A stretch of 64,000 nucleotides of DNA from Candidatus Aminicenantota bacterium. Lineage in GTDB: Bacteria; Acidobacteriota; Aminicenantia; JAMOAD01. Shown piece by piece: positions 1 through 64,000 of the stretch. Numbering within the stretch: position 1 is the stretch's first letter; each line of letters starts with the position of its first letter. The translations under genes and the position numbers were made by a program. A model generated the notes under the pieces. The model ran no database searches. It was given only the letters and a program-made list of their open reading frames with translations, and was not told where the DNA came from. Location of the stretch: NCBI GenBank assembly GCA_027061995.1, contig JAMOUT010000075.1:56290-120289 (forward strand). The letters run 5' to 3'.

Positions 1-271
1 CCTCGGAAGGATGGAGGCTTTTGCTTCTAAAAATAATGTTGGTCGCTCTATTCTTGATGCTCTCGGTATGAGTTTCGGTTTTGCGATAGGCTTATTATTA
101 ATGAGCACTTTCAGAGAGATTCTCGGGAATGGAACATGGCTCGGTTATGAAGTTCTCGGAAATTGGTGGGATAAATGGATGGTTATGATTCTTCCTCCCG
201 GAGCATTTCTCACACTCGGAACAATAGTAGGTGTCTCAAAATTCCTGCAGACTAAATTTAAAAAGGCATAA
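1..271 (+). CDS. rnfE: Rnf complex subunit RnfE (3' end only)
   Basis: This is the C-terminal part of an RnfE/RsxE integral membrane subunit. The frame is open to the left edge of the window, so the first Met visible is internal. The segment AEAFASKN-like (here MEAFASKN) followed by a LDALGMSFGF helix and the REILG motif is typical of the RnfD/RnfE/NqrD-type subunits. RnfE forms part of the membrane channel of the ferredoxin:NAD+ oxidoreductase, which couples electron transfer to Na+ or H+ movement. It lies 11 bp before rnfA in the same direction, matching the usual rnfE-rnfA-rnfB order. Confidence 0.9.
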   Translation, partial: LGRMEAFASKNNVGRSILDALGMSFGFAIGLLLMSTFREILGNGTWLGYEVLGNWWDKWMVMILPPGAFLTLGTIVGVSKFLQTKFKKA

Positions 272-282
272 GGAGGTTGTAA

Positions 283-858
283 ATGAATTTATTAATAATT
301 TTTATCTCTGCATTACTGATAAATAATTTTGTTCTCTCCTATTTCCTCGGGATATGTCCTTTTCTCGGAGTTTCAAATAAATTAAGCTCTGCTGTTTCGA
401 TGGGAATGGCGGTTACTTTTGTTATGACGATTACAGCTGTTGTTACATGGCCTATATATCATCTTATTCTTGTCCCCTATCATTTGGAATTTCTTGAAAT
501 TGTCTCTTTTATACTTGTTATCGCAGCACTTGTTCAATTCGTTGAGATGTTTATAAGAAAAACATCCGAATCATTGTATGAAGCGCTGGGGATATATCTT
601 CCGTTAATAACAACTAATTGCGCTATCCTTGGTTTTGCTTTAATAGCCGTTCTAAAAAACTATACATATTTGGAAACGATTGTATTCGGAGTTGCCGCAG
701 GACTCGGATTTACTCTTGCCCTTGTTATTATGGCGGGGATAAGGGAGGAACTTGATTTTGCGGATGTTCCCGAATCTTTGAAAGGACCCGGGATAACTCT
801 TCTTGTCGCTGGAATACTTGCCCTGTCTTTTATGGGTTTTGCAGGACTTATAAAGTGA
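283..858 (+). CDS. rnfA: Rnf complex subunit RnfA
   Basis: A 191-residue, six-helix membrane protein of the RnfA/NqrE family, at full length. The N-terminal LLIIFISALLINNFVLSYFL stretch, the FLGVSNK segment and the later TNCAILGFAL motif (an inter-subunit cysteine conserved in RnfA and NqrE) are seen directly. In the complex RnfA and RnfE are inverted homologues that are thought to bind an iron-sulfur centre between them and to form the ion path. The start is supported by AAGGAGG upstream. It is followed after 7 bp by rnfB, so the genes are cotranscribed. Confidence 0.95.
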   Translation: MNLLIIFISALLINNFVLSYFLGICPFLGVSNKLSSAVSMGMAVTFVMTITAVVTWPIYHLILVPYHLEFLEIVSFILVIAALVQFVEMFIRKTSESLYEALGIYLPLITTNCAILGFALIAVLKNYTYLETIVFGVAAGLGFTLALVIMAGIREELDFADVPESLKGPGITLLVAGILALSFMGFAGLIK

Positions 859-865
859 GGTTAAA

Positions 866-1723
866 ATGTCTGTATTAATAATATCAATAATAACGCTGGG
901 AGCACTTGCTTTACTTTTTGCAGTGATTCTTGCCATAGCCGATATTAAATTAAGAGTTGAAGTAGATCCTAAAATAGAGGAGATAGACGGGATTTTACCG
1001 CAGGCAAATTGCGGTGGATGCGGATACCCTGGTTGTAAAAATTATGCGACTGCTATCGTGAACAAGGGAGAGGATATAAACAAGTGTGCCCCCGGAGGTC
1101 AGGAAATAACCGATTTGATTGCTAAGATAATGGGACTTGAAGCAACGGCTACCGAAAAAGTGGTTGCAAGAGTTCATTGCAGAGGAACCGAGGAAGCCGC
1201 TAAAAGAAAAGGGGTATATGAAGGAGTTAAAACATGTCGAGCGGTTGCATTGGTAGGCTCGGGAGACAAACTTTGCGATTGGGGTTGTCTCGGATACGGA
1301 GATTGCGAGGAGGAATGTCCTTTTGACGCTATCACAATGACTGACGAGGGTTTACCATATGTTGACGAAGAAAAATGCACGGGATGCGGAATATGTGTTG
1401 ATGTTTGCCCTAAAGATATACTCGAGCTTCATCCTATTGATGAAAATATTATGATTTTTTGCAGATCTCAGGATCCTCCGAAACAATCAAGGGCTGTATG
1501 CAAAAACGCTTGTATCGCATGTAATATATGTGTAAGGAAATGCCCGACAGGGGCTCTTGAAATGGGAAATAATTTGGTTGAAGTTGTTGAACCTGAAAAA
1601 TTCACAGAAGAGTGTTACGGAGGAATAGATAAATGTCCTACGGGAGCGATTAATTTTGTTCATCCCGAAAAAATTAAAAGAGAAAATAAAACAGTTGAAA
1701 TAATAATAAAGAAAAAGGAATGA
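866..1723 (+). CDS. rnfB: Rnf complex ferredoxin subunit RnfB
   Basis: RnfB takes electrons from ferredoxin into the Rnf complex. The 285-residue protein has an N-terminal membrane anchor (about residues 3-25), then the Fe-S domain CGGCGYPGCKNYA with a further Cys (NKCAPGG), and several ferredoxin-type clusters: CDWGCLGYGDCEEECP, CTGCGICVDVCP, CIACNICVRKCP and CYGGIDKCPTGAI. This Cys-rich C-terminal half resembles the multi-cluster RnfB of anaerobes. It ends with an ATGA overlap with the next gene, indicating translational coupling. Confidence 0.95.
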   Translation: MSVLIISIITLGALALLFAVILAIADIKLRVEVDPKIEEIDGILPQANCGGCGYPGCKNYATAIVNKGEDINKCAPGGQEITDLIAKIMGLEATATEKVVARVHCRGTEEAAKRKGVYEGVKTCRAVALVGSGDKLCDWGCLGYGDCEEECPFDAITMTDEGLPYVDEEKCTGCGICVDVCPKDILELHPIDENIMIFCRSQDPPKQSRAVCKNACIACNICVRKCPTGALEMGNNLVEVVEPEKFTEECYGGIDKCPTGAINFVHPEKIKRENKTVEIIIKKKE

Positions 1724-2136
1724 AAAAAGAGGAAGGAATAATCACACGAATAGAGGGTAAATTCGCTTATGTAAAACCTTCTGATCCGGCTCTGTGTAAA
1801 AAATGCTCCCTTTCCGCATTATGCGCAATGAATTCATCTCAAGAGATTAAGATGATAAATATTGCAGGTGCAAAGGAAAAAGATAGTGTTATTTTTGATT
1901 TGGATTTTGATGAATTAAACACAAGATTTATTAAATTCTTAACCTTTGCCCTTTTTATGCTACTCGCAGGTCTTTTGATAGGATATGTGATAGGTCAAAA
2001 AACAGGTATTCAAAAAGAGGTATTATCTGTAATGGGCGGAGGTTTATTCTTATTCTTCGTATATTTAATCTATAATAATAAAGAAAAAGATGAGAAAAAA
2101 TTACCAAAAATCGTAGAAATACAAAAGGAGGAATAA
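1720..2136 (+). CDS. RseC/SoxR-reducing-system family membrane protein
   Basis: A 138-residue protein of the RseC/RsxC-associated family. The N-terminal domain has the conserved cysteine pattern CKKCSLSALC near residues 26-35, followed by two membrane helices (about 70-90 and 100-117) and a charged cytoplasmic tail. Members of the family are commonly encoded beside rnf genes, where they take part in reducing SoxR or controlling sigma-E in enterobacteria; here only the Rnf link can be supported. It overlaps rnfB by 4 nt and is followed by the NusG-II protein after 1 nt, so it belongs to the rnf operon. Confidence 0.8.
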   Translation: MKKEEGIITRIEGKFAYVKPSDPALCKKCSLSALCAMNSSQEIKMINIAGAKEKDSVIFDLDFDELNTRFIKFLTFALFMLLAGLLIGYVIGQKTGIQKEVLSVMGGGLFLFFVYLIYNNKEKDEKKLPKIVEIQKEE

Positions 2137-2137
2137 A

Positions 2138-2890
2138 ATGGGAATTACAAGAAGAGATTTTTTAAAAGTATTGGGAGTTTCGACGCTACCTTTGTTAAAC
2201 TTTAAAAATATTATAAATGACAACAAGGAGTTGGAATTCAAAATTATAACGGCAAAACCCGTTGAATCATTGGTTTTATTATTAAATCAATTAAAAAACT
2301 CGGGTGAAAAGAATATATCTTTATACGGAGTAAACGGAGAAGCCTTAAATATCCTGAAATATGTTCTCAACAGAACCAAAAGCGGTATATATAAGGGAGG
2401 ATCTAACTCTTTATGGAATTCCTCTTTGATGGCTGTTCTGGAAGTTAAAAGAGTTGCATATACAAAACCGGGATTTACAATGTTATCCGACAATAGAATT
2501 CTCGACCCGAGAACCGGAGCCTTTTCAAATATAGCAGGAAAAATATATTCCGAGGATAAAGCCGACTATGAAATCACATTAAAAATAAGCTCTATTGCCG
2601 ATAAGACTGTAAAAAAACCGGGGACAAAAGCTAAAATCTTGATAAACGGAAGAACGAAAGGTTTTATTAACCTAAGTAAGAATGAAAAACTCTCATTTTC
2701 AACAAATCTCGGAAAAATTAAAATAGTATCCGAATCGGGTAAAGTCAGAGTTGAGGAAAGTTCTTGTAAACATAAAATTTGTATGCATAGAGGTGCTATA
2801 TCAAATGGCGGAGAGAAATTAATTTGCGCACCCCAAAAAGTTATTGTGGAGGTTGTAGGAAAATCCATAGTTGACTCGATTGTAGGTTAA
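2138..2890 (+). CDS. Degenerate ApbE-like module fused to a NusG domain II
   Basis: A 250-residue protein with two recognisable parts. Residues 1-20 look like a twin-arginine-type export signal (TRRDFLKVLG) with a weak hydrophobic core. Residues about 65-165 resemble the C-terminal half of ApbE, the FMN transferase that flavinylates RnfD and RnfG: a LxGGSN-like strand, then ILDPRTG, then a KADYEITL segment in the place of ADALATAL. The His that normally precedes IDPRTG is missing, as is the N-terminal half of ApbE. Residues about 170-250 form a NusG-II domain with the SSCKHKICMHRGAIS and LICAPQKVIVEV motifs. The position behind rnfB suggests a role in Rnf maturation or an accessory role; enzymatic ApbE activity is unlikely. 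The ApbE assignment is an inference from motifs. Confidence 0.65.
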   Translation: MGITRRDFLKVLGVSTLPLLNFKNIINDNKELEFKIITAKPVESLVLLLNQLKNSGEKNISLYGVNGEALNILKYVLNRTKSGIYKGGSNSLWNSSLMAVLEVKRVAYTKPGFTMLSDNRILDPRTGAFSNIAGKIYSEDKADYEITLKISSIADKTVKKPGTKAKILINGRTKGFINLSKNEKLSFSTNLGKIKIVSESGKVRVEESSCKHKICMHRGAISNGGEKLICAPQKVIVEVVGKSIVDSIVG

Positions 2891-2899
2891 CAAAATTTA

Positions 2900-4186
2900 A
2901 TGAACAAATCTTTATCTCTTGTTTTCATAATATTGGTAAGTATTATTTCATTTTCTTCCGATTTTAATAAATATTTTGAAAATAACACATTATTTATAAA
3001 TCTTACTCATTCGGGAAATGCAATAAGGGAAGAATATTCAATAAAAAATTTCAGACAAACGGATTTTTGGGCAGGTCCGTTAAACAATATCATTGATGAT
3101 ATGGCTTTGGGCAAATATAAATTCGAGGTTTATGACAATGATTCAAATAAACTTATTTATTCCACATCTTATTCATCACTTTTTAGCGAATGGCAAACTA
3201 TCGAAGAATCAAAAAGACTTTATAAAAGTTTTGAAGAAACAGTCAAAATCCCTTTTCCGAAAAAAACAGTTAGGATAAAAATACTCTCAAGAGATAAAAA
3301 AGGAAGATTTAAACAGGTTTTTTCCTTTGATTTTAATAAATCAAAGGATATTATTAGTAAGGAAATACCTTTAAACCATAGAATAATAAAATTCGGTAAA
3401 ATAAAAGATTGTAATAAAGCGGTTGATATTTTAATTATTGGAGAAGGATATTTAAAATCTGATAAAAATAAGTTTAAAAAAGATTTTTACAAGTTCTCAA
3501 AAGAGTTTTTTTCCATTAGCCCTTATAAAAATAACCGAGATAAAATCAATATCAGAGGGTTGTTTATCCCTTCGCAAGAGAGAGAACCGGATGATCCCGA
3601 AAGAGATATTTATCATAGGACAATGTTTGACACTACCTTTTATACTTTTAAATTACCCCGATATCTTAATTCGTTCTCAATTCATAAACTTTATTTTTTT
3701 GCTTCTGCTGTTCCTTATGATACTATAATGATTATGGTAAACACAAAAAAATATGGAGGAGCGGGAATTTATAATTTTTATTCTATATTTCCCTCAGACA
3801 ACAAGGCTTCAAAATATGTTTTTCTTCATGAATTCGGACATAATTTCGGAGGTCTGGGAGATGAATATTATTCATCAAAAGTAACTTATTCCGATTTTTA
3901 TCCGAAAGGGGTTGAACCATGGGAGCCTAACATAACCGCTTTATTAAGTAAAAAAGTGAAATGGCAAAAATTTATTACAAAAAACATCCCCGTTCCCACA
4001 CCTGATATAAAAAAATACAGAGATAAAGTCGGCGCTTTCGAAGGAGCGGGATATGTGGCGAGAGGATTATACAGACCTACGAATAATTGCATTATGTATA
4101 ATAAAGATGCGGGTAAATTTTGCCCTGTTTGTGAGCATGCGATTAAGCGAAGAATAAAATTTTATTCAGATGAAAAATATAAATAA
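2900..4186 (+). CDS. Secreted M64-family zinc metallopeptidase
   Basis: A 428-residue protein with an N-terminal signal peptide (LSLVFIILVSIISFSS). It matches the M64 (IgA-peptidase-like) family: an N-terminal beta domain, then a catalytic domain with LIIGEGY and the zinc site HEFGHNFGGLGDEYY (HExGH followed by GDEY) around residues 312-326. A CxxC pair (FCPVCEH) lies at the C-terminus. The family includes secreted proteases from gut and environmental bacteria; the substrate cannot be read from sequence. It starts 9 nt after the rnf-linked gene, with no good ribosome site, so it may be read through from the rnf operon or have its own weak start. Confidence 0.85.
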   Translation: MNKSLSLVFIILVSIISFSSDFNKYFENNTLFINLTHSGNAIREEYSIKNFRQTDFWAGPLNNIIDDMALGKYKFEVYDNDSNKLIYSTSYSSLFSEWQTIEESKRLYKSFEETVKIPFPKKTVRIKILSRDKKGRFKQVFSFDFNKSKDIISKEIPLNHRIIKFGKIKDCNKAVDILIIGEGYLKSDKNKFKKDFYKFSKEFFSISPYKNNRDKINIRGLFIPSQEREPDDPERDIYHRTMFDTTFYTFKLPRYLNSFSIHKLYFFASAVPYDTIMIMVNTKKYGGAGIYNFYSIFPSDNKASKYVFLHEFGHNFGGLGDEYYSSKVTYSDFYPKGVEPWEPNITALLSKKVKWQKFITKNIPVPTPDIKKYRDKVGAFEGAGYVARGLYRPTNNCIMYNKDAGKFCPVCEHAIKRRIKFYSDEKYK

Positions 4187-4195
4187 GGAAAAAAA

Positions 4196-4492
4196 ATGAT
4201 AATACAGTGTCCGAATTGCGGAGTTGATCAAGAGTTTGATAAGGATTACCCTTATTGTTCCAACTGCGGATTATATCTTAATCCTGATGAAAAGAAAAAG
4301 AGAAAAAACACTGCGGGAGAAAACATAAAAGGGGTGGGGATAATTATGTTTTTTCTTTTTATTTTACTATTCTTTTTCGTATCAAGATTTTACGGAGGAG
4401 CGGGAATGATAATCTCTTTTCTCGTTTTTCTTCTCGGTGTTGTCCGTAAAAACAATGAAAAAGATAAAAAAATGCCTGAAAGTGATGGTTAA
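4196..4492 (+). CDS. Small zinc-ribbon membrane protein
   Basis: A 98-residue protein with an N-terminal zinc ribbon (CPNCGVDQEF ... YCSNCG, two CxxC pairs) followed by two short hydrophobic segments (about residues 46-62 and 65-80) and a charged tail. No family function is recognised. It follows the M64 peptidase by 9 nt and a GGAAAA ribosome site, so the two are likely cotranscribed. Its stop overlaps the stop of the convergent ABC ATPase gene by 4 nt. Confidence 0.6.
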   Translation: MIIQCPNCGVDQEFDKDYPYCSNCGLYLNPDEKKKRKNTAGENIKGVGIIMFFLFILLFFFVSRFYGGAGMIISFLVFLLGVVRKNNEKDKKMPESDG

Positions 4493-5142
4493 AGATAATA
4501 AATATTATCCGATATGAATTTGATGATATCCATATTATGAGATATGAAAATCAAAGTGAAGCCATAAGTTTTTTTTAGTCTGAGAATAAGTTCTATGATT
4601 TGAGCTTGTAATATAACATCAAGACCTCTTAATACTTCATCCATAACTATAAGCTCCGGCATCAGTATAAGAGCTCTTGCAATCGATATTCGTTGTCTTT
4701 GTCCTCCGCTCATCTCATACGGGTATCTTTTCAGAAAATCCTCCGTTAAACCGACAGCTTCAAGAGCTTCAACCACTTTACCCCTTTTATAAGGAAGTTT
4801 ATGAATTATGTAAGGCTCTTTCATGATAAATTCAACATTATATTTTGGATTAAAACTTGAAGAGGAGTTTTGTAAAACTATCTGAATCTTTTTTCTGAAA
4901 GCTTTCATATTATGCTTCATCCATTCGGAGACTTTCACCCCTTTAAACAGAATATCTCCCGTATCCAGTTTTTCAAGACCCAATAAAATTTTTGCAAGAG
5001 TGGATTTTCCTTTTCCCGAAGGACCGACAATTGAAAAAATTTCTCCTGTCTTAACCTTAAAATTTACATCTTTCAAGATTATCTTATCTTCGTATTTTTT
5101 TGAAAGATTAATTACCTCTATAATCGATTCTTTATTTCTCAC
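4489..5142 (-). CDS. Orphan ABC transporter ATPase of the oligopeptide/nickel type, short
   Basis: A 217-residue ABC ATP-binding protein: Walker A GPSGKGKST near residue 40, Q-loop IVLQNSSSSFNPKYN, signature MSGGQRQRISIARA, Walker B LIVMDE with the catalytic Glu, and the switch His in ISHNMD. The Q-loop and overall pattern fit the DppF/OppF/NikE group. The D-loop reads VLRGLD rather than PTSALD. The protein ends about 20 residues after the switch His, so the C-terminal extension found in OppF is missing. No permease or binding protein gene is nearby. It overlaps the FAD oxidoreductase by 4 nt and must be cotranslated with it. It could be a shortened relic or a subunit serving a transporter encoded elsewhere. 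Confidence 0.75.
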   Translation of the reverse strand: MRNKESIIEVINLSKKYEDKIILKDVNFKVKTGEIFSIVGPSGKGKSTLAKILLGLEKLDTGDILFKGVKVSEWMKHNMKAFRKKIQIVLQNSSSSFNPKYNVEFIMKEPYIIHKLPYKRGKVVEALEAVGLTEDFLKRYPYEMSGGQRQRISIARALILMPELIVMDEVLRGLDVILQAQIIELILRLKKTYGFTLIFISHNMDIIKFISDNIYYL

Positions 5143-6263
5143 TTAAGTAATTCTTCCCTTTTAAATTCCCTTTTCATGGAAAATTCACTCATATCAAAGG
5201 AAAAACTATTGTCCATAATATAATTAGCCAGTAATTTCCCTGTTGCAGGTCCTAACATAAAACCGTGTCCGCTCATTCCTCCCGCAATAAAGTATCCCTC
5301 TATATCCGTTTTATCTATAATCGGATTACCGTCAGGAGTCATTGTGTATGAACCCGCCCATTGTCTTAACACCTGTGCTTTTTTAATATCGGGAACTAAT
5401 CTGACAGCTCTTCTGCTCATCTCATACAAAAACTCAAAAGATTCATTAGTTGATTTCCCCGGATGACTCGGTTTCGGGGTATAGCATCCTATTATTTGTC
5501 CGTTTAATCTCTGATTGAAATAACAACCGTCTTTTCTATAATCAACAAGCATCGGATCAAAAAACTTTTTCAATCGAGTTGTTATAAATGCTTCATGCTT
5601 TTCAGGTGCAAAGGGGAGGGGATAATCTATTGTCATTGACAGGTCTCCGGCCCAGGGACCTGCGGCATTTATAACAATATCACTTTCTATTATTTTTCCG
5701 TCTTTAAGTTTAACCCCTTTAATTTTACCTCCCTTTTCCAATAATGTTTCAACTTCAGTGTCCATTCTAATTTCCCCTCTGTTTTTTATTATCCCTTTAA
5801 AGTATCCTTTTAAAACAAGAAAAGGGTAAGCCTGCCCGTCTTCATTTGAATAAGCTCCTCCTATAACTCCGTCGGTATTCATCTGCGGAACAAGTTTTTT
5901 AATCTTTCGGGGATCCAGATAATCGACTTTTATTCCGAAATTTTTTTGAAGTTCTATATTCTTTTTAAAAATTTTCACCTCATCATCGGTAAAAGCAAGA
6001 AGGAGGTAACCTGTTTGAGCATATTCAACCGAAAAACCGAATTCTTTTTCCATCTCTTTAAAAAGCCTGACACTTTCCATTGCAAGTTTAATTGTTCCCG
6101 GAGTGGAAAATTGTTGTCTGATTCCCCCTATACATCTACCGGTGGAACCGCTGCCAATATGGCTTTTTTCAAGCAGCAGGATTTTTTTCTTTTTAGAAAG
6201 ATAGTATCCTGTTGATAAGCCTAATATTCCGCCTCCAACTATTATAGCATCATATTTTTCCAT
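5139..6263 (-). CDS. FAD-dependent amino-acid oxidoreductase (DAO family)
   Basis: A 374-residue flavoprotein of the DAO / sarcosine oxidase-beta group. The N-terminus carries the dinucleotide fold (AIIVGGGILGLSTGYYL), then GSGSTGRCIGGIRQQF, an internal VINAAGPWAG motif and a C-terminal FIAGGMSGHGFMLGP segment that closes over the flavin. Such enzymes oxidise small secondary or cyclic amino acids such as sarcosine, glycine or hydroxyproline; the substrate here is unknown. The start is supported by a GAGGTG ribosome site. It is the first gene of a two-gene unit with the ABC ATPase, which suggests uptake and oxidation of an amino-acid-like compound (inference). Confidence 0.85.
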   Translation of the reverse strand: MEKYDAIIVGGGILGLSTGYYLSKKKKILLLEKSHIGSGSTGRCIGGIRQQFSTPGTIKLAMESVRLFKEMEKEFGFSVEYAQTGYLLLAFTDDEVKIFKKNIELQKNFGIKVDYLDPRKIKKLVPQMNTDGVIGGAYSNEDGQAYPFLVLKGYFKGIIKNRGEIRMDTEVETLLEKGGKIKGVKLKDGKIIESDIVINAAGPWAGDLSMTIDYPLPFAPEKHEAFITTRLKKFFDPMLVDYRKDGCYFNQRLNGQIIGCYTPKPSHPGKSTNESFEFLYEMSRRAVRLVPDIKKAQVLRQWAGSYTMTPDGNPIIDKTDIEGYFIAGGMSGHGFMLGPATGKLLANYIMDNSFSFDMSEFSMKREFKREELLK

Positions 6264-6387
6264 TAATCACCTCGTCAATATAATATGATTTTAATAAAAA
6301 ACAGAGATTAATTCAATAAAACAAGAAACAAATTAACTTTAATTGATACGATTCATTCTATGAATTAAAATATGCGAATAAGTAAAT

Positions 6388-6417
6388 TTGGAGATATTAT
6401 CTGATTTTTGATATAAT
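6388..6417 (+). promoter_or_regulatory. Putative promoter of yitT, giving a leaderless transcript
   Basis: A perfect TATAAT (6412-6417) lies 6 nt before the yitT ATG at 6424, with a weak -35 (TTGGAG, 6388-6393) 18 bp upstream. Transcription would start at or next to the A of the ATG, and no Shine-Dalgarno sequence is present. Confidence 0.5.
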
Positions 6418-6423
6418 TCCAGT

Positions 6424-7287
6424 ATGAAGGATAATATTAAATATGAGATAAAAAATTACTTTTTTATTGTTATAGGGTCACTCATTTTAGCACTCTCATA
6501 TGCTCTGTTTATAATCCCTTTCCATATTGTTCCCGGAGGTGTTTCAGGGATCGCTATTATATTAAACTACTTTTTCAAAACTCCTGTTGGAATCGTAACA
6601 ATAATATTAAATCTTCCCATACTATATATTGGGGTAAAAAAACTCGGGAGAGATTATGGAGTTAAATCAGTGGTCGGGATTGCTCTGTCATATCTTACAA
6701 TAGATTTGTTTTACGAACTTCTGGGTTTTAAAAATATACACGCAACTAACAACGAGATTCTTGCAGCAATTTACGGTGGTGTTTTGCTTGGGGTAGGCTT
6801 AGGTATCGTTTTCAAAGGGAGAGCTTCCACCGGAGGAACGGATGTTATAGGGATGATAATCAACAAATATACGGGAATAAGTATAGGTATGGCTATTTTA
6901 TTTATTGATTCTATCATAATATCAGGATCCGGCTTTGCTTATAAAAGCCTTGAAGCCCCCCTTATAGGATATCTTACCCTTTTCGTATCAAGTAAAGCGA
7001 TTGATTTTATACTCGAAGGGTGGAATTATGCTAAAATGGCTTTTATAATCACGGATAAGGATGAAGAGGTCAGAAAATTGATTTCTGACACTATTAACAG
7101 AAGCGGAACAATTTTTCACGGAGAAACTCTTTATAAAAGGGAGAATAAAAATATTATTATGACAGTTATCACAAGAAAACAGTTTCCCACTCTAAGGCAG
7201 GAGATAAGAAAAATTGATCCGGATGCATTTGTTATAATAACAGATGTTTACGAAGTTCTCGGAAAGGGTTTTAGAAAAAGGATATAA
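6424..7287 (+). CDS. YitT family membrane protein (DUF161/DUF2179)
   Basis: A 287-residue protein of the YitT family. The first 190 residues form five or six membrane helices with the conserved FxxPxxIVPGGVSGIAII segment, a GRASTGGTDVIG motif and a second small-residue-rich repeat. The C-terminal domain (about 205-287, ITRKQFPTLRQEIRKIDPDAFVIITDVYEVLGKGF) is DUF2179, a small soluble ligand-binding domain. The transported compound is not established for the family. It is transcribed alone, and its start lies 6 nt behind a TATAAT box without a ribosome site. It converges with the HEAT-like gene and abuts it end to end. Confidence 0.9.
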   Translation: MKDNIKYEIKNYFFIVIGSLILALSYALFIIPFHIVPGGVSGIAIILNYFFKTPVGIVTIILNLPILYIGVKKLGRDYGVKSVVGIALSYLTIDLFYELLGFKNIHATNNEILAAIYGGVLLGVGLGIVFKGRASTGGTDVIGMIINKYTGISIGMAILFIDSIIISGSGFAYKSLEAPLIGYLTLFVSSKAIDFILEGWNYAKMAFIITDKDEEVRKLISDTINRSGTIFHGETLYKRENKNIIMTVITRKQFPTLRQEIRKIDPDAFVIITDVYEVLGKGFRKRI

Positions 7288-9282
7288 TTATTTTTTTCTC
7301 CAAATCGATTGTTTTCGTTTAACAAGCTCTTCTATGGGAACTCCCAATTTAACAAGGGTGTTTTTTATTGATATTTTAAGATCGGGAATAGATTGATTAT
7401 AAAGTTCCATAAGCAATGGTTTTGCTTCCGTAATATTCAGCAGGGTAATCAAATCCAATAAAACCACTCTTGTTTCTCTCTTTTGAAAAGGATTTTTCAT
7501 CTCATTAAGGAGATATTTTTTTATAAACTCCTTTTCCCTTTGTTTTAAAATAGAACTATCTTTTCTCAAAATTTCCCTGACTTTGAATATTATATTTTTA
7601 TCTGTTTTTAATTTATTTATCGTAAGTATAAGTTCCTCTCTTAGTGTTTTCTTAAATTCAAGGTTTTTATATCTTTTTTCCATCTCTTTTTCAACATCCT
7701 TAATCATCCTTATTATATCCGTCATATCTTTTGATAGATTTAACAAAAGCTTTTGTTTATCTTTTAATTCCCCTATTATAAGTTTTTTTTGTTGTTTGGA
7801 GGAAAGAGGAAATTCTTTTAGAGTTATTAAGATTAGGATTAGAGCCTGCTCCTCAAATATATCCTCAAACAGTATGAGTAATAAGTCAAGAATGGTGTTT
7901 TTTTGTTTTTCGGAAAGAGATTTTTCCGAAAGAAGTTTCCGCATGATAGTTATTACCGTAATGATAACCCCTTTTAAAGACCCTTTTCCCCGTTTTTCCA
8001 TAAGCTTGTTAAGTAGGGTTATGATATTATCCGTGTTTTCCCCTTTATAATATATTTTTAAAGCCTCCCTTTTGAATTCTGAAGATAAATTTCCGAATAA
8101 AAGTTTTTCTATGATTTTACCTGTATTAGGATAATCAACCTTTTTAAGATACTCTGTTAAAGATAAAATAATTTCATCATTTTCCTCTTCAAAAAAATAA
8201 TCGAGAAGTTCTTTTTGTATTAAAATCTTTTGCTTAATAGCTGTATCAATAATATCTTTTTTTAAACCGGTAGGTAAATTTTTCAATTCCCGAATAAAAT
8301 CATCCTCTATATTATTATAATATATTTTGAAAAAAGCTTGCTTAACAAGTAAAGGGGTCATTGTTTTAAAAGCATCTTTTAATATCTGAACAACCCACTC
8401 CTCCTTTGATTCCGGGAGATGTTTTAATGTAAGGAATTTATTATCATTGGATTCTGAAGAAAAAATACGGATGTAATAATTTTTATATCTCTCTTTCTGA
8501 AAAGGAAGATACGCATACGGTTCCATTAAGCTGAAAATTTCATCATATCTTGTCTTCATCTGTTCATAAAAAGAGAGAAGCTCTCTCTCTTTATCCTTGC
8601 AACATAGAAACGAGAGGGAATAAACCAATCTGCTCTTGTATTCTATACCAATGTTTTTATCTATCAATTTTTCAATCGTCTTTTTTATAAATTCAAATAT
8701 TTTTTCATCACAAAGACCTGTTTTTATAATAATCTGTAAAGCGGCTTCCCTAATTTCCTCATTCTCTTCTAATATAAGGGGAAGAACGCAGGGGATAATC
8801 TTTTTGTCGGGATTTTCTTCAAAATATTCGCAAGCTTTATAAAACAGAACTTTATCTTCCCTTTCAGATAAAAGAACTCTTAACATTCTTATATTTTTGT
8901 TTTTATAAATATTGTTTAATGATTGTTGAATTAGAGACCGGTTCTTACCTGTGTTTTGCTTTTTCAAATTTAATAAAAAAGATTCTGTTTCATATGATAT
9001 CATATTGGAAATAGTATTGATTGATATCAGATATAATTGTTTGTTATCGGTTTCAATTATAAACTTTTTCAAATATTTAAAAAAAAATTGATCTTTAAGC
9101 TCTTTTATTGTTAACAACAATAATTCTTTTAAATAAAGGGGAGTGCCCGAATGAAGCAGTAAATGAGCAACCTCTCTTTTTAATGAATTCGAGTGTTTGA
9201 TCACTTCCGACAAATCTTTTATAAAATTATCCTTTGAATATTCAAAATAATTGGTTATAAGATGGGTAAATTGTTTTTTCAA
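7288..9282 (-). CDS. HEAT-like helical repeat protein, partner of CheA
   Basis: A 664-residue, Lys/Glu/Leu-rich soluble protein built almost wholly of amphipathic helices. Repeating units such as ILEENEEIREAALQIIIKTG and the C-terminal TRVVLLDLITLLNITEAKPLLMELYNQSIPDLKISIKNTLVKLG look like HEAT/ARM repeats; a coiled-coil stretch lies around residues 515-545. No catalytic motif or signal peptide is seen. The gene starts inside the last codons of cheA (4-nt overlap), so the two proteins are made together. A scaffold or adaptor for a CheA complex is the most likely role (inference). HEAT repeats also occur with chemosensory genes in other bacteria, but no specific orthologue is recognised. Confidence 0.7.
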   Translation of the reverse strand: MKKQFTHLITNYFEYSKDNFIKDLSEVIKHSNSLKREVAHLLLHSGTPLYLKELLLLTIKELKDQFFFKYLKKFIIETDNKQLYLISINTISNMISYETESFLLNLKKQNTGKNRSLIQQSLNNIYKNKNIRMLRVLLSEREDKVLFYKACEYFEENPDKKIIPCVLPLILEENEEIREAALQIIIKTGLCDEKIFEFIKKTIEKLIDKNIGIEYKSRLVYSLSFLCCKDKERELLSFYEQMKTRYDEIFSLMEPYAYLPFQKERYKNYYIRIFSSESNDNKFLTLKHLPESKEEWVVQILKDAFKTMTPLLVKQAFFKIYYNNIEDDFIRELKNLPTGLKKDIIDTAIKQKILIQKELLDYFFEEENDEIILSLTEYLKKVDYPNTGKIIEKLLFGNLSSEFKREALKIYYKGENTDNIITLLNKLMEKRGKGSLKGVIITVITIMRKLLSEKSLSEKQKNTILDLLLILFEDIFEEQALILILITLKEFPLSSKQQKKLIIGELKDKQKLLLNLSKDMTDIIRMIKDVEKEMEKRYKNLEFKKTLREELILTINKLKTDKNIIFKVREILRKDSSILKQREKEFIKKYLLNEMKNPFQKRETRVVLLDLITLLNITEAKPLLMELYNQSIPDLKISIKNTLVKLGVPIEELVKRKQSIWRKK

Positions 9283-11180
9283 GATGGTAGTTTTTTTTCT
9301 CCCGCAAGAGTAGCCACATCCATTATTAAGGTTACTTTACCATCTCCCATAATTGTGGCTCCGGATATACCTTTTGTTTTTTTAAGAAAATCACCGAGAG
9401 GCTTTATCACTATCTCTTCTTGTCCCAACAGATTATCTACAATCAACCCAATCTTTTTTTCCGCTGATTTTACAACAACAACATAGGGGTTATCCAACTC
9501 TTTATCAAAACTTATGTTAAAATATTGATTCACCCTTAATAGCGGAAGAACTTCATCCCTAAGTTTTAAAACCTCTGTTCCCTCAATAGTTCTTATTCTA
9601 TCTTTTTTTATCCTTATTGTTTCCACGACAACCGCAAGGGGGATTGCAAATCTTTCGGTTGAAACTTTCACCAATAGGGATTGGATTATCGCAAGAGTTA
9701 AAGGAAGTTTTAATATCATTTCCGTTCCTTCTCCGGGAGTGGAATCCACATCAATCGCACCATTAATTTTTTTTACATTTGTTTTAACAACATCCATTCC
9801 CACCCCTCTTCCCGATACATTGGTTACTTTTTGAGCGGTTGAAAATCCCGGGCTAAATATGAAATTTATTATCTCTTTATTGCTCATTCCCTCTATCTTA
9901 TCGGGAGTAGTTAAATTTCTTTCAATTGCTTTTTCTTTGATTCTTTCGATGTTCATCCCTTTTCCATCATCTTTAACCGAAATTAATATAAAACTGCCCT
10001 CCTGTTTTGCCGTTAACCATATTTTCCCTTTTCGTGATTTCCCGAGCTTTTCCCTTTCTTCGGGAGACTCAAGCCCATGATCTATGGAATTTCTAATAAT
10101 GTGAACAAGTGGATCATTTAATTCCTCAATCACCGATTTATCAAGCTCTGTTTCTTCGCCCGATATGATTAATTCAACCTCTTTATTCATTTTTCTTGAT
10201 AAATCACGAACAATTCGTGGGAATTTATTAAAAACCCTCCCTACGGGAATCATTCTCATCTTTAACACGGCAAGCTGTAATTGGGTTGTTATGAAATTCA
10301 GATCATCGGCAATTGATACGAGCTGCTCTTCAAGAAGAGCTTCAGTGCCACCGTCCACTCCTGATACTATCCTTTTTACTATATCCACCAATCTGTTTCT
10401 TTGAAAAACAAGTTCACCGATTTGATTCATCAGGTTATCAAGTCTGTTGACATCAACCCTGATGGTTTTTGTTTCTATTTTTTCTTTATGCTTTTTTTCC
10501 CCTTTCTTCTGCTCTTTTAAAACTTTCTTAAGATCCTCTTCCTTTATTACTTTTTTTTCAACAAGAATCTCTCCGAGTTTTTTTTGTTCTTTATGAGCTT
10601 CAAGAATATCCTTAGGGGTCGCTAAGTTTTTTTCAATCAGGATTTCACCGAGCATCTTAGGGGTATCTTCCTCCTCTTTTTTCTCCGCCTCTTTTTTCTC
10701 CTCCCCTTTTTTTTCCTCTTTTAAATCGGGCACCTCGGGTATCGCGGGAGTTTCCTCAACCTCTTTATTCTGTTTTTCCTGCTCCTCCTTTAGAACGGTT
10801 TCAAGTCTTTTAACTATTTCCTCTATTTCAACATTTTCTTCCCTTGTTTCCGATATACTATCAAAAAGGGCTTTAATCATATCCACCCCTTCCAATATCA
10901 CATCCATAAGTTTCGGGGTTAATATTATCTCCTCTTTTCTTAATTTATTAAGTATGTCCTCGGTTCTGTGAGCAACCTTGGTTATTTTTTCAAAACCGAG
11001 AAAACCTGAAGTTCCTTTGATAGTATGAATTCCTCTGAAAATTCTATTTAAAAGGTCATTATCATCCGGTGTTTCTTCGAGGGTAACCAAGTCCTGGTCA
11101 AGACTGTTTAGAATATCTTCTGTTTCCTGTAAAAAATCAACAATAATTTCTTCCATTTCATTGCCCATATCTTCTCCCAT
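9279..11180 (-). CDS. cheA: Chemosensory histidine kinase CheA (no P2; T2SSE-N-like linker)
   Basis: A 633-residue CheA. Domain order: HPt domain with phospho-acceptor His52 (HTIKGTSGFLG), an acidic linker rich in E and K, a pair of short repeats LGEIL[IV]EK-x-[IL]xxxDILEA/DLKKV..EQKK (about 165-225) resembling the N-terminal domain of GspE/PilB ATPases, the dimerisation domain, the ATPase domain (HIIRNSIDHGLE, DDGKGM, GRGVGMDVV, GEGTEM) and a C-terminal CheW-like domain. A typical CheY/CheB-binding P2 domain is not visible. No MCP, CheY, CheB or CheR is nearby, so it may drive an alternative output such as pili or gliding rather than flagella. It has a strong promoter and AGGAGG ribosome site. 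Confidence 0.92.
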   Translation of the reverse strand: MGEDMGNEMEEIIVDFLQETEDILNSLDQDLVTLEETPDDNDLLNRIFRGIHTIKGTSGFLGFEKITKVAHRTEDILNKLRKEEIILTPKLMDVILEGVDMIKALFDSISETREENVEIEEIVKRLETVLKEEQEKQNKEVEETPAIPEVPDLKEEKKGEEKKEAEKKEEEDTPKMLGEILIEKNLATPKDILEAHKEQKKLGEILVEKKVIKEEDLKKVLKEQKKGEKKHKEKIETKTIRVDVNRLDNLMNQIGELVFQRNRLVDIVKRIVSGVDGGTEALLEEQLVSIADDLNFITTQLQLAVLKMRMIPVGRVFNKFPRIVRDLSRKMNKEVELIISGEETELDKSVIEELNDPLVHIIRNSIDHGLESPEEREKLGKSRKGKIWLTAKQEGSFILISVKDDGKGMNIERIKEKAIERNLTTPDKIEGMSNKEIINFIFSPGFSTAQKVTNVSGRGVGMDVVKTNVKKINGAIDVDSTPGEGTEMILKLPLTLAIIQSLLVKVSTERFAIPLAVVVETIRIKKDRIRTIEGTEVLKLRDEVLPLLRVNQYFNISFDKELDNPYVVVVKSAEKKIGLIVDNLLGQEEIVIKPLGDFLKKTKGISGATIMGDGKVTLIMDVATLAGEKKLPS

Positions 11181-11205
11181 GATAACCTCCTTTGTTTAAT
11201 TTAAA

Positions 11206-11234
11206 ATTATGCAACTTTCTTTTTTCTTTGTCAA
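11206..11234 (-). promoter_or_regulatory. Sigma70-type promoter of cheA
   Basis: On the minus strand TTGACA (11229-11234) is followed after 17 bp by CATAAT (11206-11211), 26 bp before the cheA start at 11180. An AGGAGG ribosome site lies between. Confidence 0.7.
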
Positions 11235-11388
11235 GCAACTTTTATTTACCCTAAAAAATCTGATAAGGGGTTTAAAAGTTTCCCGCTTGTTAAATGTTTG
11301 GTTTTTACCCCAAAACCTCGAATAAGAGAATAAATTACAGGAAAAGCCGGTTATTGACTTTTATAAATAATACTCATATAATTTTTTC

Positions 11389-12819
11389 ATGAGCCTAAAG
11401 AGCAAGCTTATGATAGTTTTGATTTTACCATACATTATTATAGGGGGTATTATCATACTGTACTTTCTTAACTATAATATAAAAATTGACAGGGAAAATA
11501 AAAAACTAATTCTTGATTCGCAGGGAGAGATATTACTGGAATTATTAAAACCCCACATAATAAACAATCAAATGGAAGCTATTGACGAGATATTAACAAA
11601 TAGTTCTTATGTTAAAGATATCAATGTTTTATTGAAGTATGATAAAATATATTATAAGGGGGATGCAAAAGAGTATAAAAGAGCTTTGGGAATTTTAAAA
11701 GGTAAAATTGATAAAAAAGAGTTGAAGAATTACCTATATATGGTAAAACCGATTAAAATAACTTATTCCGATCATGTTTGGGGAAAGATTATTTTATTAA
11801 AAAAAACCCCCCCTTCTTTACTTTATCATTCGCTAAAACATAATCTCAAATTCCCAGCTTTTTTAAGCTTTCTAATTATCTCTTTTTATATCTTATACAT
11901 CTCTTATCTTTTTTCCCCTCTGACACAAATTAAAAAAGATGTCCTCAAGATAATGAAACAGGAGAAAGATAGTTTATCTCCAATCAAAAAAAATCATAGT
12001 GAGTTTTGCACTTTATCCGAAGCAATAAATAACCTAATTAAGGAAAATATGAAGAAACAAAAACTTTTATTGAAAAAAACAAATTCCCTGAAAGAAGAAG
12101 TGGATAAAAAAACCGAGAAAATGGTGCTATTGGTTAAAGAACAGATGAAAAAAACAGGGGAATTAAACAAACTTCAAAGAGATTACTATATTGCCCAAAA
12201 AAACAGTTCCCTGTATAATTTAATGTCGGGTTTGGCGCATGAGATTAATAATCCGTTAACAATGGTGGTTGGTAATTTTGAATATTTATTATACAAAAAG
12301 AATATTCCTGAAGATTTAAAAGAATGGATTAAAAGAAAAAGTGAAGATTTGTTTGCCATTAAAGAAATTTTACAAAAAGCTATTCAAGTTAATACGGAAA
12401 AAGAATCCGAGCCTCTTTTTCAACTAACGGGTTTTATCAACAAGTTATCAAGAACCCAGAAAAATTTTGAGATATATAATTGCAAACGACCGATATATAT
12501 TGAATTTCCCGATAGCTCAATTAATTTGGAAATTGAATTTGAGAATTTTTTTAATATTATACAATCAACAAAACCAAAAAAAGTCAAGATTATTTTCAAA
12601 CAAAAAGACAATAGGGTATCTATGTATATCATTATAAACTATAATAAATATATTGACGAGATAGATTTCAGAATGATTTTATCAAAACATATAATCATTC
12701 TCAGTTCATTGGGGGATATAAATTTTGAATTCAAAGATAACCGTGTGAAAATAATTCTTGACATTGAATCTTTGAAAGGAGGTAAGAATGGAGGATATAT
12801 TAATAACGGGAAAAAATGA
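11389..12819 (+). CDS. Kinase-like membrane sensor with H-box but no recognisable ATPase domain
   Basis: A 476-residue protein. Membrane helix 1 (about 7-27), an extracytoplasmic region (about 28-150), membrane helix 2 (about 153-176), a HAMP-like linker, a coiled coil (about 215-270), then an H-box GLAHEINNPLTMVVGN with His284. The remaining 190 residues, where the HATPase domain should be, show none of the N, G1, F or G2 boxes of histidine kinases. Its 3' end overlaps the CheV-type gene by 32 nt. It is therefore likely either a catalytically dead kinase serving as sensor/scaffold, or a phospho-acceptor for another kinase, possibly CheA across the divergent promoter (inference). Confidence 0.7.
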   Translation: MSLKSKLMIVLILPYIIIGGIIILYFLNYNIKIDRENKKLILDSQGEILLELLKPHIINNQMEAIDEILTNSSYVKDINVLLKYDKIYYKGDAKEYKRALGILKGKIDKKELKNYLYMVKPIKITYSDHVWGKIILLKKTPPSLLYHSLKHNLKFPAFLSFLIISFYILYISYLFSPLTQIKKDVLKIMKQEKDSLSPIKKNHSEFCTLSEAINNLIKENMKKQKLLLKKTNSLKEEVDKKTEKMVLLVKEQMKKTGELNKLQRDYYIAQKNSSLYNLMSGLAHEINNPLTMVVGNFEYLLYKKNIPEDLKEWIKRKSEDLFAIKEILQKAIQVNTEKESEPLFQLTGFINKLSRTQKNFEIYNCKRPIYIEFPDSSINLEIEFENFFNIIQSTKPKKVKIIFKQKDNRVSMYIIINYNKYIDEIDFRMILSKHIIILSSLGDINFEFKDNRVKIILDIESLKGGKNGGYINNGKK

Positions 12820-13693
12820 GATAGAGATCATACTATTTCATGTTAACGATAAAAATTATGCAATAAATGTATCTAAGGTCAGAGAGATTCTGAATTTTAT
12901 CCCATATACACGAATTCCGCTCACACCTCCGGCAGTCCTCGGAATGATAAAATCAAGAGATGATGTTCTCCCACTTATTAGCTTAAGAAAATATTTTAAT
13001 GAGCCTGAGGAAAAAGAGGAAAACTCCAAGATTATAATAACGGATTTTTTTAATATGAAAATAGGTTTTCTTGTGGATGGAGTTCAGAAACTCTTTAGAG
13101 TTGGTTGGCAACAGATTCAACCCCCTCCCGAAATAGGGGATAACTCGGTAGCAATAGGTATCATCAAGGTCGAAGATAAAATCATTCATATGATTGATTT
13201 TGAAAAAATCGTCATTGACATTAATCCATTACTTGCTTTCAAAGGTGATGATTCAATGGTAAAGGAATACAAAAATAAAAAAGTTTGTATTGCGGAAGAT
13301 TCAAAAACAACAAGAAAACTACTTGAAGACCACCTTAAAAACAAAGGATTTAATAAAGTTTCAAGCTTTGCAGACGGTAAAAAAACGCTGGATTATTTCA
13401 GAGAAATCGCAAAAAATATCGGAGAAAATTCGCAAGAAAACATTGAAATTCCCGATATTTTAATAACAGATATTGAAATGCCGTTAATGGACGGATACAC
13501 TCTTATAAAAAACATTAGAGAGATATCAGTTTACCAGAATCTTCCGATAATTATCTTTTCATCAATTTCAACCCCCGAGATTCACTATAAAAAAGATATA
13601 GTCGGAGCTGATGCACATATAACAAAATATGAACTTGATAATCTGGATAGCCTTATTAAATTATTACTTCTTAAAAAAGCCAAGGAAAGTTAA
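12788..13693 (+). CDS. cheV: CheV-type coupling protein (CheW + receiver)
   Basis: A 301-residue protein with an N-terminal CheW domain (residues about 12-150; IEIILFHVNDKNYAINVSKV, PAVLGMIKSRDDVLPLISL) and a C-terminal receiver domain (about 160-301; VCIAEDSKTTRKLL, acceptor Asp in LITDIEMPLMDGY, IIIFSS, ITKYEL). CheV proteins couple receptors to CheA and are tuned by phosphorylation. Its AAAGGAGG ribosome site lies inside the preceding kinase-like gene and the coding regions overlap by 32 nt in different frames, so the two are tightly coupled. The natural partner is the CheA encoded 1.6 kb away on the other strand. Confidence 0.88.
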   Translation: MEDILITGKNEIEIILFHVNDKNYAINVSKVREILNFIPYTRIPLTPPAVLGMIKSRDDVLPLISLRKYFNEPEEKEENSKIIITDFFNMKIGFLVDGVQKLFRVGWQQIQPPPEIGDNSVAIGIIKVEDKIIHMIDFEKIVIDINPLLAFKGDDSMVKEYKNKKVCIAEDSKTTRKLLEDHLKNKGFNKVSSFADGKKTLDYFREIAKNIGENSQENIEIPDILITDIEMPLMDGYTLIKNIREISVYQNLPIIIFSSISTPEIHYKKDIVGADAHITKYELDNLDSLIKLLLLKKAKES

Positions 13694-14164
13694 TCAGAAA
13701 CCTATCCCTATCGTGGCACCTAAGATCATCCCTTTGTTAAACAATGCATTAAAAGGGGTAATGAGATAAACTCTTAACATTGAATTTTTACTTTTAAATC
13801 CTGCATTTAATTTTAATGCAAAATCCGTGTGCCCTCCGGAAGATTTATCTGTTATTAAAAACCATTTTGTTAATCCTCCTCCGACAAATATACCATCAAA
13901 ATTCAAATTAGCAAGAATGGCTCCTTCAAACCAAAAAGTATCGAATTTCATCTTATATGTTATGGCATTTAGTTCGGGCGAGATGGAAAACGAATCACTA
14001 ACAGGCAAATCAAAGCTTGAGCCTATTGTCCAAAAATATGGATCAAAGGAAAAAGAATCATCAGTTAGAATTCCTCCGTTGAAATATATATGCCCTCTGC
14101 CGGCATTAAGAAAAGTGGGAAAAATAAGAAGTAATACAATAACCAAAAGAATATATCTCTTCAT
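13694..14164 (-). CDS. Small predicted outer-membrane beta-barrel protein
   Basis: A 156-residue protein with a clear signal peptide (YILLVIVLLLIFPTFLNA). The mature part alternates hydrophobic and polar residues in about eight strands and ends in Phe (ATIGIGF), as outer-membrane barrels do. No enzymatic motif or named family is recognised. It has its own strong promoter (TTGACT-17-TATATT) and GGAGG ribosome site, and converges with the CheV-type gene, with no spacing between the stops. Confidence 0.6.
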   Translation of the reverse strand: MKRYILLVIVLLLIFPTFLNAGRGHIYFNGGILTDDSFSFDPYFWTIGSSFDLPVSDSFSISPELNAITYKMKFDTFWFEGAILANLNFDGIFVGGGLTKWFLITDKSSGGHTDFALKLNAGFKSKNSMLRVYLITPFNALFNKGMILGATIGIGF

Positions 14165-14190
14165 ATTGCCTCCTGATTAATTAATATAAG

Positions 14191-14219
14191 AATATATAGA
14201 AAAGATTGCAAAAAGTCAA
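14191..14219 (-). promoter_or_regulatory. Promoter of the small barrel protein gene
   Basis: On the minus strand TTGACT (14214-14219), 17 bp, TATATT (14191-14196), 27 bp upstream of the start codon at 14164. The -35 element sits just outside the stop codon of the upstream diguanylate cyclase gene. Confidence 0.65.
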
Positions 14220-14228
14220 ATGTTCACA

Positions 14229-15446
14229 TCATAGTATTATAGCTTCCACTCTGTTTTTACCTTTTCTTTTAGCCGTATATAAAGCATCGTCGGCAGCTGA
14301 AATTAGTGCTTCACAGGAAACATCTTTTTGTGGAACCGTGGTTGCGACACCCAAACTTATAGTCATTGTTTCCCCGCTTGATGCTTTGGGAAAAGGGATT
14401 TTAAGATCAAGAATTTTTTTTCTTATTGTTTCCGCTATTTTTATAGCTTGTTCCGAGGGAGTACCATAAAAGACCAATAAAAATTCTTCCCCTCCGTATC
14501 TTGAAGCAAGATCACCAACTCTTCTTGTGCAATTGTCGAATATTTTTGAAATTCTTGCGAGAATTTCATCCCCCTTTTTATGACCTAAAGTATCGTTAAA
14601 AGTTTTAAAAAAATCAACATCTATCATTATTAGAGAGATAGGCACTTTATATCTTATCGCCCTTAACCATTCTTTCTTAAGAAACCCGTTAAAATACCTT
14701 CTGTTGGCAAGTTTTGTTAATGGATCTACCTGAGAAAGCTCTTTTAACTTCGCATTAGTTATCTCTAACTGTTTACTTTCAATTTCAACCAGGGAACTTA
14801 AAAGAAACAGTTTCCTTTGGTGTTTCTCAAATAAAAAACTTGAAATCATCCCTATAATATTAAAAAATATCAAGGAAAAAGTATTGCTTACAATAAAATT
14901 ATCTATTGGATGATAAAAAAGGATTGCCGCCCAATAATATAAAACAATTAAAGACCAACCCACAAACAAAGCATATTTAAACCGCAAACCAACGGCAACA
15001 TAGGCGAAAAGAAGGACAACGGTTAACCCCGAATAATAACGATGAGTCGGATCACGAACAATTATAATCATGGCAATTATGGATATCCCCGCTATCAATA
15101 AAAGCCAACTAAATAAGAGTTGTATTTGATTCTCTTTTTTCGCTCTCAATAATAAATAAACTCCTGTTAATAAAATGGGGGTAACCATTATATATCTCAA
15201 AAAGAAGAGTTGCATCAAATAATCGGAATAGATAAGAAAATCTAATATTCCGAATAACAGATAGATGAACACCCCAAGAATAATGGACTGCTTCATCACC
15301 TCTTTCATATGTTTAAAATAATAGTTTAAAAATTTCTTTTCGATTTTCTCGGAAAATGATAAAGAAAAGAACCCTTTACTTAACTCTTCTTTTATATTTT
15401 GTTTTTCCTGAATGAATTCTTTTTGCTCAATTTTTTGTTTATACAT
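14229..15446 (-). CDS. Membrane-bound diguanylate cyclase (GGDEF)
   Basis: A 405-residue protein. The N-terminal half has about six hydrophobic helices (residues 52-210) forming an uncharacterised membrane sensor; the C-terminal half is a GGDEF domain starting at VDPLTKLANRRYF. The active-site loop reads GGEEF (318-322) and is intact, and the inhibitory RxxD site (RVGD, 309-312) sits five residues before it, so feedback inhibition by c-di-GMP is expected. It makes c-di-GMP from GTP at the inner face of the cytoplasmic membrane. No degrading EAL or HD-GYP domain is nearby. Confidence 0.92.
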   Translation of the reverse strand: MYKQKIEQKEFIQEKQNIKEELSKGFFSLSFSEKIEKKFLNYYFKHMKEVMKQSIILGVFIYLLFGILDFLIYSDYLMQLFFLRYIMVTPILLTGVYLLLRAKKENQIQLLFSWLLLIAGISIIAMIIIVRDPTHRYYSGLTVVLLFAYVAVGLRFKYALFVGWSLIVLYYWAAILFYHPIDNFIVSNTFSLIFFNIIGMISSFLFEKHQRKLFLLSSLVEIESKQLEITNAKLKELSQVDPLTKLANRRYFNGFLKKEWLRAIRYKVPISLIMIDVDFFKTFNDTLGHKKGDEILARISKIFDNCTRRVGDLASRYGGEEFLLVFYGTPSEQAIKIAETIRKKILDLKIPFPKASSGETMTISLGVATTVPQKDVSCEALISAADDALYTAKRKGKNRVEAIIL

Positions 15447-15504
15447 TTTTCCCTTTTTTCTCGAAAACCTACAAAAATATAATTATCAAACTTAATATCA
15501 ATGA

Positions 15505-15897
15505 TTAAAGTTGTATTTGATAATACAATTTTCTTCTCCGAGGTCCATCGAATTCCGCAAAAAAAATCCCCCCCCATGTTCCGAGTTTAAGTTTCCCCTT
15601 TTCAAAAAAAACGAATAATTGATTTCCCACAATAATTGATTTTATATGAGAATCAGAATTCCCCTCCATATGCCTGTATCCCGCCCCATACGGAATAAGG
15701 TCGGCTAATTTTTTATTTATATCCAAACTAACAGCAGGATCGGCTGATTCATTAACAAAAATTCCGGCGGTTGTATGAGGAACAAAAAGAAAGATTATTC
15801 CTTTTCCAACAGAATTAATTAAGTTCCCAACTTGAGAACTTATGTTTATATTTTCAATCCTTTCCGAAGAAATTATATCTATTTCACCGTCTATCAC
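15505..15897 (-). CDS. YjbQ/UPF0047 family protein
   Basis: A 130-residue protein of the YjbQ family, at the usual size. Motifs seen: FVPHTTAGIFVNES, the His-containing YRHMEGNSDSHIKS and LKLGTWGGIFFAEFDGPRRRK. YjbQ proteins have been linked to phosphate transfer in thiamine-phosphate synthesis and to an unexplained conserved metal-binding role. The start is GTG, 2 nt after the exbD stop, so the two are cotranscribed. The functional link to ExbD is not evident. Confidence 0.85.
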   Translation of the reverse strand: MIDGEIDIISSERIENINISSQVGNLINSVGKGIIFLFVPHTTAGIFVNESADPAVSLDINKKLADLIPYGAGYRHMEGNSDSHIKSIIVGNQLFVFFEKGKLKLGTWGGIFFAEFDGPRRRKLYYQIQL

Positions 15898-15899
15898 GG

Positions 15900-16313
15900 T
15901 TATTCATCATATCTTTCAGGAACAATACCTATAACTTCCACGCCTGCACTTTTGGCAATGTCTATAATCTTTACTACCTCTCTATAAGGTAAATTTGAAT
16001 TAGCTCGAATAAAAATTGTTTTATCTTGTCTTGATTGATACACTTCTCTCAGTTTGCTTTGTAAAACTTCATAAGGAACCTTTTCTTGGTTAAGCATCAC
16101 ACTCATATCACCTTTCAATGAAAGGATAACAACGCTTTTGTTTGTTGGTCCGCCTCTATCCTGTGATGTTTCAGGGAGTTTTAAATCTATCCCTTTTTGA
16201 GTTGATGGTGTAATAACCATAAATATAACCAATAAAACTAATAAAATATCGATCAAAGGGACAACATTAGGATCCGATTTTGTAGATGTTGTTCCGCCAA
16301 CTGCCATACCCAT
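15900..16313 (-). CDS. exbD: ExbD/TolR family proton-channel protein without ExbB
   Basis: A 137-residue ExbD/TolR-type protein: a short cytoplasmic tail, one membrane helix with the essential Asp in PLIDILLVLLVIFMVI (Asp about residue 22), a KGIDLKLPE motif and a periplasmic domain with a typical VYQSRQDKTIFIRANSNLPYREVVKIIDIAKSAG end. ExbB-ExbD couples the proton gradient to TonB-dependent transport or, as TolQ-TolR, to envelope constriction. No exbB/tolQ lies next to it in this window; the TonB gene is 11 kb away. It has a strong promoter just upstream. Confidence 0.88.
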   Translation of the reverse strand: MGMAVGGTTSTKSDPNVVPLIDILLVLLVIFMVITPSTQKGIDLKLPETSQDRGGPTNKSVVILSLKGDMSVMLNQEKVPYEVLQSKLREVYQSRQDKTIFIRANSNLPYREVVKIIDIAKSAGVEVIGIVPERYDE

Positions 16314-16859
16314 ATCAAAACCTCCAATTATTAATATACATTTTTATCACACAAATCCGATTTTGTCAATAATTATGAATTATCCATAGAAATTGAATAT
16401 GAGATACAGAAGCAGCGAAAAAAACCCGAAGAATATTGCCTGAGACAGCTTTCCGCACCAAATTATAAAGCCGCATATATTCCAAGGTAGTAATGGCACC
16501 TATCTTTTTTTCTATTTGTGGTTTTTACAATCCGGTATTGAGATTTAATCTCAAGTTATATATCATAAGTTGCGGAAATAGGGTTGAAAATCCGTTAAAT
16601 CGAAAAAAGGTCAATATCAAAATGCGGTTTAGTTCAACAAAAAGGGGGAGGGAATAAAACATTGTTTCTGTTTTCCTTTATTGTAAATAATTTCTTCGCC
16701 GTTTTCCGGGATTTCCCGTTTCTCTTTTGAAGTATCCGTCATTACTTCATTTTATTGCTTTTACAAATCAGTTGTTCCTTGTTTAAGTAAGGTTTCAGAA
16801 GCAAAAACAATATTTTATTTTGAAGATTAGATATGATATAATCTCGCAAGGAGAAAAAC
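16314..16859. other. 546-bp gap without a confident gene
   Basis: This stretch holds the exbD promoter at its left end and the -10 element of the next plus-strand gene at its right end. Between them no full-length coding region is supported. On the minus strand 16380-16499 is a 39-codon open stretch (GTG start) encoding a hydrophobic segment (PWNICGFIIWCGKLSQAIFF, then a Leu/Phe helix), preceded by two in-frame stops and lacking a ribosome site. It could be a remnant of a membrane-protein gene, but nothing ties it to ExbB. Confidence 0.4.
16341..16369 (-). promoter_or_regulatory. Promoter of exbD-yjbQ
   Basis: On the minus strand TTGACA (16364-16369), 17 bp, TAAAAA (16341-16346), about 28 bp before the exbD start, followed by a TGGAGG ribosome site. 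Confidence 0.55.
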
Positions 16860-18221
16860 ATGAAGAGAATAAATGTAATCATTGCGATTTTTCTTGTAGT
16901 TATTATATTTATGGGAACAAGTTGTAAAAACAAAATTAAAATTCCTAAGAACCCCAAAGTATATGTAATAGGAATCGACGGGGCTGATTGGGATATCATA
17001 GATCCACTTATTAAACAAGGCAAATTATCCTTTTTTAAAAAGCTTAAAGAAGAGTCCTCGTGGTCAAGATTAAAATCTTTCAGACCGACACTATCAGCTG
17101 TTATTTGGACAAGTATTGCGACAGGTGATACTATGATAAAACACGGGATAGTTGATTGGCTTTTCGTAAAAGAAAACAACATAAAAGTTCCCTATTCAAA
17201 TGCGGAAAAACGGGTTCCTTCCATATGGGAGATTTTTTCAAACTTCGGGAAAAAGAGTATAGTTTTACATTGGTATGTTACATATCCCCCCGATCATATT
17301 AAAGGAGTTATGGTTTCGGATATTTTTAGTGTGGCTATGAGTGAAGTGTTTTTTAATAATAAAGATTATAAGGATTTTAAAGATACGGTGTATCCCGAAC
17401 TTTACTATAATAAGATGTATAGATTATTAAAAAAAGAGCTTACGGATAATAATATCGGTTATAAAGAGATGTTAAAATATTTGGAGATTCCCGATTATAT
17501 AGAGATATATAAGAAAACATATAATGAAGAAAATGCCAAAAGGATTCCTATCTTGTCCAATTGGAGAATGTATATTCTTAAAGATTATATAGCCGAGAAA
17601 ACCCTATACTATTTTTTGCGAAAAAGTAAATTCGATATGCTCCTTTGGTATTCGAGGATGCCGGATGTATTCAAGCATTTTGCATCTATTTTCATGGACA
17701 AAACTTACCTTGAAAAAATAAATAAATTGCTCGCATCAAAGAAACCGATTCCGGAAAAAACGGAAAAAGAGTTTGAGGCCAAACTATCTCCCGTAGTGGA
17801 ACCAATATTAAAACATAAGGAAAAATTGTTAAAAGCGATATATGAAAAAGCTAAAAAAGAAAATGCTTATTTAATAATTTTATCCGATCATGGATTTACA
17901 TTAACAACCAAAGGTTATGATCATCATGGATTAGAAAAGAGGATAAAAGCCCCCGACGGTATTTTAATGATCCTCGGTCCCGATGTAAAGAAAAATCATG
18001 AAGTAAAAGCTTCTGTTCTTGATATAACCCCGACAATTCTTTATTTATCAAATAAACCTCTCGGAAAAGATATGGACGGCAAACCTATTATAGATGCTTT
18101 TCAGGTAAGAAGAAAAATAACCTTTAAGAAGTATAAGAAAAAACAAAAAATTAAAAAGAAAGAGAATAAAGAGATAAATAAAAAGATAATGAAGGATTTA
18201 AAAACAATAGGATACATCTAA
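16860..18221 (+). CDS. Lipoprotein of the alkaline phosphatase/phosphodiesterase superfamily
   Basis: A 453-residue protein with a lipoprotein signal (VVIIFMGTSC, lipid-modified Cys about residue 22). The rest matches the type I phosphodiesterase / nucleotide pyrophosphatase branch of the alkaline phosphatase superfamily: metal ligand Asp in VIGIDGADWD, nucleophile Thr in FRPTLSAVIWTSIATG, and the LSDHG and YDHHGLEKR metal sites toward the C-terminus, ending in DITPTILYL. It probably cleaves a phospho- or nucleotide ester in the periplasm or on the outer membrane; the substrate is unknown. The tail is very Lys-rich. A TATAAT and AAGGAG precede the start. Confidence 0.85.
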   Translation: MKRINVIIAIFLVVIIFMGTSCKNKIKIPKNPKVYVIGIDGADWDIIDPLIKQGKLSFFKKLKEESSWSRLKSFRPTLSAVIWTSIATGDTMIKHGIVDWLFVKENNIKVPYSNAEKRVPSIWEIFSNFGKKSIVLHWYVTYPPDHIKGVMVSDIFSVAMSEVFFNNKDYKDFKDTVYPELYYNKMYRLLKKELTDNNIGYKEMLKYLEIPDYIEIYKKTYNEENAKRIPILSNWRMYILKDYIAEKTLYYFLRKSKFDMLLWYSRMPDVFKHFASIFMDKTYLEKINKLLASKKPIPEKTEKEFEAKLSPVVEPILKHKEKLLKAIYEKAKKENAYLIILSDHGFTLTTKGYDHHGLEKRIKAPDGILMILGPDVKKNHEVKASVLDITPTILYLSNKPLGKDMDGKPIIDAFQVRRKITFKKYKKKQKIKKKENKEINKKIMKDLKTIGYI

Positions 18222-18231
18222 ATAAAATAAT

Positions 18232-18260
18232 TTGACAATTATAATTAATTTGATTATAAT
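18232..18260 (+). promoter_or_regulatory. Consensus promoter of the PP-loop ATPase gene
   Basis: TTGACA (18232-18237), exactly 17 bp, TATAAT (18255-18260): a full-consensus promoter 27 bp before the ATG at 18288, with AAGGAGAG between. Confidence 0.8.
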
Positions 18261-18287
18261 TCATTATTCCACCATAAGGAGAGAAAC

Positions 18288-19064
18288 ATGTCAAAAAACG
18301 AAGTAGTGATTCAATTTTCAGGAGGGATTGATTCTCTTTATTTAGCTTATTCTCTGTCAAAAAAATATGATAAGGTTCATCTTCTTACTTTTAATAAAGG
18401 GTATCTCCACTTCGGCTTTAATTTTAGCAAACCTAATATTGATAATCTGAAAAAAATATTGGGAGAGGATAAAATTGTTTATAATCTGATAGATATGAAA
18501 CCCCTTTTTAAAGAGATGGCAGTAAAAGGTTTTATGAAAAATTCTAAAAAATTCGGGAATGAAACCGCTTGGTGCATCCCTTGCAGGGCATCAATGGCTA
18601 TCATGAGCATCCTTTATTCCATTAAAAACGATATTTCAGATTATACTGACGGAGCAAATTGGGAACAAGCCCCTGACGGAGAAAAAATAATAGTTACGGC
18701 TGATAATTTTCCCGAATATCTACAACTAATAAAAGATTACTCAAAAAAACACGGCATAAATTATTTCTCCCCTCTTTATGAGGAAAATACAAGGGAAGAG
18801 AGAAGAAATCTTCTTATCAAGCTCGGATTTAAAATAGACTGGAATAGTCTTGATGTTGAAAATCCGAAAGCTCTGAAAAATTTTTTTAAAAAAGATTTTT
18901 ATAAAAGATATCAACCGATGTGTATATCAGGCTGGCTAATGCATTGGAAAAGAAACCTGTTCAACAAAAAAGAGGAATTCAATATTCAGGAACTTGTGAG
19001 TTTTATAAAACAAAAGATGGAAACCGTAGGGGATGAATTTATTAAAAACCAGCTTTCGAAATAA
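18288..19064 (+). CDS. PP-loop ATP pyrophosphatase family protein of unknown role
   Basis: A 258-residue protein starting with the PP-loop motif SGGIDS (residues 11-16), typical of N-type ATP pyrophosphatases that adenylate a substrate (for example QueC, ThiI, TtcA, LarE). It has a Cys pair AWCIPCRA (Cys96, Cys99) and a further Cys212 in PMCISGW, which could hold a metal or act in sulfur transfer. The sequence TDGANWEQAPDGE occupies the region after the cysteines. It does not match a pathway enzyme well enough to name. The gene is monocistronic behind a full-consensus promoter, so it is probably well expressed. Confidence 0.7.
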   Translation: MSKNEVVIQFSGGIDSLYLAYSLSKKYDKVHLLTFNKGYLHFGFNFSKPNIDNLKKILGEDKIVYNLIDMKPLFKEMAVKGFMKNSKKFGNETAWCIPCRASMAIMSILYSIKNDISDYTDGANWEQAPDGEKIIVTADNFPEYLQLIKDYSKKHGINYFSPLYEENTREERRNLLIKLGFKIDWNSLDVENPKALKNFFKKDFYKRYQPMCISGWLMHWKRNLFNKKEEFNIQELVSFIKQKMETVGDEFIKNQLSK

Positions 19065-19224
19065 TACAATAATCCATCTTTAAAAATCATTCTTTATAAA
19101 TAAATTGTTACAGCAAAAGAAATAAATCGGTCATATCTTTGGTTTTTCATATTCCCCTTTATTATGATAAAATTAATACTTATTGTTTATTAAAATATTC
19201 GACTGACGGAAAACGGAGTGATTT

Positions 19225-20433
19225 ATGAATTTTGAATTTTTTATAGCTTGGAGATATCTTTTTTCAAAGAAGAAACAAAGATTCGTTTCTTTTATCACCT
19301 TTGTATCAGCTCTCGGCATAGCAATAGGAGTTACGGCTCTAATAGTAGCTCTTTCATTAATTAACGGGTTCCAAAAAGATATAAGAGACAGATTATTTCA
19401 GACAAGCTATCATATTATGGTTCTTAAAAGTTTCTCAAAAACATTTACCGATTATAAAGATATAGAAAAAAAGATAAAAAACACAAAAGGGGTTATCCTC
19501 GAAACCCCCGTTCTTTATAAAAATGTTTTAATAAGTTATGGTTCCAATACATCGGGGGGGATAATTAAAGGGATGCCCATGGATAAAATTAAAAAGGAGT
19601 GGAAGGATTTTCTTATTGACGGGAAATTTGTTAAATCGGATAAAAGATTAGTGTATTTAGGGATAGGTGTAAGTGAAAATATAGGGGTTGAAACAGGAGA
19701 CAGCGTGAAAGTGTTTTTCCCCTCTTTTAAACTTTCCCCTTTCGGACCTTTACCTTCGAGTAAAAAATTTAAAATCGGCGGAATTATAAAGTCGGGTTTA
19801 TATGAATTTGATTCGGTAAGTATTTTAACCGATATAAAAACTTTGCAACATATTCTTAATCTTAAAGATGACATAAGTTATATAGGGATAAAGGTTAAGA
19901 AAATATTTGAGGTTGAGAAAATTAAAAAAGAGCTTGAAAAAAAACTTGGCGGAAGTTTTATGATTGTTACATGGAAAGAGCTTAACAAACCTCTTTTTTC
20001 AGCGCTTAAACTTGAGAAAACAGTTATGTTTTTTACGATTGCCCTCATAGTGTTTGTTGCAGCCCTTAATATTATTGCAACTCTGATTCTCCTTGTAATA
20101 GAAAAAGTGAAAGATATCGGAATATTAACCTCCCTCGGAGCAACACCGGAAAATATCAGAAGGATATTTTTTTATCAAGGAGCTACAATAGGAGTTATAG
20201 GCTCTATTGCAGGTGTGATTTTGGGTTTTATCATAATTTTAATCGGCAATGGTTTTCAGCTTATTAAAGTTCCTCAGGAAGTTTATCATATAGGTTATGT
20301 CAGATTTTATCCCGAGATTAAAGATATCCTGATAATATTTTTCAGCTCTCTCACTATAACTTTTCTTACAACTCTGTATCCTTCGAAAAAAGCCGCTGAA
20401 ATAGAACCTGCCGAAGCATTGAGGGAAGAATGA
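19225..20433 (+). CDS. lolC: LolC/LolE family lipoprotein-releasing permease
   Basis: A 402-residue permease with the LolC/E layout: one N-terminal helix (about 22-45; FVSFITFVSALGIAIGV), a large periplasmic domain (about 50-265), then three C-terminal helices (about 270-295, 320-345, 367-388) and the SKKAAEIEPAEALR end. With LolD it extracts lipoproteins from the inner membrane for transport to the outer membrane. Only one permease gene is present, so the complex may be a homodimer as in bacteria with a single LolF-type subunit. It overlaps lolD by 4 nt (ATGA). Confidence 0.88.
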   Translation: MNFEFFIAWRYLFSKKKQRFVSFITFVSALGIAIGVTALIVALSLINGFQKDIRDRLFQTSYHIMVLKSFSKTFTDYKDIEKKIKNTKGVILETPVLYKNVLISYGSNTSGGIIKGMPMDKIKKEWKDFLIDGKFVKSDKRLVYLGIGVSENIGVETGDSVKVFFPSFKLSPFGPLPSSKKFKIGGIIKSGLYEFDSVSILTDIKTLQHILNLKDDISYIGIKVKKIFEVEKIKKELEKKLGGSFMIVTWKELNKPLFSALKLEKTVMFFTIALIVFVAALNIIATLILLVIEKVKDIGILTSLGATPENIRRIFFYQGATIGVIGSIAGVILGFIIILIGNGFQLIKVPQEVYHIGYVRFYPEIKDILIIFFSSLTITFLTTLYPSKKAAEIEPAEALREE

Positions 20434-21107
20434 TTAAGATAATTGATTTAAAAAAAGGATACCCCTCTCCAAAGGGGGAGATAATAGTCCTTGACGGTGT
20501 GAATCTTAGTATCAAAAAAGGAAAATCGGTTGTAATAATGGGAAGTTCGGGTTCGGGAAAAACAACCCTTTTAAATCTTATCGCGGGACTCGATCTGCCT
20601 GATTCAGGCAAAATTTTTTTTAAAGAGACCGACATTTTTTCTCTAAGCGGGAAAAAAAGAGCTGAATTAAGAAACAGAAAGGTGGGGATGATATTTCAGT
20701 TTTTTAATCTTCTTAAGGAATTTACGGCTGTTGAGAATGTAGCAATCCCTTTGATTATATCGGGAATGAATAAAAAAGAGGCATTAAAAAAAGGGGAACA
20801 CCTTTTAAAGAATTTCGGCCTCGGCAACAGAATGGAGCACAGACCTTACGAGCTTTCCGGGGGTGAACAACAAAGAGTTGCAATTGCACGAGCCATAGTT
20901 CGTAACCCTGAGATCCTGCTTCTTGATGAACCCACCGGAAATCTTGATTGGAAAAGCGCTAATGAAACAATCGGATTTATAAAAGAAAAAATATCCGAAC
21001 TAAATATAACTTCTGTCCTTGTAACTCACAGTTATGAGCTTGCAAAAAATTTCGGCGAAATTTTTACGCTGAAACACGGTAAATTAGAGAAAAATATATC
21101 AGGTTGA
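20430..21107 (+). CDS. lolD: LolD-type ABC transporter ATPase
   Basis: A 225-residue ATPase of the LolD/MacB group, at full length: Walker A GSSGSGKTT, Q-loop IFQFFNLLKEFTAVENVAIP, signature LSGGEQQRVAIARA, Walker B ILLLDEPTGNLD, switch His in VTHSYE. It powers the LolC/E permease encoded immediately upstream. The last 9 nt overlap the 3' end of the convergent glycosyltransferase gene. Confidence 0.93.
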   Translation: MIKIIDLKKGYPSPKGEIIVLDGVNLSIKKGKSVVIMGSSGSGKTTLLNLIAGLDLPDSGKIFFKETDIFSLSGKKRAELRNRKVGMIFQFFNLLKEFTAVENVAIPLIISGMNKKEALKKGEHLLKNFGLGNRMEHRPYELSGGEQQRVAIARAIVRNPEILLLDEPTGNLDWKSANETIGFIKEKISELNITSVLVTHSYELAKNFGEIFTLKHGKLEKNISG

Positions 21108-22289
21108 TATTTTCCATCTTTTTTCCCCGACTTTTTCAATCAATTTAAGATATTTTTCAACTATCCTGTTCCATGTATAATTTTCTTCATAAAAAATTCT
21201 CCCTTTTTCCCCCATTTTATCATATATCTTTTTATTATTTAATATATATTCGAGAGCCTCTTTAAATTCAAAATAATCATTATAGTAGAGCCCCCCACCC
21301 GAACGGACAACCTGATCTTTCAGCACCGGGCAACCGCCGTTTACTATAACAGGTTTTCTGAGCGCCCAACTTTCTATGGTTACCATTGACAAAGATTCAT
21401 AAAATGAGGGCATCATCAAAATTTCTGATGCCGCAAGAGCATCAAATTTATCCTCATCTGATACAGCTCCCACATATACTATATCTTCATCCTCGGGAAT
21501 AGGATATACCTCTTTTCCGATTAAAACCAATTTCAGATTATCATTATTCTCTTTTTTATATTTTTGAAAAAAATCAAAAAGATGATCCACCCCTTTGTTT
21601 TTATCGATTCTCCCTATATACAGTAAAAATTTATCCTCTATTCCGTATTTTTTTCTGAATCTGTTTTCATTGTATTCGTAAGGGATTTCAGAGCCGACCC
21701 CTACAACATCTCCCGGAACACCATAATTATCGGAATAAAGATTAATAATCCTTTTTTCCTCCCATGAATTATAAACAATTGCTCGCGGAAGATTAAAAAC
21801 AGGTCTGAATACTTTAAGATAAAGAGTTGGGTCGGGTTCCGCCGTCGGAACAAGAATTGATTTTTGAGGTAAACTCTTGATTCCGTGAAAAGAGTGATAA
21901 TATCTGAAAGAGAAAAAGATAAAAAAATCAAATTCCTCTTCTCTTCTCTTAATCTCTTTAATTAATTTCGGAAGATTAGGCCCCTCCTCCTCAATCCATT
22001 TTAACTCATCCTTTTCAGTATGTTCTTTTTCAAAAACTTTATGTTGGATTTTTCCGAATTTAACGGGGTTTCTTTTCTTTGACACCGGAAACCTGTTTAC
22101 TTTAACACCGTCTATATAGGTTATTTTATCCCTGTAATAATCTTTCCAAGTTATATAATCTTTTGCTTTTGATGTAAAAACCTCAATATCAAAATGGGGT
22201 TTCAGATATTTAACGATTAATCTGCAATGATACTCGGCTCCCCCTATTATATCCTCTCCGTATCTTTGAACTACAAAACCTATCTTCAT
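21099..22289 (-). CDS. Family 4 glycosyltransferase
   Basis: A 396-residue GT-B glycosyltransferase. The N-terminal domain has FVVQRYGEDIIGGAEYHCR (acceptor side); the C-terminal domain has LLYIGRIDKNKGVDHL (Arg/Lys phosphate site) and the EX7E motif in SFYESLSMVTIESWALRKPV. It transfers a sugar from a nucleotide donor to a surface glycan or lipid; the sugar is not predictable. Last gene of the tlyA-nadK-GT-GT-GT operon, overlapping its upstream neighbour by 4 nt. The neighbouring gene (22286-23464) appears to be a diverged copy. Confidence 0.88.
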   Translation of the reverse strand: MKIGFVVQRYGEDIIGGAEYHCRLIVKYLKPHFDIEVFTSKAKDYITWKDYYRDKITYIDGVKVNRFPVSKKRNPVKFGKIQHKVFEKEHTEKDELKWIEEEGPNLPKLIKEIKRREEEFDFFIFFSFRYYHSFHGIKSLPQKSILVPTAEPDPTLYLKVFRPVFNLPRAIVYNSWEEKRIINLYSDNYGVPGDVVGVGSEIPYEYNENRFRKKYGIEDKFLLYIGRIDKNKGVDHLFDFFQKYKKENNDNLKLVLIGKEVYPIPEDEDIVYVGAVSDEDKFDALAASEILMMPSFYESLSMVTIESWALRKPVIVNGGCPVLKDQVVRSGGGLYYNDYFEFKEALEYILNNKKIYDKMGEKGRIFYEENYTWNRIVEKYLKLIEKVGEKRWKIST

Positions 22290-23464
22290 TTAACGATTTT
22301 CTCCAGATATTCTTTTAATACATTGATGATAATATCCTTTTTATATGTTTTTCTATAAACATATTGAGCTCTGTTCGATAGTTTTCTTCTGAATTCTCCG
22401 TCTTGCGAAAGAAGGTTTAAAACCTCCTGAAACTCAAAATAACTTGAATAAGATAATCCCGCTTTTGTCTTTAATATATATTCAAGATAATTTTCATTTC
22501 TTATATCAGCTATAAAAGGTTTCCCCCCTTTCAGACTATTTATAATCTCATATCCCGAGACATCTTCCGCTGACGGATGAACGGTAAAAAGGGAACCTTT
22601 AATCGCAGTGTATTTATCCGTAAGATCAAATCTTTCTATTATTTTAACTGATTCATCTTTTAAAAAAGGGATCCCCCTTTTTGACATTATTACCAAATCA
22701 AGATTCGCAAAATTCATCTTTTTATAATAGAGAAAATATTTTAAGAGTCTTGCAGCTCCCCCCTCTTCCGAAAAACTTCCCGTGAAAAGTATATAGGGAT
22801 TATTTATCTTATGTTTTATCTTAAAGTTTTGGACACTTCCCCCTCTTGTTTTATCATCCCCTACGGGAGGAACAATCATTGAGGGTTTTTCTTTAATAAA
22901 TTCAAATAATCTGAAAAACAGATTCTGTTGATGGTTTGTGAAGAACAGGGTTCCGTCGGTTAATTCAAGTGTTTCCTTAAACATATCAAGTCCCATAACA
23001 AGGGGATCTTTCTCCATAATAAAAAGGAGTTTTCTCTTTTTTATCTGTTTTACTATCTTATAATTCAGATATGAATGTTTCCCGTAAATCAGGAAAATAT
23101 CGAATTTATCCTCAAGTTCTTTCGCTTTTTTAATAAGTTCGGGAACGATAGGTCCCTTTTGTTTATGCCAGTTTTTCTCATCTCTTCGGGAATAAAGCCC
23201 CGAAAAAAGCCATCTCGTGAATAATCTGAAATTCCCGTATTGTTTTACAATATTTGAATGAAATCTTAAAACATCTATCCCTTTATATATGAATTCCCCT
23301 TTTTTAAATTCAGGCTCAAAAGTTCTCTCGCTTTTTGCGGTAGTTGTGAATATTGTAATCTTTACCCCTTGGTGAAACAACTCTTCGCTCAGTTTTATGA
23401 TATTTTTAATCTCTCTGTTATCTGTTTCATAATCAAGAATAGGTGTGATTATCGCTAAATTCAT
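22286..23464 (-). CDS. Diverged paralogue of the neighbouring family 4 glycosyltransferase
   Basis: A 392-residue protein that aligns over its length with the next gene: both contain a KGPIVPELIKKAK/EGPNLPKLIKEIK segment and both end with SYFEFQEVL/DYFEFKEAL. However the donor-site residues differ. The GRIDKNKG loop is GSFSEEGG here, and the second Glu of EX7E is replaced by Asn (ISLK-type region INSLKGGKPF). It may be inactive and serve as a partner subunit, or use a different donor. It overlaps both neighbours by 4 nt. Confidence 0.75.
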   Translation of the reverse strand: MNLAIITPILDYETDNREIKNIIKLSEELFHQGVKITIFTTTAKSERTFEPEFKKGEFIYKGIDVLRFHSNIVKQYGNFRLFTRWLFSGLYSRRDEKNWHKQKGPIVPELIKKAKELEDKFDIFLIYGKHSYLNYKIVKQIKKRKLLFIMEKDPLVMGLDMFKETLELTDGTLFFTNHQQNLFFRLFEFIKEKPSMIVPPVGDDKTRGGSVQNFKIKHKINNPYILFTGSFSEEGGAARLLKYFLYYKKMNFANLDLVIMSKRGIPFLKDESVKIIERFDLTDKYTAIKGSLFTVHPSAEDVSGYEIINSLKGGKPFIADIRNENYLEYILKTKAGLSYSSYFEFQEVLNLLSQDGEFRRKLSNRAQYVYRKTYKKDIIINVLKEYLEKIVK

Positions 23465-24525
23465 ATCTCCTCTAATAATTTTAAAAATTTTTTAGGATTA
23501 CTTTCCTCTTTTATTCTCTCCACTCTTTTTTGCTGAGAATCAAGTATTTTACCATTAAGCTCTTTGTTTTTCCATACTTCATAAATTAGCTCTCCTACCA
23601 AAGCGGGGTTTTTCGTGTTTGTCAAAAGAGATGCTCCACCCGTTGTCCAAGGGATTGCGGTTGAATTATATGCAATAACAGGGATATCATAAATCATGCT
23701 TTCCACAATCGGCAGACAATAACCTTCATGTTCACTCATGCTAATGAATATATCCGATATTTGATAATATGTAAGAAGTTCATTATAGGGGATATGTCCG
23801 GTAAAAATAATATCCTTTGAAGATAAAAGAAAAAAATTGACATAATCAAGCAAAGCATAATAGTATCTTTTATCCGCATTTGTGTTTCCAACTATAAATA
23901 ATCTTGAATCCTGATGAACAAATTTTTTCAAATAAAAGAATATCTTGATTATATCCTCATATTTTTTATTTGCCACAATTCTTCCGACTGTTATAAGATT
24001 CAGTTTACCGTCCCCGAACATCTTGGATAAAATATATGAGGGGTTTTTCGTGTATTTTGAAAAATCAATCATAAGGGGGAAAACAGCCGTGTTTTTAAAA
24101 CCTATGGATTCAAGCTCTTGTCTGTTGTATTCCGAATCACCTATTGCAAGTGATATCACCGATTTAAGATAATTAAGCTCTTTTTTCCCGTGGTAACCTA
24201 TTCTGAACAGATCTTTTCTATAGTTTTTAAAAAAATGTTCGGGGGTTATATTATGATGAATCAAAACTTTTTTCCCTTTTGCATTGAGAAAAAAATCTGT
24301 AATTCCCGAAGGGATTGCAAAATGATAAATCTTTATATCATCCCTGTCTTCATACTCTTCAAAATGTTTTGCCTCCGATGAAACCGCTCCGTCAATATGG
24401 TAGCTGTATATCTCCGATTTAATCCCTTCCGATAAAAAAAATTTTTTTAAACTCAGTGCTTCAAAACCTATCGCATCACCATAATGAAAAGCTGGCAAAA
24501 ACTGATTGATCTCTCTTATCCCCAT
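23461..24525 (-). CDS. Family 4 glycosyltransferase
   Basis: A 354-residue GT-B glycosyltransferase. N-terminal FLPAFHYGDAIGFEALSL, C-terminal LITVGRIVANKKYEDII and the intact EX7E motif in SEHEGYCLPIVESMIYDIPVI. It resembles mannosyl/galactosyltransferase-type enzymes of O-antigen or capsule clusters, but the donor is not predictable. It overlaps nadK by 10 nt and the next glycosyltransferase by 4 nt. Confidence 0.88.
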   Translation of the reverse strand: MGIREINQFLPAFHYGDAIGFEALSLKKFFLSEGIKSEIYSYHIDGAVSSEAKHFEEYEDRDDIKIYHFAIPSGITDFFLNAKGKKVLIHHNITPEHFFKNYRKDLFRIGYHGKKELNYLKSVISLAIGDSEYNRQELESIGFKNTAVFPLMIDFSKYTKNPSYILSKMFGDGKLNLITVGRIVANKKYEDIIKIFFYLKKFVHQDSRLFIVGNTNADKRYYYALLDYVNFFLLSSKDIIFTGHIPYNELLTYYQISDIFISMSEHEGYCLPIVESMIYDIPVIAYNSTAIPWTTGGASLLTNTKNPALVGELIYEVWKNKELNGKILDSQQKRVERIKEESNPKKFLKLLEEI

Positions 24526-25358
24526 TTTAATTTTTCCCTTAAAATACTAAAATAATCTCTTTCGGGATTATTTATTACGGACAGCACTGTCTTACTCTCT
24601 CTGACTTTAACCATATCTCCCGAATTGATTGCCTCTCCTCTCTGTCCGTCTATGGTAACAATCATTTCATCCCCTTTTATAACCTCGACAATTATTTCAC
24701 ATTCCGAAGATATAACAACAGGTTTCAGAGTTAAGGAATGGGGGCAGATAGGGGTGATAAGAAGATTTTTACTTCGCGGGGTAACAATCGGTCCCCCCGC
24801 CGAAAGATTATAAGCTGTTGACCCCGTGGGTGTTGATATTATAAGTCCGTCAGCTCTTACAACAGAGAAAAACCTGTCTCCAACTTTTACATTAAGTTGA
24901 CTCATTCTTGCAAGATTTTCCTTACTGAAAACAACATCATTAAGGGCTGTAAATCTTTTATCTTTGATAATAACTTCAAGAAGCGCCCTGTTTGATTTTT
25001 TATAATCTCCCTCAATAAGAGAAGGGATAAATTTTAAAAATTCCTCTTTTGTAAATTCCGTTAAAAATCCGAGAAAACCCATATTAATTCCGATAACAGG
25101 GATATTATTCATGGCAGATTTTGTTGCGGCGCTTAAAAAAGTCCCGTCCCCTCCCATAACTACGATTGTTTCAGCTTTTTTATATATTTCACTCTCCTTT
25201 TCGCTTTTCATTCCGGAAATCTCACCTTTGAATTTTTCTGACAGATAAATTTCCGAATTATAATTTTTAAAGATATCCGCACATTTTTTCAGATAATCGG
25301 AAAGTCCTTTTGCATGAGGTTTAACAATTATCCCTATCACTCTATTCTTTTTCTTCAA
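24516..25358 (-). CDS. nadK: NAD kinase
   Basis: A 280-residue ATP-NAD kinase, making NADP+ from NAD+ in the cytoplasm. Key motifs: VVMGGDGTFLSA (GGDG, with the catalytic Asp), INMGFLGFLTE, the nucleotide-site ALNDVVFSK (NE/D-type motif), and ADGLIISTPTGSTAYNLSAGGPI, all typical. Full length. It overlaps tlyA by 17 nt, a neighbour pairing that recurs in many bacteria. Confidence 0.95.
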   Translation of the reverse strand: MKKKNRVIGIIVKPHAKGLSDYLKKCADIFKNYNSEIYLSEKFKGEISGMKSEKESEIYKKAETIVVMGGDGTFLSAATKSAMNNIPVIGINMGFLGFLTEFTKEEFLKFIPSLIEGDYKKSNRALLEVIIKDKRFTALNDVVFSKENLARMSQLNVKVGDRFFSVVRADGLIISTPTGSTAYNLSAGGPIVTPRSKNLLITPICPHSLTLKPVVISSECEIIVEVIKGDEMIVTIDGQRGEAINSGDMVKVRESKTVLSVINNPERDYFSILREKLKWG

Positions 25359-26130
25359 AGATAACCTCCCCTATTATTTCTTCGGGATTAGACAAACCGA
25401 ATCCCTCGGATTTAAGATAAAAAAGATATTCAGTATTCCCTTTTTGCCCGCGGACAGGGGATTTAACAACTCCGTAAAGGTAAAGACCGAGATTATTGAT
25501 TCCCGCGTGAACACCATTCAGAATCTTTTGTATGTTTTTTTTATCTTTAACAATCCCTTTTTTAAGATACTCCCTTTTACCCTCGAATTGAGGTTTAATC
25601 AGAAGTATATAATCAGCTTCTTTATTAATTTTAATCAGAGCGGGCAATATTTTTAAAACGGATATAAAAGAAACATCCATTACAAAAAGCTCGGGAATTC
25701 CTTCTTTAAAATCTTTTTTCTCAAGAAATCTCCCGTTCTTTTTGATTTTTATGATATCTGGGTTATTTTGCAATTTATAATCAAGCTGATTTATATTAAC
25801 ATCAACCGCATATATCTTTTTCACCCCTCTTTGAAGGAGAAGATCGGTAAACCCTCCTGTTGAGGAGCCTATATCAGCGGCGATTTTTCCCGTGGGATTT
25901 ACCGAGAATGCTTCAAGAGCCTTTTCAAGTTTGAGTCCACCTCTGCTAACAAAGGGAAAAACCTCTTTTATTTTTATTTCAGAGTCGATTCTGACAGGAG
26001 TTCCCGGTTTATCCACCATTTGACCGTTTACGCTAACTCTTCCCTCTCTGATGTATGCCTGCGCAAGATTTCTGCTTTTTATATTTTCTCTTTCAATAAG
26101 AAGTAAGTCCAATCTCTCTTTTTTCATCAT
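25342..26130 (-). CDS. tlyA: TlyA family S4-domain rRNA methyltransferase
   Basis: A 262-residue TlyA/hemolysin-A-type RNA 2'-O-methyltransferase. Residues 1-65 form an S4 RNA-binding domain (RLDLLLIERENIKSRNLAQAYI ... VSVNGQ). The FtsJ-like methyltransferase domain has SRGGLKLEKAL, the SAM motif ADIGSSTGGFTD and a VMDVSFIS strand with downstream LIKPQFE (Lys of the K-D-K-E set). In characterised members it methylates 16S/23S rRNA. First gene of the operon continuing through nadK and three glycosyltransferases. Confidence 0.92.
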   Translation of the reverse strand: MMKKERLDLLLIERENIKSRNLAQAYIREGRVSVNGQMVDKPGTPVRIDSEIKIKEVFPFVSRGGLKLEKALEAFSVNPTGKIAADIGSSTGGFTDLLLQRGVKKIYAVDVNINQLDYKLQNNPDIIKIKKNGRFLEKKDFKEGIPELFVMDVSFISVLKILPALIKINKEADYILLIKPQFEGKREYLKKGIVKDKKNIQKILNGVHAGINNLGLYLYGVVKSPVRGQKGNTEYLFYLKSEGFGLSNPEEIIGEVIFEEKE

Positions 26131-26207
26131 TTATAATACCATAAATACCTTTTGTAATAAAATTTAAAGATGGCAAGCTGCGATTATATAAAACAGAGAT
26201 ACGGATA

Positions 26208-27116
26208 TTATTTCATTATTGTAAGTAATCTCATTTTATTTGCAATATAACCCGGGGTTGAAACGATTTTCATGAAAGTTCCCATACTTAGATCGGGAAA
26301 AGATAGAGCGATTCTGTATCTTCCGTGAAGTATTACAACCCTGTCCTTTAAAACAAGAAGTTCATAAGGGAGAAAAGTTATATGTTTCGGGTTTGATTTA
26401 TCTATCTTGGGAACAAAGAATTTTTCCCCTTTCTCTCCGAGAAGGCCTATACCTATAAGAGAAGCTTTCATTTCAGGGTAATCTATCTCATAAACCTTTT
26501 TTGTAGCTCCAAGCTCCCTTTTAAGATTTTTATTTATCCTTGCAATCATAGTGGCATAATCACCTTTCTTTTTCACCTTAACAACATCATCAAAATAGGG
26601 CATCCCGAACATATAGTGGTAATTTCTCAGTTTTTTAACGGTTAAACCTTTTTTTGAACCATAGGGTGAAAATTTTTTGTTTTTCAACCAATTCAAAGAT
26701 TTTTTTATTAATGAATCTGTTTTTACATATTCTTTTTCAACCTGAGGATATTTTTTTCTGAAATAAGCATTTCCCCAATAAAAAGGGTTTGTATATGATA
26801 TCTCGATTTCCCCGTTTTTATTTTTATAAATTCCGAATCTTAAAACAGAAGCAAAAACAGTTAATCCCCCTATCTTTTTCACCGCTTTTTTAATAGGATC
26901 ATTGGTAACACATATAACCACCCTGCTGTTATCATTCATCGGGGAATATTTTCCCGAAATTAAAAATCCCTGTTCTTTCAAGTTGGTGATCAATGTTTTT
27001 TCCAAGGTATTCATATCCCCTTTTTCAACTCCTGCGAGTATATAAGGCTTTAATGTTTGAGCACTTAATATAAAGGTAAAAAACAAAATAAAAATAAAGA
27101 TAATCGTCTTTTTCAT
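26208..27116 (-). CDS. Secreted protein with a weak DUF302-like N-terminal domain
   Basis: A 302-residue protein with a signal peptide (TIIFIFILFFTFILSAQT). The N-terminal 100 residues (LEKTLITNLKEQGFLISGKY, VVICVTNDPIKKAVKKIGG, SVLRFGIYKNKNGEIEISYTNP) resemble the layout of DUF302 domains, which bind small ligands, but the match is loose. The C-terminal 200 residues are not recognised. It is transcribed alone from a TTGAAA-17-TATTAT promoter with an AGGAGG ribosome site. Confidence 0.6.
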   Translation of the reverse strand: MKKTIIFIFILFFTFILSAQTLKPYILAGVEKGDMNTLEKTLITNLKEQGFLISGKYSPMNDNSRVVICVTNDPIKKAVKKIGGLTVFASVLRFGIYKNKNGEIEISYTNPFYWGNAYFRKKYPQVEKEYVKTDSLIKKSLNWLKNKKFSPYGSKKGLTVKKLRNYHYMFGMPYFDDVVKVKKKGDYATMIARINKNLKRELGATKKVYEIDYPEMKASLIGIGLLGEKGEKFFVPKIDKSNPKHITFLPYELLVLKDRVVILHGRYRIALSFPDLSMGTFMKIVSTPGYIANKMRLLTIMK

Positions 27117-27135
27117 AGCAACCTCCTAATAAATT

Positions 27136-27164
27136 ATAATAACCGAAATCCATTAAACTTTCAA
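27136..27164 (-). promoter_or_regulatory. Promoter of the secreted DUF302-like gene
   Basis: On the minus strand TTGAAA (27159-27164), 17 bp, TATTAT (27136-27141), 20 bp before the start codon. A TATAAT overlaps three bases downstream and is an alternative -10. Confidence 0.5.
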
Positions 27165-27237
27165 ATAAAAAAAGTGAAAATTAAAGATTATGAATTTAAA
27201 AAACCAAGCAGCTTTTTTAAAACCGTGCTGCATTTAG

Positions 27238-27444
27238 AGATGTTACTTTGAACGGGCGGAAGCGGGGAGGGGAAAAGTATGGTGTAAAATCGTAGGAACT
27301 GGGGGAGATAAAACACCTGTTCTGATTTTACACGGAGGTCCGTGAGCAACTTCATATTATTTAATGACTCTTAAAGCTCTGAGTAAAGACAGACCCTTTA
27401 TCTTGTTTGATCAACTCGGTTTCAGGTATTCTGATTTTTTATAA
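27238..27444 (+). pseudogene. Decayed N-terminal fragment of a proline iminopeptidase-like hydrolase
   Basis: Read in one frame the stretch gives GKVWCKIVGTGGDKTPVLIL, then HGGP, a TGA stop at 27343-27345, then ATSYYLMTLKALSKDRPFIL, FDQLGFRYSD and a TAA at 27442-27444. HGGPGATSYYL and LFDQLG(C/S)G.SD are hallmarks of the proline iminopeptidase branch of alpha/beta hydrolases; the oxyanion-hole Gly codon GGA has become TGA. There is an in-frame stop just upstream (27235-27237), and nothing of the catalytic Ser/Asp/His region remains before TonB. It is a remnant of a gene that once stood here. Confidence 0.75.
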
Positions 27445-27562
27445 GAAGAGTTTTTTCCATTTTATATAAAAATATTTTTTCAAGTAATAATTTATAAATT
27501 GAGCCGACGATAAACCTCTTTTTTCACATATTATTATTGAAATTAAATTAGGAGGTGAAAAA

Positions 27563-28294
27563 ATGTTTAGAGAATCAATGATTGATTCAAAGGAAAACCG
27601 GCGAAGAGGGAGATTCACCATAATCTTTACCGGTGCTTTATTGATTCATTTTATCGCTTTTACTCTTATGGCTGTAATTCCCGCTATGAAAACAGGGGAA
27701 TTTCCTAAAATTATTATACTGGGAGATTTTGCCCTTAAATCTCCCCCTGCTCCTCCGCCACCTCCTCCCGGACAACCTACTGATAGACATAGAAGAATTA
27801 AGAAAGAAGATAAACCGAAAAATATTAAAAGACCGAGGCCAAATAATAATGTAATCCCCATTGATGTTCCGGAAGTAATTGATAAGGAGGATATCTCTGA
27901 TTTTGAAGGACATGAAAGTAATGGTCCCGGTGTTCCGGGTGGAGTTAATGTTCCTCTTGATGATTTCGGAAACGGTTTCATGAATAATCTTCTGAATAAT
28001 AAAGAAAGCAAAATGAAACCTGTCAGAATTATAAAAGCTCCCCGAGTGATAAGAAGAGTAAAACCTGTATATCCAGAGGTTGCAAGAAGAGCAAGGATTC
28101 AGGGTATTGTGATTTTAAACTGTGAAACTGATGAGAGGGGAAGAGTTGTAAGAGTTAAGATTCTTAAAGGAAATCCTCTTCTCGTAAGTTCGGCAACACA
28201 AGCTGTCCGAAAATGGCTTTTTGAGCCCAGAATAATTGATGGAATTCCGAAACCTGTTCAATTCACTTTAACTGTTCATTTCTCTCTTCAATGA
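27563..28294 (+). CDS. tonB: TonB energy-transducing protein
   Basis: A 243-residue TonB. It has a cytoplasmic tail, one membrane helix (about 15-37; FTIIFTGALLIHFIAFTLMA, carrying a His in the helix as required for ExbB/D coupling), a proline-rich spacer (SPPAPPPPPPGQPT) with Lys/Arg-rich parts, and a C-terminal TonB domain (about 158-243; VKPVYPEVARRARIQGIVIL, ATQAVRKWLFEP). It passes proton-motive energy to TonB-dependent outer-membrane receptors. An AGGAGGTG ribosome site fixes the start. No receptor gene lies nearby. Its 3' end overlaps the convergent AraC-sensor gene by 27 nt. Confidence 0.92.
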   Translation: MFRESMIDSKENRRRGRFTIIFTGALLIHFIAFTLMAVIPAMKTGEFPKIIILGDFALKSPPAPPPPPPGQPTDRHRRIKKEDKPKNIKRPRPNNNVIPIDVPEVIDKEDISDFEGHESNGPGVPGGVNVPLDDFGNGFMNNLLNNKESKMKPVRIIKAPRVIRRVKPVYPEVARRARIQGIVILNCETDERGRVVRVKILKGNPLLVSSATQAVRKWLFEPRIIDGIPKPVQFTLTVHFSLQ

Positions 28295-30961
28295 TAGAGA
28301 GTTTTTTCTGAATTCGGACGGGGTCATGTTTGTATATTTTTTAAAAGCTCTGTTAAAAGCGGCTTTTGTTTTAAAGCCGGAGGAAAAGGCTATCTCCAAA
28401 ATGGTTATATCTGAGTATTCAGGTTTGGAAAGTTTTTGCTTAGCTTCTTCAACTCTCAGCTCATTAACAAGGGATGGGAAATTTTTATTTAATCTTTCAT
28501 TTATCAGATACGATAGGAGGTAAGAGGGTATTTTGATATGCTCGGCGAGTGTTCCGAGCGTCAGCTCTTCGTCAAGAAAAAGTTTTTCTTGGCGGAGAGC
28601 TTTTTCTAATCTCTTAAGATAAATTTTAACATGTTCTTCATTTACGGAAAACTCTTTATAACTCTTTTTTTCCACTCTCTTTTTTCTTATTTTTAAGATA
28701 ATCCTCCCGAAGAAAAGAATCATTATAATAAAAAGCATTAAATACTTAAACCACCCTCTTTTGTAAAAAACAGGTTCTACGAAAAAGCAAAATTCAGCGG
28801 GTTTTTGACTCAATTTCCCTATTTTATTAATGGCTAATACTTTAAAACAATATTTTCCCTCGGGTAAAGTATAATAAATACCGAATCTTTCCCTTTTTTT
28901 ATTTACAATCGTCCAATCTCTATCAATACCTTCAAGTTTATATATAAAGGTTATTTCGTTCGGAGAGATAAAACACGGAGCTGTAAAAGATATTTTTAGT
29001 TGTTTTATCTCTTTGAATTTATGCTTATCTTTCCAATGATTTAACTTTTCCCCGTTTACAAAAATGTCATTAATAACAGGAGATATATTATATTTATAAT
29101 TTTTTTTCAAATTCTTTAAGGATAAAACGGAGATACCTTGTTTTGTCGCAAACCAAATTTTATCTTTAAATTTCAGGGCGGAATTTTGCGACCATAGACT
29201 ACATTCTTCACTTTTCATCCCATCATCTATCCCGTAAGCGATTGTCTTAATAAATGATGTATCTTTAGAACAAAATTTTGTAATCTCCTTTTTATTAATG
29301 GATTCTATTCCACTAAGAGTTCCAAGCCATAATCCTTTATCATTATCTTCTATGATACTTGAAATAAAGTTACTTTTGAGACCGTTTTTGGTGGTAATGG
29401 AGCAAGCTTTCCCCGAATCATACATTATAAGCCCCTTGCCATATGTTCCTATCAATAATTCTCCCGAAGAATCTTTATTAATTGAGAGAACGGGAATCCC
29501 TTTTATTAGTATTCTTTTTTTGTTTAAATCACTCTTTCCCGAATTTAATAATATAAGACCATCCGATGTTCCTATATACATATTACCAGCGGAATCTTCG
29601 TAAAAAGTATAAATTGTAATATTTTTTAATTTCTCGTTTCCTTTTACGGAAGATATTTTATTATCCGATAAAATGTTTATCCCCCCCTTATATGTTCCTA
29701 TCCATAATCTTCTTTTACTGTCTTTAAACAATGCTTGAATAAAATCATCGGTTAATCCATCGGACATTTTATAAAATGTCCGTTTATTCCCGTTAAACTT
29801 AATAAGGCCGTCTTCCGTTCCTATCCATAATGTATCACCGATTGATTCAAGTGCGGTGAATTTTTCCCCTCTTAAATTTTCAATCTCTTGAAATCCATTA
29901 TTCTCTTTTTTGTATATTCTTCGCATAAAGTTTGAAGCAACTATTATCTCTCCCGAATCATTTTTTTTCATTAAAGATATAAAATCACATAATCCATCAC
30001 TTTTTGACAATGTTTTAATGGCTCCTTCATAAAAATAGTAAAGCCCCCAACCATTCGTCCCTATCCATAAACCACCGGTTGAATCTTCAAAAAAATTTGA
30101 TATAGCCACCCCTTTTAAAAATATTTCGGAATAATTTCCGTAAATTCTTATTCCCCCCTCCGAAGTTCCCATAAATATATTATTATTTTTATCTTCAAAA
30201 ATATTTATTACTTTAGAAAAATATGGTTTATCTTTTCCCCCTTTATAAAACAAGAGTTTTCCCTGTTTAAATATATATAATCCCTCGACCGTGCCTATTA
30301 ATAACCTGCCGTTGCTATCTTCAAACAGGGTGCTTATTTCCGGAAAAACATCAAAACTTTTCATTATAAGCTTTAATTTTTTATTGAAAAAATATATATT
30401 GTTTAATCTGTCAACGATAAAAAAGCCTCCGCGACGGCTACTGTATATGGACTTAGGTCTTATTCCGCTTAAATCGATTTTATTAATCTTTTTTTTGTTT
30501 AAGTTTAGAAAAAGTGAAAAAACAGTTCCTTTACAATCAAGAATATAATAATTTTTTTTTGATTCAATCATCCTCTTAATACAAACCCTGTTTTTAAGGA
30601 AAGGGACAAATTTTTCTCCGTTCCCCGTATATATATTATTTTCCTCCGATACAATCAGGTTATTCATGCTGTCCGTAAAAATGTTATTTATATTATTAAA
30701 ATTGTAATCTTTATAAAGTTTAAATTCAACTCCGTCAAACCTTGAAAGCCCGTCCATAGTCCCAACCCATAGAAAACCCTCTTTTGTCTGAGAGATTGCG
30801 GATATGCTGTTCATATGAAGCCCGTCTTTAACTTCCCATCTCTTCATTATGAGTTTATCCATCTTAACATTGGGATTAAGGGGGAAAAGAGCTCTTCCGA
30901 AAGATAAAATATAAAAAAACATAATAATAAATATTTGTTTTTCAATTCCCCTGCGGCTCAT
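28268..30961 (-). CDS. Beta-propeller membrane sensor with direct AraC-type DNA-binding domain
   Basis: An 897-residue regulator. A signal/anchor (about 8-25) is followed by some twelve to fourteen repeats of the two-component-regulator propeller type (FxDSxGxLWIGTxxGL, for example TKEGFLWVGTMDGLSRFDG and DSTGGLWIGTNGWGLYYF), a Y_Y_Y beta-sandwich (YKLEGIDRDW, YTLPEGKYCFKVLAIN), one membrane helix (about 735-757) and a cytoplasmic C-terminal AraC/HTH_18 domain (about 795-890; LTLGTLAEHIKIPSYLLSYL, ILEIAFSSGFKTKAAFNRAF, NMTPSEFRK). There is no histidine kinase or receiver domain, so it resembles hybrid two-component systems stripped to sensor and output. Ligand and targets are unknown; glycan sensing is common in the family. 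Confidence 0.88.
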   Translation of the reverse strand: MSRRGIEKQIFIIMFFYILSFGRALFPLNPNVKMDKLIMKRWEVKDGLHMNSISAISQTKEGFLWVGTMDGLSRFDGVEFKLYKDYNFNNINNIFTDSMNNLIVSEENNIYTGNGEKFVPFLKNRVCIKRMIESKKNYYILDCKGTVFSLFLNLNKKKINKIDLSGIRPKSIYSSRRGGFFIVDRLNNIYFFNKKLKLIMKSFDVFPEISTLFEDSNGRLLIGTVEGLYIFKQGKLLFYKGGKDKPYFSKVINIFEDKNNNIFMGTSEGGIRIYGNYSEIFLKGVAISNFFEDSTGGLWIGTNGWGLYYFYEGAIKTLSKSDGLCDFISLMKKNDSGEIIVASNFMRRIYKKENNGFQEIENLRGEKFTALESIGDTLWIGTEDGLIKFNGNKRTFYKMSDGLTDDFIQALFKDSKRRLWIGTYKGGINILSDNKISSVKGNEKLKNITIYTFYEDSAGNMYIGTSDGLILLNSGKSDLNKKRILIKGIPVLSINKDSSGELLIGTYGKGLIMYDSGKACSITTKNGLKSNFISSIIEDNDKGLWLGTLSGIESINKKEITKFCSKDTSFIKTIAYGIDDGMKSEECSLWSQNSALKFKDKIWFATKQGISVLSLKNLKKNYKYNISPVINDIFVNGEKLNHWKDKHKFKEIKQLKISFTAPCFISPNEITFIYKLEGIDRDWTIVNKKRERFGIYYTLPEGKYCFKVLAINKIGKLSQKPAEFCFFVEPVFYKRGWFKYLMLFIIMILFFGRIILKIRKKRVEKKSYKEFSVNEEHVKIYLKRLEKALRQEKLFLDEELTLGTLAEHIKIPSYLLSYLINERLNKNFPSLVNELRVEEAKQKLSKPEYSDITILEIAFSSGFKTKAAFNRAFKKYTNMTPSEFRKNSLSLKREMNS

Positions 30962-31134
30962 TAAATTTCCTTTATCATTTGCAAACCTTTTAATATAAAA
31001 TAATAGATTAAAAATCTCTTTTATTCAATAGAAAGTGTTTTTTTATAATAATTGAATAAAAAATATTATAAAAAAACATTGGAAAAATTCTGTTAATCCG
31101 TTCTTGTAAAAGGATTGATAAAAGAGGTTTTGAC

Positions 31135-31163
31135 TTGACTATCCCATTCCCTTTTTATACATT
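31135..31163 (+). promoter_or_regulatory. Promoter of the histidine-rich membrane protein gene
   Basis: TTGACT (31135-31140) followed after 17 bp by TACATT (31158-31163), or after 15 bp by TATACA (31156-31161). The start codon at 31216 is about 50 bp downstream, behind AAGGGAG. Confidence 0.5.
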
Positions 31164-31215
31164 ATCATATGATATCAACGGGTATTAAAATTCTTTATAT
31201 AAAAGGGAGTATCGA

Positions 31216-32538
31216 ATGAGAGATAAAAAAGAAAAGATGATGAGAATAATTATATCAAGTTTATACGGTTGGGTAGGTTTTATGTTTCTCATATATATGA
31301 TAGTGAATGTTAATTGGTTTCACACGGGAGATTTTAATTTTCGGACCGCCATGGCATATCATGGAATACTAATTCCCACATGGTTAATATTGGCATTATC
31401 CTATTTACAACATATTGAAGATTTGGCTTCTATTCTTAAATTAGCGGGAATAGGAGCTGTTTCGGCAAGCGTATTCACGGGGGTAGGTTCCGCTTTTATT
31501 CACAAGCCCGGCATATCTTTCGGAACAATCTTACAAGTTACGGGAATGATTATGGCAGAGATAATTGTTTTAATGATTATCATAAAATCATTTCAATATT
31601 TTTTTAAAACTTCCGAAAACAATTTAAATAAATCAGCATGGTGGACTATATCAATAGGGATGTTGAGTTTGTCGCTCGCGACACCTCTCGGTCATTTTGC
31701 AGGGGCTATAAAAGATTTTGGCAATAAATTTCCCCTATTATTAAAACATTCCAATTTTTTGGGAGTTTCACCAAAAGATGCTGTTGACGGATATATAGGC
31801 TCGCATAGTCATCAAATTCTCGCAGCTTTCCTTGCCATAGGTTTTGCATTACCCCTCATTAAAACAACAATCAAAAAATCTGGTGCCGTGAAAATTTTAG
31901 AGAAAACAGGATTATCTCTTATAATTCTTGCAACTGTTTCGCAAACCGTCCTATATCAATACTCGGCATGGTTTGGATGGGAGCCGCCTGATCTGTTTGC
32001 AAACGGACCAAATGGATTGCCTCTTGATGATTTTATTCTCGTTATTCTCGGAATAGGGATGTTATTATTGATTCCATCTCTTTTTACAAAAGGAAAAGAG
32101 AAGATTGCTTTGAAAGATTATTCCCATAGTATTAATCGGGTTTTGGTCATTATTTTAACGGCATACATGATTGCGATTGTTATTCTCGGTTTATATATTG
32201 AATTTCATGAACAATTTTATGGTCACGGGGAGGGAACTGCTCTCGGAGTTCCTTATGATATGGCTTATATCCGGGCTCATATGATTTTTGGTTTTATGAT
32301 TATTCCCATACTTATTGCCGTATTAGTTAATGGTAAGTTAATCAAAAACAGAGAACGATTGTATGTATTATTATGGTTTACGGTAATAACGGTTTTAATA
32401 GGGGCAATAGGAACCTTCGTATGGACAATATCACTTAATCCTTTTTTCTTAATAGTATCTCTCCGATTTACCGTTGCCCTTCTATTATTTATTTCATATG
32501 CAATTCTTAAATCGAAAAAATCTTTTGAAAACAGTTGA
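31216..32538 (+). CDS. Histidine-rich polytopic membrane protein of unknown function
   Basis: A 440-residue protein with about 12 membrane helices. Conserved-looking histidines sit in or next to helices: AMAYHGILIP, PLGHFAGAIK, GSHSHQILAAF, FHEQFYGHGEG and IRAHMIFGF. The spacing recalls haem- or metal-binding membrane proteins of the haem-copper oxidase subunit I type, but the standard six-ligand set cannot be assigned by eye, and no cytochrome c or partner subunit gene is nearby. An electron-transfer, gas- or metal-handling role is possible. It has its own promoter and is followed after 95 bp by a sigma factor gene with a separate promoter. Confidence 0.6.
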   Translation: MRDKKEKMMRIIISSLYGWVGFMFLIYMIVNVNWFHTGDFNFRTAMAYHGILIPTWLILALSYLQHIEDLASILKLAGIGAVSASVFTGVGSAFIHKPGISFGTILQVTGMIMAEIIVLMIIIKSFQYFFKTSENNLNKSAWWTISIGMLSLSLATPLGHFAGAIKDFGNKFPLLLKHSNFLGVSPKDAVDGYIGSHSHQILAAFLAIGFALPLIKTTIKKSGAVKILEKTGLSLIILATVSQTVLYQYSAWFGWEPPDLFANGPNGLPLDDFILVILGIGMLLLIPSLFTKGKEKIALKDYSHSINRVLVIILTAYMIAIVILGLYIEFHEQFYGHGEGTALGVPYDMAYIRAHMIFGFMIIPILIAVLVNGKLIKNRERLYVLLWFTVITVLIGAIGTFVWTISLNPFFLIVSLRFTVALLLFISYAILKSKKSFENS

Positions 32539-32599
32539 AGTTTTAGGGCTTTTTTGCATGAAATAATTATCTTTTTAGAAAATCGGAAATTTTGTCATC

Positions 32600-32627
32600 T
32601 TTATTCTGTTTTTATTCGTTATATAAT
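32600..32627 (+). promoter_or_regulatory. Putative promoter of the sigma factor gene, leaderless
   Basis: TATAAT (32622-32627) lies 6 nt before the ATG at 32634; a weak TTTATT (32600-32605) sits 16 bp upstream. The spacing puts the transcription start at the initiation codon, as for yitT. Confidence 0.45.
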
Positions 32628-32633
32628 ATTAAA

Positions 32634-33188
32634 ATGATAGAAGAAAAGAGAATAATAAAATTGCTGAAAGAAAAAAACAGAGAGGGATTGAGAATATTGT
32701 ATAACATGAAGTATAAAAAAATTTTTAAAATTGCATACGGTTATACTAATATTAAAGAGGAAGCCGAGGATATTCTCCAGGAAACCTTTGTCAGGGTTTA
32801 TCAAAAAATCGATAGGTTCAATTATAACGGAAAAAACTCTCTTGATAAATGGGTTGTCAGGATTTGTATAAATCTTTCCCTTGATTATCTGAGAAAGAAG
32901 AAAGCTGAGAAAATATTTTTATTTAATAGATTCACGGAAAAAAACAGATATCTTTTACCCCACGATGAAAAGAAATCATTGTATAATTCAACAAAAGATA
33001 TTGAAAAAGCTCTCTCAAGCTTATCCGCAAAACAGAGAGTTGTATTTTCTCTAAAATATATAGAGGGTTTTTCCGTTATGGATATCGCTAAAATATTGAA
33101 CTGTAGTCCTAACACTGTCAAAAAACACATATATAGAAGTTTGGTAAAACTAAGAAGATATTACGGAGGTAAAGATGAAAAATCTTAA
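32634..33188 (+). CDS. ECF-type RNA polymerase sigma factor
   Basis: A 184-residue sigma-70 family factor with only regions 2 and 4. Region 2: YTNIKEEAEDILQETFVRVY and CINLSLDYLRKKK. Region 4: LSSLSAKQRVVFSLKYIEGF, then helix-turn-helix MDIAKILNCSPNTVKKHIYR. The ATG at 32634 is chosen over an in-frame TTG at 32592 because the family starts at EKRIIKLLKEKN and the -10 box lies between the two. It overlaps the next gene by 14 nt; that gene encodes a single-helix membrane protein that is in the position of an anti-sigma factor. Confidence 0.92.
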   Translation: MIEEKRIIKLLKEKNREGLRILYNMKYKKIFKIAYGYTNIKEEAEDILQETFVRVYQKIDRFNYNGKNSLDKWVVRICINLSLDYLRKKKAEKIFLFNRFTEKNRYLLPHDEKKSLYNSTKDIEKALSSLSAKQRVVFSLKYIEGFSVMDIAKILNCSPNTVKKHIYRSLVKLRRYYGGKDEKS

Positions 33189-33537
33189 AAACAAATTAGG
33201 CGGAAATTACTCTTATAAAAATATAATAAAAGATATTTATAAATACAGAGAGAATATAGATATTATACCTGAAATTAATCATGAAGCGATATTTAATGGA
33301 ATTGAGAAAGAAATAGAAAAACGGGGTTCCGGTTTTTTATTCGGGCGACATCATAAAGTGGCAATTTTTAGTATGGTGGTGGTTATTATTTGTATTGTTT
33401 TTTTTATATTTAAACCCAAGATAATGGGCGAGAAATTACAAATTGATGAATTAAAAACCGAAATCATAATTTCTGACAGCAATATTAAAATACTTTGGAT
33501 TCAGAAAAAAGACTTTGATTTAAAGAAATTAAAATAG
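33175..33537 (+). CDS. Single-helix membrane protein, probable anti-sigma factor
   Basis: A 120-residue protein: a cytoplasmic region (1-62), one membrane helix (about 63-83; VAIFSMVVVIICIVFFIF) and a short periplasmic tail. The zinc-binding His-Cys-Cys motif of ZAS anti-sigma factors is absent, and no family is recognised. The assignment as an anti-sigma factor rests on gene order: it overlaps the sigma factor gene by 14 nt, which couples their translation. The tail ISDSNIKILWIQKKDF could sense an envelope signal. Confidence 0.5.
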   Translation: MKNLKNKLGGNYSYKNIIKDIYKYRENIDIIPEINHEAIFNGIEKEIEKRGSGFLFGRHHKVAIFSMVVVIICIVFFIFKPKIMGEKLQIDELKTEIIISDSNIKILWIQKKDFDLKKLK

Positions 33538-33549
33538 GAGGAGGAAGAA

Positions 33550-34308
33550 ATGAGTAATTCAACCAAACAATTTAGAGTGAAAAGGGGTAAAATACTCGGA
33601 ATTATTTTAATTCTGATTTTTTTATTTACTTTAAGCTTTTCTTTTTCATCGGAAGGTTTAAAGAGTAAAGGTGAAAATTCGGGAGAAAGGATTATAACCA
33701 AAACCTATAAATTAAAGTATATAACTCCGCATGAAGCAAAAAAAATTCTTTCTTCATATCTGTTACACTCCACGGCACCAAGGTATTCTCAGTTTTTTAC
33801 GGTTAGAATAAGAAAGAGAGACTTAAACCAATTTGAAGAACTTTTAAGAAAAATTGACCATGAAAAAAAGAATGTTCGTTTTAAAATATATACGATTATT
33901 GCATCAAAAAGCAGAAACAATTGGAAAATCGGAAACAGGGAAATTAACGAAGTTATAAGAAAGGTTAACTCCATCTTTGCTTTTAAATCGTATAAGCTCG
34001 ACGGAATCTCTTCTGTTACGGTTAAAGATGGTGCTCAGATAGCAAAAGTCAAATTATCTTCAAGTTATAATTTATTGTTTAAAATTTATAATATGGTTAT
34101 CAATAATGGTGATAAAAAGCGGAAAATAAATTTGTTTTTTTCTCTTTATAAAGAGGGAGGCTTTTATGATGGCAAAAAGTTGAAAGGTTCCACAATAATA
34201 TCGTCTTCGACATCCATGAATGATAATGGTTATTTTATTGCGGGGGTATCAAAACTCGGAAATAACGGAGATTCACTTATTCTGGTTATAAAGGCAACTG
34301 TATTATAA
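33550..34308 (+). CDS. Secreted protein with secretin N-like domain
   Basis: A 252-residue exported protein with a signal anchor (LGIILILIFLFTLSFSFS). Residues about 46-105 (KTYKLKYITPHEAKKILSSY, FTVRIRKRDLNQFEELLRKI) resemble the N1-type ring domains of secretins: a strand, a helix, and the lid ..LxxLLxxID. The C-terminal part ends DSLILVIKATVL, in the style of a secretin beta strand, but the protein is far too short to form an outer-membrane secretin pore. It follows the putative anti-sigma gene by 12 nt with a strong AGGAGGAGG site. It may be a periplasmic ring or regulator linked to the sigma factor. Confidence 0.6.
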   Translation: MSNSTKQFRVKRGKILGIILILIFLFTLSFSFSSEGLKSKGENSGERIITKTYKLKYITPHEAKKILSSYLLHSTAPRYSQFFTVRIRKRDLNQFEELLRKIDHEKKNVRFKIYTIIASKSRNNWKIGNREINEVIRKVNSIFAFKSYKLDGISSVTVKDGAQIAKVKLSSSYNLLFKIYNMVINNGDKKRKINLFFSLYKEGGFYDGKKLKGSTIISSSTSMNDNGYFIAGVSKLGNNGDSLILVIKATVL

Positions 34309-34334
34309 CAAATTTCTTAGTATTTGATTTTTGC

Positions 34335-34363
34335 TTGTTATGTTTTTAACTTTTTATTATAAT
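34335..34363 (+). promoter_or_regulatory. Putative promoter of the outer-membrane protein gene
   Basis: TTGTTA (34335-34340), 17 bp, TATAAT (34358-34363), 28 bp before the ATG at 34392. Confidence 0.5.
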
Positions 34364-34391
34364 ATGATTACTTAGTTACAGGGGGTTGCTT

Positions 34392-35732
34392 ATGACAAAG
34401 ATATTGATTAATGATAAAGAAAAAACATTAAGTTTTAATAGTTTGACATCCTCGAAAAACAAAAAAACAGTTAATATATCGGTTCTTTTTTTATTAGTGT
34501 TTCTGTATTTAGTCTCTTTCGTTTATGGAAAGGGTGTTATCAAAAAAGTTGATGATGATTTTCAAAAACTAAAAAAAACAGCTCCCAAGGTTTTTATTGA
34601 TTGCCAATATTGTGATATTGATTATATTAAGACAAAAATCATCTTTGTAAATTATGTTGTTGATACTCGTGCAGCCGATGTTTATATTATGATTACAAGA
34701 TTGAGAACCGGAAGCGGAGGGAGAAAATATACTATAAAATTCATAGGACAGGGTAAGTTTAAGGGTGTTAATGATGAACTTTATTATATATCTAACAGAG
34801 ATGATACAAAAGATACCGTTAGGAAAGGGATTGTTAAACAATTGAAATTAGGACTATTACAATATATCAAAACTTCAAAGATAGCGAAGTATATAAATAT
34901 AATCTTCATAAAGAATGCTAAACCTCGACAAGTAAAGGATAAATGGAATAATTGGATATTTAATATTAACGGAGGTTTATCTCAAGGCGGGGAAAAATCT
35001 TATAAGTATAAGTCTGTTTATTATTCAATTCAAGCTTCAAGGGTAACCGAACAAAGTAGAATAAGTTTAAGGTTTTTTAAACAAAAGAGCACAGCCACTT
35101 TTACAATGAATGATAAAGAGTTTAAGAGTGAGAGAAGGAGTTCTTTTTTATCGGGTATTTTTGTAGGAAGTATAAGCGAGCATTTTTCATTCGGTGGGAG
35201 AGCGACAATGGATTCATCCACCTACTTTAATAAAAAAAGACGGATTAAAGTTGCTCCCGCCGTTGAGTATGATATTTTCCCGTATTCAAAAGCAACCTCC
35301 AAAATGTTCAGGATAAATTATTCAATTGGGATTGAAAATACGGAGTATTATGAGACAACTATTTATAATAAGGATAAAGAAACCCTTTTACTTCATTCCC
35401 TTTTACTGGAGTTCGGGTTAAAACAAAAATGGGGAGACGCAAGTTTACGAATCGATTTTTCTCAATATTTTCATGATATGAAAAAATATAGCCTTGAGTT
35501 TTCGGGCGATTTCTCATGGAGAATAATGAAAGGAGTCTCTTGTTTCTCGTATGCATCCTATTCAATGATTCATAATCAACTCTATCTTCCGAAGGGAACT
35601 CTTTCACCTGAAGAGATCTTTCTGAGAACCAGTGCCCTTGAAACTAATTATGATTATCGTATCGGGATAGGAATAAAAATTTCGTTCGGCTCAATTTACA
35701 ATAATGCGGTAAACCCGAGGTTCGGATATTAA
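34392..35732 (+). CDS. Exported outer-membrane protein with N-terminal conserved periplasmic domain and barrel
   Basis: A 446-residue protein. After a long, Lys-rich n-region and a hydrophobic signal (about 31-46; VLFLLVFLYLVSFVYG), a domain with KVFIDCQYCDIDYIKTKI, VDTRAADVYIMITRLRTGSG and FIGQGKF (two Cys in CQYC) matches a family found as hypothetical outer-membrane proteins in several diderm phyla. Residues about 180-446 alternate polar and hydrophobic in long strands, ending RFGY, consistent with a barrel. The ATG at 34392 is chosen over a TTG two codons upstream because a G-rich ribosome site precedes it. It lies behind the sigma-factor cassette but has its own likely promoter. Confidence 0.65.
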   Translation: MTKILINDKEKTLSFNSLTSSKNKKTVNISVLFLLVFLYLVSFVYGKGVIKKVDDDFQKLKKTAPKVFIDCQYCDIDYIKTKIIFVNYVVDTRAADVYIMITRLRTGSGGRKYTIKFIGQGKFKGVNDELYYISNRDDTKDTVRKGIVKQLKLGLLQYIKTSKIAKYINIIFIKNAKPRQVKDKWNNWIFNINGGLSQGGEKSYKYKSVYYSIQASRVTEQSRISLRFFKQKSTATFTMNDKEFKSERRSSFLSGIFVGSISEHFSFGGRATMDSSTYFNKKRRIKVAPAVEYDIFPYSKATSKMFRINYSIGIENTEYYETTIYNKDKETLLLHSLLLEFGLKQKWGDASLRIDFSQYFHDMKKYSLEFSGDFSWRIMKGVSCFSYASYSMIHNQLYLPKGTLSPEEIFLRTSALETNYDYRIGIGIKISFGSIYNNAVNPRFGY

Positions 35733-35787
35733 AACGATAAATATCGGTTTCTCATTGGGTTTTAATAGTGTAAACATATCACTATAC

Positions 35788-35815
35788 TTGACAATTAATA
35801 TATATAGTGTATAAT
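35788..35815 (+). promoter_or_regulatory. Promoter of the yceD-rpmF-plsX-fab operon
   Basis: TTGACA (35788-35793), 16 bp, TATAAT (35810-35815); both hexamers are perfect. The yceD start at 35842 is 26 bp downstream, behind AAAAAAGGAG. Confidence 0.78.
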
Positions 35816-35841
35816 CTATCCTTAAAAAAGGAGTGTTTTTT

Positions 35842-36360
35842 ATGATAGTTTTTGTTGAAGAAATACCAGGGACCGGTTTAAATTTAAATGAGGTGTTTGA
35901 TGTTGATACCGATGATATTGTGGAGAAAAGCAGATTTATAACACCGGTTTCCGCCGAAATCAGGATAATAAAGAAAGAGGATAAGGTTGTAGTGCAAGGT
36001 AAAGTAAACACTGTTATAGAAGTTGAATGCTCAAGGTGTTTAACTTTTTATCCCGAGAAAATAGAATCTTCTTTTGATTTGATTCTTTATCCTGAAGAAG
36101 ATTATGAATTTAACGAAGATACTGAATTGACAGATGATGATATTAACACAATCTTTTTTAAAGAGGGGATTATTGATATTGACAGTATAATCATAGACCA
36201 AATAAACCTGTCTATTCCGTATAAACCTTTATGTTCCGAAGAGTGTAAAGGGTTATGCCCTGTTTGCGGAAAAAACCTTAACGAAGGTCTCTGTGGATGC
36301 GAAATCAAGAAAACGGATCCGAGAGTGGATATAATAATAGAAACTTTGAGAGGTAAATAA
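35842..36360 (+). CDS. yceD: YceD/DUF177 family protein
   Basis: A 172-residue DUF177 protein. The core has VIEVECSRCLTFYPEKIE (CxxC) and the C-terminal CSEECKGLCPVCGKNLNEGL with several Cys, both typical of the family, which is linked to 23S rRNA metabolism in plants and bacteria. The ATG at 35842 is preferred over a GTG at 35833 because AAGGAG ends at 35833, an ideal distance. It is almost always next to rpmF, as here, where the rpmF start follows after 1 nt. Confidence 0.9.
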   Translation: MIVFVEEIPGTGLNLNEVFDVDTDDIVEKSRFITPVSAEIRIIKKEDKVVVQGKVNTVIEVECSRCLTFYPEKIESSFDLILYPEEDYEFNEDTELTDDDINTIFFKEGIIDIDSIIIDQINLSIPYKPLCSEECKGLCPVCGKNLNEGLCGCEIKKTDPRVDIIIETLRGK

Positions 36361-36361
36361 A

Positions 36362-36544
36362 ATGGCTGTACCAAAACGAAGAACATCAAAAACAAGAAAA
36401 GGAAAAAGAAGATCGCATAAAGCATTAAAGGTCAAAAGCCTTGCTTTATGCCCTAAATGCGGAAGTCCGATGTTACCGCACAGAGCCTGTCCCGAATGTG
36501 GTTATTATAAAGGGAGACAGGTAATTGAGGGAGCACAAGATTAA
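36362..36544 (+). CDS. rpmF: 50S ribosomal protein L32
   Basis: A 60-residue L32. It begins AVPKRRTSKTRKGKRRSHKA and carries the zinc-type L32 motif CPKCGSPMLPHRACPECGYY with four Cys (C+ form, Zn-dependent). Located between yceD and plsX, the conserved arrangement in bacteria. Confidence 0.97.
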   Translation: MAVPKRRTSKTRKGKRRSHKALKVKSLALCPKCGSPMLPHRACPECGYYKGRQVIEGAQD

Positions 36545-36547
36545 AGG

Positions 36548-37552
36548 ATGAAAGCTATTGCACTTGATGTAATGGGAGGAGATTTTGCCCCTTGCGAGGT
36601 TTTAAAAGGGGCTAAAGAGGTTATCAGTTCCACCGATATAAAGCTTCTCCTTGTAGGTCAAGAGCGATTAATAAAAAAAACCCTGGAAAAAATTAAATTC
36701 GGAAATTATTCTAATTTAGAGATAGTAAATGCTCCCGAATTTGTTACCATGAAAGATTCTCTTGTGAATTATCTCAGGGGTAAGCCTAATTCAAGCATAA
36801 GAATAGCTTTAAACCTTGTAAAGGATGGTTTGGCTCAAGGGATGTTTTCAGCGGGAAATACAGGCGCTGTTATGGTTAATGCAAAATTTATCCTTGAACC
36901 ATTGAAGGGGATAAAAAGACCGGCTCTCGCTGTTGTTTTCCCCACTCAAAAGGGTGAAACAATAGTTCTTGATGTAGGAGCTAATGCGGATTGCAGACCT
37001 GAGCACTTATATCAATTTGCAGTGATGGGTTCCGTCTTTTTTAAAGAGATTATCGGTGGGGATAACCCTAAGATAGCTTTAATGTCAATAGGGGAGGAAT
37101 CCTCCAAAGGGAATAGGTTGACCAAAGAAACATTTAAAATATTATCACAGACGGACCTTAATTTTATTGGAAATGTGGAAGGACACACTCTTCATAAAGG
37201 AGTTGCGGATATAGTTGTAACAGATGGTTTTACGGGCAATGTGGCATTAAAAGTGGCCGAGGGTATGGCTGAAAACCTATATAGTCATTTTAAAAATGAT
37301 TTTACTAAAAACATCCTGCATAAAATAGGCTTGCTTCTTCTAAAAAGCGGATTTAAACGATTAAAGAAAAAGTTGGATTATTCAGAATACGGGGGAGCGA
37401 TTTTATTGGGAGTTCGAGGGATTGTTGTTATAGGCCACGGAAGATCAAAAACAAAAGCAATTAAAAACGGACTTTTAACAACAAAAAGAATGATTGAAAG
37501 TAAAATACCTGAAAAAATAGAAAATAGAATAGCGGAGGTTATGAATGCCTGA
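36548..37552 (+). CDS. plsX: Phosphate acyltransferase PlsX
   Basis: A 334-residue PlsX that makes acyl-phosphate from acyl-ACP for phospholipid synthesis. Seen: IALDVMGGDFAP at the N-terminus, SAGNTGAVMVNAKF, VLDVGANADCRPEHL and VVTDGFTGNVALKV. Full length. It starts 3 nt after rpmF and overlaps fabG by 8 nt. Confidence 0.96.
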   Translation: MKAIALDVMGGDFAPCEVLKGAKEVISSTDIKLLLVGQERLIKKTLEKIKFGNYSNLEIVNAPEFVTMKDSLVNYLRGKPNSSIRIALNLVKDGLAQGMFSAGNTGAVMVNAKFILEPLKGIKRPALAVVFPTQKGETIVLDVGANADCRPEHLYQFAVMGSVFFKEIIGGDNPKIALMSIGEESSKGNRLTKETFKILSQTDLNFIGNVEGHTLHKGVADIVVTDGFTGNVALKVAEGMAENLYSHFKNDFTKNILHKIGLLLLKSGFKRLKKKLDYSEYGGAILLGVRGIVVIGHGRSKTKAIKNGLLTTKRMIESKIPEKIENRIAEVMNA

Positions 37553-38276
37553 TAAAGTCGGTGTAATTACAGGGGCATCAAGAGGGATTGGTCTTGCCAT
37601 AGCTAAAAAATTGGCTGACAATAATATATCTCTTGTTTTGATTTCAAGAAACGAAGATAAGCTTAAAGAGATTGTTAAAGAGCTTAAAAACAGTGAGAAT
37701 CATCTTGTATATGGTGTTGATGTATCTGATTTTAAATCTGTCGGAGCGATTTTAAAAGATGTAATAGAGAAAAAAGGTCAAATAGATTTTCTGATAAATA
37801 ATGCCGGTATCACAAAAGATACTCTCCTTTTGAGGATGCGGGAAGAGGACTGGGATTCCGTTATTAACATCAATCTTAAAGGGGTGTTTAATTTTGTTAA
37901 ACACACGATTCCTTACATGGCAAAAAAAAGATACGGTAAAATTATAAATATAAGTTCCATAGTCGGACTTATGGGTAATCCGGGTCAAAGTAATTATGCC
38001 GCTTCAAAAAGCGGAATAATCGGGTTTACAAAATCAATAGCAAAAGAATACGGAGCAAAAAACATTACCGCTAATGTTATTGCCCCCGGGTTTGTTGAAA
38101 CGGATATGACAAAAAAGTTGCCTGAGAGCGTAATAGAGGATTATAAAAAAGCGATTCCTTTAAGAAGGTTTGCAACGCCTGAAGATATAGCAAATGTTGT
38201 TAGCTTTTTAATCTCTTCTTCGTCCGATTATATTACGGGTGAAGTTATAAATGTATCCGGCGGACTCTATATTTAA
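37545..38276 (+). CDS. fabG: 3-oxoacyl-ACP reductase FabG
   Basis: A 243-residue short-chain dehydrogenase: cofactor site ITGASRGIG, NNAGI, catalytic Ser in ISSIVG, and Tyr/Lys in SNYAASKSG, with a C-terminal SGGLYI. It uses NADPH to reduce 3-oxoacyl-ACP in fatty-acid elongation. The context plsX-fabG-acpP-fabF supports FabG over the many other short-chain dehydrogenases. It overlaps plsX by 8 nt. Confidence 0.93.
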   Translation: MPDKVGVITGASRGIGLAIAKKLADNNISLVLISRNEDKLKEIVKELKNSENHLVYGVDVSDFKSVGAILKDVIEKKGQIDFLINNAGITKDTLLLRMREEDWDSVININLKGVFNFVKHTIPYMAKKRYGKIINISSIVGLMGNPGQSNYAASKSGIIGFTKSIAKEYGAKNITANVIAPGFVETDMTKKLPESVIEDYKKAIPLRRFATPEDIANVVSFLISSSSDYITGEVINVSGGLYI

Positions 38277-38302
38277 GTCAAAGAAAATAAAAGGAGGAAA
38301 TT

Positions 38303-38545
38303 ATGACAAAAGAAGAAATTTTAGGAAAAATTAAAAAGTTTATCGTTGATGAGTTTAAACTTGAAGAAAGTGAAATTACCGAAAACGCAACTTTTCTTGA
38401 GGATCTTGGTTTTGATTCTCTTGATGTATCCACTCTTTTACAGGATGTTGAGGATATGTTTGATATCAGGATTCCCGATGAAGATCTTGACAAAATAGCA
38501 ACAGTAGGAGAATTGGTCAATTATATAGCAAGTAAAAAAGCATAA
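38303..38545 (+). CDS. acpP: Acyl carrier protein
   Basis: An 80-residue acidic carrier protein. Ser of GFDSLDVSTLL (about residue 39) carries the phosphopantetheine arm. Helix residues FLEDLGFDSLD and IPDEDLDKIATVGELV are typical of AcpP. Strong AGGAGG ribosome site. Confidence 0.96.
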   Translation: MTKEEILGKIKKFIVDEFKLEESEITENATFLEDLGFDSLDVSTLLQDVEDMFDIRIPDEDLDKIATVGELVNYIASKKA

Positions 38546-38561
38546 TAATCATCCTATATAA

Positions 38562-39833
38562 ATGCCTGAATTTGTAAGAAAGACTATAAGTTTAAGAAGA
38601 GTTGTTGTTACGGGAATAGGGATAGTTTCCCCCGTAGGAATTGGCGTTGAAGAACCTTGGGAAAACATTAAAAAAGGTAAGAGCGGAACGGGGAAGATAA
38701 CACGATTCGATACTTCCGAGCTTGGTTCTCAAGTTGCGGGGGAGATTAAAAACTTTGACCCCTTGCATTATATGGGAAACAGAGAGTTAAGAAGGAATGA
38801 TCCTTTTATCCACTATGCGATTGCCGCAGCAAAAATCGCATGGGAAGATAGCGGAATAGATGAACTTAAGGAAGAGGAAAAACCGAGAACAGGTGTTGCG
38901 ATAGGTTCCGGAATAGGTGGCCTTGAGTATATTGCAAATAATCAGGACAGATTAAGAGAAAGGGGCCCGAGAAGATTGCCGGCTCATTTTATTCCTGGTG
39001 CAATAATCAATATGGCATCGGGAATAGTTTCAATTGTTTATCAGGCAAAAGGACCTAATCTGTCCACTGTTACCGCCTGTGCAACATCCACGCATTCAAT
39101 CGGAGAATCTTTCAGACTCATAGAGACAGGATATGCTGATGTAATGATAACAGGGGGAACAGAATCTCCAATAACTCCTCTTGGTGTCGGTGGTTTTGAT
39201 ATTATGAGAGCTCTTTCAAGGAGAAATGATAAACCTGAAAAAGCATCAAGACCTTTTGATGCTCAAAGAGATGGTTTTGTTATTGCAGAAGGCTCCACGG
39301 TTCTGATTCTTGAAGAACTTGAGCATGCTATTAAAAGGGGTGCAAAAATATACGGAGAAATCGTAGGATTCGGAATGAGTGGCGATGCTTATCATCAAAC
39401 ATCCCCTCCGCCTGATGGCTCCGGAGCTATTCTATCCATGAAGGAAGCCCTTAAAGACGCTGATCTTAAACCCGAAAACATAGATTATATTAATGCTCAC
39501 GGGACATCCACACCCTTAAATGATAAGATAGAGACTCTTGCTATCAAAAATGTTTTCGGAGATTATGCAAGAGAGGTGAATATCTCCTCTACAAAATCAA
39601 TGACAGGACATCTTCTCGGAGCAACGGGAGCGATAGAAGCGGCTTTCAGTCTTATGGCGTTAAGAGACGGGATTATCCCCGCTACAATCAATTATGAAAA
39701 TCCTGACCCCGAGTGTGATCTCAATTATACCCCTAACGAGTCTGTTAAAAAAGATATTAAATATGCGATAAGTAATTCTTTCGGATTCGGAGGAACAAAC
39801 GCAACTCTTGTTTTTAAAAAATTTAAGAAATAA
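38562..39833 (+). CDS. fabF: 3-oxoacyl-ACP synthase II
   Basis: A 423-residue condensing enzyme with the Cys-His-His triad: [22 protein letters not shown] and [18 protein letters not shown]. Ends [14 protein letters not shown]. It elongates acyl-ACP with malonyl-ACP. It is last of the fab cluster; fabH and fabD are not in it. No ribosome site is visible before the ATG at 38562, so translation may depend on coupling with acpP. Confidence 0.95.
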
Positions 39834-39877
39834 TTATCTGTTGAAAACAAAAATAGTTAGACATACAGGAGGAAAAG

Positions 39878-42070
39878 ATGGGAATCTTTTGGGTAGCACC
39901 CGTTAGTGCTGCACTTGCACTTATTTTCGCTTTCTTTTTTTATAAAAATGTAATGAAAGCGGATGAAGGAACTGATAAGATGAAAGAGATTGCCGAGGCT
40001 GTCAGAGTAGGAGCCAAAGCATATCTTTCTCAGCAATACAAAATTGTTGCTCTGTTTTTTATTATTACTTCCGGCTTTCTTGCCTTTCTTGCTTACGGAT
40101 TGCATGTTCAATCAGGTTGGACACCTTTCGCCTTTCTTACGGGAGGTTTTTTCTCGGCTCTCGCAGGTTATATAGGGATGACAACCGCGACCAATTCTTC
40201 GGCGAGAACAGCAAACGGAGCAAGGAAATCATTAAATGATGCACTCAGAATAGCTTTTAGAGCCGGGGCGGTTATGGGATTAACCGTAGTAGGGCTCGGA
40301 CTTGTGGATATATCCATTTGGTTTTCTGCCCTTTATTATGGCGCTCATTATAGTTTGAGAGAAACAACTGTTATCCTTCTTTCTTTTGGTATGGGAGCTT
40401 CGCTTCAAGCTCTTTTTGCCAGAGTCGGAGGGGGAATTTTTACAAAGGCGGCTGATGTTGGCGCTGACCTTGTAGGAAAAGTTGAAGCGGGAATCCCCGA
40501 AGATGACCCGAGAAATCCGGCTACAATTGCAGATAATGTCGGTGATAATGTCGGTGATGTTGCAGGTATGGGAGCTGATCTTTATGAATCATACACCGGT
40601 TCAATACTATCATCGGCGGCACTCGGGGCGGCAGCTTTTATCGCCAATAAAACACTTGCATTTAATGCGGTTATTCTCCCGATGGTAATTGCGGGACTTG
40701 GGATTCTTGCCTCAATTTTCGGAGTCTTTATGGTTAAGGCAAAGGAAAAGGCAACCCAGAAGAATCTTCTTTCAGCCTTAAACAGGGGGATATACATAAG
40801 TTCTGCTATAATAATAGTCGGTGTTTTTTTCATAGTAAAAGCAATGCTTCCCGGTAATATAGGGATAGCGGGCTCTGTTGTTTTCGGACTCATTGTAGGG
40901 CTTGTAATAGGCAAATCCACGGAATATTATACATCTTCGGGATATGCTCCTACAAGATTTGTTGCCGAGCAGACAAAAACAGGAGAAGCAACAACGATTC
41001 TTGCGGGGATGTCTCAAGCTATGATTTCAACCGCAATTCCCATTATTGCCGTTGTTATCGGTATTGTCGGAGCTTTTGTTGCAGCCGGAGGTTTTATTTC
41101 TCCCATTAAAGGACTATATGGTATAGGTGTTGCCGCCGTTGGCATGCTTTCAACCTTGGGAATAACCTTGGCAACTGATGCGTATGGTCCTGTTGCGGAT
41201 AATGCCGGTGGTAATGCCGAGATGGCTGAACTACCCGCGGATGTGAGAAAAATTACAGATGCGCTTGATGCTCTTGGAAATACCACTGCAGCTACCGGAA
41301 AAGGTTTTGCGATTGGTTCCGCCGCATTAACTGCTCTCGCCCTTCTTGCTGCTTATGTGGAAGAGGTTAGGGCAGGGCTTATAAGAGCGGTTGAACACGG
41401 AAGAGTTTTTAAAGATTTTGCAGTCCTTGCGGAAAAAAAAGGTGTTGCCGTTGTCCAATATCTTCACGGTTTAACCATAGCTGATTTTATGAAGATTTTT
41501 AAAGTTAATCTTATGAATCCTATGGTTATTTCAGGGGTATTTATCGGTGCCATGATGGCATTCTTTTTCTCGGGACTTACAATAAAAGCTGTCAGCAAAG
41601 CGGCAGGTGAGATGGTTGATGAAGTCAGGAGACAGTTTAAAGAACTTCCGGGGATAATGGATGGAACAGCTAAACCCGATTATCAATCTTGCGTTGCTAT
41701 TTCAACAAAAGGGGCTCAAAAATCCATGTTAGCACCTTCACTTGCAGCGGTTTTAGTTCCGATTTTTGTCGGGATAATATTCGGTGTTGCAGGAGTTATG
41801 GGACTTTTAATCGGTGCTTTAAGCTCCGGTTTCATCCTTGCAATCTTTATGGCAAATGCCGGTGGCAGTTGGGACAATGCTAAAAAATATATTGAAGAGG
41901 GGAATCTCGGAGGAAAAGGCTCTCCTTCGCACAAAGCCGGTGTTGTAGGAGATACTGTAGGTGATCCTCTGAAAGATACTTCAGGCCCTTCTCTTAATAT
42001 TCTGATAAAACTTATGAGCATGGTTTCCGTTGTTGTAGCGGGATTAACCGTAGCTTTTCATATTTTATAA
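39878..42070 (+). CDS. hppA: Membrane-bound pyrophosphatase, K+-dependent type
   Basis: A 730-residue, ~16-helix ion-pumping pyrophosphatase. The substrate site DVGADLVGKVEAGIPEDDPR and NPATIADNVGDNVGDVAGMG and the C-terminal DTVGDPLKDTSGPSLNIL are complete. The segment GNTTAATGKGFAIG has Ala/Gly at the positions that mark K+-dependent enzymes (K+-independent ones have Lys there). Many K+-dependent members pump Na+, others H+; which applies here is not readable without a structural alignment. Pyrophosphate energy would suit an anaerobe with Rnf. Strong AGGAGG site; it is monocistronic, ending in a long terminator. Confidence 0.96.
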   Translation: MGIFWVAPVSAALALIFAFFFYKNVMKADEGTDKMKEIAEAVRVGAKAYLSQQYKIVALFFIITSGFLAFLAYGLHVQSGWTPFAFLTGGFFSALAGYIGMTTATNSSARTANGARKSLNDALRIAFRAGAVMGLTVVGLGLVDISIWFSALYYGAHYSLRETTVILLSFGMGASLQALFARVGGGIFTKAADVGADLVGKVEAGIPEDDPRNPATIADNVGDNVGDVAGMGADLYESYTGSILSSAALGAAAFIANKTLAFNAVILPMVIAGLGILASIFGVFMVKAKEKATQKNLLSALNRGIYISSAIIIVGVFFIVKAMLPGNIGIAGSVVFGLIVGLVIGKSTEYYTSSGYAPTRFVAEQTKTGEATTILAGMSQAMISTAIPIIAVVIGIVGAFVAAGGFISPIKGLYGIGVAAVGMLSTLGITLATDAYGPVADNAGGNAEMAELPADVRKITDALDALGNTTAATGKGFAIGSAALTALALLAAYVEEVRAGLIRAVEHGRVFKDFAVLAEKKGVAVVQYLHGLTIADFMKIFKVNLMNPMVISGVFIGAMMAFFFSGLTIKAVSKAAGEMVDEVRRQFKELPGIMDGTAKPDYQSCVAISTKGAQKSMLAPSLAAVLVPIFVGIIFGVAGVMGLLIGALSSGFILAIFMANAGGSWDNAKKYIEEGNLGGKGSPSHKAGVVGDTVGDPLKDTSGPSLNILIKLMSMVSVVVAGLTVAFHIL

Positions 42071-42115
42071 AAACTTGATTTTTTATAAAAAAGATATATA
42101 TTAATATATATAATT

Positions 42116-42176
42116 AAAAGGGAGCCTTGAGCCTCGTAAAGAGGCATGCGAAAGCTATAATTAGGCTCCCTTTTTT
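42116..42176 (+). terminator. Branched intrinsic terminator after hppA
   Basis: The stem GGGAGCCT (42120-42127) pairs with AGGCTCCC (42163-42170), extended by AAAA/TTTT, and is followed by six T (42171-42176). The 35-nt loop is not empty: it holds a second hairpin GCCTC-GTAAA-GAGGC (42131-42145) and a GCGAAAGC tetraloop-like element (42148-42155). Confidence 0.85.
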
Positions 42177-42313
42177 ATTCTATAATGAAAAATAAAAAAA
42201 TTGTTCTTTTTTTTACCTCCTTTAAAAATTCTTGCTTTTATCAATAACAAGTTTATTGTTAATAATCATTATATATATTATAATTTTTATTATAAATAGC
42301 CGGAAAAGATAAT

Positions 42314-44425
42314 ATGATAAATAGTAAAAATAATCATTTTGTTCTTATATTATCAATACTTGGTATAATCTTTGTAAATCTGTTATTTTTAATGGTATCA
42401 GTTAATCCGGGGCTAATTGTTTTTTCCGATATTATTTTTGCTATTTTGGAAGTCATTTTTAAATTTTTAGAACATAAAATTACCCCGTATCTGTTTTTTT
42501 TGCTCTCACCTATTTTATTGATTATTTTTTTCACCACGGATGATTTTTTAATAAGATTATCTCTTCTGTTGATTATCTCATATTTGACATATTTTATAAT
42601 CGAGGGATTTTCACTTAAAATCAATTTTAAATCTGACTGTAGAGCTGTTTATCTGCTATTTCTTTTATTTTTGTTTTTTTTAAGCTTTTTGTTTTATTTT
42701 AAAAGAATATATCTTTCGGGTGATGAACCTCACTATCTTATAGTCTCCCAAAGTTTAACGGAAGACGGGGATTTTAATCTGAAAAATAATTATGAAAATA
42801 AGAGATATCTTAAATTTCATCCGACAAAACTTGAACCTCACGCTTATAAACGAAATGGAAAATTATTATCTTTTCACCTTCCCGGTGTCTCTCTTTTAAT
42901 GACTCCTTTCTATTTTCTTTATAAATTCACAGGTTATTCCATTCCTCCGCAACTGTTTTTCAGATTATCAATATCAATTATCAATTCATTTTTCGCATTA
43001 CTTTTATATCTGATTTTCAGCTTCTTTGTCAAAGAAGAAAAAAATATTTTATCTTTTTTATTTATGCTTATGATTATTCCAGTGTCAATTCATTCCATTC
43101 ATATATATCCCGAGATACCCTCGGCGATTCTGGTCTTATCCGCAATATATTTCGGTATTTTAAAGGATAATGATCTTTTGTTCGGATTATTTATATCCCT
43201 TATTCCATGGTTTCATATTAAATATATCCCTGTTGTAATCATCATATTGATTTTTTATCTGTATAATAAAATTAAAAATAGAGATATAAAATTTCTGACT
43301 AAGTTTTTGATTTTTCCTTTCATAAGTTCAATTTTGTTTTCAATTTTCATGATTTCTCAATACGGATTTTTAAATCCGATGAAAATATTTCCGGCCGGAG
43401 ATTATATGAAAATCCCTTTAATTCAAATGCTTGAAACTTTTTTTGCTTTTATGTTTGATCAAAGAGACGGATTTTTATTTTATTCTCCCGTATATTTTCT
43501 GTTTTTTTATGCTGTTTTTAAGGTAAAAACAATCGAAAAAAGATATAAAGTGTTTTTTCTTTCAATTTTACTTATATATATGTTTTTTCACTCTATAACA
43601 ACCATTAGGGGAGCTTATGCTCCCGCAGCAAGACCAATGGTGTTTGTTATTTGGGTAGTGATTTTATTTATTGCGATTTATTTTTCGGAGAATAATCAAA
43701 GAGGGTTTATTGTTAAATCTGTTATAGGATTTACGGTTTTTTTGAATCTTATCATTCTAAATTATCCCTCTTTTATCTATCAACCGGTAATATCATCCAC
43801 AACCGAAAGAAGCTCTGCTTTATTCAGGTTTCTCGGAAGTGAAAATTTTAATTTTTACAAATTGTTCCCCTCTTTTTTAAAAACCGATAATTCATCCTAT
43901 TATGCTAATTATTTTTGGTTAGGATTGATTTTATTAATACTCCTGAACTCAAAATATGAATTTATTAAATTTAAGATGGATAAAAAAGGAAATCTTTTTG
44001 CTTCATTAATAGTGTTTTTTCTGTTTTTTTACGGAATTCTTTTGTATCCGCATGTTTACAAAGGATATTATTGGAACACGGGAAATATCGGATTCTTTGT
44101 TAATTCAAAGAATTTTATTAAGATAAATGATAAAAAATTCAGATTGAAAACGAATGAAAAATATCTGATACTTTTCGATTCTAAAAAGATGAATAAAAGG
44201 AAGGTAAAATTCAAATTATTTTCTTATAATGATAAAAAATTTAATTTAGAAGTAAAAACAGGATTAAAAGAGATAATTACAAAAGAGATAAATGGGAATA
44301 TAAAGCTTAAAATTGATGTTTTCAGATTAAAGAGAATCAAAATTTCCAATATCTATTATCCTTATATTAGTATAAAAATTGATACGAGTAAAAGGATTAA
44401 TGCAATTTATTCGATAATAGAGTAA
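42314..44425 (+). CDS. Polytopic glycosyltransferase-like membrane protein
   Basis: A 703-residue protein with about 12 membrane helices and a C-terminal soluble region rich in Lys. The loop after helix 4 carries GDEPHYL (Asp137, Glu138), the acidic motif of the GT-C (PMT/ArnT/GT39-like) superfamily that uses polyprenyl-phosphate sugars. A second motif YNLKNNYENKRY follows. It probably moves a sugar onto a lipid, protein or glycan at the outer face of the inner membrane. It stands 87 bp before the aminotransferase operon; whether it belongs with it is uncertain. Confidence 0.7.
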   Translation: MINSKNNHFVLILSILGIIFVNLLFLMVSVNPGLIVFSDIIFAILEVIFKFLEHKITPYLFFLLSPILLIIFFTTDDFLIRLSLLLIISYLTYFIIEGFSLKINFKSDCRAVYLLFLLFLFFLSFLFYFKRIYLSGDEPHYLIVSQSLTEDGDFNLKNNYENKRYLKFHPTKLEPHAYKRNGKLLSFHLPGVSLLMTPFYFLYKFTGYSIPPQLFFRLSISIINSFFALLLYLIFSFFVKEEKNILSFLFMLMIIPVSIHSIHIYPEIPSAILVLSAIYFGILKDNDLLFGLFISLIPWFHIKYIPVVIIILIFYLYNKIKNRDIKFLTKFLIFPFISSILFSIFMISQYGFLNPMKIFPAGDYMKIPLIQMLETFFAFMFDQRDGFLFYSPVYFLFFYAVFKVKTIEKRYKVFFLSILLIYMFFHSITTIRGAYAPAARPMVFVIWVVILFIAIYFSENNQRGFIVKSVIGFTVFLNLIILNYPSFIYQPVISSTTERSSALFRFLGSENFNFYKLFPSFLKTDNSSYYANYFWLGLILLILLNSKYEFIKFKMDKKGNLFASLIVFFLFFYGILLYPHVYKGYYWNTGNIGFFVNSKNFIKINDKKFRLKTNEKYLILFDSKKMNKRKVKFKLFSYNDKKFNLEVKTGLKEIITKEINGNIKLKIDVFRLKRIKISNIYYPYISIKIDTSKRINAIYSIIE

Positions 44426-44511
44426 TGTTTTCATCGGATTAAAAAATAATAATATAGTCTTCTTGATTAATCCTTATCTTTGCTATAAAATTATATTAGG
44501 AGTTCATAGTA

Positions 44512-45780
44512 TTGAGAACCATTAAAAAAGATATTATTAACAAATTCAAATTATATGTTTCTTCAGGTAAAGTTAAGTTTTATAAAAGATACGGGATGCG
44601 GTTTGTAATGGGTAAAAGGGAAGGTTCCTTTATCTCGGATATTGACGGTAAAAAGCAACTTTTGAATCTTCATTGCAATGGGGGAGTCTTTAATCTCGGG
44701 CATAGGAACAGAGAATTGATAGAGATTTTAAATAATGCAATGAAGATGTATGATATAGGGAATCATCATCTTATCAGTAAACCGAGAGCCGAGCTTGCGG
44801 AATATATCTCTTATTTAATGCCGGAGGATCTTAATTATACGATTTTCGGTGTCAGCGGAGGAGAGGCCATAGATACCGCCATAAAAATTGCCCGGGGTTA
44901 TACGGGAAAAAGAAAAATAATATCCGCAAAAGGGGGATATCACGGGCATACGGGTTTAGCTCTTGCAGCCGGAGATAAAAAATACAGAGAACCATTTAAT
45001 TCCTCCTCTTCCGATTTTCTCCAAGTTGAATTTAATAATATAAATTCTTTGGAAGAAAAAATTGATAGGGAAACGGCAGCTGTTATTTTTGAAACAATAC
45101 CCGCAACTCTCGGTATGCCTATTGCCGATAATGATTATTTTAAAAAAGTTAAAAGGATATGTGAGAAAAACGGAGCATTATTAATACTTGATGAAGTTCA
45201 ATCCGGTTTGGGAAGAACGGGAAAACTTTGGGCATTTGAACACTTTGATGTTGTTCCCGATATTGTTGTTCTGGGAAAAGGTTTATCGGGAGGGATATAT
45301 CCTATTACCGCAACTATTATAAGAAAAAATTTGGAAAAAATATTTAAGAAAGACCCTTTTATCCATATCTCAACTTTCGGAGGGGCTGAACCCGGAGCGG
45401 TTGTTGCCAAAAGAGTTCTTGAGATAGTATCAAATGAATCTTTTTTAAAAAGTGTTAATCTGAAATCAGAGTTATTCTCCCTTTATTTTGATAAATTAAA
45501 GGAAAAAGACCAGGGTTTTATAAAAGGTTTAAGAAGAATAGGTTTAATGATGGGGATAGAATTAAAAGATGATTTTTCAGGACCTGCCATGACAAAAGCG
45601 GCTTTTGATAAAGGGGTTTTATTAGTATATGCTAATAATGATAAATCCATTGTTCAGCTTTTACCCCCTTTGACAATCGGGGAAGAGGAGATAGAACTTT
45701 CTTTTGAACTATTGGAAAAATCCGTAAAAAGAGCAAAGATTATAAGATATCTGTTAAAAATAATAGGGGGATCATCATGA
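44512..45780 (+). CDS. Class III pyridoxal-phosphate aminotransferase
   Basis: A 422-residue aminotransferase of class III (acetylornithine, GABA, diaminobutyrate and glutamate-1-semialdehyde type). Seen: GVSGGEAIDTAIKIAR (phosphate site), KGGYHGHTGLALA, the PLP Asp in LILDEVQSGLGRTGKLWAFE, the Lys in LGKGLSGG and STFGGAEPGAVV. Substrate is not predictable. The start is a TTG, supported by ATTAGGAG 9 nt upstream. It overlaps the next gene by 4 nt and is the first gene of a three-gene operon with a kinase-like protein and a C69-type hydrolase. Confidence 0.88.
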   Translation: MRTIKKDIINKFKLYVSSGKVKFYKRYGMRFVMGKREGSFISDIDGKKQLLNLHCNGGVFNLGHRNRELIEILNNAMKMYDIGNHHLISKPRAELAEYISYLMPEDLNYTIFGVSGGEAIDTAIKIARGYTGKRKIISAKGGYHGHTGLALAAGDKKYREPFNSSSSDFLQVEFNNINSLEEKIDRETAAVIFETIPATLGMPIADNDYFKKVKRICEKNGALLILDEVQSGLGRTGKLWAFEHFDVVPDIVVLGKGLSGGIYPITATIIRKNLEKIFKKDPFIHISTFGGAEPGAVVAKRVLEIVSNESFLKSVNLKSELFSLYFDKLKEKDQGFIKGLRRIGLMMGIELKDDFSGPAMTKAAFDKGVLLVYANNDKSIVQLLPPLTIGEEEIELSFELLEKSVKRAKIIRYLLKIIGGSS

Positions 45781-46685
45781 ATGAGCTTAGAATACTTGAA
45801 GATTTCGAAAAAAAATTAATTCCGCATGCACCCGAAAAATCATCTGTCCGACCTGAAATAATAGGCTATGGGGAGATATCCACGATATTTAAGATAGATA
45901 GTATAAAAGGATATGCTTTTAAAAGACTCCCCCTTTTTAAAAAAAGGGAGAATGCTTTAAGATATGAAGAAAATTATAAAAAATACTGTGAATTTTTAAG
46001 AAAAGCGGGGTTAACTCTTCCTGAAGATAAAACGATTATTATTGATATTAAAAGGACCCCTATCTCTTTTTATATTGCACAGAAAGAGCTTCCCTCTAAT
46101 TCAATAGGGAATAAACTGATATTTAATATTGATGTTGAAAAGATTAAAATACTCTTTAGTAGGATTATAAAAGAGATAAAGAAAGTTTGGGAATTTAACA
46201 AAGATAATGCAGGGAGTGTAGAATTATCAATTGACGGACAACTTTCCAATTGGGCTCTTGTAGGGGAAAAACTCTTTTTCATAGATACAAGCACTCCCCT
46301 TTTTAGGTTAGAAGGGAAAGAGCAACTTGACCCCGAACCTTTGCTGAAAAGTGCACCCGGATTTTTAAAATGGATATTAAAACTGTTCTTTCTTGAAGAT
46401 GTAATGAATCGTTATTATGATGAAAGATTGGTTTACATTGATTTTGCAGCTAACCTTTATAAAGAGCAGAAAGCCGAACTTATACCTATGACACTCAAGA
46501 TTATTAACAAGAATTTATCCGAAGGTTTAAAACGGATAGAGATTGAAGAGGTTGATAAATATTATAAAGAGGATAAGATGATTTGGACGCTTTTTCTTTC
46601 ATTCAGAAAGTTTGATAGATTTATAAAAACAAAAATATTAAGAAAAAGGTATGAATTTATACTGCCGGGAAAAATAAAGAGGTAA
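45777..46685 (+). CDS. Kinase-fold protein of unknown function (APH/DUF6206-like)
   Basis: A 302-residue protein with the layout of aminoglycoside-phosphotransferase-like kinases: glycine-rich GYGEIST (30-36), Lys49 in YAFKRLP, a catalytic-loop-like DGQLSNW (Asp153, Asn158) and FIDTSTP (Asp170 in the place of the DFG Asp). The C-terminal helices are charged. It may phosphorylate a small molecule; whether it is DUF6206 is a recollection and not verified. It overlaps the aminotransferase by 4 nt and is followed 3 nt later by the C69 hydrolase, so the three work together. Confidence 0.6.
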   Translation: MNELRILEDFEKKLIPHAPEKSSVRPEIIGYGEISTIFKIDSIKGYAFKRLPLFKKRENALRYEENYKKYCEFLRKAGLTLPEDKTIIIDIKRTPISFYIAQKELPSNSIGNKLIFNIDVEKIKILFSRIIKEIKKVWEFNKDNAGSVELSIDGQLSNWALVGEKLFFIDTSTPLFRLEGKEQLDPEPLLKSAPGFLKWILKLFFLEDVMNRYYDERLVYIDFAANLYKEQKAELIPMTLKIINKNLSEGLKRIEIEEVDKYYKEDKMIWTLFLSFRKFDRFIKTKILRKRYEFILPGKIKR

Positions 46686-46688
46686 ACC

Positions 46689-47999
46689 ATGTGTGATACA
46701 TTTATAATAAAAGAAAAAGGTATGATTTTTTTCGGGAAAAATAGTGATAGGGAACCAAATGAAGCACAGCTTCTTGAACATTATCCTCCTCGTGAATTTA
46801 AAAAGGGGGAAAAGATTAAAACAACTTATCTTGAGATTGAGCAAAAGAATAGGACAAACGGGATAATAATCAGCAGGCCCTTTTGGATGTGGGGAGCTGA
46901 GATGGGAGTTAATGATAAGGGGGTTGTCATAGGGAATGAAGCTGTTTTTACAAAAATGCCGTATAGGAAAAAAGGGGTTTTAACAGGGATGGATATTTTG
47001 AGATTAGCTCTTGAAAGAGGTTCTTCCGCCGAAGATAGTGTTGATATAATAATCTCTCTTATTAATGATTACGGACAGGGGGGGATTTGCGGATTAGAAG
47101 ATAAAAGAATGGCTTATCACAATAGCTTTCTTATTGCGGATAAAAGGAAAGGGTTCGTTTTGGAAACAGCGGGTAAATTCTGGGTTTATAAAGAGGTTAA
47201 GGATTTTCATGCAATCTCAAACAGACTAACGATTGGTGAATCATTCGATAATATACATCCCGAGACAATTGATTTTGTCAGAAAAAAGGGGTGGTTAAAA
47301 AAGGGGAAGAATTTTAATTTCGGCAAAATATTTTCAGATTATCTGTTTACAAAATTTTCAGGCTCAAAACCTCGATTATCAAGAGCAATCAAACTATTAA
47401 AAGATAAAAAGGATGATTTTTCCCTTAAAGATGCTTTTTCAATTTTGCGGGATCACGGGGAAGGGGATTATAATCCTGATTCCCATTTCACGGGAGATTA
47501 TATATGTGCCCATGCCGGTAATTTTATAACAAGAAAAGCCACTCAAACCGTAAATTCTTTTGTTGTGAAAAACCAAAAAGATAAAATCGATATATGGTCA
47601 ACGGCGACTTCATCGCCATGCACAGCCATATTTAATCCGATTTCTTTTAAATATTTTCCGAATTTCGGGGATAAAGCGGATTCCCGTTTTAATAATAATA
47701 TATTTTGGTGGCAACATGAATTATTGTATAGGGAAGCTCTAAGGGATTTTTCAAACCGAATTTTGGTTTTTAAGGATGAGATTACGGAGATAGAAAATAG
47801 ATTAGTTAAAAAAATGGGGAAAAGTGATTTTACGGAAAACTCCGAATTTTACTCTGATAATATAAGGTTTTCCGCTGAAAAATACAAAGAGTGGTATAAT
47901 TTGATAAAAGAAAGAAAACCCCATAGGAGAGCCAAATTTATCTTTCGAAGTTTTTGGAACAGGCAAAATAAAAAAGCGAGATTAAATATTAAATTATAA
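46689..47999 (+). CDS. Secernin-type C69 N-terminal nucleophile hydrolase
   Basis: A 436-residue protein starting MCDTFIIKEKG, where Cys2 is the expected nucleophile after removal of Met, followed by FFGKNSDREPNEAQ, the signature of secernins and dipeptidase-like peptidase C69 enzymes. FVLETAGKFWVYKEV and a late DHGEGD segment agree with the fold. No signal peptide is present, so it is cytoplasmic. Such enzymes cleave amide bonds at an N-terminus or act as amidases or acyltransferases. Last gene of the aminotransferase operon. Confidence 0.85.
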   Translation: MCDTFIIKEKGMIFFGKNSDREPNEAQLLEHYPPREFKKGEKIKTTYLEIEQKNRTNGIIISRPFWMWGAEMGVNDKGVVIGNEAVFTKMPYRKKGVLTGMDILRLALERGSSAEDSVDIIISLINDYGQGGICGLEDKRMAYHNSFLIADKRKGFVLETAGKFWVYKEVKDFHAISNRLTIGESFDNIHPETIDFVRKKGWLKKGKNFNFGKIFSDYLFTKFSGSKPRLSRAIKLLKDKKDDFSLKDAFSILRDHGEGDYNPDSHFTGDYICAHAGNFITRKATQTVNSFVVKNQKDKIDIWSTATSSPCTAIFNPISFKYFPNFGDKADSRFNNNIFWWQHELLYREALRDFSNRILVFKDEITEIENRLVKKMGKSDFTENSEFYSDNIRFSAEKYKEWYNLIKERKPHRRAKFIFRSFWNRQNKKARLNIKL

Positions 48000-48068
48000 T
48001 TTAAACTTAATAAGCTTTCTTAAAAAACCTCCCATTTAAAGATATTTTAGACTCTCCTTAGGCTTTTT

Positions 48069-49133
48069 TCAGATTCTATCAGCTATCAAATCTCCGATTT
48101 TTGATGTTGACAATGGTTTTTCATCTATAATATCTCTTGTCCCTAACCCTTCATTAATAACTGATTCAACCGCTTTTCTTATGTCGTCCGCTGCTTCTCT
48201 CATGTCAAAGGAATATTCAAGCATCATTGCAACAGACAATATCTGAGCTATCGGATTAGCAACCCCTTTCCCTGCTATATCGGGAGCGGAACCGCCTGCG
48301 GGCTCATAAAGATTAATATCTCCTCCGAATGAAGCTGAAGGAATCATTCCCAAAGAACCTGCTATGGCTGCTGATTCATCCGATAAAATATCTCCGAAAA
48401 GATTTGTCGTCAGGATAACATCAAACTGAGAAGGGTTGAGAATCAGTTGCATAGCCGCATTATCAACATAAAGATGATTAAGTTCAACGACGGGATAATC
48501 TTTAGAGACTTCTTCCACTACTCTTCTCCAAAGCATTGAGCTGTATAAAACATTGGCTTTGTCAACGGATGTAAGTTTGCCTTTTCTCGCTTTTGCAATA
48601 TCAAAACCAACTCTTGCAATTCTTTCCACGATATCTTTTTCATAAACCATGGTATCAAGAGCTTTTTTATCAGTTATTTGTTTCGGTTGCCCGAAGTATA
48701 TTCCGGATGAAAGTTCCCTGACTGTTATTAAATCTATTTTTCCTTTTAAAACCCTTTTAGAGAGTGGACTGGTATTTTTCAGCTTGTCATAAACCACAAC
48801 CGGTCTTAGATTTACAAAAAGATTCAAAAGTTTTCTTAAACCGAGCAGTCCCCCTACTTCAGGATTTTTTTCCGGAGGATAATGATCCCATTTCGGTCCC
48901 CCTATGCTCGCAAGAAGAACCGCATCCGAGTTTAAGCAGATCTCTTTTGTTTCATCCGGCAAAGGGGAGTCGTATTTATCAAGAGCAGCCCCCCCTATAT
49001 ATCCGAAATTTAACTTAAACACAATATCATATTTTTTTCGAACCTTTTCAAGAACTTTTAATCCCTCTTCCATAATTTCGGGACCTATCCCGTCTCCGGG
49101 TAAAACACATATATTTCTTTGAAATTCACCCAT
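48069..49133 (-). CDS. leuB: 3-isopropylmalate dehydrogenase
   Basis: A 354-residue enzyme that oxidises and decarboxylates 3-isopropylmalate with NAD+ in leucine synthesis. Seen: VLPGDGIGPEIM, the substrate site NLRPVVVY with RELSSGIYFG, catalytic Lys in SVDKANVLYSS and the metal site VILTTNLFGDILSDEAAA-like (LFGDILSDESA), ending with EPAGGSAPDIAGKG. Last gene of the ilv-leu operon, overlapping leuD by 8 nt. Confidence 0.96.
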   Translation of the reverse strand: MGEFQRNICVLPGDGIGPEIMEEGLKVLEKVRKKYDIVFKLNFGYIGGAALDKYDSPLPDETKEICLNSDAVLLASIGGPKWDHYPPEKNPEVGGLLGLRKLLNLFVNLRPVVVYDKLKNTSPLSKRVLKGKIDLITVRELSSGIYFGQPKQITDKKALDTMVYEKDIVERIARVGFDIAKARKGKLTSVDKANVLYSSMLWRRVVEEVSKDYPVVELNHLYVDNAAMQLILNPSQFDVILTTNLFGDILSDESAAIAGSLGMIPSASFGGDINLYEPAGGSAPDIAGKGVANPIAQILSVAMMLEYSFDMREAADDIRKAVESVINEGLGTRDIIDEKPLSTSKIGDLIADRI

Positions 49134-49632
49134 CTTTTTCTCCTTTTACAAGATTTTTCGCATAATTTATCCATCCACCGCTTAATATGATCTCTTTCAT
49201 GAAATCCGGATATGATTTAAATTCATATTTTTTCCCAGTTTTTTCATTCTCCATAATCCCTTCGTTAAAATCAACCCTAACGATATCTTCTTCCTTAAAT
49301 CCCGATATATCTTTAATCTCAATAATCGGAAGCCCTATGTTAATACAGTTTCTTAAAAAGATTCTGGCAAAGGATTTTGCAATAACACAGGAGATTCCCG
49401 CAGCCTTTATTGAAATGGGGGCATGCTCCCTTGAAGAACCGCAACCAAAATTTTCTCCCGCAACAATAATTCCCCCCCTTATATCCTCTCTCTTACCGAA
49501 CCCCGGCCTTGCATCCTCCATGCAGTATTTTGCAAGTTCTTCGGGGTCATGAGTATATAGATATCTTGCAGGGATAATCTCATCAGTATTAACATCATCA
49601 CCAAAAACGAAAACTTTTCCTTTTATCTCCAT
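49126..49632 (-). CDS. leuD: 3-isopropylmalate dehydratase small subunit
   Basis: A 168-residue LeuD of the short type. It starts MEIKGKVFVFGDDVNTDEII, with the typical NTDEIIPARYL, GCGSSREHAP and NCINIGLP segments. The start at 49632 is chosen because GGAGGACAAA precedes it; an upstream in-frame ATG at 49695 lies inside leuC. With LeuC it isomerises 2- to 3-isopropylmalate. It begins 10 nt after leuC and overlaps leuB by 8 nt. Confidence 0.95.
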   Translation of the reverse strand: MEIKGKVFVFGDDVNTDEIIPARYLYTHDPEELAKYCMEDARPGFGKREDIRGGIIVAGENFGCGSSREHAPISIKAAGISCVIAKSFARIFLRNCINIGLPIIEIKDISGFKEEDIVRVDFNEGIMENEKTGKKYEFKSYPDFMKEIILSGGWINYAKNLVKGEKDG

Positions 49633-49642
49633 TTTGTCCTCC

Positions 49643-50902
49643 TTATAAATTCTCAGGGTTTGAAATATACCCTTTAATACCACTTGCAGCCGCAACTACG
49701 GGAGAGGCAAGATAAACCTTACTCCCCGTATGCCCCATTCTTCCCACAAAATTTCTATTTGTAGTGGAAATCGCAACCTCTCCATCTGCCAAAACCCCCA
49801 TATGTCCGCCGAGACACGGTCCGCAGGTAGGTGTGGAAACAGCGCATTGCGCATCCACAAATATATCAAAAAGCCCCTCTTTGATTGCCTGCTTGTAAAC
49901 TTCCTGTGATCCGGGGATTATTATACACCTGACATTTTTATCTATCTTATTCCCTTTGAATATTGAGGCTGCGGCCCTCAGGTCCTCCATTCTTCCGTTT
50001 GTGCAACTCCCGATTACAACCTGATCTATTTTAACTCTATCCTTTTCAACTTCTGAAACATCTTTTGAATTCGAGGGAAGAAAAGGAATTGCAACTTGAG
50101 GCTCTATCTCATCAAGATTAATATTAATTTGTCGAATGAAATTTGCATCTTCGTCCGGTGATAATTTTTCAACAACCACAGAACGAGATTTTTCATATTC
50201 CAAAGTAATCTCATCAATTGGGAATATTCCGGTTTTTCCACCAGCTTCTATTGCCATGTTGGAAATTGTAAACCTTGAATCCATTGATATATTCTTTACT
50301 CCCGGACCTCTGAATTCCAGAGATTTATAATTTGCTCCGCTTACTCCGAGAATAGAGATGAGCTTCAAAATAAAATCTTTTCCCGAAACATATTCTTTAA
50401 AACTTCCTTCAATGTAAACATCAATACTATCAGGAACTTTAAACCATGCTTTTCCCATCATATATACACCTGCTATATCTGTCGAACCTACTCCCGTGGC
50501 AAAGGCTCCGAGTGCCCCGTATGTGCATGTATGGGAATCTGCCCCCACCACAATATCTCCGGATTTGACAATCCCTTGTTCAGGTAATAGAACATGCTCG
50601 ATTCCCATTCTTCCCAATTCAAAAAATTTTTCGACCCCCTGTTCTCTTGCAAATTCTCTTATCATCTTTACTTGCATGGCGGAACGGATATCTTTGTTGG
50701 GAACAAAATGATCAGGGACAATTACTATCTGATCGGAAGAATAGACCCTCTTTAATCCTGTTTTATAGAATTCTTCTATTGCAATCGGAGCGGTTATATC
50801 ATTTGCAAGAGCTACATCAACTTCAAGAAGTATATAATCCCCCTGCTTTACTTTTTTTCCGTATTTGTTCGATAATAGTTTTTCCGTAAGAGTCATTCCC
50901 AT
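49643..50902 (-). CDS. leuC: 3-isopropylmalate dehydratase large subunit (small LeuC type)
   Basis: A 419-residue aconitase-family subunit. The Cys ligands of the 4Fe-4S cluster lie in VIGSCTNGRMEDLRAA and STPTCGPCLGGHMG; HTCTYGALGAFATGVGSTD is the substrate-site His. At 419 residues it is the shorter archaeal/thermophile-type LeuC rather than the ~465-residue enterobacterial form. Homoaconitase and citraconate activities are possible for this subgroup. In this pathway it may also act on citramalate from CimA. Starts directly after leuA, with AGGAGG 11 nt upstream. Confidence 0.95.
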   Translation of the reverse strand: MGMTLTEKLLSNKYGKKVKQGDYILLEVDVALANDITAPIAIEEFYKTGLKRVYSSDQIVIVPDHFVPNKDIRSAMQVKMIREFAREQGVEKFFELGRMGIEHVLLPEQGIVKSGDIVVGADSHTCTYGALGAFATGVGSTDIAGVYMMGKAWFKVPDSIDVYIEGSFKEYVSGKDFILKLISILGVSGANYKSLEFRGPGVKNISMDSRFTISNMAIEAGGKTGIFPIDEITLEYEKSRSVVVEKLSPDEDANFIRQININLDEIEPQVAIPFLPSNSKDVSEVEKDRVKIDQVVIGSCTNGRMEDLRAAASIFKGNKIDKNVRCIIIPGSQEVYKQAIKEGLFDIFVDAQCAVSTPTCGPCLGGHMGVLADGEVAISTTNRNFVGRMGHTGSKVYLASPVVAAASGIKGYISNPENL

Positions 50903-52471
50903 TTAACTAACCTCCTTTATTTTTTTCATTCGATTATTTTTCCTTATCACTTTTGCGGCTTCAAGGGAAAAATTATATCTGTTAATAGCGTTTATATAGG
51001 CATTCGCCGATGCTTCTATAATATCAGTGGAATCACCTCTTCCCGCATATCTGTTTTCACCGATTTTAAGGACAACTTTTACCTGCCCTTGAGCATCCCT
51101 GCCTGCTCCGACTCCATGTATAATATAATTTTCCAATTTTGTTTTTATCCCTATTGCAGAATCTATAGCATTAAAGACGGCGTCTATAGGCCCGTTTCCC
51201 GTATTGGTTGACATCCTTTTATCTTTTCCTTTTTTTATTCGAACTTTAGCGGAAGGAGGCGCACTATTACCTGTTTTTACATCAAAATAGTCGAGTTTAT
51301 ACCCGTCCGGATACTGACCGAGTATTGAAGATATAATTAGGAAGATATCTTCATCACAAACCTCTTTCTTTTTATCCGCAATTTTCTGAAATTTTGAAAA
51401 AGCTTTATTAAACTGCTCTTGAGATAATTTTATATTATAATGCTTGAGTTTCTCTTTGAAGGAGTGTTTTCCGGAATGCCTTCCCAATACCAAATTTTCC
51501 GTTCCCCTTCCCACCTGTTCAGGTTTTATTATTTCATAAGTGTTTCGGTTATTAATTACTCCGTGCTGATGAATACCGGCCTCGTGCAAAAAGGCGTTTT
51601 CTCCAACCACAGGTTTATTCCTCGGAATAATGAGACCCGTTAGACTTTCAAGAAGCTTTGAAGAATTATATAATTTTTCAGTTTTTATGTTCGTGATAAA
51701 GGGAAGATAATCCTTTCTGACATTTATTGCCATAACAAACTCCTCGAGAGAGCAATTTCCCGCCCTTTCACCTATTCCGTTGACAGTAACTTCCACCTGC
51801 GTCGCTCCGCTTGAAACAGCGGCAAGGGAATTTGCAACCGCAAGACCCAAATCATTATGACAATGAACAGACAGATCAATCTCGGAAATTTTGGGAATAT
51901 TTCGGACAATTGATTTTATCAATTCGGAAAATTCTTCAGGTATGGTATAGCCTACTGTATCAGGGATATTAATTATTGTTGCACCACTTCTTATCGCAAC
52001 ATCTATCACTTCAAACAGAAAATCTCTCTCTGTTCTTGTTGCGTCTTCGGGAGAAAATTCAATTTTGTCAAAATAATACTTTGCATACCTGATGTTCTCC
52101 CCTATGGCTTTTAAAATCTCTTTTTTACTCATTCCGAGTTTATACTTTCTGTGAATGGGAGAAGTGGCTATAAACAGATGAAGCATCTTATCTTCCGCCT
52201 CTTTCATAGCTTCATAAGCAGCATCAATATCACCTTTAACACATCTTGCAAGAGATACTATTGTGGCGTTTTTAACCTTCCTGCTTATCTCTTCCACAGC
52301 TCTAAACTGAACCTCGGACGATACGGGAAATCCCGCTTCAATCCTATCAACCCCCATGGATTCTAACATCATAGCCATCTCAACTTTTTGAGTGATCGAC
52401 ATTGATGCTCCGGGAGATTGTTCACCATCCCTGAGAGTTGTGTCAAAAATTTTAATTTTTCTTTTTTTCAT
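50903..52471 (-). CDS. leuA: 2-isopropylmalate synthase
   Basis: A 522-residue LeuA: TIM barrel with [30 protein letters not shown] and [14 protein letters not shown], and a C-terminal allosteric domain (about 390-522, [30 protein letters not shown]). It condenses acetyl-CoA and 2-oxoisovalerate. The start at 52471 follows CGGAGGTAAAA, whereas a Met at 52492 lies farther upstream inside cimA. It overlaps cimA by 20 nt. Leucine feedback is expected from the allosteric domain. Confidence 0.96.
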
Positions 52472-54086
52472 TTTTACCTCCGTTTTCATCATCTTTCATA
52501 AGCTTATATTTGAATGCATCTGTTAATGCTATCCATGATGCTTCTATAATATTATCGGAAACACCCACCGTTCCCCATTTGTTGTTCCCGTCGGTAGAAC
52601 GAATCAAAACTCTTGTTGTTGATTTTGTCGCAGCCTGCTCATTTAATATTCTGACTTTATAATCCACTAATTTTACCTCTTTAAGAGTGGGATAAAATTT
52701 TTCAAGCACTTTTCTCAAAGCTTTATCAAGAGCTTCAACAGGTCCCGCTCCGTCGGCGGAAGTATGATTAAGAGTATCTTTAATACCCAGTTCCTCAGAA
52801 ACCTCATCGGGAACAACCCCTTTTATGGTTGCTTCCGATTTCGGGATAGCTTTTTCAGAATCTTTCCATACAAAAACTCTGAAACCTTCAAGATCAAAAT
52901 ATTTCTTAACTTTACCAATCAATGATTTGAAAAGAAGTTCAAAAGAGGCTTCAGCCCCTTCAAAATAATATCCTCTCGATTCCATCTCTTTAACCCTTCT
53001 AAGAATATTTTTAACGGCGGGAGAATTCTTGTCCACTTTTATCCCCAATTCTTCGGCTTTCTCAAGCATATTACTCCTGCCTGAAAGCTCTGAAACCAAA
53101 ATTGTCCTTTTATTACCGACAGCTTCGGGAGATATATGCTCATATGTTTTTGTCTCCCTTCTAACGGCTGATACATGGATACCCCCTTTGTGAGCAAAAG
53201 CATTTTCCCCCACAAAAGGGAGATTTGTAACAGGTGCTCTGTTTGAAAGCTCTGATACAAGCCTTGATATAAAAGTTAATCTTTTCAAATTTTCCCGTGG
53301 AATGGATTCTATTCCCATCTTAAAATAAAGGTTCGGAATAATACTACACAGGTTTGCGTTTCCGCATCTCTCCCCTATTCCGTTTATTGTTCCCTGAACT
53401 TGAGAAGCTCCCTCTTCAACCGCAATCAAGGAATTTACAACAGCCATATCAGAATCATTATGCGCATGTATCCCGAAAGGGGTTTTTAATTTTGCCTTAG
53501 TTTCGGAAATTATCTTTTTTAAAAGATTCCAAGGGGTTCCCCCGTTTGTATCCGCAAGGACAATAATATCAGCGCCCCCGTTTTCCGCTGCTTTCAGTGT
53601 TTTCAAGGCATATTCGGGATTCTCTCTGTATCCGTCAAAAAAATGCTCGGCATCATAAACAACCTCTTCCGAATATTTTTTGAGATACCTTATAGTTTCA
53701 TATATCATCTCAAGGTTCTCCTCAAGAGGAACTTTAAGAGCTTTTTCAACATGTAAATTCCATGATTTTCCGAATATTGTAAAAACCGGAGTTTCGGAGG
53801 ATATAAGTGTTTGGATATTTTCATCTTCCTCAATCTTAATATAGGCTCGTTTAGTAGAACTAAACGAAGCTATTTTAGCCCTCTTCAGCTTTATTTTTTT
53901 TATCTCATTAAAAAAAGAGATATCTTTGGGATTAGATCCCGGCCATCCGCCCTCAATATAATCCACCCCAAGCTCATCAAGTGTTTTTGCGATTTTAAGT
54001 TTATCATCAAGGGAAAAAGAGATTCCCATCCCTTGAGAGCCATCCCTTAAAGTTGTATCAAAAATCTTAACTTTTCCATTATTCAT
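52452..54086 (-). CDS. cimA: Citramalate synthase
   Basis: A 544-residue HMG-CoA-lyase-like synthase that makes (R)-citramalate from acetyl-CoA and pyruvate. It begins [20 protein letters not shown], where GSQ in place of GEQ, plus the [13 protein letters not shown] segment, marks CimA against Leu[18 protein letters not shown] and [12 protein letters not shown] follow, with a C-terminal domain as in LeuA. The start at 54086 has GGAGGTAATT upstream. The presence of cimA in the ilv-leu operon means isoleucine can be made from pyruvate without threonine dehydratase; ilvA is not in the operon. Confidence 0.93.
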
Positions 54087-54102
54087 AATTACCTCCGATA
54101 AA

Positions 54103-55767
54103 TTATAGTTTGTCAAAAACAGCACCCGTATCAGCCGAACTGACAAAATGAGAGTATCTTTTTAGAAGTTGATTATCCTCTTTTGATTTAAAATTTTTTA
54201 TTTTTTTTAATCTTTTATTTATCTCGTTTTCATCGACAATAAGATTCAGTTTTCTATTATTAAAATCAATCTCAACAATATCTCCGTCTTCCACTATTGC
54301 AATCACACCATTTTCAGCAGCTTCAGGGGAGATGTGCCCTATAACAGCACCTTTTGAGCCACCCGAAAATCTCCCGTCCGTTATCAAAGCCACTTTATCA
54401 ATAAGTCCCATTCCCACAAGCGCGGCGGTAGGGGATAGCATCTCTCTCATTCCGGGGCCACCCTTCGGACCTTCATATCTTATGACTACAACGGCTCCCT
54501 CTTTAACCTCTCCAGCGAGAATTTTTTCCGATGCTAATTCTCCGTCCTCAAAAACAACAGCTTTCCCTTTATGATAAAGCATTTTCTCGGGAACACCGGA
54601 AAGTTTTGCAATCGCTCCGTTTTTGGCAAGATTGCCGTATAAAACGGCAAGTCCCCCGTTTTCATGATACGGGTTTTCAAGTGACCTTATCACATCATCA
54701 CCAAAAATCATGGTATTTTTAATCAATTCCTTTATCGGTTTTTGATAAATTGTTCTCGCATCACCTTTAATAAGATTTTTCCCTTCAAGTCTTTTAAGCA
54801 CACCGTAAACTCCCCCCGCTTCATCAAGATCCTGTATATGATGGTTTCCGACAGGGGAAAGATTACAGATATGGGGGATTTTTCGACCCAATTCATCAAA
54901 AAGATCTATGCTAAAATCAATATTAAAAGCATCCGCAATAGCTTTAAGATGAAGGACGGTGTTTGTTGAACCGCCGAGAGCAAGATCAACCGCCACCGCA
55001 TTTACGAATGAATCTCTGTTAACTATATCAGTGGGTTTAACCCCTTTTTCAACAAGGCTCATAACCAATCTTCCCGCTTCTTTCCCTATCCTTATCCTTT
55101 CCGAGTAAACCGCTGGAACAGTTCCGTTTCCACGGGGAGAAAGTCCCAGAGCTTCACTAAGTGCATTCATTGAATTTGCAGTAAAAAGTCCCGAGCAGGA
55201 ACCTGCTCCAGGGCAAGCAAAATTCTCTATATCATTTAATTCATTATCCGAAATCTTTCCCGCATTATAGCTTCCCACAGCTTCAAAAACAGTTACAAGA
55301 TCTATCGGTTTTCCTTTATATGAACCCGCAAGCATCGGTCCCCCGCTGACAAATACCGAAGGGATGTTTAATTTTCCCATGGCCATAAGCATACCTGGGG
55401 TGATTTTATCGCAGTTGGACACTAAAACCAATCCGTCGAAAGGGGTAGCATTTGCAACAAGCTCAACAGAATCCGATATAAGTTCTCTTGAGGGGAGTGA
55501 AAATTTCATCCCTCTGTGATCCATGGCTATGCCATCACAAATACCTATTGTTGAAAATTCCATAGGGGTTCCTCCCGCCATCCTGATTCCGGCTTTAACA
55601 GCTTCCGTCAAGTTTTTAAGGTGAATATGTCCTGGTATTATCTCATTTGAAGAATTTGCAACTCCTATTATAGGTCTTGAAATCTCGTCATCACTAAATC
55701 CCAAAGCTTTAAAAAGGGAACGATGAGGTGCTCTTTTAACCCCTTTTTTCATTAAATCACTTCTCAT
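54103..55767 (-). CDS. ilvD: Dihydroxy-acid dehydratase
   Basis: A 554-residue enzyme of the IlvD/Edd family, dehydrating dihydroxyacids to 2-oxoacids in valine and isoleucine synthesis. Cys ligands lie in [10 protein letters not shown] and [17 protein letters not shown]; also [10 protein letters not shown] and [15 protein letters not shown]. The start at 55767 has GGAAGGGGAATAAG upstream and lies 2 nt past the ilvC stop. Confidence 0.96.
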
Positions 55768-55768
55768 C

Positions 55769-56782
55769 TTATTCCCCTTCCGATTCAATATCTGATTTTA
55801 CCCATGGCATCATCTTTCTCAGCTCTTTTCCCACTTTTTCAAGCTCATGTGATTTTTCAATTTTTCTCATACTATTTAAAAAAGGGGCTCCTGCTTTATT
55901 CTCCAATATCCACTCTTTTGCAAATTTACCTGTTTGAATCTCTTTTAAAATCTCTCTCATTTTTTTCTTTGTTTCTTCCGTAATAAGTTTATCCTGTGTT
56001 ACATAATCACCGTATTCCGCAGTATTACTTATGGAATACCTCATTGTTGAAAAACCACCTTCATATATTAAATCAACAATCAGTTTCATCTCGTTTATAC
56101 ATTCAAAATATGCCATCTCAGGTTGATAACCGGCTTCAACAAGAACTTCGAATCCCGCTTTCATCAAGGATGTTACCCCTCCGCAAAGGATGGCTTGCTC
56201 TCCGAACAGATCGGTTTCAGTCTCCTCTTTAAAACTTGTCTCTATTACCCCCGCTCTTGTCGCCCCTATCCCCTTCGCATAAGCAAGGGCAAGTTCTTTT
56301 GCTTTGCCAGTGGGGTTTTGATAAACGGCAAGAAGAGAAGGCACCCCTCTTCCCGATTCATACTCTCTTCTAACGAGATGTCCGGGACCTTTGGGGGCAA
56401 TCATTGAAACATCAACATCTTCAGGGGGAATAATTTGAAAATAACGGATGGAAAATCCGTGTGCGAACATCAACATCTTCCCTTTGGAAAGATACGGGGC
56501 TATCTCTTTTGAATAAACTTCGGACTGAACCTCATCGGGAAGTAAAACCATAATAATATCGGACTCTTTAACAACATCGGGAATGGTTTTAACGGTTAAT
56601 CCGAATTTTTCAGCCTTGTCTCGGCTGTTGCTTTCTTTCCTTAACCCTACCATAACTCTAACTCCGCTATCTCTTAAATTTAAAGAGTGAGCGTGTCCCT
56701 GACTTCCGAAACCGAGAACCCCCACGGTTTTATTTTCAAGAAGAGAGAGTTCCGAATCTTTTTCATAGAAAATATTTGCCAT
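55769..56782 (-). CDS. ilvC: Ketol-acid reductoisomerase, class I
   Basis: A 337-residue KARI of the short class I. It has the Rossmann [34 protein letters not shown], the metal site [12 protein letters not shown] and the C-terminal KEWILEN segment. It converts acetolactate or acetohydroxybutyrate to the dihydroxyacid with NAD(P)H. The loop after GLR carries KES, of the NADPH-type pattern only tentatively. Confidence 0.96.
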
Positions 56783-56802
56783 TTTTTTATACCTCCGTTT
56801 TT

Positions 56803-57042
56803 TTATAAAAGATTTACATCAATAGTTTCAACAAATTTATAAAGTTGTTTTGAAGATTTACCTATATTATTATCTTCACCCGAAATTATCATGTTATATT
56901 TACTTATACCGGGTTTATCCGTTTTAATAAGATTAATATTCTCAACTCTGAATCCCCTCTTTTCAAAAAAAGAGATAAGTTTTACAAGAACATTTGGCCT
57001 GTCATGGACAAGCACATTGACAATTCTTTTTGTTTTATTCAT
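56803..57042 (-). CDS. ilvN: Acetolactate synthase small subunit, short ACT form
   Basis: A 79-residue ACT-domain protein ([29 protein letters not shown]) at the length of IlvM rather than the ~160-residue IlvN/IlvH. It starts 1 nt after ilvB. It regulates IlvB, usually by valine feedback; the shortness means the C-terminal half of IlvH is missing, so sensitivity may differ. Confidence 0.88.
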
Positions 57043-57043
57043 T

Positions 57044-58726
57044 TTAACCCTCCTTGTTTAATAAAATTTCATTTAACGAAGCACCCGCAGGCACCATGGG
57101 AAAAACATTTTCATCGGGATCAATCAATGCATGAATAAGCATAGGCTCTTTTGAAAGGGCAAGCTCTTTAATTATTTCTTCAGCCTTATCCCAATCTTTC
57201 AATGTTTTACTTTTAATCCCTATAACCTCGGCAATCGCTCTGAAATCAGGATTGTCGGTAAAAGGGGTTGCGGAATATCTTTTATTATAAAAAAGCTCCT
57301 GCCATTGTTTTACCATTCCGAGATAAGCATTATCAACAATCAGAATTTTTACATTGAGAGCATATCTTTTTATTGTAATAAGCTCCTGAATATTCATCTG
57401 AAAACCACCGTCGCCTGATATTACCAACACTTGTTTATCGGGGTTGCCCACTTTTGCCCCCATAGAGGCGGGAAGACCGAAGCCCATTGTTCCGAGTCCT
57501 CCGGTCGTTAAAAAAGTTCGGGGTTTAGTGAACTTATAAAATTGGGCTGTCCACATCTGGTTTTGGCCGACATCAGAGACGACAATGGTATCTTCGGGAA
57601 AATATTTGTTTGCAAGCTCTATAAGATATTGAGGCTTAAGTTTCTTGCCTTTCTCATACGAAAGGGGAAACTCTTTTTTTTGTTGGTTTAACTCTTTAAT
57701 CCAATCCGAGAAATCGGTTTTTAATTCGGGAAAAGAGAGGAATTTTTCAAGGACTTCCTTAACATCTCCCTCTATCCCTATTATTGGTTGGACATTTTTT
57801 TCTATTTCGGATCTATCAATATCAACATGAACAATTTTTGCAAAAGGGGCGAATTTTTCAACATTGCCCAGTATTCTATCGCTGAATCTAACACCGAGAG
57901 CAAGAATCAAATCACTGTTTTGCACGGCATAATTTCCGTAGTATGTTCCATGCATCCCCAAACCGTCGAAATAAAGCTCCTCTCTCGAAGGATAGATTCC
58001 TTTTCCCATAAGAGTTGTAATAACGGGGATATTGTTTTTCTCCATAAACCTTTTTAAAATCTCTGTTGCTTCAGATATTATTATTCCTCCTCCCGAAATA
58101 ATCAGTGGTTTTTTTGACTCGGATAGCATATTATAAACCTTGTTGATTTTTTCATCGTCTATATCATGTCTTGGTGAATAATTTTTAATATCCCCCTTCA
58201 CAATTTTTCTCTCATCTATAAGAGCTTTCTGGATATCGGAGGGAATATCTATAAGAACAGGACCCGGCCTGCCCGATTTGGCAATATGAAAAGCAAGGTC
58301 AAGAGCGGGGGTAAGCTCTTTTATATCTTTTATAAGAAAATTCGCTTTTGTAATGGGAAGCGTAATCGCGGTTGTATCAACCTCCTGAAAAGCATCCGAA
58401 CCCATCATTGAGACGGGAACTTGCCCCGTAATAATAACAAGGGGAACAGAATCCATATAAGCGGTAGCTATCCCCGTTACAGTATTTGTGGCTCCGGGAC
58501 CGGATGTAACAACCACAACACCTGTTTTTCCGGTGGATCTTGCATAACCGTCGGCAGCATGAGTGCCTCCCTGCTCATGTCTCGGTTGAATAAGTTTTAT
58601 TCTGTCCGTAAAATTGTAGAGTTCGTCAAAAAGCGGTATCACAGAACCTCCCGGATAACCGAAGATATACTCCACCCCTTCCTCAAGCAATTTTTTAATA
58701 ATAATTGACGCACCTGTAACTTTCAT
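57044..58726 (-). CDS. ilvB: Acetolactate synthase large subunit
   Basis: A 560-residue TPP enzyme joining two pyruvates to acetolactate, or pyruvate with 2-oxobutyrate. Catalytic Glu in LIQPRHEQGGTHAADGYAR, FAD-region VTSGPGATNTVTGI and TPP motif GDGGFQMNIQEL are complete. First structural gene of the ilv-leu operon, with GGAGGTATAAA before the ATG, 48 nt after a long leader hairpin. Confidence 0.96.
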   Translation of the reverse strand: MKVTGASIIIKKLLEEGVEYIFGYPGGSVIPLFDELYNFTDRIKLIQPRHEQGGTHAADGYARSTGKTGVVVVTSGPGATNTVTGIATAYMDSVPLVIITGQVPVSMMGSDAFQEVDTTAITLPITKANFLIKDIKELTPALDLAFHIAKSGRPGPVLIDIPSDIQKALIDERKIVKGDIKNYSPRHDIDDEKINKVYNMLSESKKPLIISGGGIIISEATEILKRFMEKNNIPVITTLMGKGIYPSREELYFDGLGMHGTYYGNYAVQNSDLILALGVRFSDRILGNVEKFAPFAKIVHVDIDRSEIEKNVQPIIGIEGDVKEVLEKFLSFPELKTDFSDWIKELNQQKKEFPLSYEKGKKLKPQYLIELANKYFPEDTIVVSDVGQNQMWTAQFYKFTKPRTFLTTGGLGTMGFGLPASMGAKVGNPDKQVLVISGDGGFQMNIQELITIKRYALNVKILIVDNAYLGMVKQWQELFYNKRYSATPFTDNPDFRAIAEVIGIKSKTLKDWDKAEEIIKELALSKEPMLIHALIDPDENVFPMVPAGASLNEILLNKEG

Positions 58727-59081
58727 TTTATACCTCCATAATAATAAATTAAATTGTTTTTATTTTTGTTAAACGGAGAAAAGGTTATTGCTTTTTGGGA
58801 AAAAGATACAATAGACCTCTCCTTAAAGAGTTGAAACATTCGTCTGAAAAGATTCTTAATTAAAGATTAGCAAGATGCTTGCGAAGTCCGTTGAGGACTA
58901 TGGCTATGAACAGAATCTCTTCCCGACTTCTCGGATAATATGATTTCGTTTTGTATGTATATCAAGGGTATAATATCTATGTTAATTATATTTAAAATAA
59001 TATCTAAATTAAGTTCTCCGTTAATTTTTGTTAAGTTAATAAGGTTTTTGTTAAGCATTTTATTCCTCCTAAAAAAGTTAG
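58727..59081 (-). promoter_or_regulatory. Leader region of the ilv-leu operon with alternative hairpins
   Basis: About 350 nt of untranslated RNA precede ilvB. Besides the leader peptide, hairpins are visible on the minus strand: GCAAG-CAT-CTTGC (58870-58882), AGTCC-TCAAC-GGACT (58885-58899), a long imperfect stem-loop at 58775-58822 whose 5' arm (GGAGAGGT) can instead fold into a small hairpin CTCT-TTAAGG-AGAG (58817-58830). The alternative pairings fit an attenuation-like switch. The long stem-loop is not followed by a U-run, so it is not a canonical terminator. No T-box (AGGGTGG-type) element is seen. Confidence 0.55.
58867..59058 (-). CDS. Ile/Leu-rich leader peptide of the ilv-leu operon
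   Basis: A 63-codon reading frame with a strong AGGAGG ribosome site, 27 nt downstream of a consensus promoter and 140 nt before ilvB. It begins MLNKNLINLTKINGELNLD and its first 41 residues contain 13 Ile and 8 Leu and no Val, followed by a polar Ser/His/Gln-rich tail ending SQASC. Such composition in front of branched-chain genes is what leader peptides of attenuated operons look like; ribosome stalling at Ile/Leu codons is the inferred mechanism. The stretch could also be a chance ORF in AT-rich DNA, but the promoter and ribosome site argue for translation. Confidence 0.6.
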   Translation of the reverse strand: MLNKNLINLTKINGELNLDIILNIINIDIIPLIYIQNEIILSEKSGRDSVHSHSPQRTSQASC

Positions 59082-59085
59082 CAAC

Positions 59086-59114
59086 AATATATCAAAAAAA
59101 ATTTTGATTGTCAA
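59086..59114 (-). promoter_or_regulatory. Promoter of the ilv-leu operon
   Basis: On the minus strand TTGACA (59109-59114), 17 bp, TATATT (59086-59091): near-consensus. Transcription would start around 59079, 20 nt before the leader peptide. Confidence 0.75.
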
Positions 59115-59150
59115 TGAATTTTATAAAAATGAAATTACAAAATAAAAATC

Positions 59151-59180
59151 TTGAATAATACGGTAAGAGAATGATATAAT
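59151..59180 (+). promoter_or_regulatory. Promoter of tRNA-Thr
   Basis: TTGAAT (59151-59156), 18 bp, TATAAT (59175-59180), 12 bp before the tRNA 5' end. Confidence 0.6.
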
Positions 59181-59192
59181 CAATACATTATT

Positions 59193-59265
59193 GCCAATGT
59201 AGCTCAGTCGGTAGAGCAGCTGATTCGTAATCAGCAGGTCGGGGGATCGAGTCCCCCCATTGGCT
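59193..59265 (+). tRNA. tRNA-Thr (anticodon CGU)
   Basis: A full cloverleaf can be drawn: acceptor GCCAATG/CATTGGC, D-arm GCTC/GAGC, anticodon arm GCTGA-TTCGTAA-TCAGC with anticodon CGT, T-arm GGGGG-ATCGAGT-CCCCC and discriminator T. CCA is not encoded. It reads ACG. The 3' half overlaps the last 35 nt of the convergent histidine kinase gene. Confidence 0.95.
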
Positions 59266-61459
59266 TTTTTATCACAACCTCGTTTACTTTTTCTAATAAA
59301 CTCGGGATTTTAAAAGGTTTCTTAAAACAATCAATAGCCCCGTTATCCAATAATTCTTGCACCTGTTCATTAAGAGTATAACCGGTAATAATGAGAACTT
59401 TTATGTTTTTATCAAGTTTTTTCATTTCGTAAAAAAGCTCTCTTCCGTTTTTTTTAGGCATATTCAGATCCATAATGGTTAAAAGAATATTATCTTTTTT
59501 CTCTTTATAAAGATTATATCCCTCTTCTCCGTCTTTTGCTTGGATAACGCTGTATCCGCTTTCAGTTAATGCCTCTTTAAGCATCTCTCTTATCAAAACC
59601 TCATCATCAACTATTAAAATTTCCCCTCTTTCCTTTATGTCAACTTTTATATTTTGCCTCTTAATTATACCTTGTTTATCTTTGTTTTCAGACTTTTTAA
59701 CAGCAGGAAAATAAAGATAAAAGATACTTCCCTTCCCCTCTTTACTATCAAAAACCACATCCCCTTTGTGGTTTTTCATGATACCGTAAACAGTTGAAAG
59801 CCCGAGACCCTGTCTATTATTTTTTTCCGCTGTTGTGAAAAAAGGGAGAAAAACCTGATATCTGTTCTCTTCTTTTATCCCAATACCGGTGTCTTCCACC
59901 GCAACAACAAAATACTCTCCTTTTGTTAATTTACTTAAAGTTTCCTTGTTATTATCTCTTAATTTCCGTTTGTAAAGATGATAAGTCAATCTTCCTCCGT
60001 CAGGCATAGCCTGAATAGCATTGATGCTAACATTCATAATAACTTGTTTTATTTGATCGGGATCTCCGATTGTATATGCTTTTTCTTCTTCAATAATTTT
60101 TTCCATCTCTATGTTCTCCGGTTTTGTTGAGGTTATTAAATCAAAGACCTCTTTTATCTGTTCCTCCAAATCTATCTCCACCTTCAACATTTTTCCCTTT
60201 CTTGCATAGCCGAGAAGTTGTGAAACAAGTTTTATAGCTCTTTCTCCCGCAAGGCTCATTTTATCAAGAATTTTAACAATCTCTTTATCTTCACTGTTTC
60301 TCTTTTTTAAAAGATTTGTGAATCCTAAAATTCCAGCCAATATATTATTAAAAGAGTGAGCTATTCCACCCGCGAGTAATCCGACAGCTTCAAGCTTTTG
60401 AGATTGATATATCTGTTCTTCTAATTTTATCTTTTCGGTAATATCCTTTTCTATAGCCATATAATAATATATTTCACCAAACCTGTTTTGTATGGGGGTT
60501 ATCGTTAGCTCCTGAATAATAAAATCCCCTTTTTTTGTTTTATTTATAATCTCTCCGTCCCATACTTTTCCCGCACTGATTGTTGCCCACAATTTTTCAT
60601 AGAAAAGTTTATCATGTTTTCCGCTTTTTAAAATTCTCGGATTTTCCCCTATCGCCTCTTCATAAGAAAATCCCGTGATTTTTGTAAATGCCTGATTTAC
60701 ATAAAGTATATCCCCCTCTTTATCGGTGATAACAATGGAGTGCCTAATATATTTCAACGCATCAAATATAGTGTTTAAAAAGATTTTTCCATCGTCAAAA
60801 GCGACCTTTTTCATCGTAAAACCGTTGATCTTAATAACATCCCCTTTTTGATTAATTGAGGGTATTGTTTGTTCTATAAGTGTTATAATCTTTCCGTCTC
60901 TTGTTTTTATTCTGTATTCCGCTATTGAGGGTTTATGACTTAAGATATTTAAAAGATACTCCTCGTAAATAGGCCAATCTTCTTCAAAAACGAGTTCAGG
61001 CAAACTTGTTTCTCCTTTATATATATCCTCCGTTTTATAACCTGTTATTTTTTCAAACCCCTTGCTAATAAAAACATACGAAAATCTGGAATTTTTTATA
61101 TCAGCTTGCCAATTAAAAAAAATTGAATCAGCTGTTGTTTCCATTTTCTTGTTCTCTGCTATAGATTGATTCCCCCTCTTTTCAAAGATAATAAAAATAA
61201 ATATCTTTTTTTGAAACAAAACTTTCTTTGCTTTAAATTCTATTCCATCTTCGGAAAAAACCAGTTTAAAATCGGAAAAACTTAAATCAGAGATTAAAGG
61301 CTCGATATAATTTTCAAATAATTTTTCAATAAAGTTTTCTTTTTTCCGAAGAAGTAAATCTGTTTTATTGTTTTTATAAACAAGGGTTCCTTCCAAATCT
61401 AATATTATTATCCCTCTCTCATCATTATCAAGAATATTAAGATAAAAATCTATAACCAT
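59231..61459 (-). CDS. Hybrid histidine kinase with three PAS-type regions and a receiver
   Basis: A 742-residue soluble kinase. Order: an N-terminal PAS-like region (about 5-75), a PAS with YVFISKGFEKITGYK (about 110-215), a PAS with ILYVNQAFTKITGFSYEEAI (about 245-350), a HisKA domain with acceptor His in GLLAGGIAHSFNNILAGILG, an HATPase domain (NVSINAIQAMPDGG, DTGIGI, GLGLSTVYGI) and a C-terminal receiver (ILIVDDEVLIREML, acceptor Asp in TIMDLNMPKKNG). No membrane helix is seen. The last 11 codons and stop (PMGGLDPPTC) are the antisense of the tRNA-Thr gene. Confidence 0.92.
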   Translation of the reverse strand: MVIDFYLNILDNDERGIIILDLEGTLVYKNNKTDLLLRKKENFIEKLFENYIEPLISDLSFSDFKLVFSEDGIEFKAKKVLFQKKIFIFIIFEKRGNQSIAENKKMETTADSIFFNWQADIKNSRFSYVFISKGFEKITGYKTEDIYKGETSLPELVFEEDWPIYEEYLLNILSHKPSIAEYRIKTRDGKIITLIEQTIPSINQKGDVIKINGFTMKKVAFDDGKIFLNTIFDALKYIRHSIVITDKEGDILYVNQAFTKITGFSYEEAIGENPRILKSGKHDKLFYEKLWATISAGKVWDGEIINKTKKGDFIIQELTITPIQNRFGEIYYYMAIEKDITEKIKLEEQIYQSQKLEAVGLLAGGIAHSFNNILAGILGFTNLLKKRNSEDKEIVKILDKMSLAGERAIKLVSQLLGYARKGKMLKVEIDLEEQIKEVFDLITSTKPENIEMEKIIEEEKAYTIGDPDQIKQVIMNVSINAIQAMPDGGRLTYHLYKRKLRDNNKETLSKLTKGEYFVVAVEDTGIGIKEENRYQVFLPFFTTAEKNNRQGLGLSTVYGIMKNHKGDVVFDSKEGKGSIFYLYFPAVKKSENKDKQGIIKRQNIKVDIKERGEILIVDDEVLIREMLKEALTESGYSVIQAKDGEEGYNLYKEKKDNILLTIMDLNMPKKNGRELFYEMKKLDKNIKVLIITGYTLNEQVQELLDNGAIDCFKKPFKIPSLLEKVNEVVIKKPMGGLDPPTC

Positions 61460-61534
61460 TTACCCACCTAAATTTATTCATATTTATATACTTATACATC
61501 TATTATTTATAAAAGTCAATATCAATAAAAAATA

Positions 61535-62032
61535 TCAATTCCCTGTTTTTTTAAATAAAGATAATAATCCCATCCCGGCTATAAAACCTCCGATATGTGC
61601 CCACCATGCGATTCCTCCGGAGGCTCCTATTGAAGGGGTTACGGAATTATAATTAAAAATCGCATGAGTCATACCCGCAATTAATCCTGTTCCCAAATAA
61701 AACAAAAGATAATTTAAATGTCCGAGTTTATCCTCAACATTATCTCCGAATATAAATAATGCCCACATATTAAAGATAATATGAAGCCACCCTCCGTGCA
61801 AAAACATTGACGAAAGAAAAGGGATAAGGGGATCGCTCGTAAAATTAAAACCGGAGACAAGAGAGGGGGAAAAATATCTCGCGGGAACAACTCCGTAATT
61901 ATACATAAAGAGTTTCAAGGATTGTATAGGAAGAGAGATTTCAAAAATAAAAATCAAAATATTCAGTCCGATTATGGAATAATTTACATAAGGAACCGTG
62001 CTATGGGGATTTTCATCCATTAAAGGGAACAT
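61535..62032 (-). pseudogene. Rhomboid protease gene with an internal in-frame deletion
   Basis: A 165-residue rhomboid, with the usual MFPLMDENPHSTVPYVNY start, FLSSMFLHGGWLHIIFNMWALFIFGDNVED and TPSIGASG (Ser138). The family continues for about 60 more residues (helix 5 and flanks) before GGxAWWAHIGGF, but here GASG is fused directly to GIAWWAHIGGF, placing the catalytic His146 only 8 residues after the Ser (about 53 in E. coli GlpG). The frame is kept. Loss of one helix would break the active site, so the product is probably inactive. It overlaps nagA by 13 nt and is the last gene of the amino-sugar operon. An assembly or recombination error at a short repeat is the alternative. Confidence 0.75.
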
Positions 62033-63105
62033 ATCTCTTTACCTTTATAAAATGTATATCCGATTTTCATCTCCCTGTTTAAAATTATAAAAGAAGCCTC
62101 CTCCCCATTTTCTAATAACGGAGGTTTTATATTAAAAAAACTTCTATTATTAATACAACTCATGAACACCAAATTCTCAATTGAAACACCTGCTTCAAAC
62201 AGTAATCGAATTTGCTCGGAGATTAAAGTATCTCCACCGAGAAGGACCCCTTTTTCATCCGTGATTTTTCTGTCAGAGCGAATTATTGTTTTACCGTCCA
62301 AATCATTTTTCCTATTCTGATGAGGAGGTATTAAATCCGAGATAATGGAAAAATTCCCTTTTTTTAATTTATAAACAAAACTTAAAAAATCCTTTGAAGA
62401 GTGAATCATGTCCCCTATAATTTCAAGATTAAGATCATCATAATAAAGAGCGGCACCTACAAGCCCCATCTCTCTGTGATGCAAACCGCTTAATGCATTC
62501 GGAAAATGGGTAAAATGTCTTACTCCCAAATTATAAACTTTCTTAAAATCTTCAAAAGAACCGTTACTGTGTCCTATGGATGGAACTTTCCCCCTTTTAA
62601 AAGCCTCTTTTATCAAATACTCCACATTCTTCAACTCGGGAGCGAATGTAAAAATCTTAATATTTTTAATCTTTAAAAATTCATCAATATTTTCTTTAGT
62701 CGGTTCGATTAAATCAAGGATGTTTTGGGCACCCCCTTTTTCCCTGCTTATAAACGGTCCTTCAACCCTTAAAAAGGGAAATATTGAATCTGTTTTTTTT
62801 TCTTTATATTTCTGAAATTTATTTGAAATTTTATTAAGATTTTCAAGAGAATCATTCATAAGTGTGGGAATGGCAAAAAATATACCGTTTTTTATAAGTT
62901 TATCTTCCAACTCTTCAAATTCCCCTTTTTGAAAACTGTATCCCCATCCTCCGTGTATATGAGCGTCTGCAAGGGGGGGGATAATATATTCTACATCCTC
63001 AATCTCCCCTTGTCCGTCAAATATAATCTTATCCCTGTCTATAAATAAAACTTTTTCCCTGAATTTCCCGTCAATCCATGTTTTTCCTCGAAAACCTTTT
63101 TTCAT
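62020..63105 (-). CDS. nagA: N-acetylglucosamine-6-phosphate deacetylase
   Basis: A 361-residue amidohydrolase. Metal and substrate motifs of NagA are all visible though diverged: ADAHIHGGWGYSF, RVEGPFIS (metal Glu), SIGHSNGSFEDF (metal His), FTHFPNALSG (metal His), LVGAALYYDDLNLEIIGDMIH and the catalytic Asp in ISDLIPP. It removes the acetyl group of GlcNAc-6-P. It starts immediately after nagB and overlaps the rhomboid gene. The N-terminal beta part is short, so the protein is somewhat smaller than the ~380-residue average. Confidence 0.9.
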   Translation of the reverse strand: MKKGFRGKTWIDGKFREKVLFIDRDKIIFDGQGEIEDVEYIIPPLADAHIHGGWGYSFQKGEFEELEDKLIKNGIFFAIPTLMNDSLENLNKISNKFQKYKEKKTDSIFPFLRVEGPFISREKGGAQNILDLIEPTKENIDEFLKIKNIKIFTFAPELKNVEYLIKEAFKRGKVPSIGHSNGSFEDFKKVYNLGVRHFTHFPNALSGLHHREMGLVGAALYYDDLNLEIIGDMIHSSKDFLSFVYKLKKGNFSIISDLIPPHQNRKNDLDGKTIIRSDRKITDEKGVLLGGDTLISEQIRLLFEAGVSIENLVFMSCINNRSFFNIKPPLLENGEEASFIILNREMKIGYTFYKGKEICSL

Positions 63106-63900
63106 TTAATTCTTCTCTCTTATTAAAGCATCAACATAAACTTTTCTCGAATAGATTCTTTTATAATAATCTTTTAATTTTAGTTTTGAGGCGGCTTTTT
63201 CATCAATAATTATTTTAACCTTCTCATGCATCTGCAGAACCGATGACGGCCACATTGCCCCTACGGGTTCTTCTATCGTTCGTTTTATAGCCTCGGATTT
63301 TCCCTCCCCTTCCGCTATAAGAATTATCTTTTTTGAACTCATTATCGTTTTAATCCCCATTGTTACCGCAAGATCAGGATATTTAACCCCCTCGAATTTT
63401 ATATTGTTTATTCTTAATGTTTCCTCCGTAAGAGTCTTTACTCTTGTTTTTGAATCAAGGGAAGAGGTGGGTTCATTAAAACCAATATGTCCGTTTCTCC
63501 CTATTCCCAAAATCATTAAATCGATTCCCCCGAGCTTTTCTATTTTTTCATCATATTTTTTACAATTGTCATATATATTTTCCAATTCCGAAGGGGGAAA
63601 ATTTATATTTTCTTTTTTTATATTTACATGATTGAAAAAATTATGGAACATATAGTATCTGAAAGAGGAGGGGTCTTCCGCTTTGATCTCCGCATATTCA
63701 TCAAGATTAAAAGTTCTTATTTCGGAAAAATCAATCTCCCCTTTTTTATATTCTTCTATTAGTCTTGAATACATTTTAAGAGGGGTATTTCCCGTGGGAA
63801 GACCGAGAACCGCATCAGGCTTTTCTTTAATAAGCTTTTTTATCTCTTTTGTTATCTCATCAACCACAAAGTCAAAACTATCTTTAATAATTATCTCCAT
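63106..63900 (-). CDS. nagB: Glucosamine-6-phosphate deaminase
   Basis: A 264-residue NagB, converting glucosamine-6-P to fructose-6-P and ammonia. Motifs: LGLPTGNTPLKMYSRLI, FNLDEYAEI (general base Asp), LGIGRNGHIGFNEP and SSLDSKTRVKTLTEET. Full length. First complete gene of the operon here; the upstream gene ends 11 nt before it and its ribosome site overlaps that stop. Confidence 0.95.
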   Translation of the reverse strand: MEIIIKDSFDFVVDEITKEIKKLIKEKPDAVLGLPTGNTPLKMYSRLIEEYKKGEIDFSEIRTFNLDEYAEIKAEDPSSFRYYMFHNFFNHVNIKKENINFPPSELENIYDNCKKYDEKIEKLGGIDLMILGIGRNGHIGFNEPTSSLDSKTRVKTLTEETLRINNIKFEGVKYPDLAVTMGIKTIMSSKKIILIAEGEGKSEAIKRTIEEPVGAMWPSSVLQMHEKVKIIIDEKAASKLKLKDYYKRIYSRKVYVDALIREKN

Positions 63901-63910
63901 CTTTTGTCTC

Positions 63911-64000
63911 CTAAACTATATCAATTTTAAAAGCTTTGATATTTAACCCTTGTAATTTATCCATGATAAACTCCTCTTTTCCGGGAGCATAAAAAAACAC
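63911..64000 (-). CDS. C-terminal end of a probable GHMP-type kinase (partial)
   Basis: Reading from the window edge on the minus strand the last 29 codons give FFYAPGKEEFIMDKLQG, then LNIKAFKIDIV and a stop (TAG, 63911-63913). The pattern of FFYAP-K-L-FKID resembles the end of GHMP sugar kinases (a FLLFY..P strand, a helix, then FKFD), which often occur with nagAB-type amino-sugar genes. Only 30 codons are visible, so this is tentative; the protein continues beyond the window. Confidence 0.4.
   Translation of the reverse strand: MFFYAPGKEEFIMDKLQGLNIKAFKIDIV

Follow-up and report, generated by a model that had tools for sequence, protein, structure and literature searches.

A conserved gene trio of a class III PLP enzyme, a putative DUF6206 kinase and a secernin-like hydrolase, possibly for the breakdown of amide-linked amino alcohols

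Genes for a class III PLP enzyme, for a DUF6206 protein and for a secernin-like hydrolase stand together as a real conserved module in Ca. Aminicenantes and in two families of Bacteroidota. The reading that we favour, with a probability of roughly 0.45, is that the products of this trio break down an amino alcohol (or hydroxylated amine) bound in an amide, and that an amidase, a kinase and a PLP-dependent ammonio-phospho-lyase would act in succession. Support for this reading comes from the conservation of the trio, from the catalytic residues of its products, from altered residues of the class III enzyme and from analogous cassettes. The genes lie in the window, which is the whole stretch of 64,000 nucleotides that was analysed, from a 2.36-Mb draft genome, and they are arranged as follows.

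42314–44425, forward strand: membrane glycosyltransferase-like gene that is no part of the module; not seen next to the trio in any relative read
44494–44511, forward strand: ribosome-binding site (AGGAG) and spacer of the TTG start, assigned from the sequence
44512–45780, forward strand: gene for a class III fold-type I PLP enzyme, 422 aa, TTG start
45777–46685, forward strand: DUF6206 gene, putative small-molecule kinase, 302 aa
46689–47999, forward strand: gene for a secernin-like / C69 N-terminal-nucleophile amidohydrolase, 436 aa

A reading made earlier from the letters of the DNA, here called the sequence-only reading, had described a tight three-gene operon, and its open reading frames, TTG start and spacings all held up: the PLP-enzyme and DUF6206 genes overlap by 4 nt (ATGA) and a gap of 3 nt separates the DUF6206 gene from the hydrolase gene. 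The AGGAG lies just 5′ of the TTG start, and upstream of this start the frame stays open for only four codons. The glycosyltransferase-like gene ends 86 nt before this start, with no further gene between 44425 and 44512, and its product matches the model NF047440 (LA_3751 family putative glycosyltransferase) with E = 1e-13, a score under the model cut-off. The trio was also considered as a defence system and gave no PADLOC match.

Twelve DUF6206 loci were read (four from Aminicenantes, three from Flavobacteriaceae and five from a further Bacteroidota family), which amount to about three independent lineages rather than 12. A class III PLP-enzyme gene lies immediately 5′ of DUF6206 in all 12 and a C69 hydrolase gene immediately 3′ in 10, while in two the hydrolase gene does not adjoin the pair of putative kinase and PLP enzyme. 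The outer flanks of the trio, the gene upstream included, vary between lineages, and since its members keep their places despite these differing flanks, the module is real; other genomes, from two phyla, show the identical order, and chance falls far short of explaining the grouping. Within the module, the pair of putative kinase and PLP enzyme is the invariant core and the hydrolase a frequent third partner. The sequence-only reading had proposed a search for conserved co-occurrence of the three families and had named two outcomes that would speak against it, namely families that are rarely neighbours elsewhere and a predicted structure lacking a kinase fold; all three families stand together in the 10 loci, across two phyla, and neither outcome was found, the fold being judged from a modest model. 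Its suggestion that the glycosyltransferase supplies the scaffold did not survive the comparison, as each relative has different upstream genes and, among the loci read, the glycosyltransferase occurs only in the window, and we reject it as a part of the system because it is not conserved beside the trio.

DUF6206 is a rare family. With the seed genomes counted in, carriers make up 4 of the 100 nearest relatives, 2 of 396 genomes of the phylum, 3 of 299 genomes in the family of a Flavobacteriaceae MAG and 5 of 199 genomes in another Bacteroidota family, and no DUF6206 match was found in viral contigs or in plasmids. One further DUF6206 match (genome G824; E = 3e-4, under the cut-off) sits within an SGNH-like hydrolase frame and was put down to chance. 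The C69 protein of genome G782 is doubtful as a trio hydrolase, falling outside the trio hydrolase clade in the tree, and a general role in tryptophan catabolism, which this genome had suggested, was rejected, since none of the seven other genomes tested has a match to the Pfam TDO model.

The hydrolase matches Pfam Peptidase_C69 (E = 2.1e-6; 27.4 bits against a cut-off of 23) and NF040521 (E = 4e-7), with a sub-threshold match to Pfam AAT (E = 2.3e-4) and none at E ≤ 1 to the C69 dipeptidase equivalog NF033678. M1-C-D-T, D20, N83, N178 and R229 are invariant in 11 hydrolase homologues, and among these residues Cys2 is the predicted nucleophile after Met removal. In the tree, the trio hydrolases form a clade of their own that is tied to DUF6206 loci. 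Their cousins in Bacteroidota without DUF6206 adjoin flavin amine oxidase genes, and CN-hydrolase genes lie beside them in two of three such loci; amide hydrolysis and oxidative deamination therefore also pair.

Class III transaminases use the Glu of QGEGG and an Arg before EPPL/APPL to handle amine and keto acid alternately. The PLP enzyme of the trio matches Pfam Aminotran_3 (E = 5e-82; 276 bits against a cut-off of 30.5) and has its PLP Lys256 and Asp227 intact, but the switch Glu is replaced by T199 and the substrate-carboxylate Arg by Q382, and the same replacements are found in 11 of 11 trio enzymes, none of which has the Glu-Arg pair of the ArgD/OAT/PatA type, and also in the proteins H1–H3 described below. 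The pair is present in nearly all ordinary class III enzymes from related genomes that could be aligned well. The kinase-fused class III enzymes of these genomes have Cys or Val at the Glu site and Lys at the Arg site, and two solved phospho-lyases (5g4i and 6tor) have Thr or Cys and Lys, respectively. Phylogenetically, the trio enzymes form their own clade (97/95), joined by the proteobacterial proteins H1–H4, which carry Thr or Ser at the Glu site and Gln at the Arg site as the trio clade does; the phospho-lyase clade (100/100) is separate and has GKPMGN where the trio enzyme has GKGLSGG. Judged by these residues, the enzyme resembles phospho-lyases at the positions that matter while standing outside their clade, and because of the separate clade, the GKGLSGG motif and the Gln, we describe it as working like a phospho-lyase and not as being a member of that group. 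Three observations run against a lyase reading: the Gln at the Arg site, where known phospho-lyases have Lys, the position outside the phospho-lyase clade, and the nearest characterised relatives, which are aminotransferases. The closest solved relative is the putrescine aminotransferase 4uox (E = 1e-57), and ArgD, PatA and PigE are among the best NCBIfam models.

The neighbourhoods of relatives add a functional context. Within the trio PLP clade, an APH/choline-kinase gene lies near that of H4 (Burkholderia), which is immediately followed by a gene for an aldehyde dehydrogenase, H2 of Pseudomonas MPC6 has an APH phosphotransferase gene three genes upstream, and the rhizobial H1 and H3 are preceded by genes for a peptide ABC transporter and a phosphodiesterase. 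Thioclava plasmids carry a cassette of peptide ABC transporter, amidase, secernin-like C69 hydrolase and APH kinase, to which one record adds a class III enzyme that is nearest, among solved structures, to the phospho-lyases 5g4i and 6tor (E = 7e-102 and 2e-96, respectively). The recurring theme of these neighbourhoods is amide hydrolysis, phosphorylation and PLP-dependent deamination, and by their composition (hydrolase, kinase and phospho-lyase with uptake transporters or aldehyde dehydrogenase) these independent, analogous cassettes look catabolic. The operon in the window contains no transporter and no aldehyde dehydrogenase gene.

The strongest competitor of the phospho-lyase reading is that the PLP enzyme is a true, if atypical, transaminase (putrescine/PigE-type, with another amino acceptor), so that hydrolysis of an N-acyl amine would be followed by transamination to an aldehyde and either the product or the parent compound would be phosphorylated. 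The similarity to putrescine aminotransferase and to the ArgD, PatA and PigE models, the intact Lys256 and Asp227, and the flavin amine oxidase genes beside C69 relatives that lack DUF6206 are consistent with such an enzyme, and transamination to an unusual acceptor may yet turn out to be its reaction. We nevertheless regard this as unlikely, as both residues of the Glu-Arg pair, which ordinary class III transaminases retain, are lost together, the obligate core partner is a putative kinase, and phosphate chemistry is met repeatedly next to members of this PLP clade.

The middle protein of the trio matches DUF6206 (PF19709) with E = 1.2e-23 and 84.1 bits against a gathering score of 30.4. It carries a kinase-like signature, made up of a G30xG32xxS35 loop, K49, D153-x4-N158 and D170, which is invariant in 12 of 12 DUF6206 homologues; all 12 also keep GxGEIS, the Lys always lies 19 residues past the G-loop and the final Asp follows the Asn by 12–16 residues, a kinase-like spacing. 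The residues that the sequence-only reading had singled out (GYGEIST, K49, D153, N158 and D170, as well as Cys2 of the hydrolase) were all found where it had placed them. No sequence-profile library calls the middle protein a kinase: Pfam APH (PF01636) gives no match to it at E ≤ 1 and none to three DUF6206 homologues at E ≤ 10, and a comparison of DUF6206 by hhalign with a 26-sequence APH profile gave a probability below 1%, no better than controls. A first AF2 model, from four close homologues, was too poor for use (pLDDT 44). The model that was used is of a Flavobacteriaceae homologue, 52% identical, from a shallow five-sequence alignment; it is modest (pLDDT 54.7, pTM 0.60) and has the b-b-b-aC-b-b order of a kinase N-lobe. 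Among the matches listed by Foldseek against the PDB, all were protein-kinase-like folds (best E = 3e-3). A second aligner placed the amicoumacin kinase AmiN, the aminoglycoside kinases (APHs), the choline kinase LicA and an aminopropanol kinase at the top, with Z of 6.5–7.5 over about 200 residues at an rmsd of about 5 Å; the best VIA match was AmiN, with an rmsd of 5.6 over 211 residues and a Z of 7.5, which according to the tool lies in a range that may mean only a common arrangement. The earlier claim of a kinase fold is thus upheld in part, by the invariant signature and by a modest model whose fold is plausibly that of a kinase; the sequence profiles give no kinase call. DUF6206 probably has a kinase fold, and signature and model together suggest a small-molecule kinase resembling the APH and choline kinases.

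DUF6206 might have the fold of a kinase and yet phosphorylate no metabolite, and might instead control the PLP enzyme, for example as a regulatory kinase, an AMPylase, a glutamylase or a pseudokinase. This would fit the missing sequence-profile relation to APH and the presence of the glutamylase SidJ among the weaker structural matches; however, every canonical catalytic position is invariant, the best structural matches are small-molecule kinases, and in other genomes genuine APH-family genes accompany both this PLP clade and the hydrolase, which together make such a role improbable.

For the catabolic module that we favour, we infer each reaction as well as the order and direction of the pathway. 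The secernin-like Ntn hydrolase would use Cys2 to cleave the amide and release an amine, DUF6206 would phosphorylate the hydroxyl of the released amine, and the class III PLP enzyme would then eliminate phosphate and ammonia to yield an aldehyde. This last step would be ammonio-phospho-lyase chemistry of the kind carried out by ethanolamine-phosphate phospho-lyase (ETNPPL) or 5-phosphohydroxylysine phospho-lyase (PHYKPL), but arrived at in another clade. The sequence-only reading had put amination first, followed by phosphorylation and then cleavage or acylation, an order that is less likely because the PLP enzyme lacks the Glu-Arg pair and the analogous cassettes look catabolic. A biosynthetic route of this kind, in which an aldehyde or ketone would be aminated and phosphorylated and the hydrolase would serve as an acyl- or amido-transferase, perhaps on a glycosyltransferase-made scaffold, is improbable: all three enzyme classes are present and acyltransferases are found among the C45/AAT relatives of the hydrolase, but the trio has no conserved glycosyltransferase, carrier protein, ligase or exporter beside it, the residues typical of transaminases are changed, and the analogues feature uptake transporters, amidase and aldehyde dehydrogenase.

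DUF6206 gave no match in the paper library that was consulted, and literature searches on the three-gene combination returned nothing relevant. Secernins are found up to human, and we know of no well-defined enzymatic role for them. Because the module is conserved and the proposed order of its reactions can be tested, there is now a concrete hypothesis both for DUF6206, which has no assigned function, and for secernins; if it is true, a bacterial secernin homologue would gain a metabolic role. A further implication is that the transaminase label may be wrong for class III ‘aminotransferases’ that carry the PAT[LY]G ... Gln signature. We put forward only tentatively, as a possibility on which we would not wager, that DUF6206 is an unrecognised family of small-molecule kinases which, with a secernin-type amidase and PLP phospho-lyases of a clade that evolved separately, makes up an undescribed pathway for N-acylated amino alcohol breakdown in Aminicenantes and Bacteroidota.

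Among known systems, the Thioclava plasmid cassette has the same three enzyme classes adjoining and a C69 protein 31–35% identical to that of the window, whereas its kinase is a true APH, its class III enzyme belongs to the true phospho-lyase clade and its gene order is reversed; in Thioclava FTW29, unlike in the trio, no class III gene adjoins the kinase. Aminicenantia genomes, of the same bacterial class as the window, encode single-chain fusions of the PRK06148 type, and in PRK06148/PRK06149 (APH kinase, in some cases M23, and class III enzyme) a kinase is likewise physically coupled to a PLP enzyme; in contrast to the trio, these are one polypeptide with a phospho-lyase-type site (GKPMGN/GKPIGN) and no hydrolase. 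A precedent for reassignment is PbfA, the (R)-1-hydroxy-2-aminoethylphosphonate ammonia-lyase, a class III ‘aminotransferase’ that proved to be an eliminating lyase, a role to which its genomic context and changes at key residues had first pointed (PMC8154272); PbfA differs in acting on a phosphonate without a kinase, and the trio enzyme scores under the cut-off for its family. The hydrolase shares its MCDT N-terminus, Cys2 nucleophile and KNSDR motif with secernin / peptidase C69 and C45/AAT Ntn hydrolases, and is set apart from these at large by its DUF6206-linked clade. As in the systems of hydroxylysine kinase (HYKK), PHYKPL and ETNPPL (phospho-lyase structures 5g4i, bacterial, and 6tor, human), a putative small-molecule kinase would be followed by a class III PLP enzyme, and as in PHYKPL and ETNPPL both the Glu and the Arg are replaced (by Thr/Cys and Lys there, by Thr and Gln in the trio). 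The trio departs from them in a DUF6206 protein that, unlike HYKK, is not detectably APH by sequence, in a PLP enzyme of a separate clade nearer to putrescine aminotransferase, and in the addition of a secernin-like hydrolase.

Near the trio of class III PLP enzyme, DUF6206 putative kinase and secernin-like C69 hydrolase, the window carries two further genes:

39878-42070, an inorganic pyrophosphatase of the membrane-bound, ion-pumping kind (H_PPase)
42314-44425, a glycosyltransferase-like membrane protein with kinship to the Leptospira LA_3751/LA_3752 family, scoring below the cut-off of that model

At two DUF6206 loci the PLP-enzyme gene lies upstream and no C69 gene adjoins the pair. The PLP enzyme and DUF6206 genes of genome G782 form the middle of a four-gene row lacking C69 (record L022, 3357-7870), which reads tryptophan 2,3-dioxygenase family, class III enzyme, DUF6206 and kynureninase (TIGR01814); searching the other seven trio genomes tested with the Pfam model for tryptophan 2,3-dioxygenase gave no match. 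In G1187, the C69 position is occupied by a KamA-family (lysine 2,3-aminomutase-like) radical SAM gene (L038, 7405-8763), which is convergent to the PLP enzyme-DUF6206 pair.

Kinase and PLP enzyme also occur fused in a single chain in Aminicenantia, where three loci (L116, L117 and L118) encode PRK06148-type proteins joining an APH kinase (+ M23) to a class III PLP enzyme. On rhizobial plasmids, a class III gene whose product bears the PATYG/Gln signature shares an operon with a type I phosphodiesterase and a peptide ABC transporter (L042, 6700-9236; L044, 6700-9257), followed in L044 by DUF1045 and phnF.

In a Thioclava plasmid cassette (L046 and L077), C69 and a phosphotransferase accompany an amidase and a peptide ABC transporter; in GXIMD2076 the next gene encodes a phospho-lyase-like class III enzyme, which FTW29 lacks at that place. 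Three Bacteroidota genomes (L083, L084 and L085) carry a secernin-like C69 gene without DUF6206 and with a flavin amine oxidase adjoining, and two of them also have a CN-hydrolase beside it, an arrangement that we regard as a candidate second amide-to-amine cassette.
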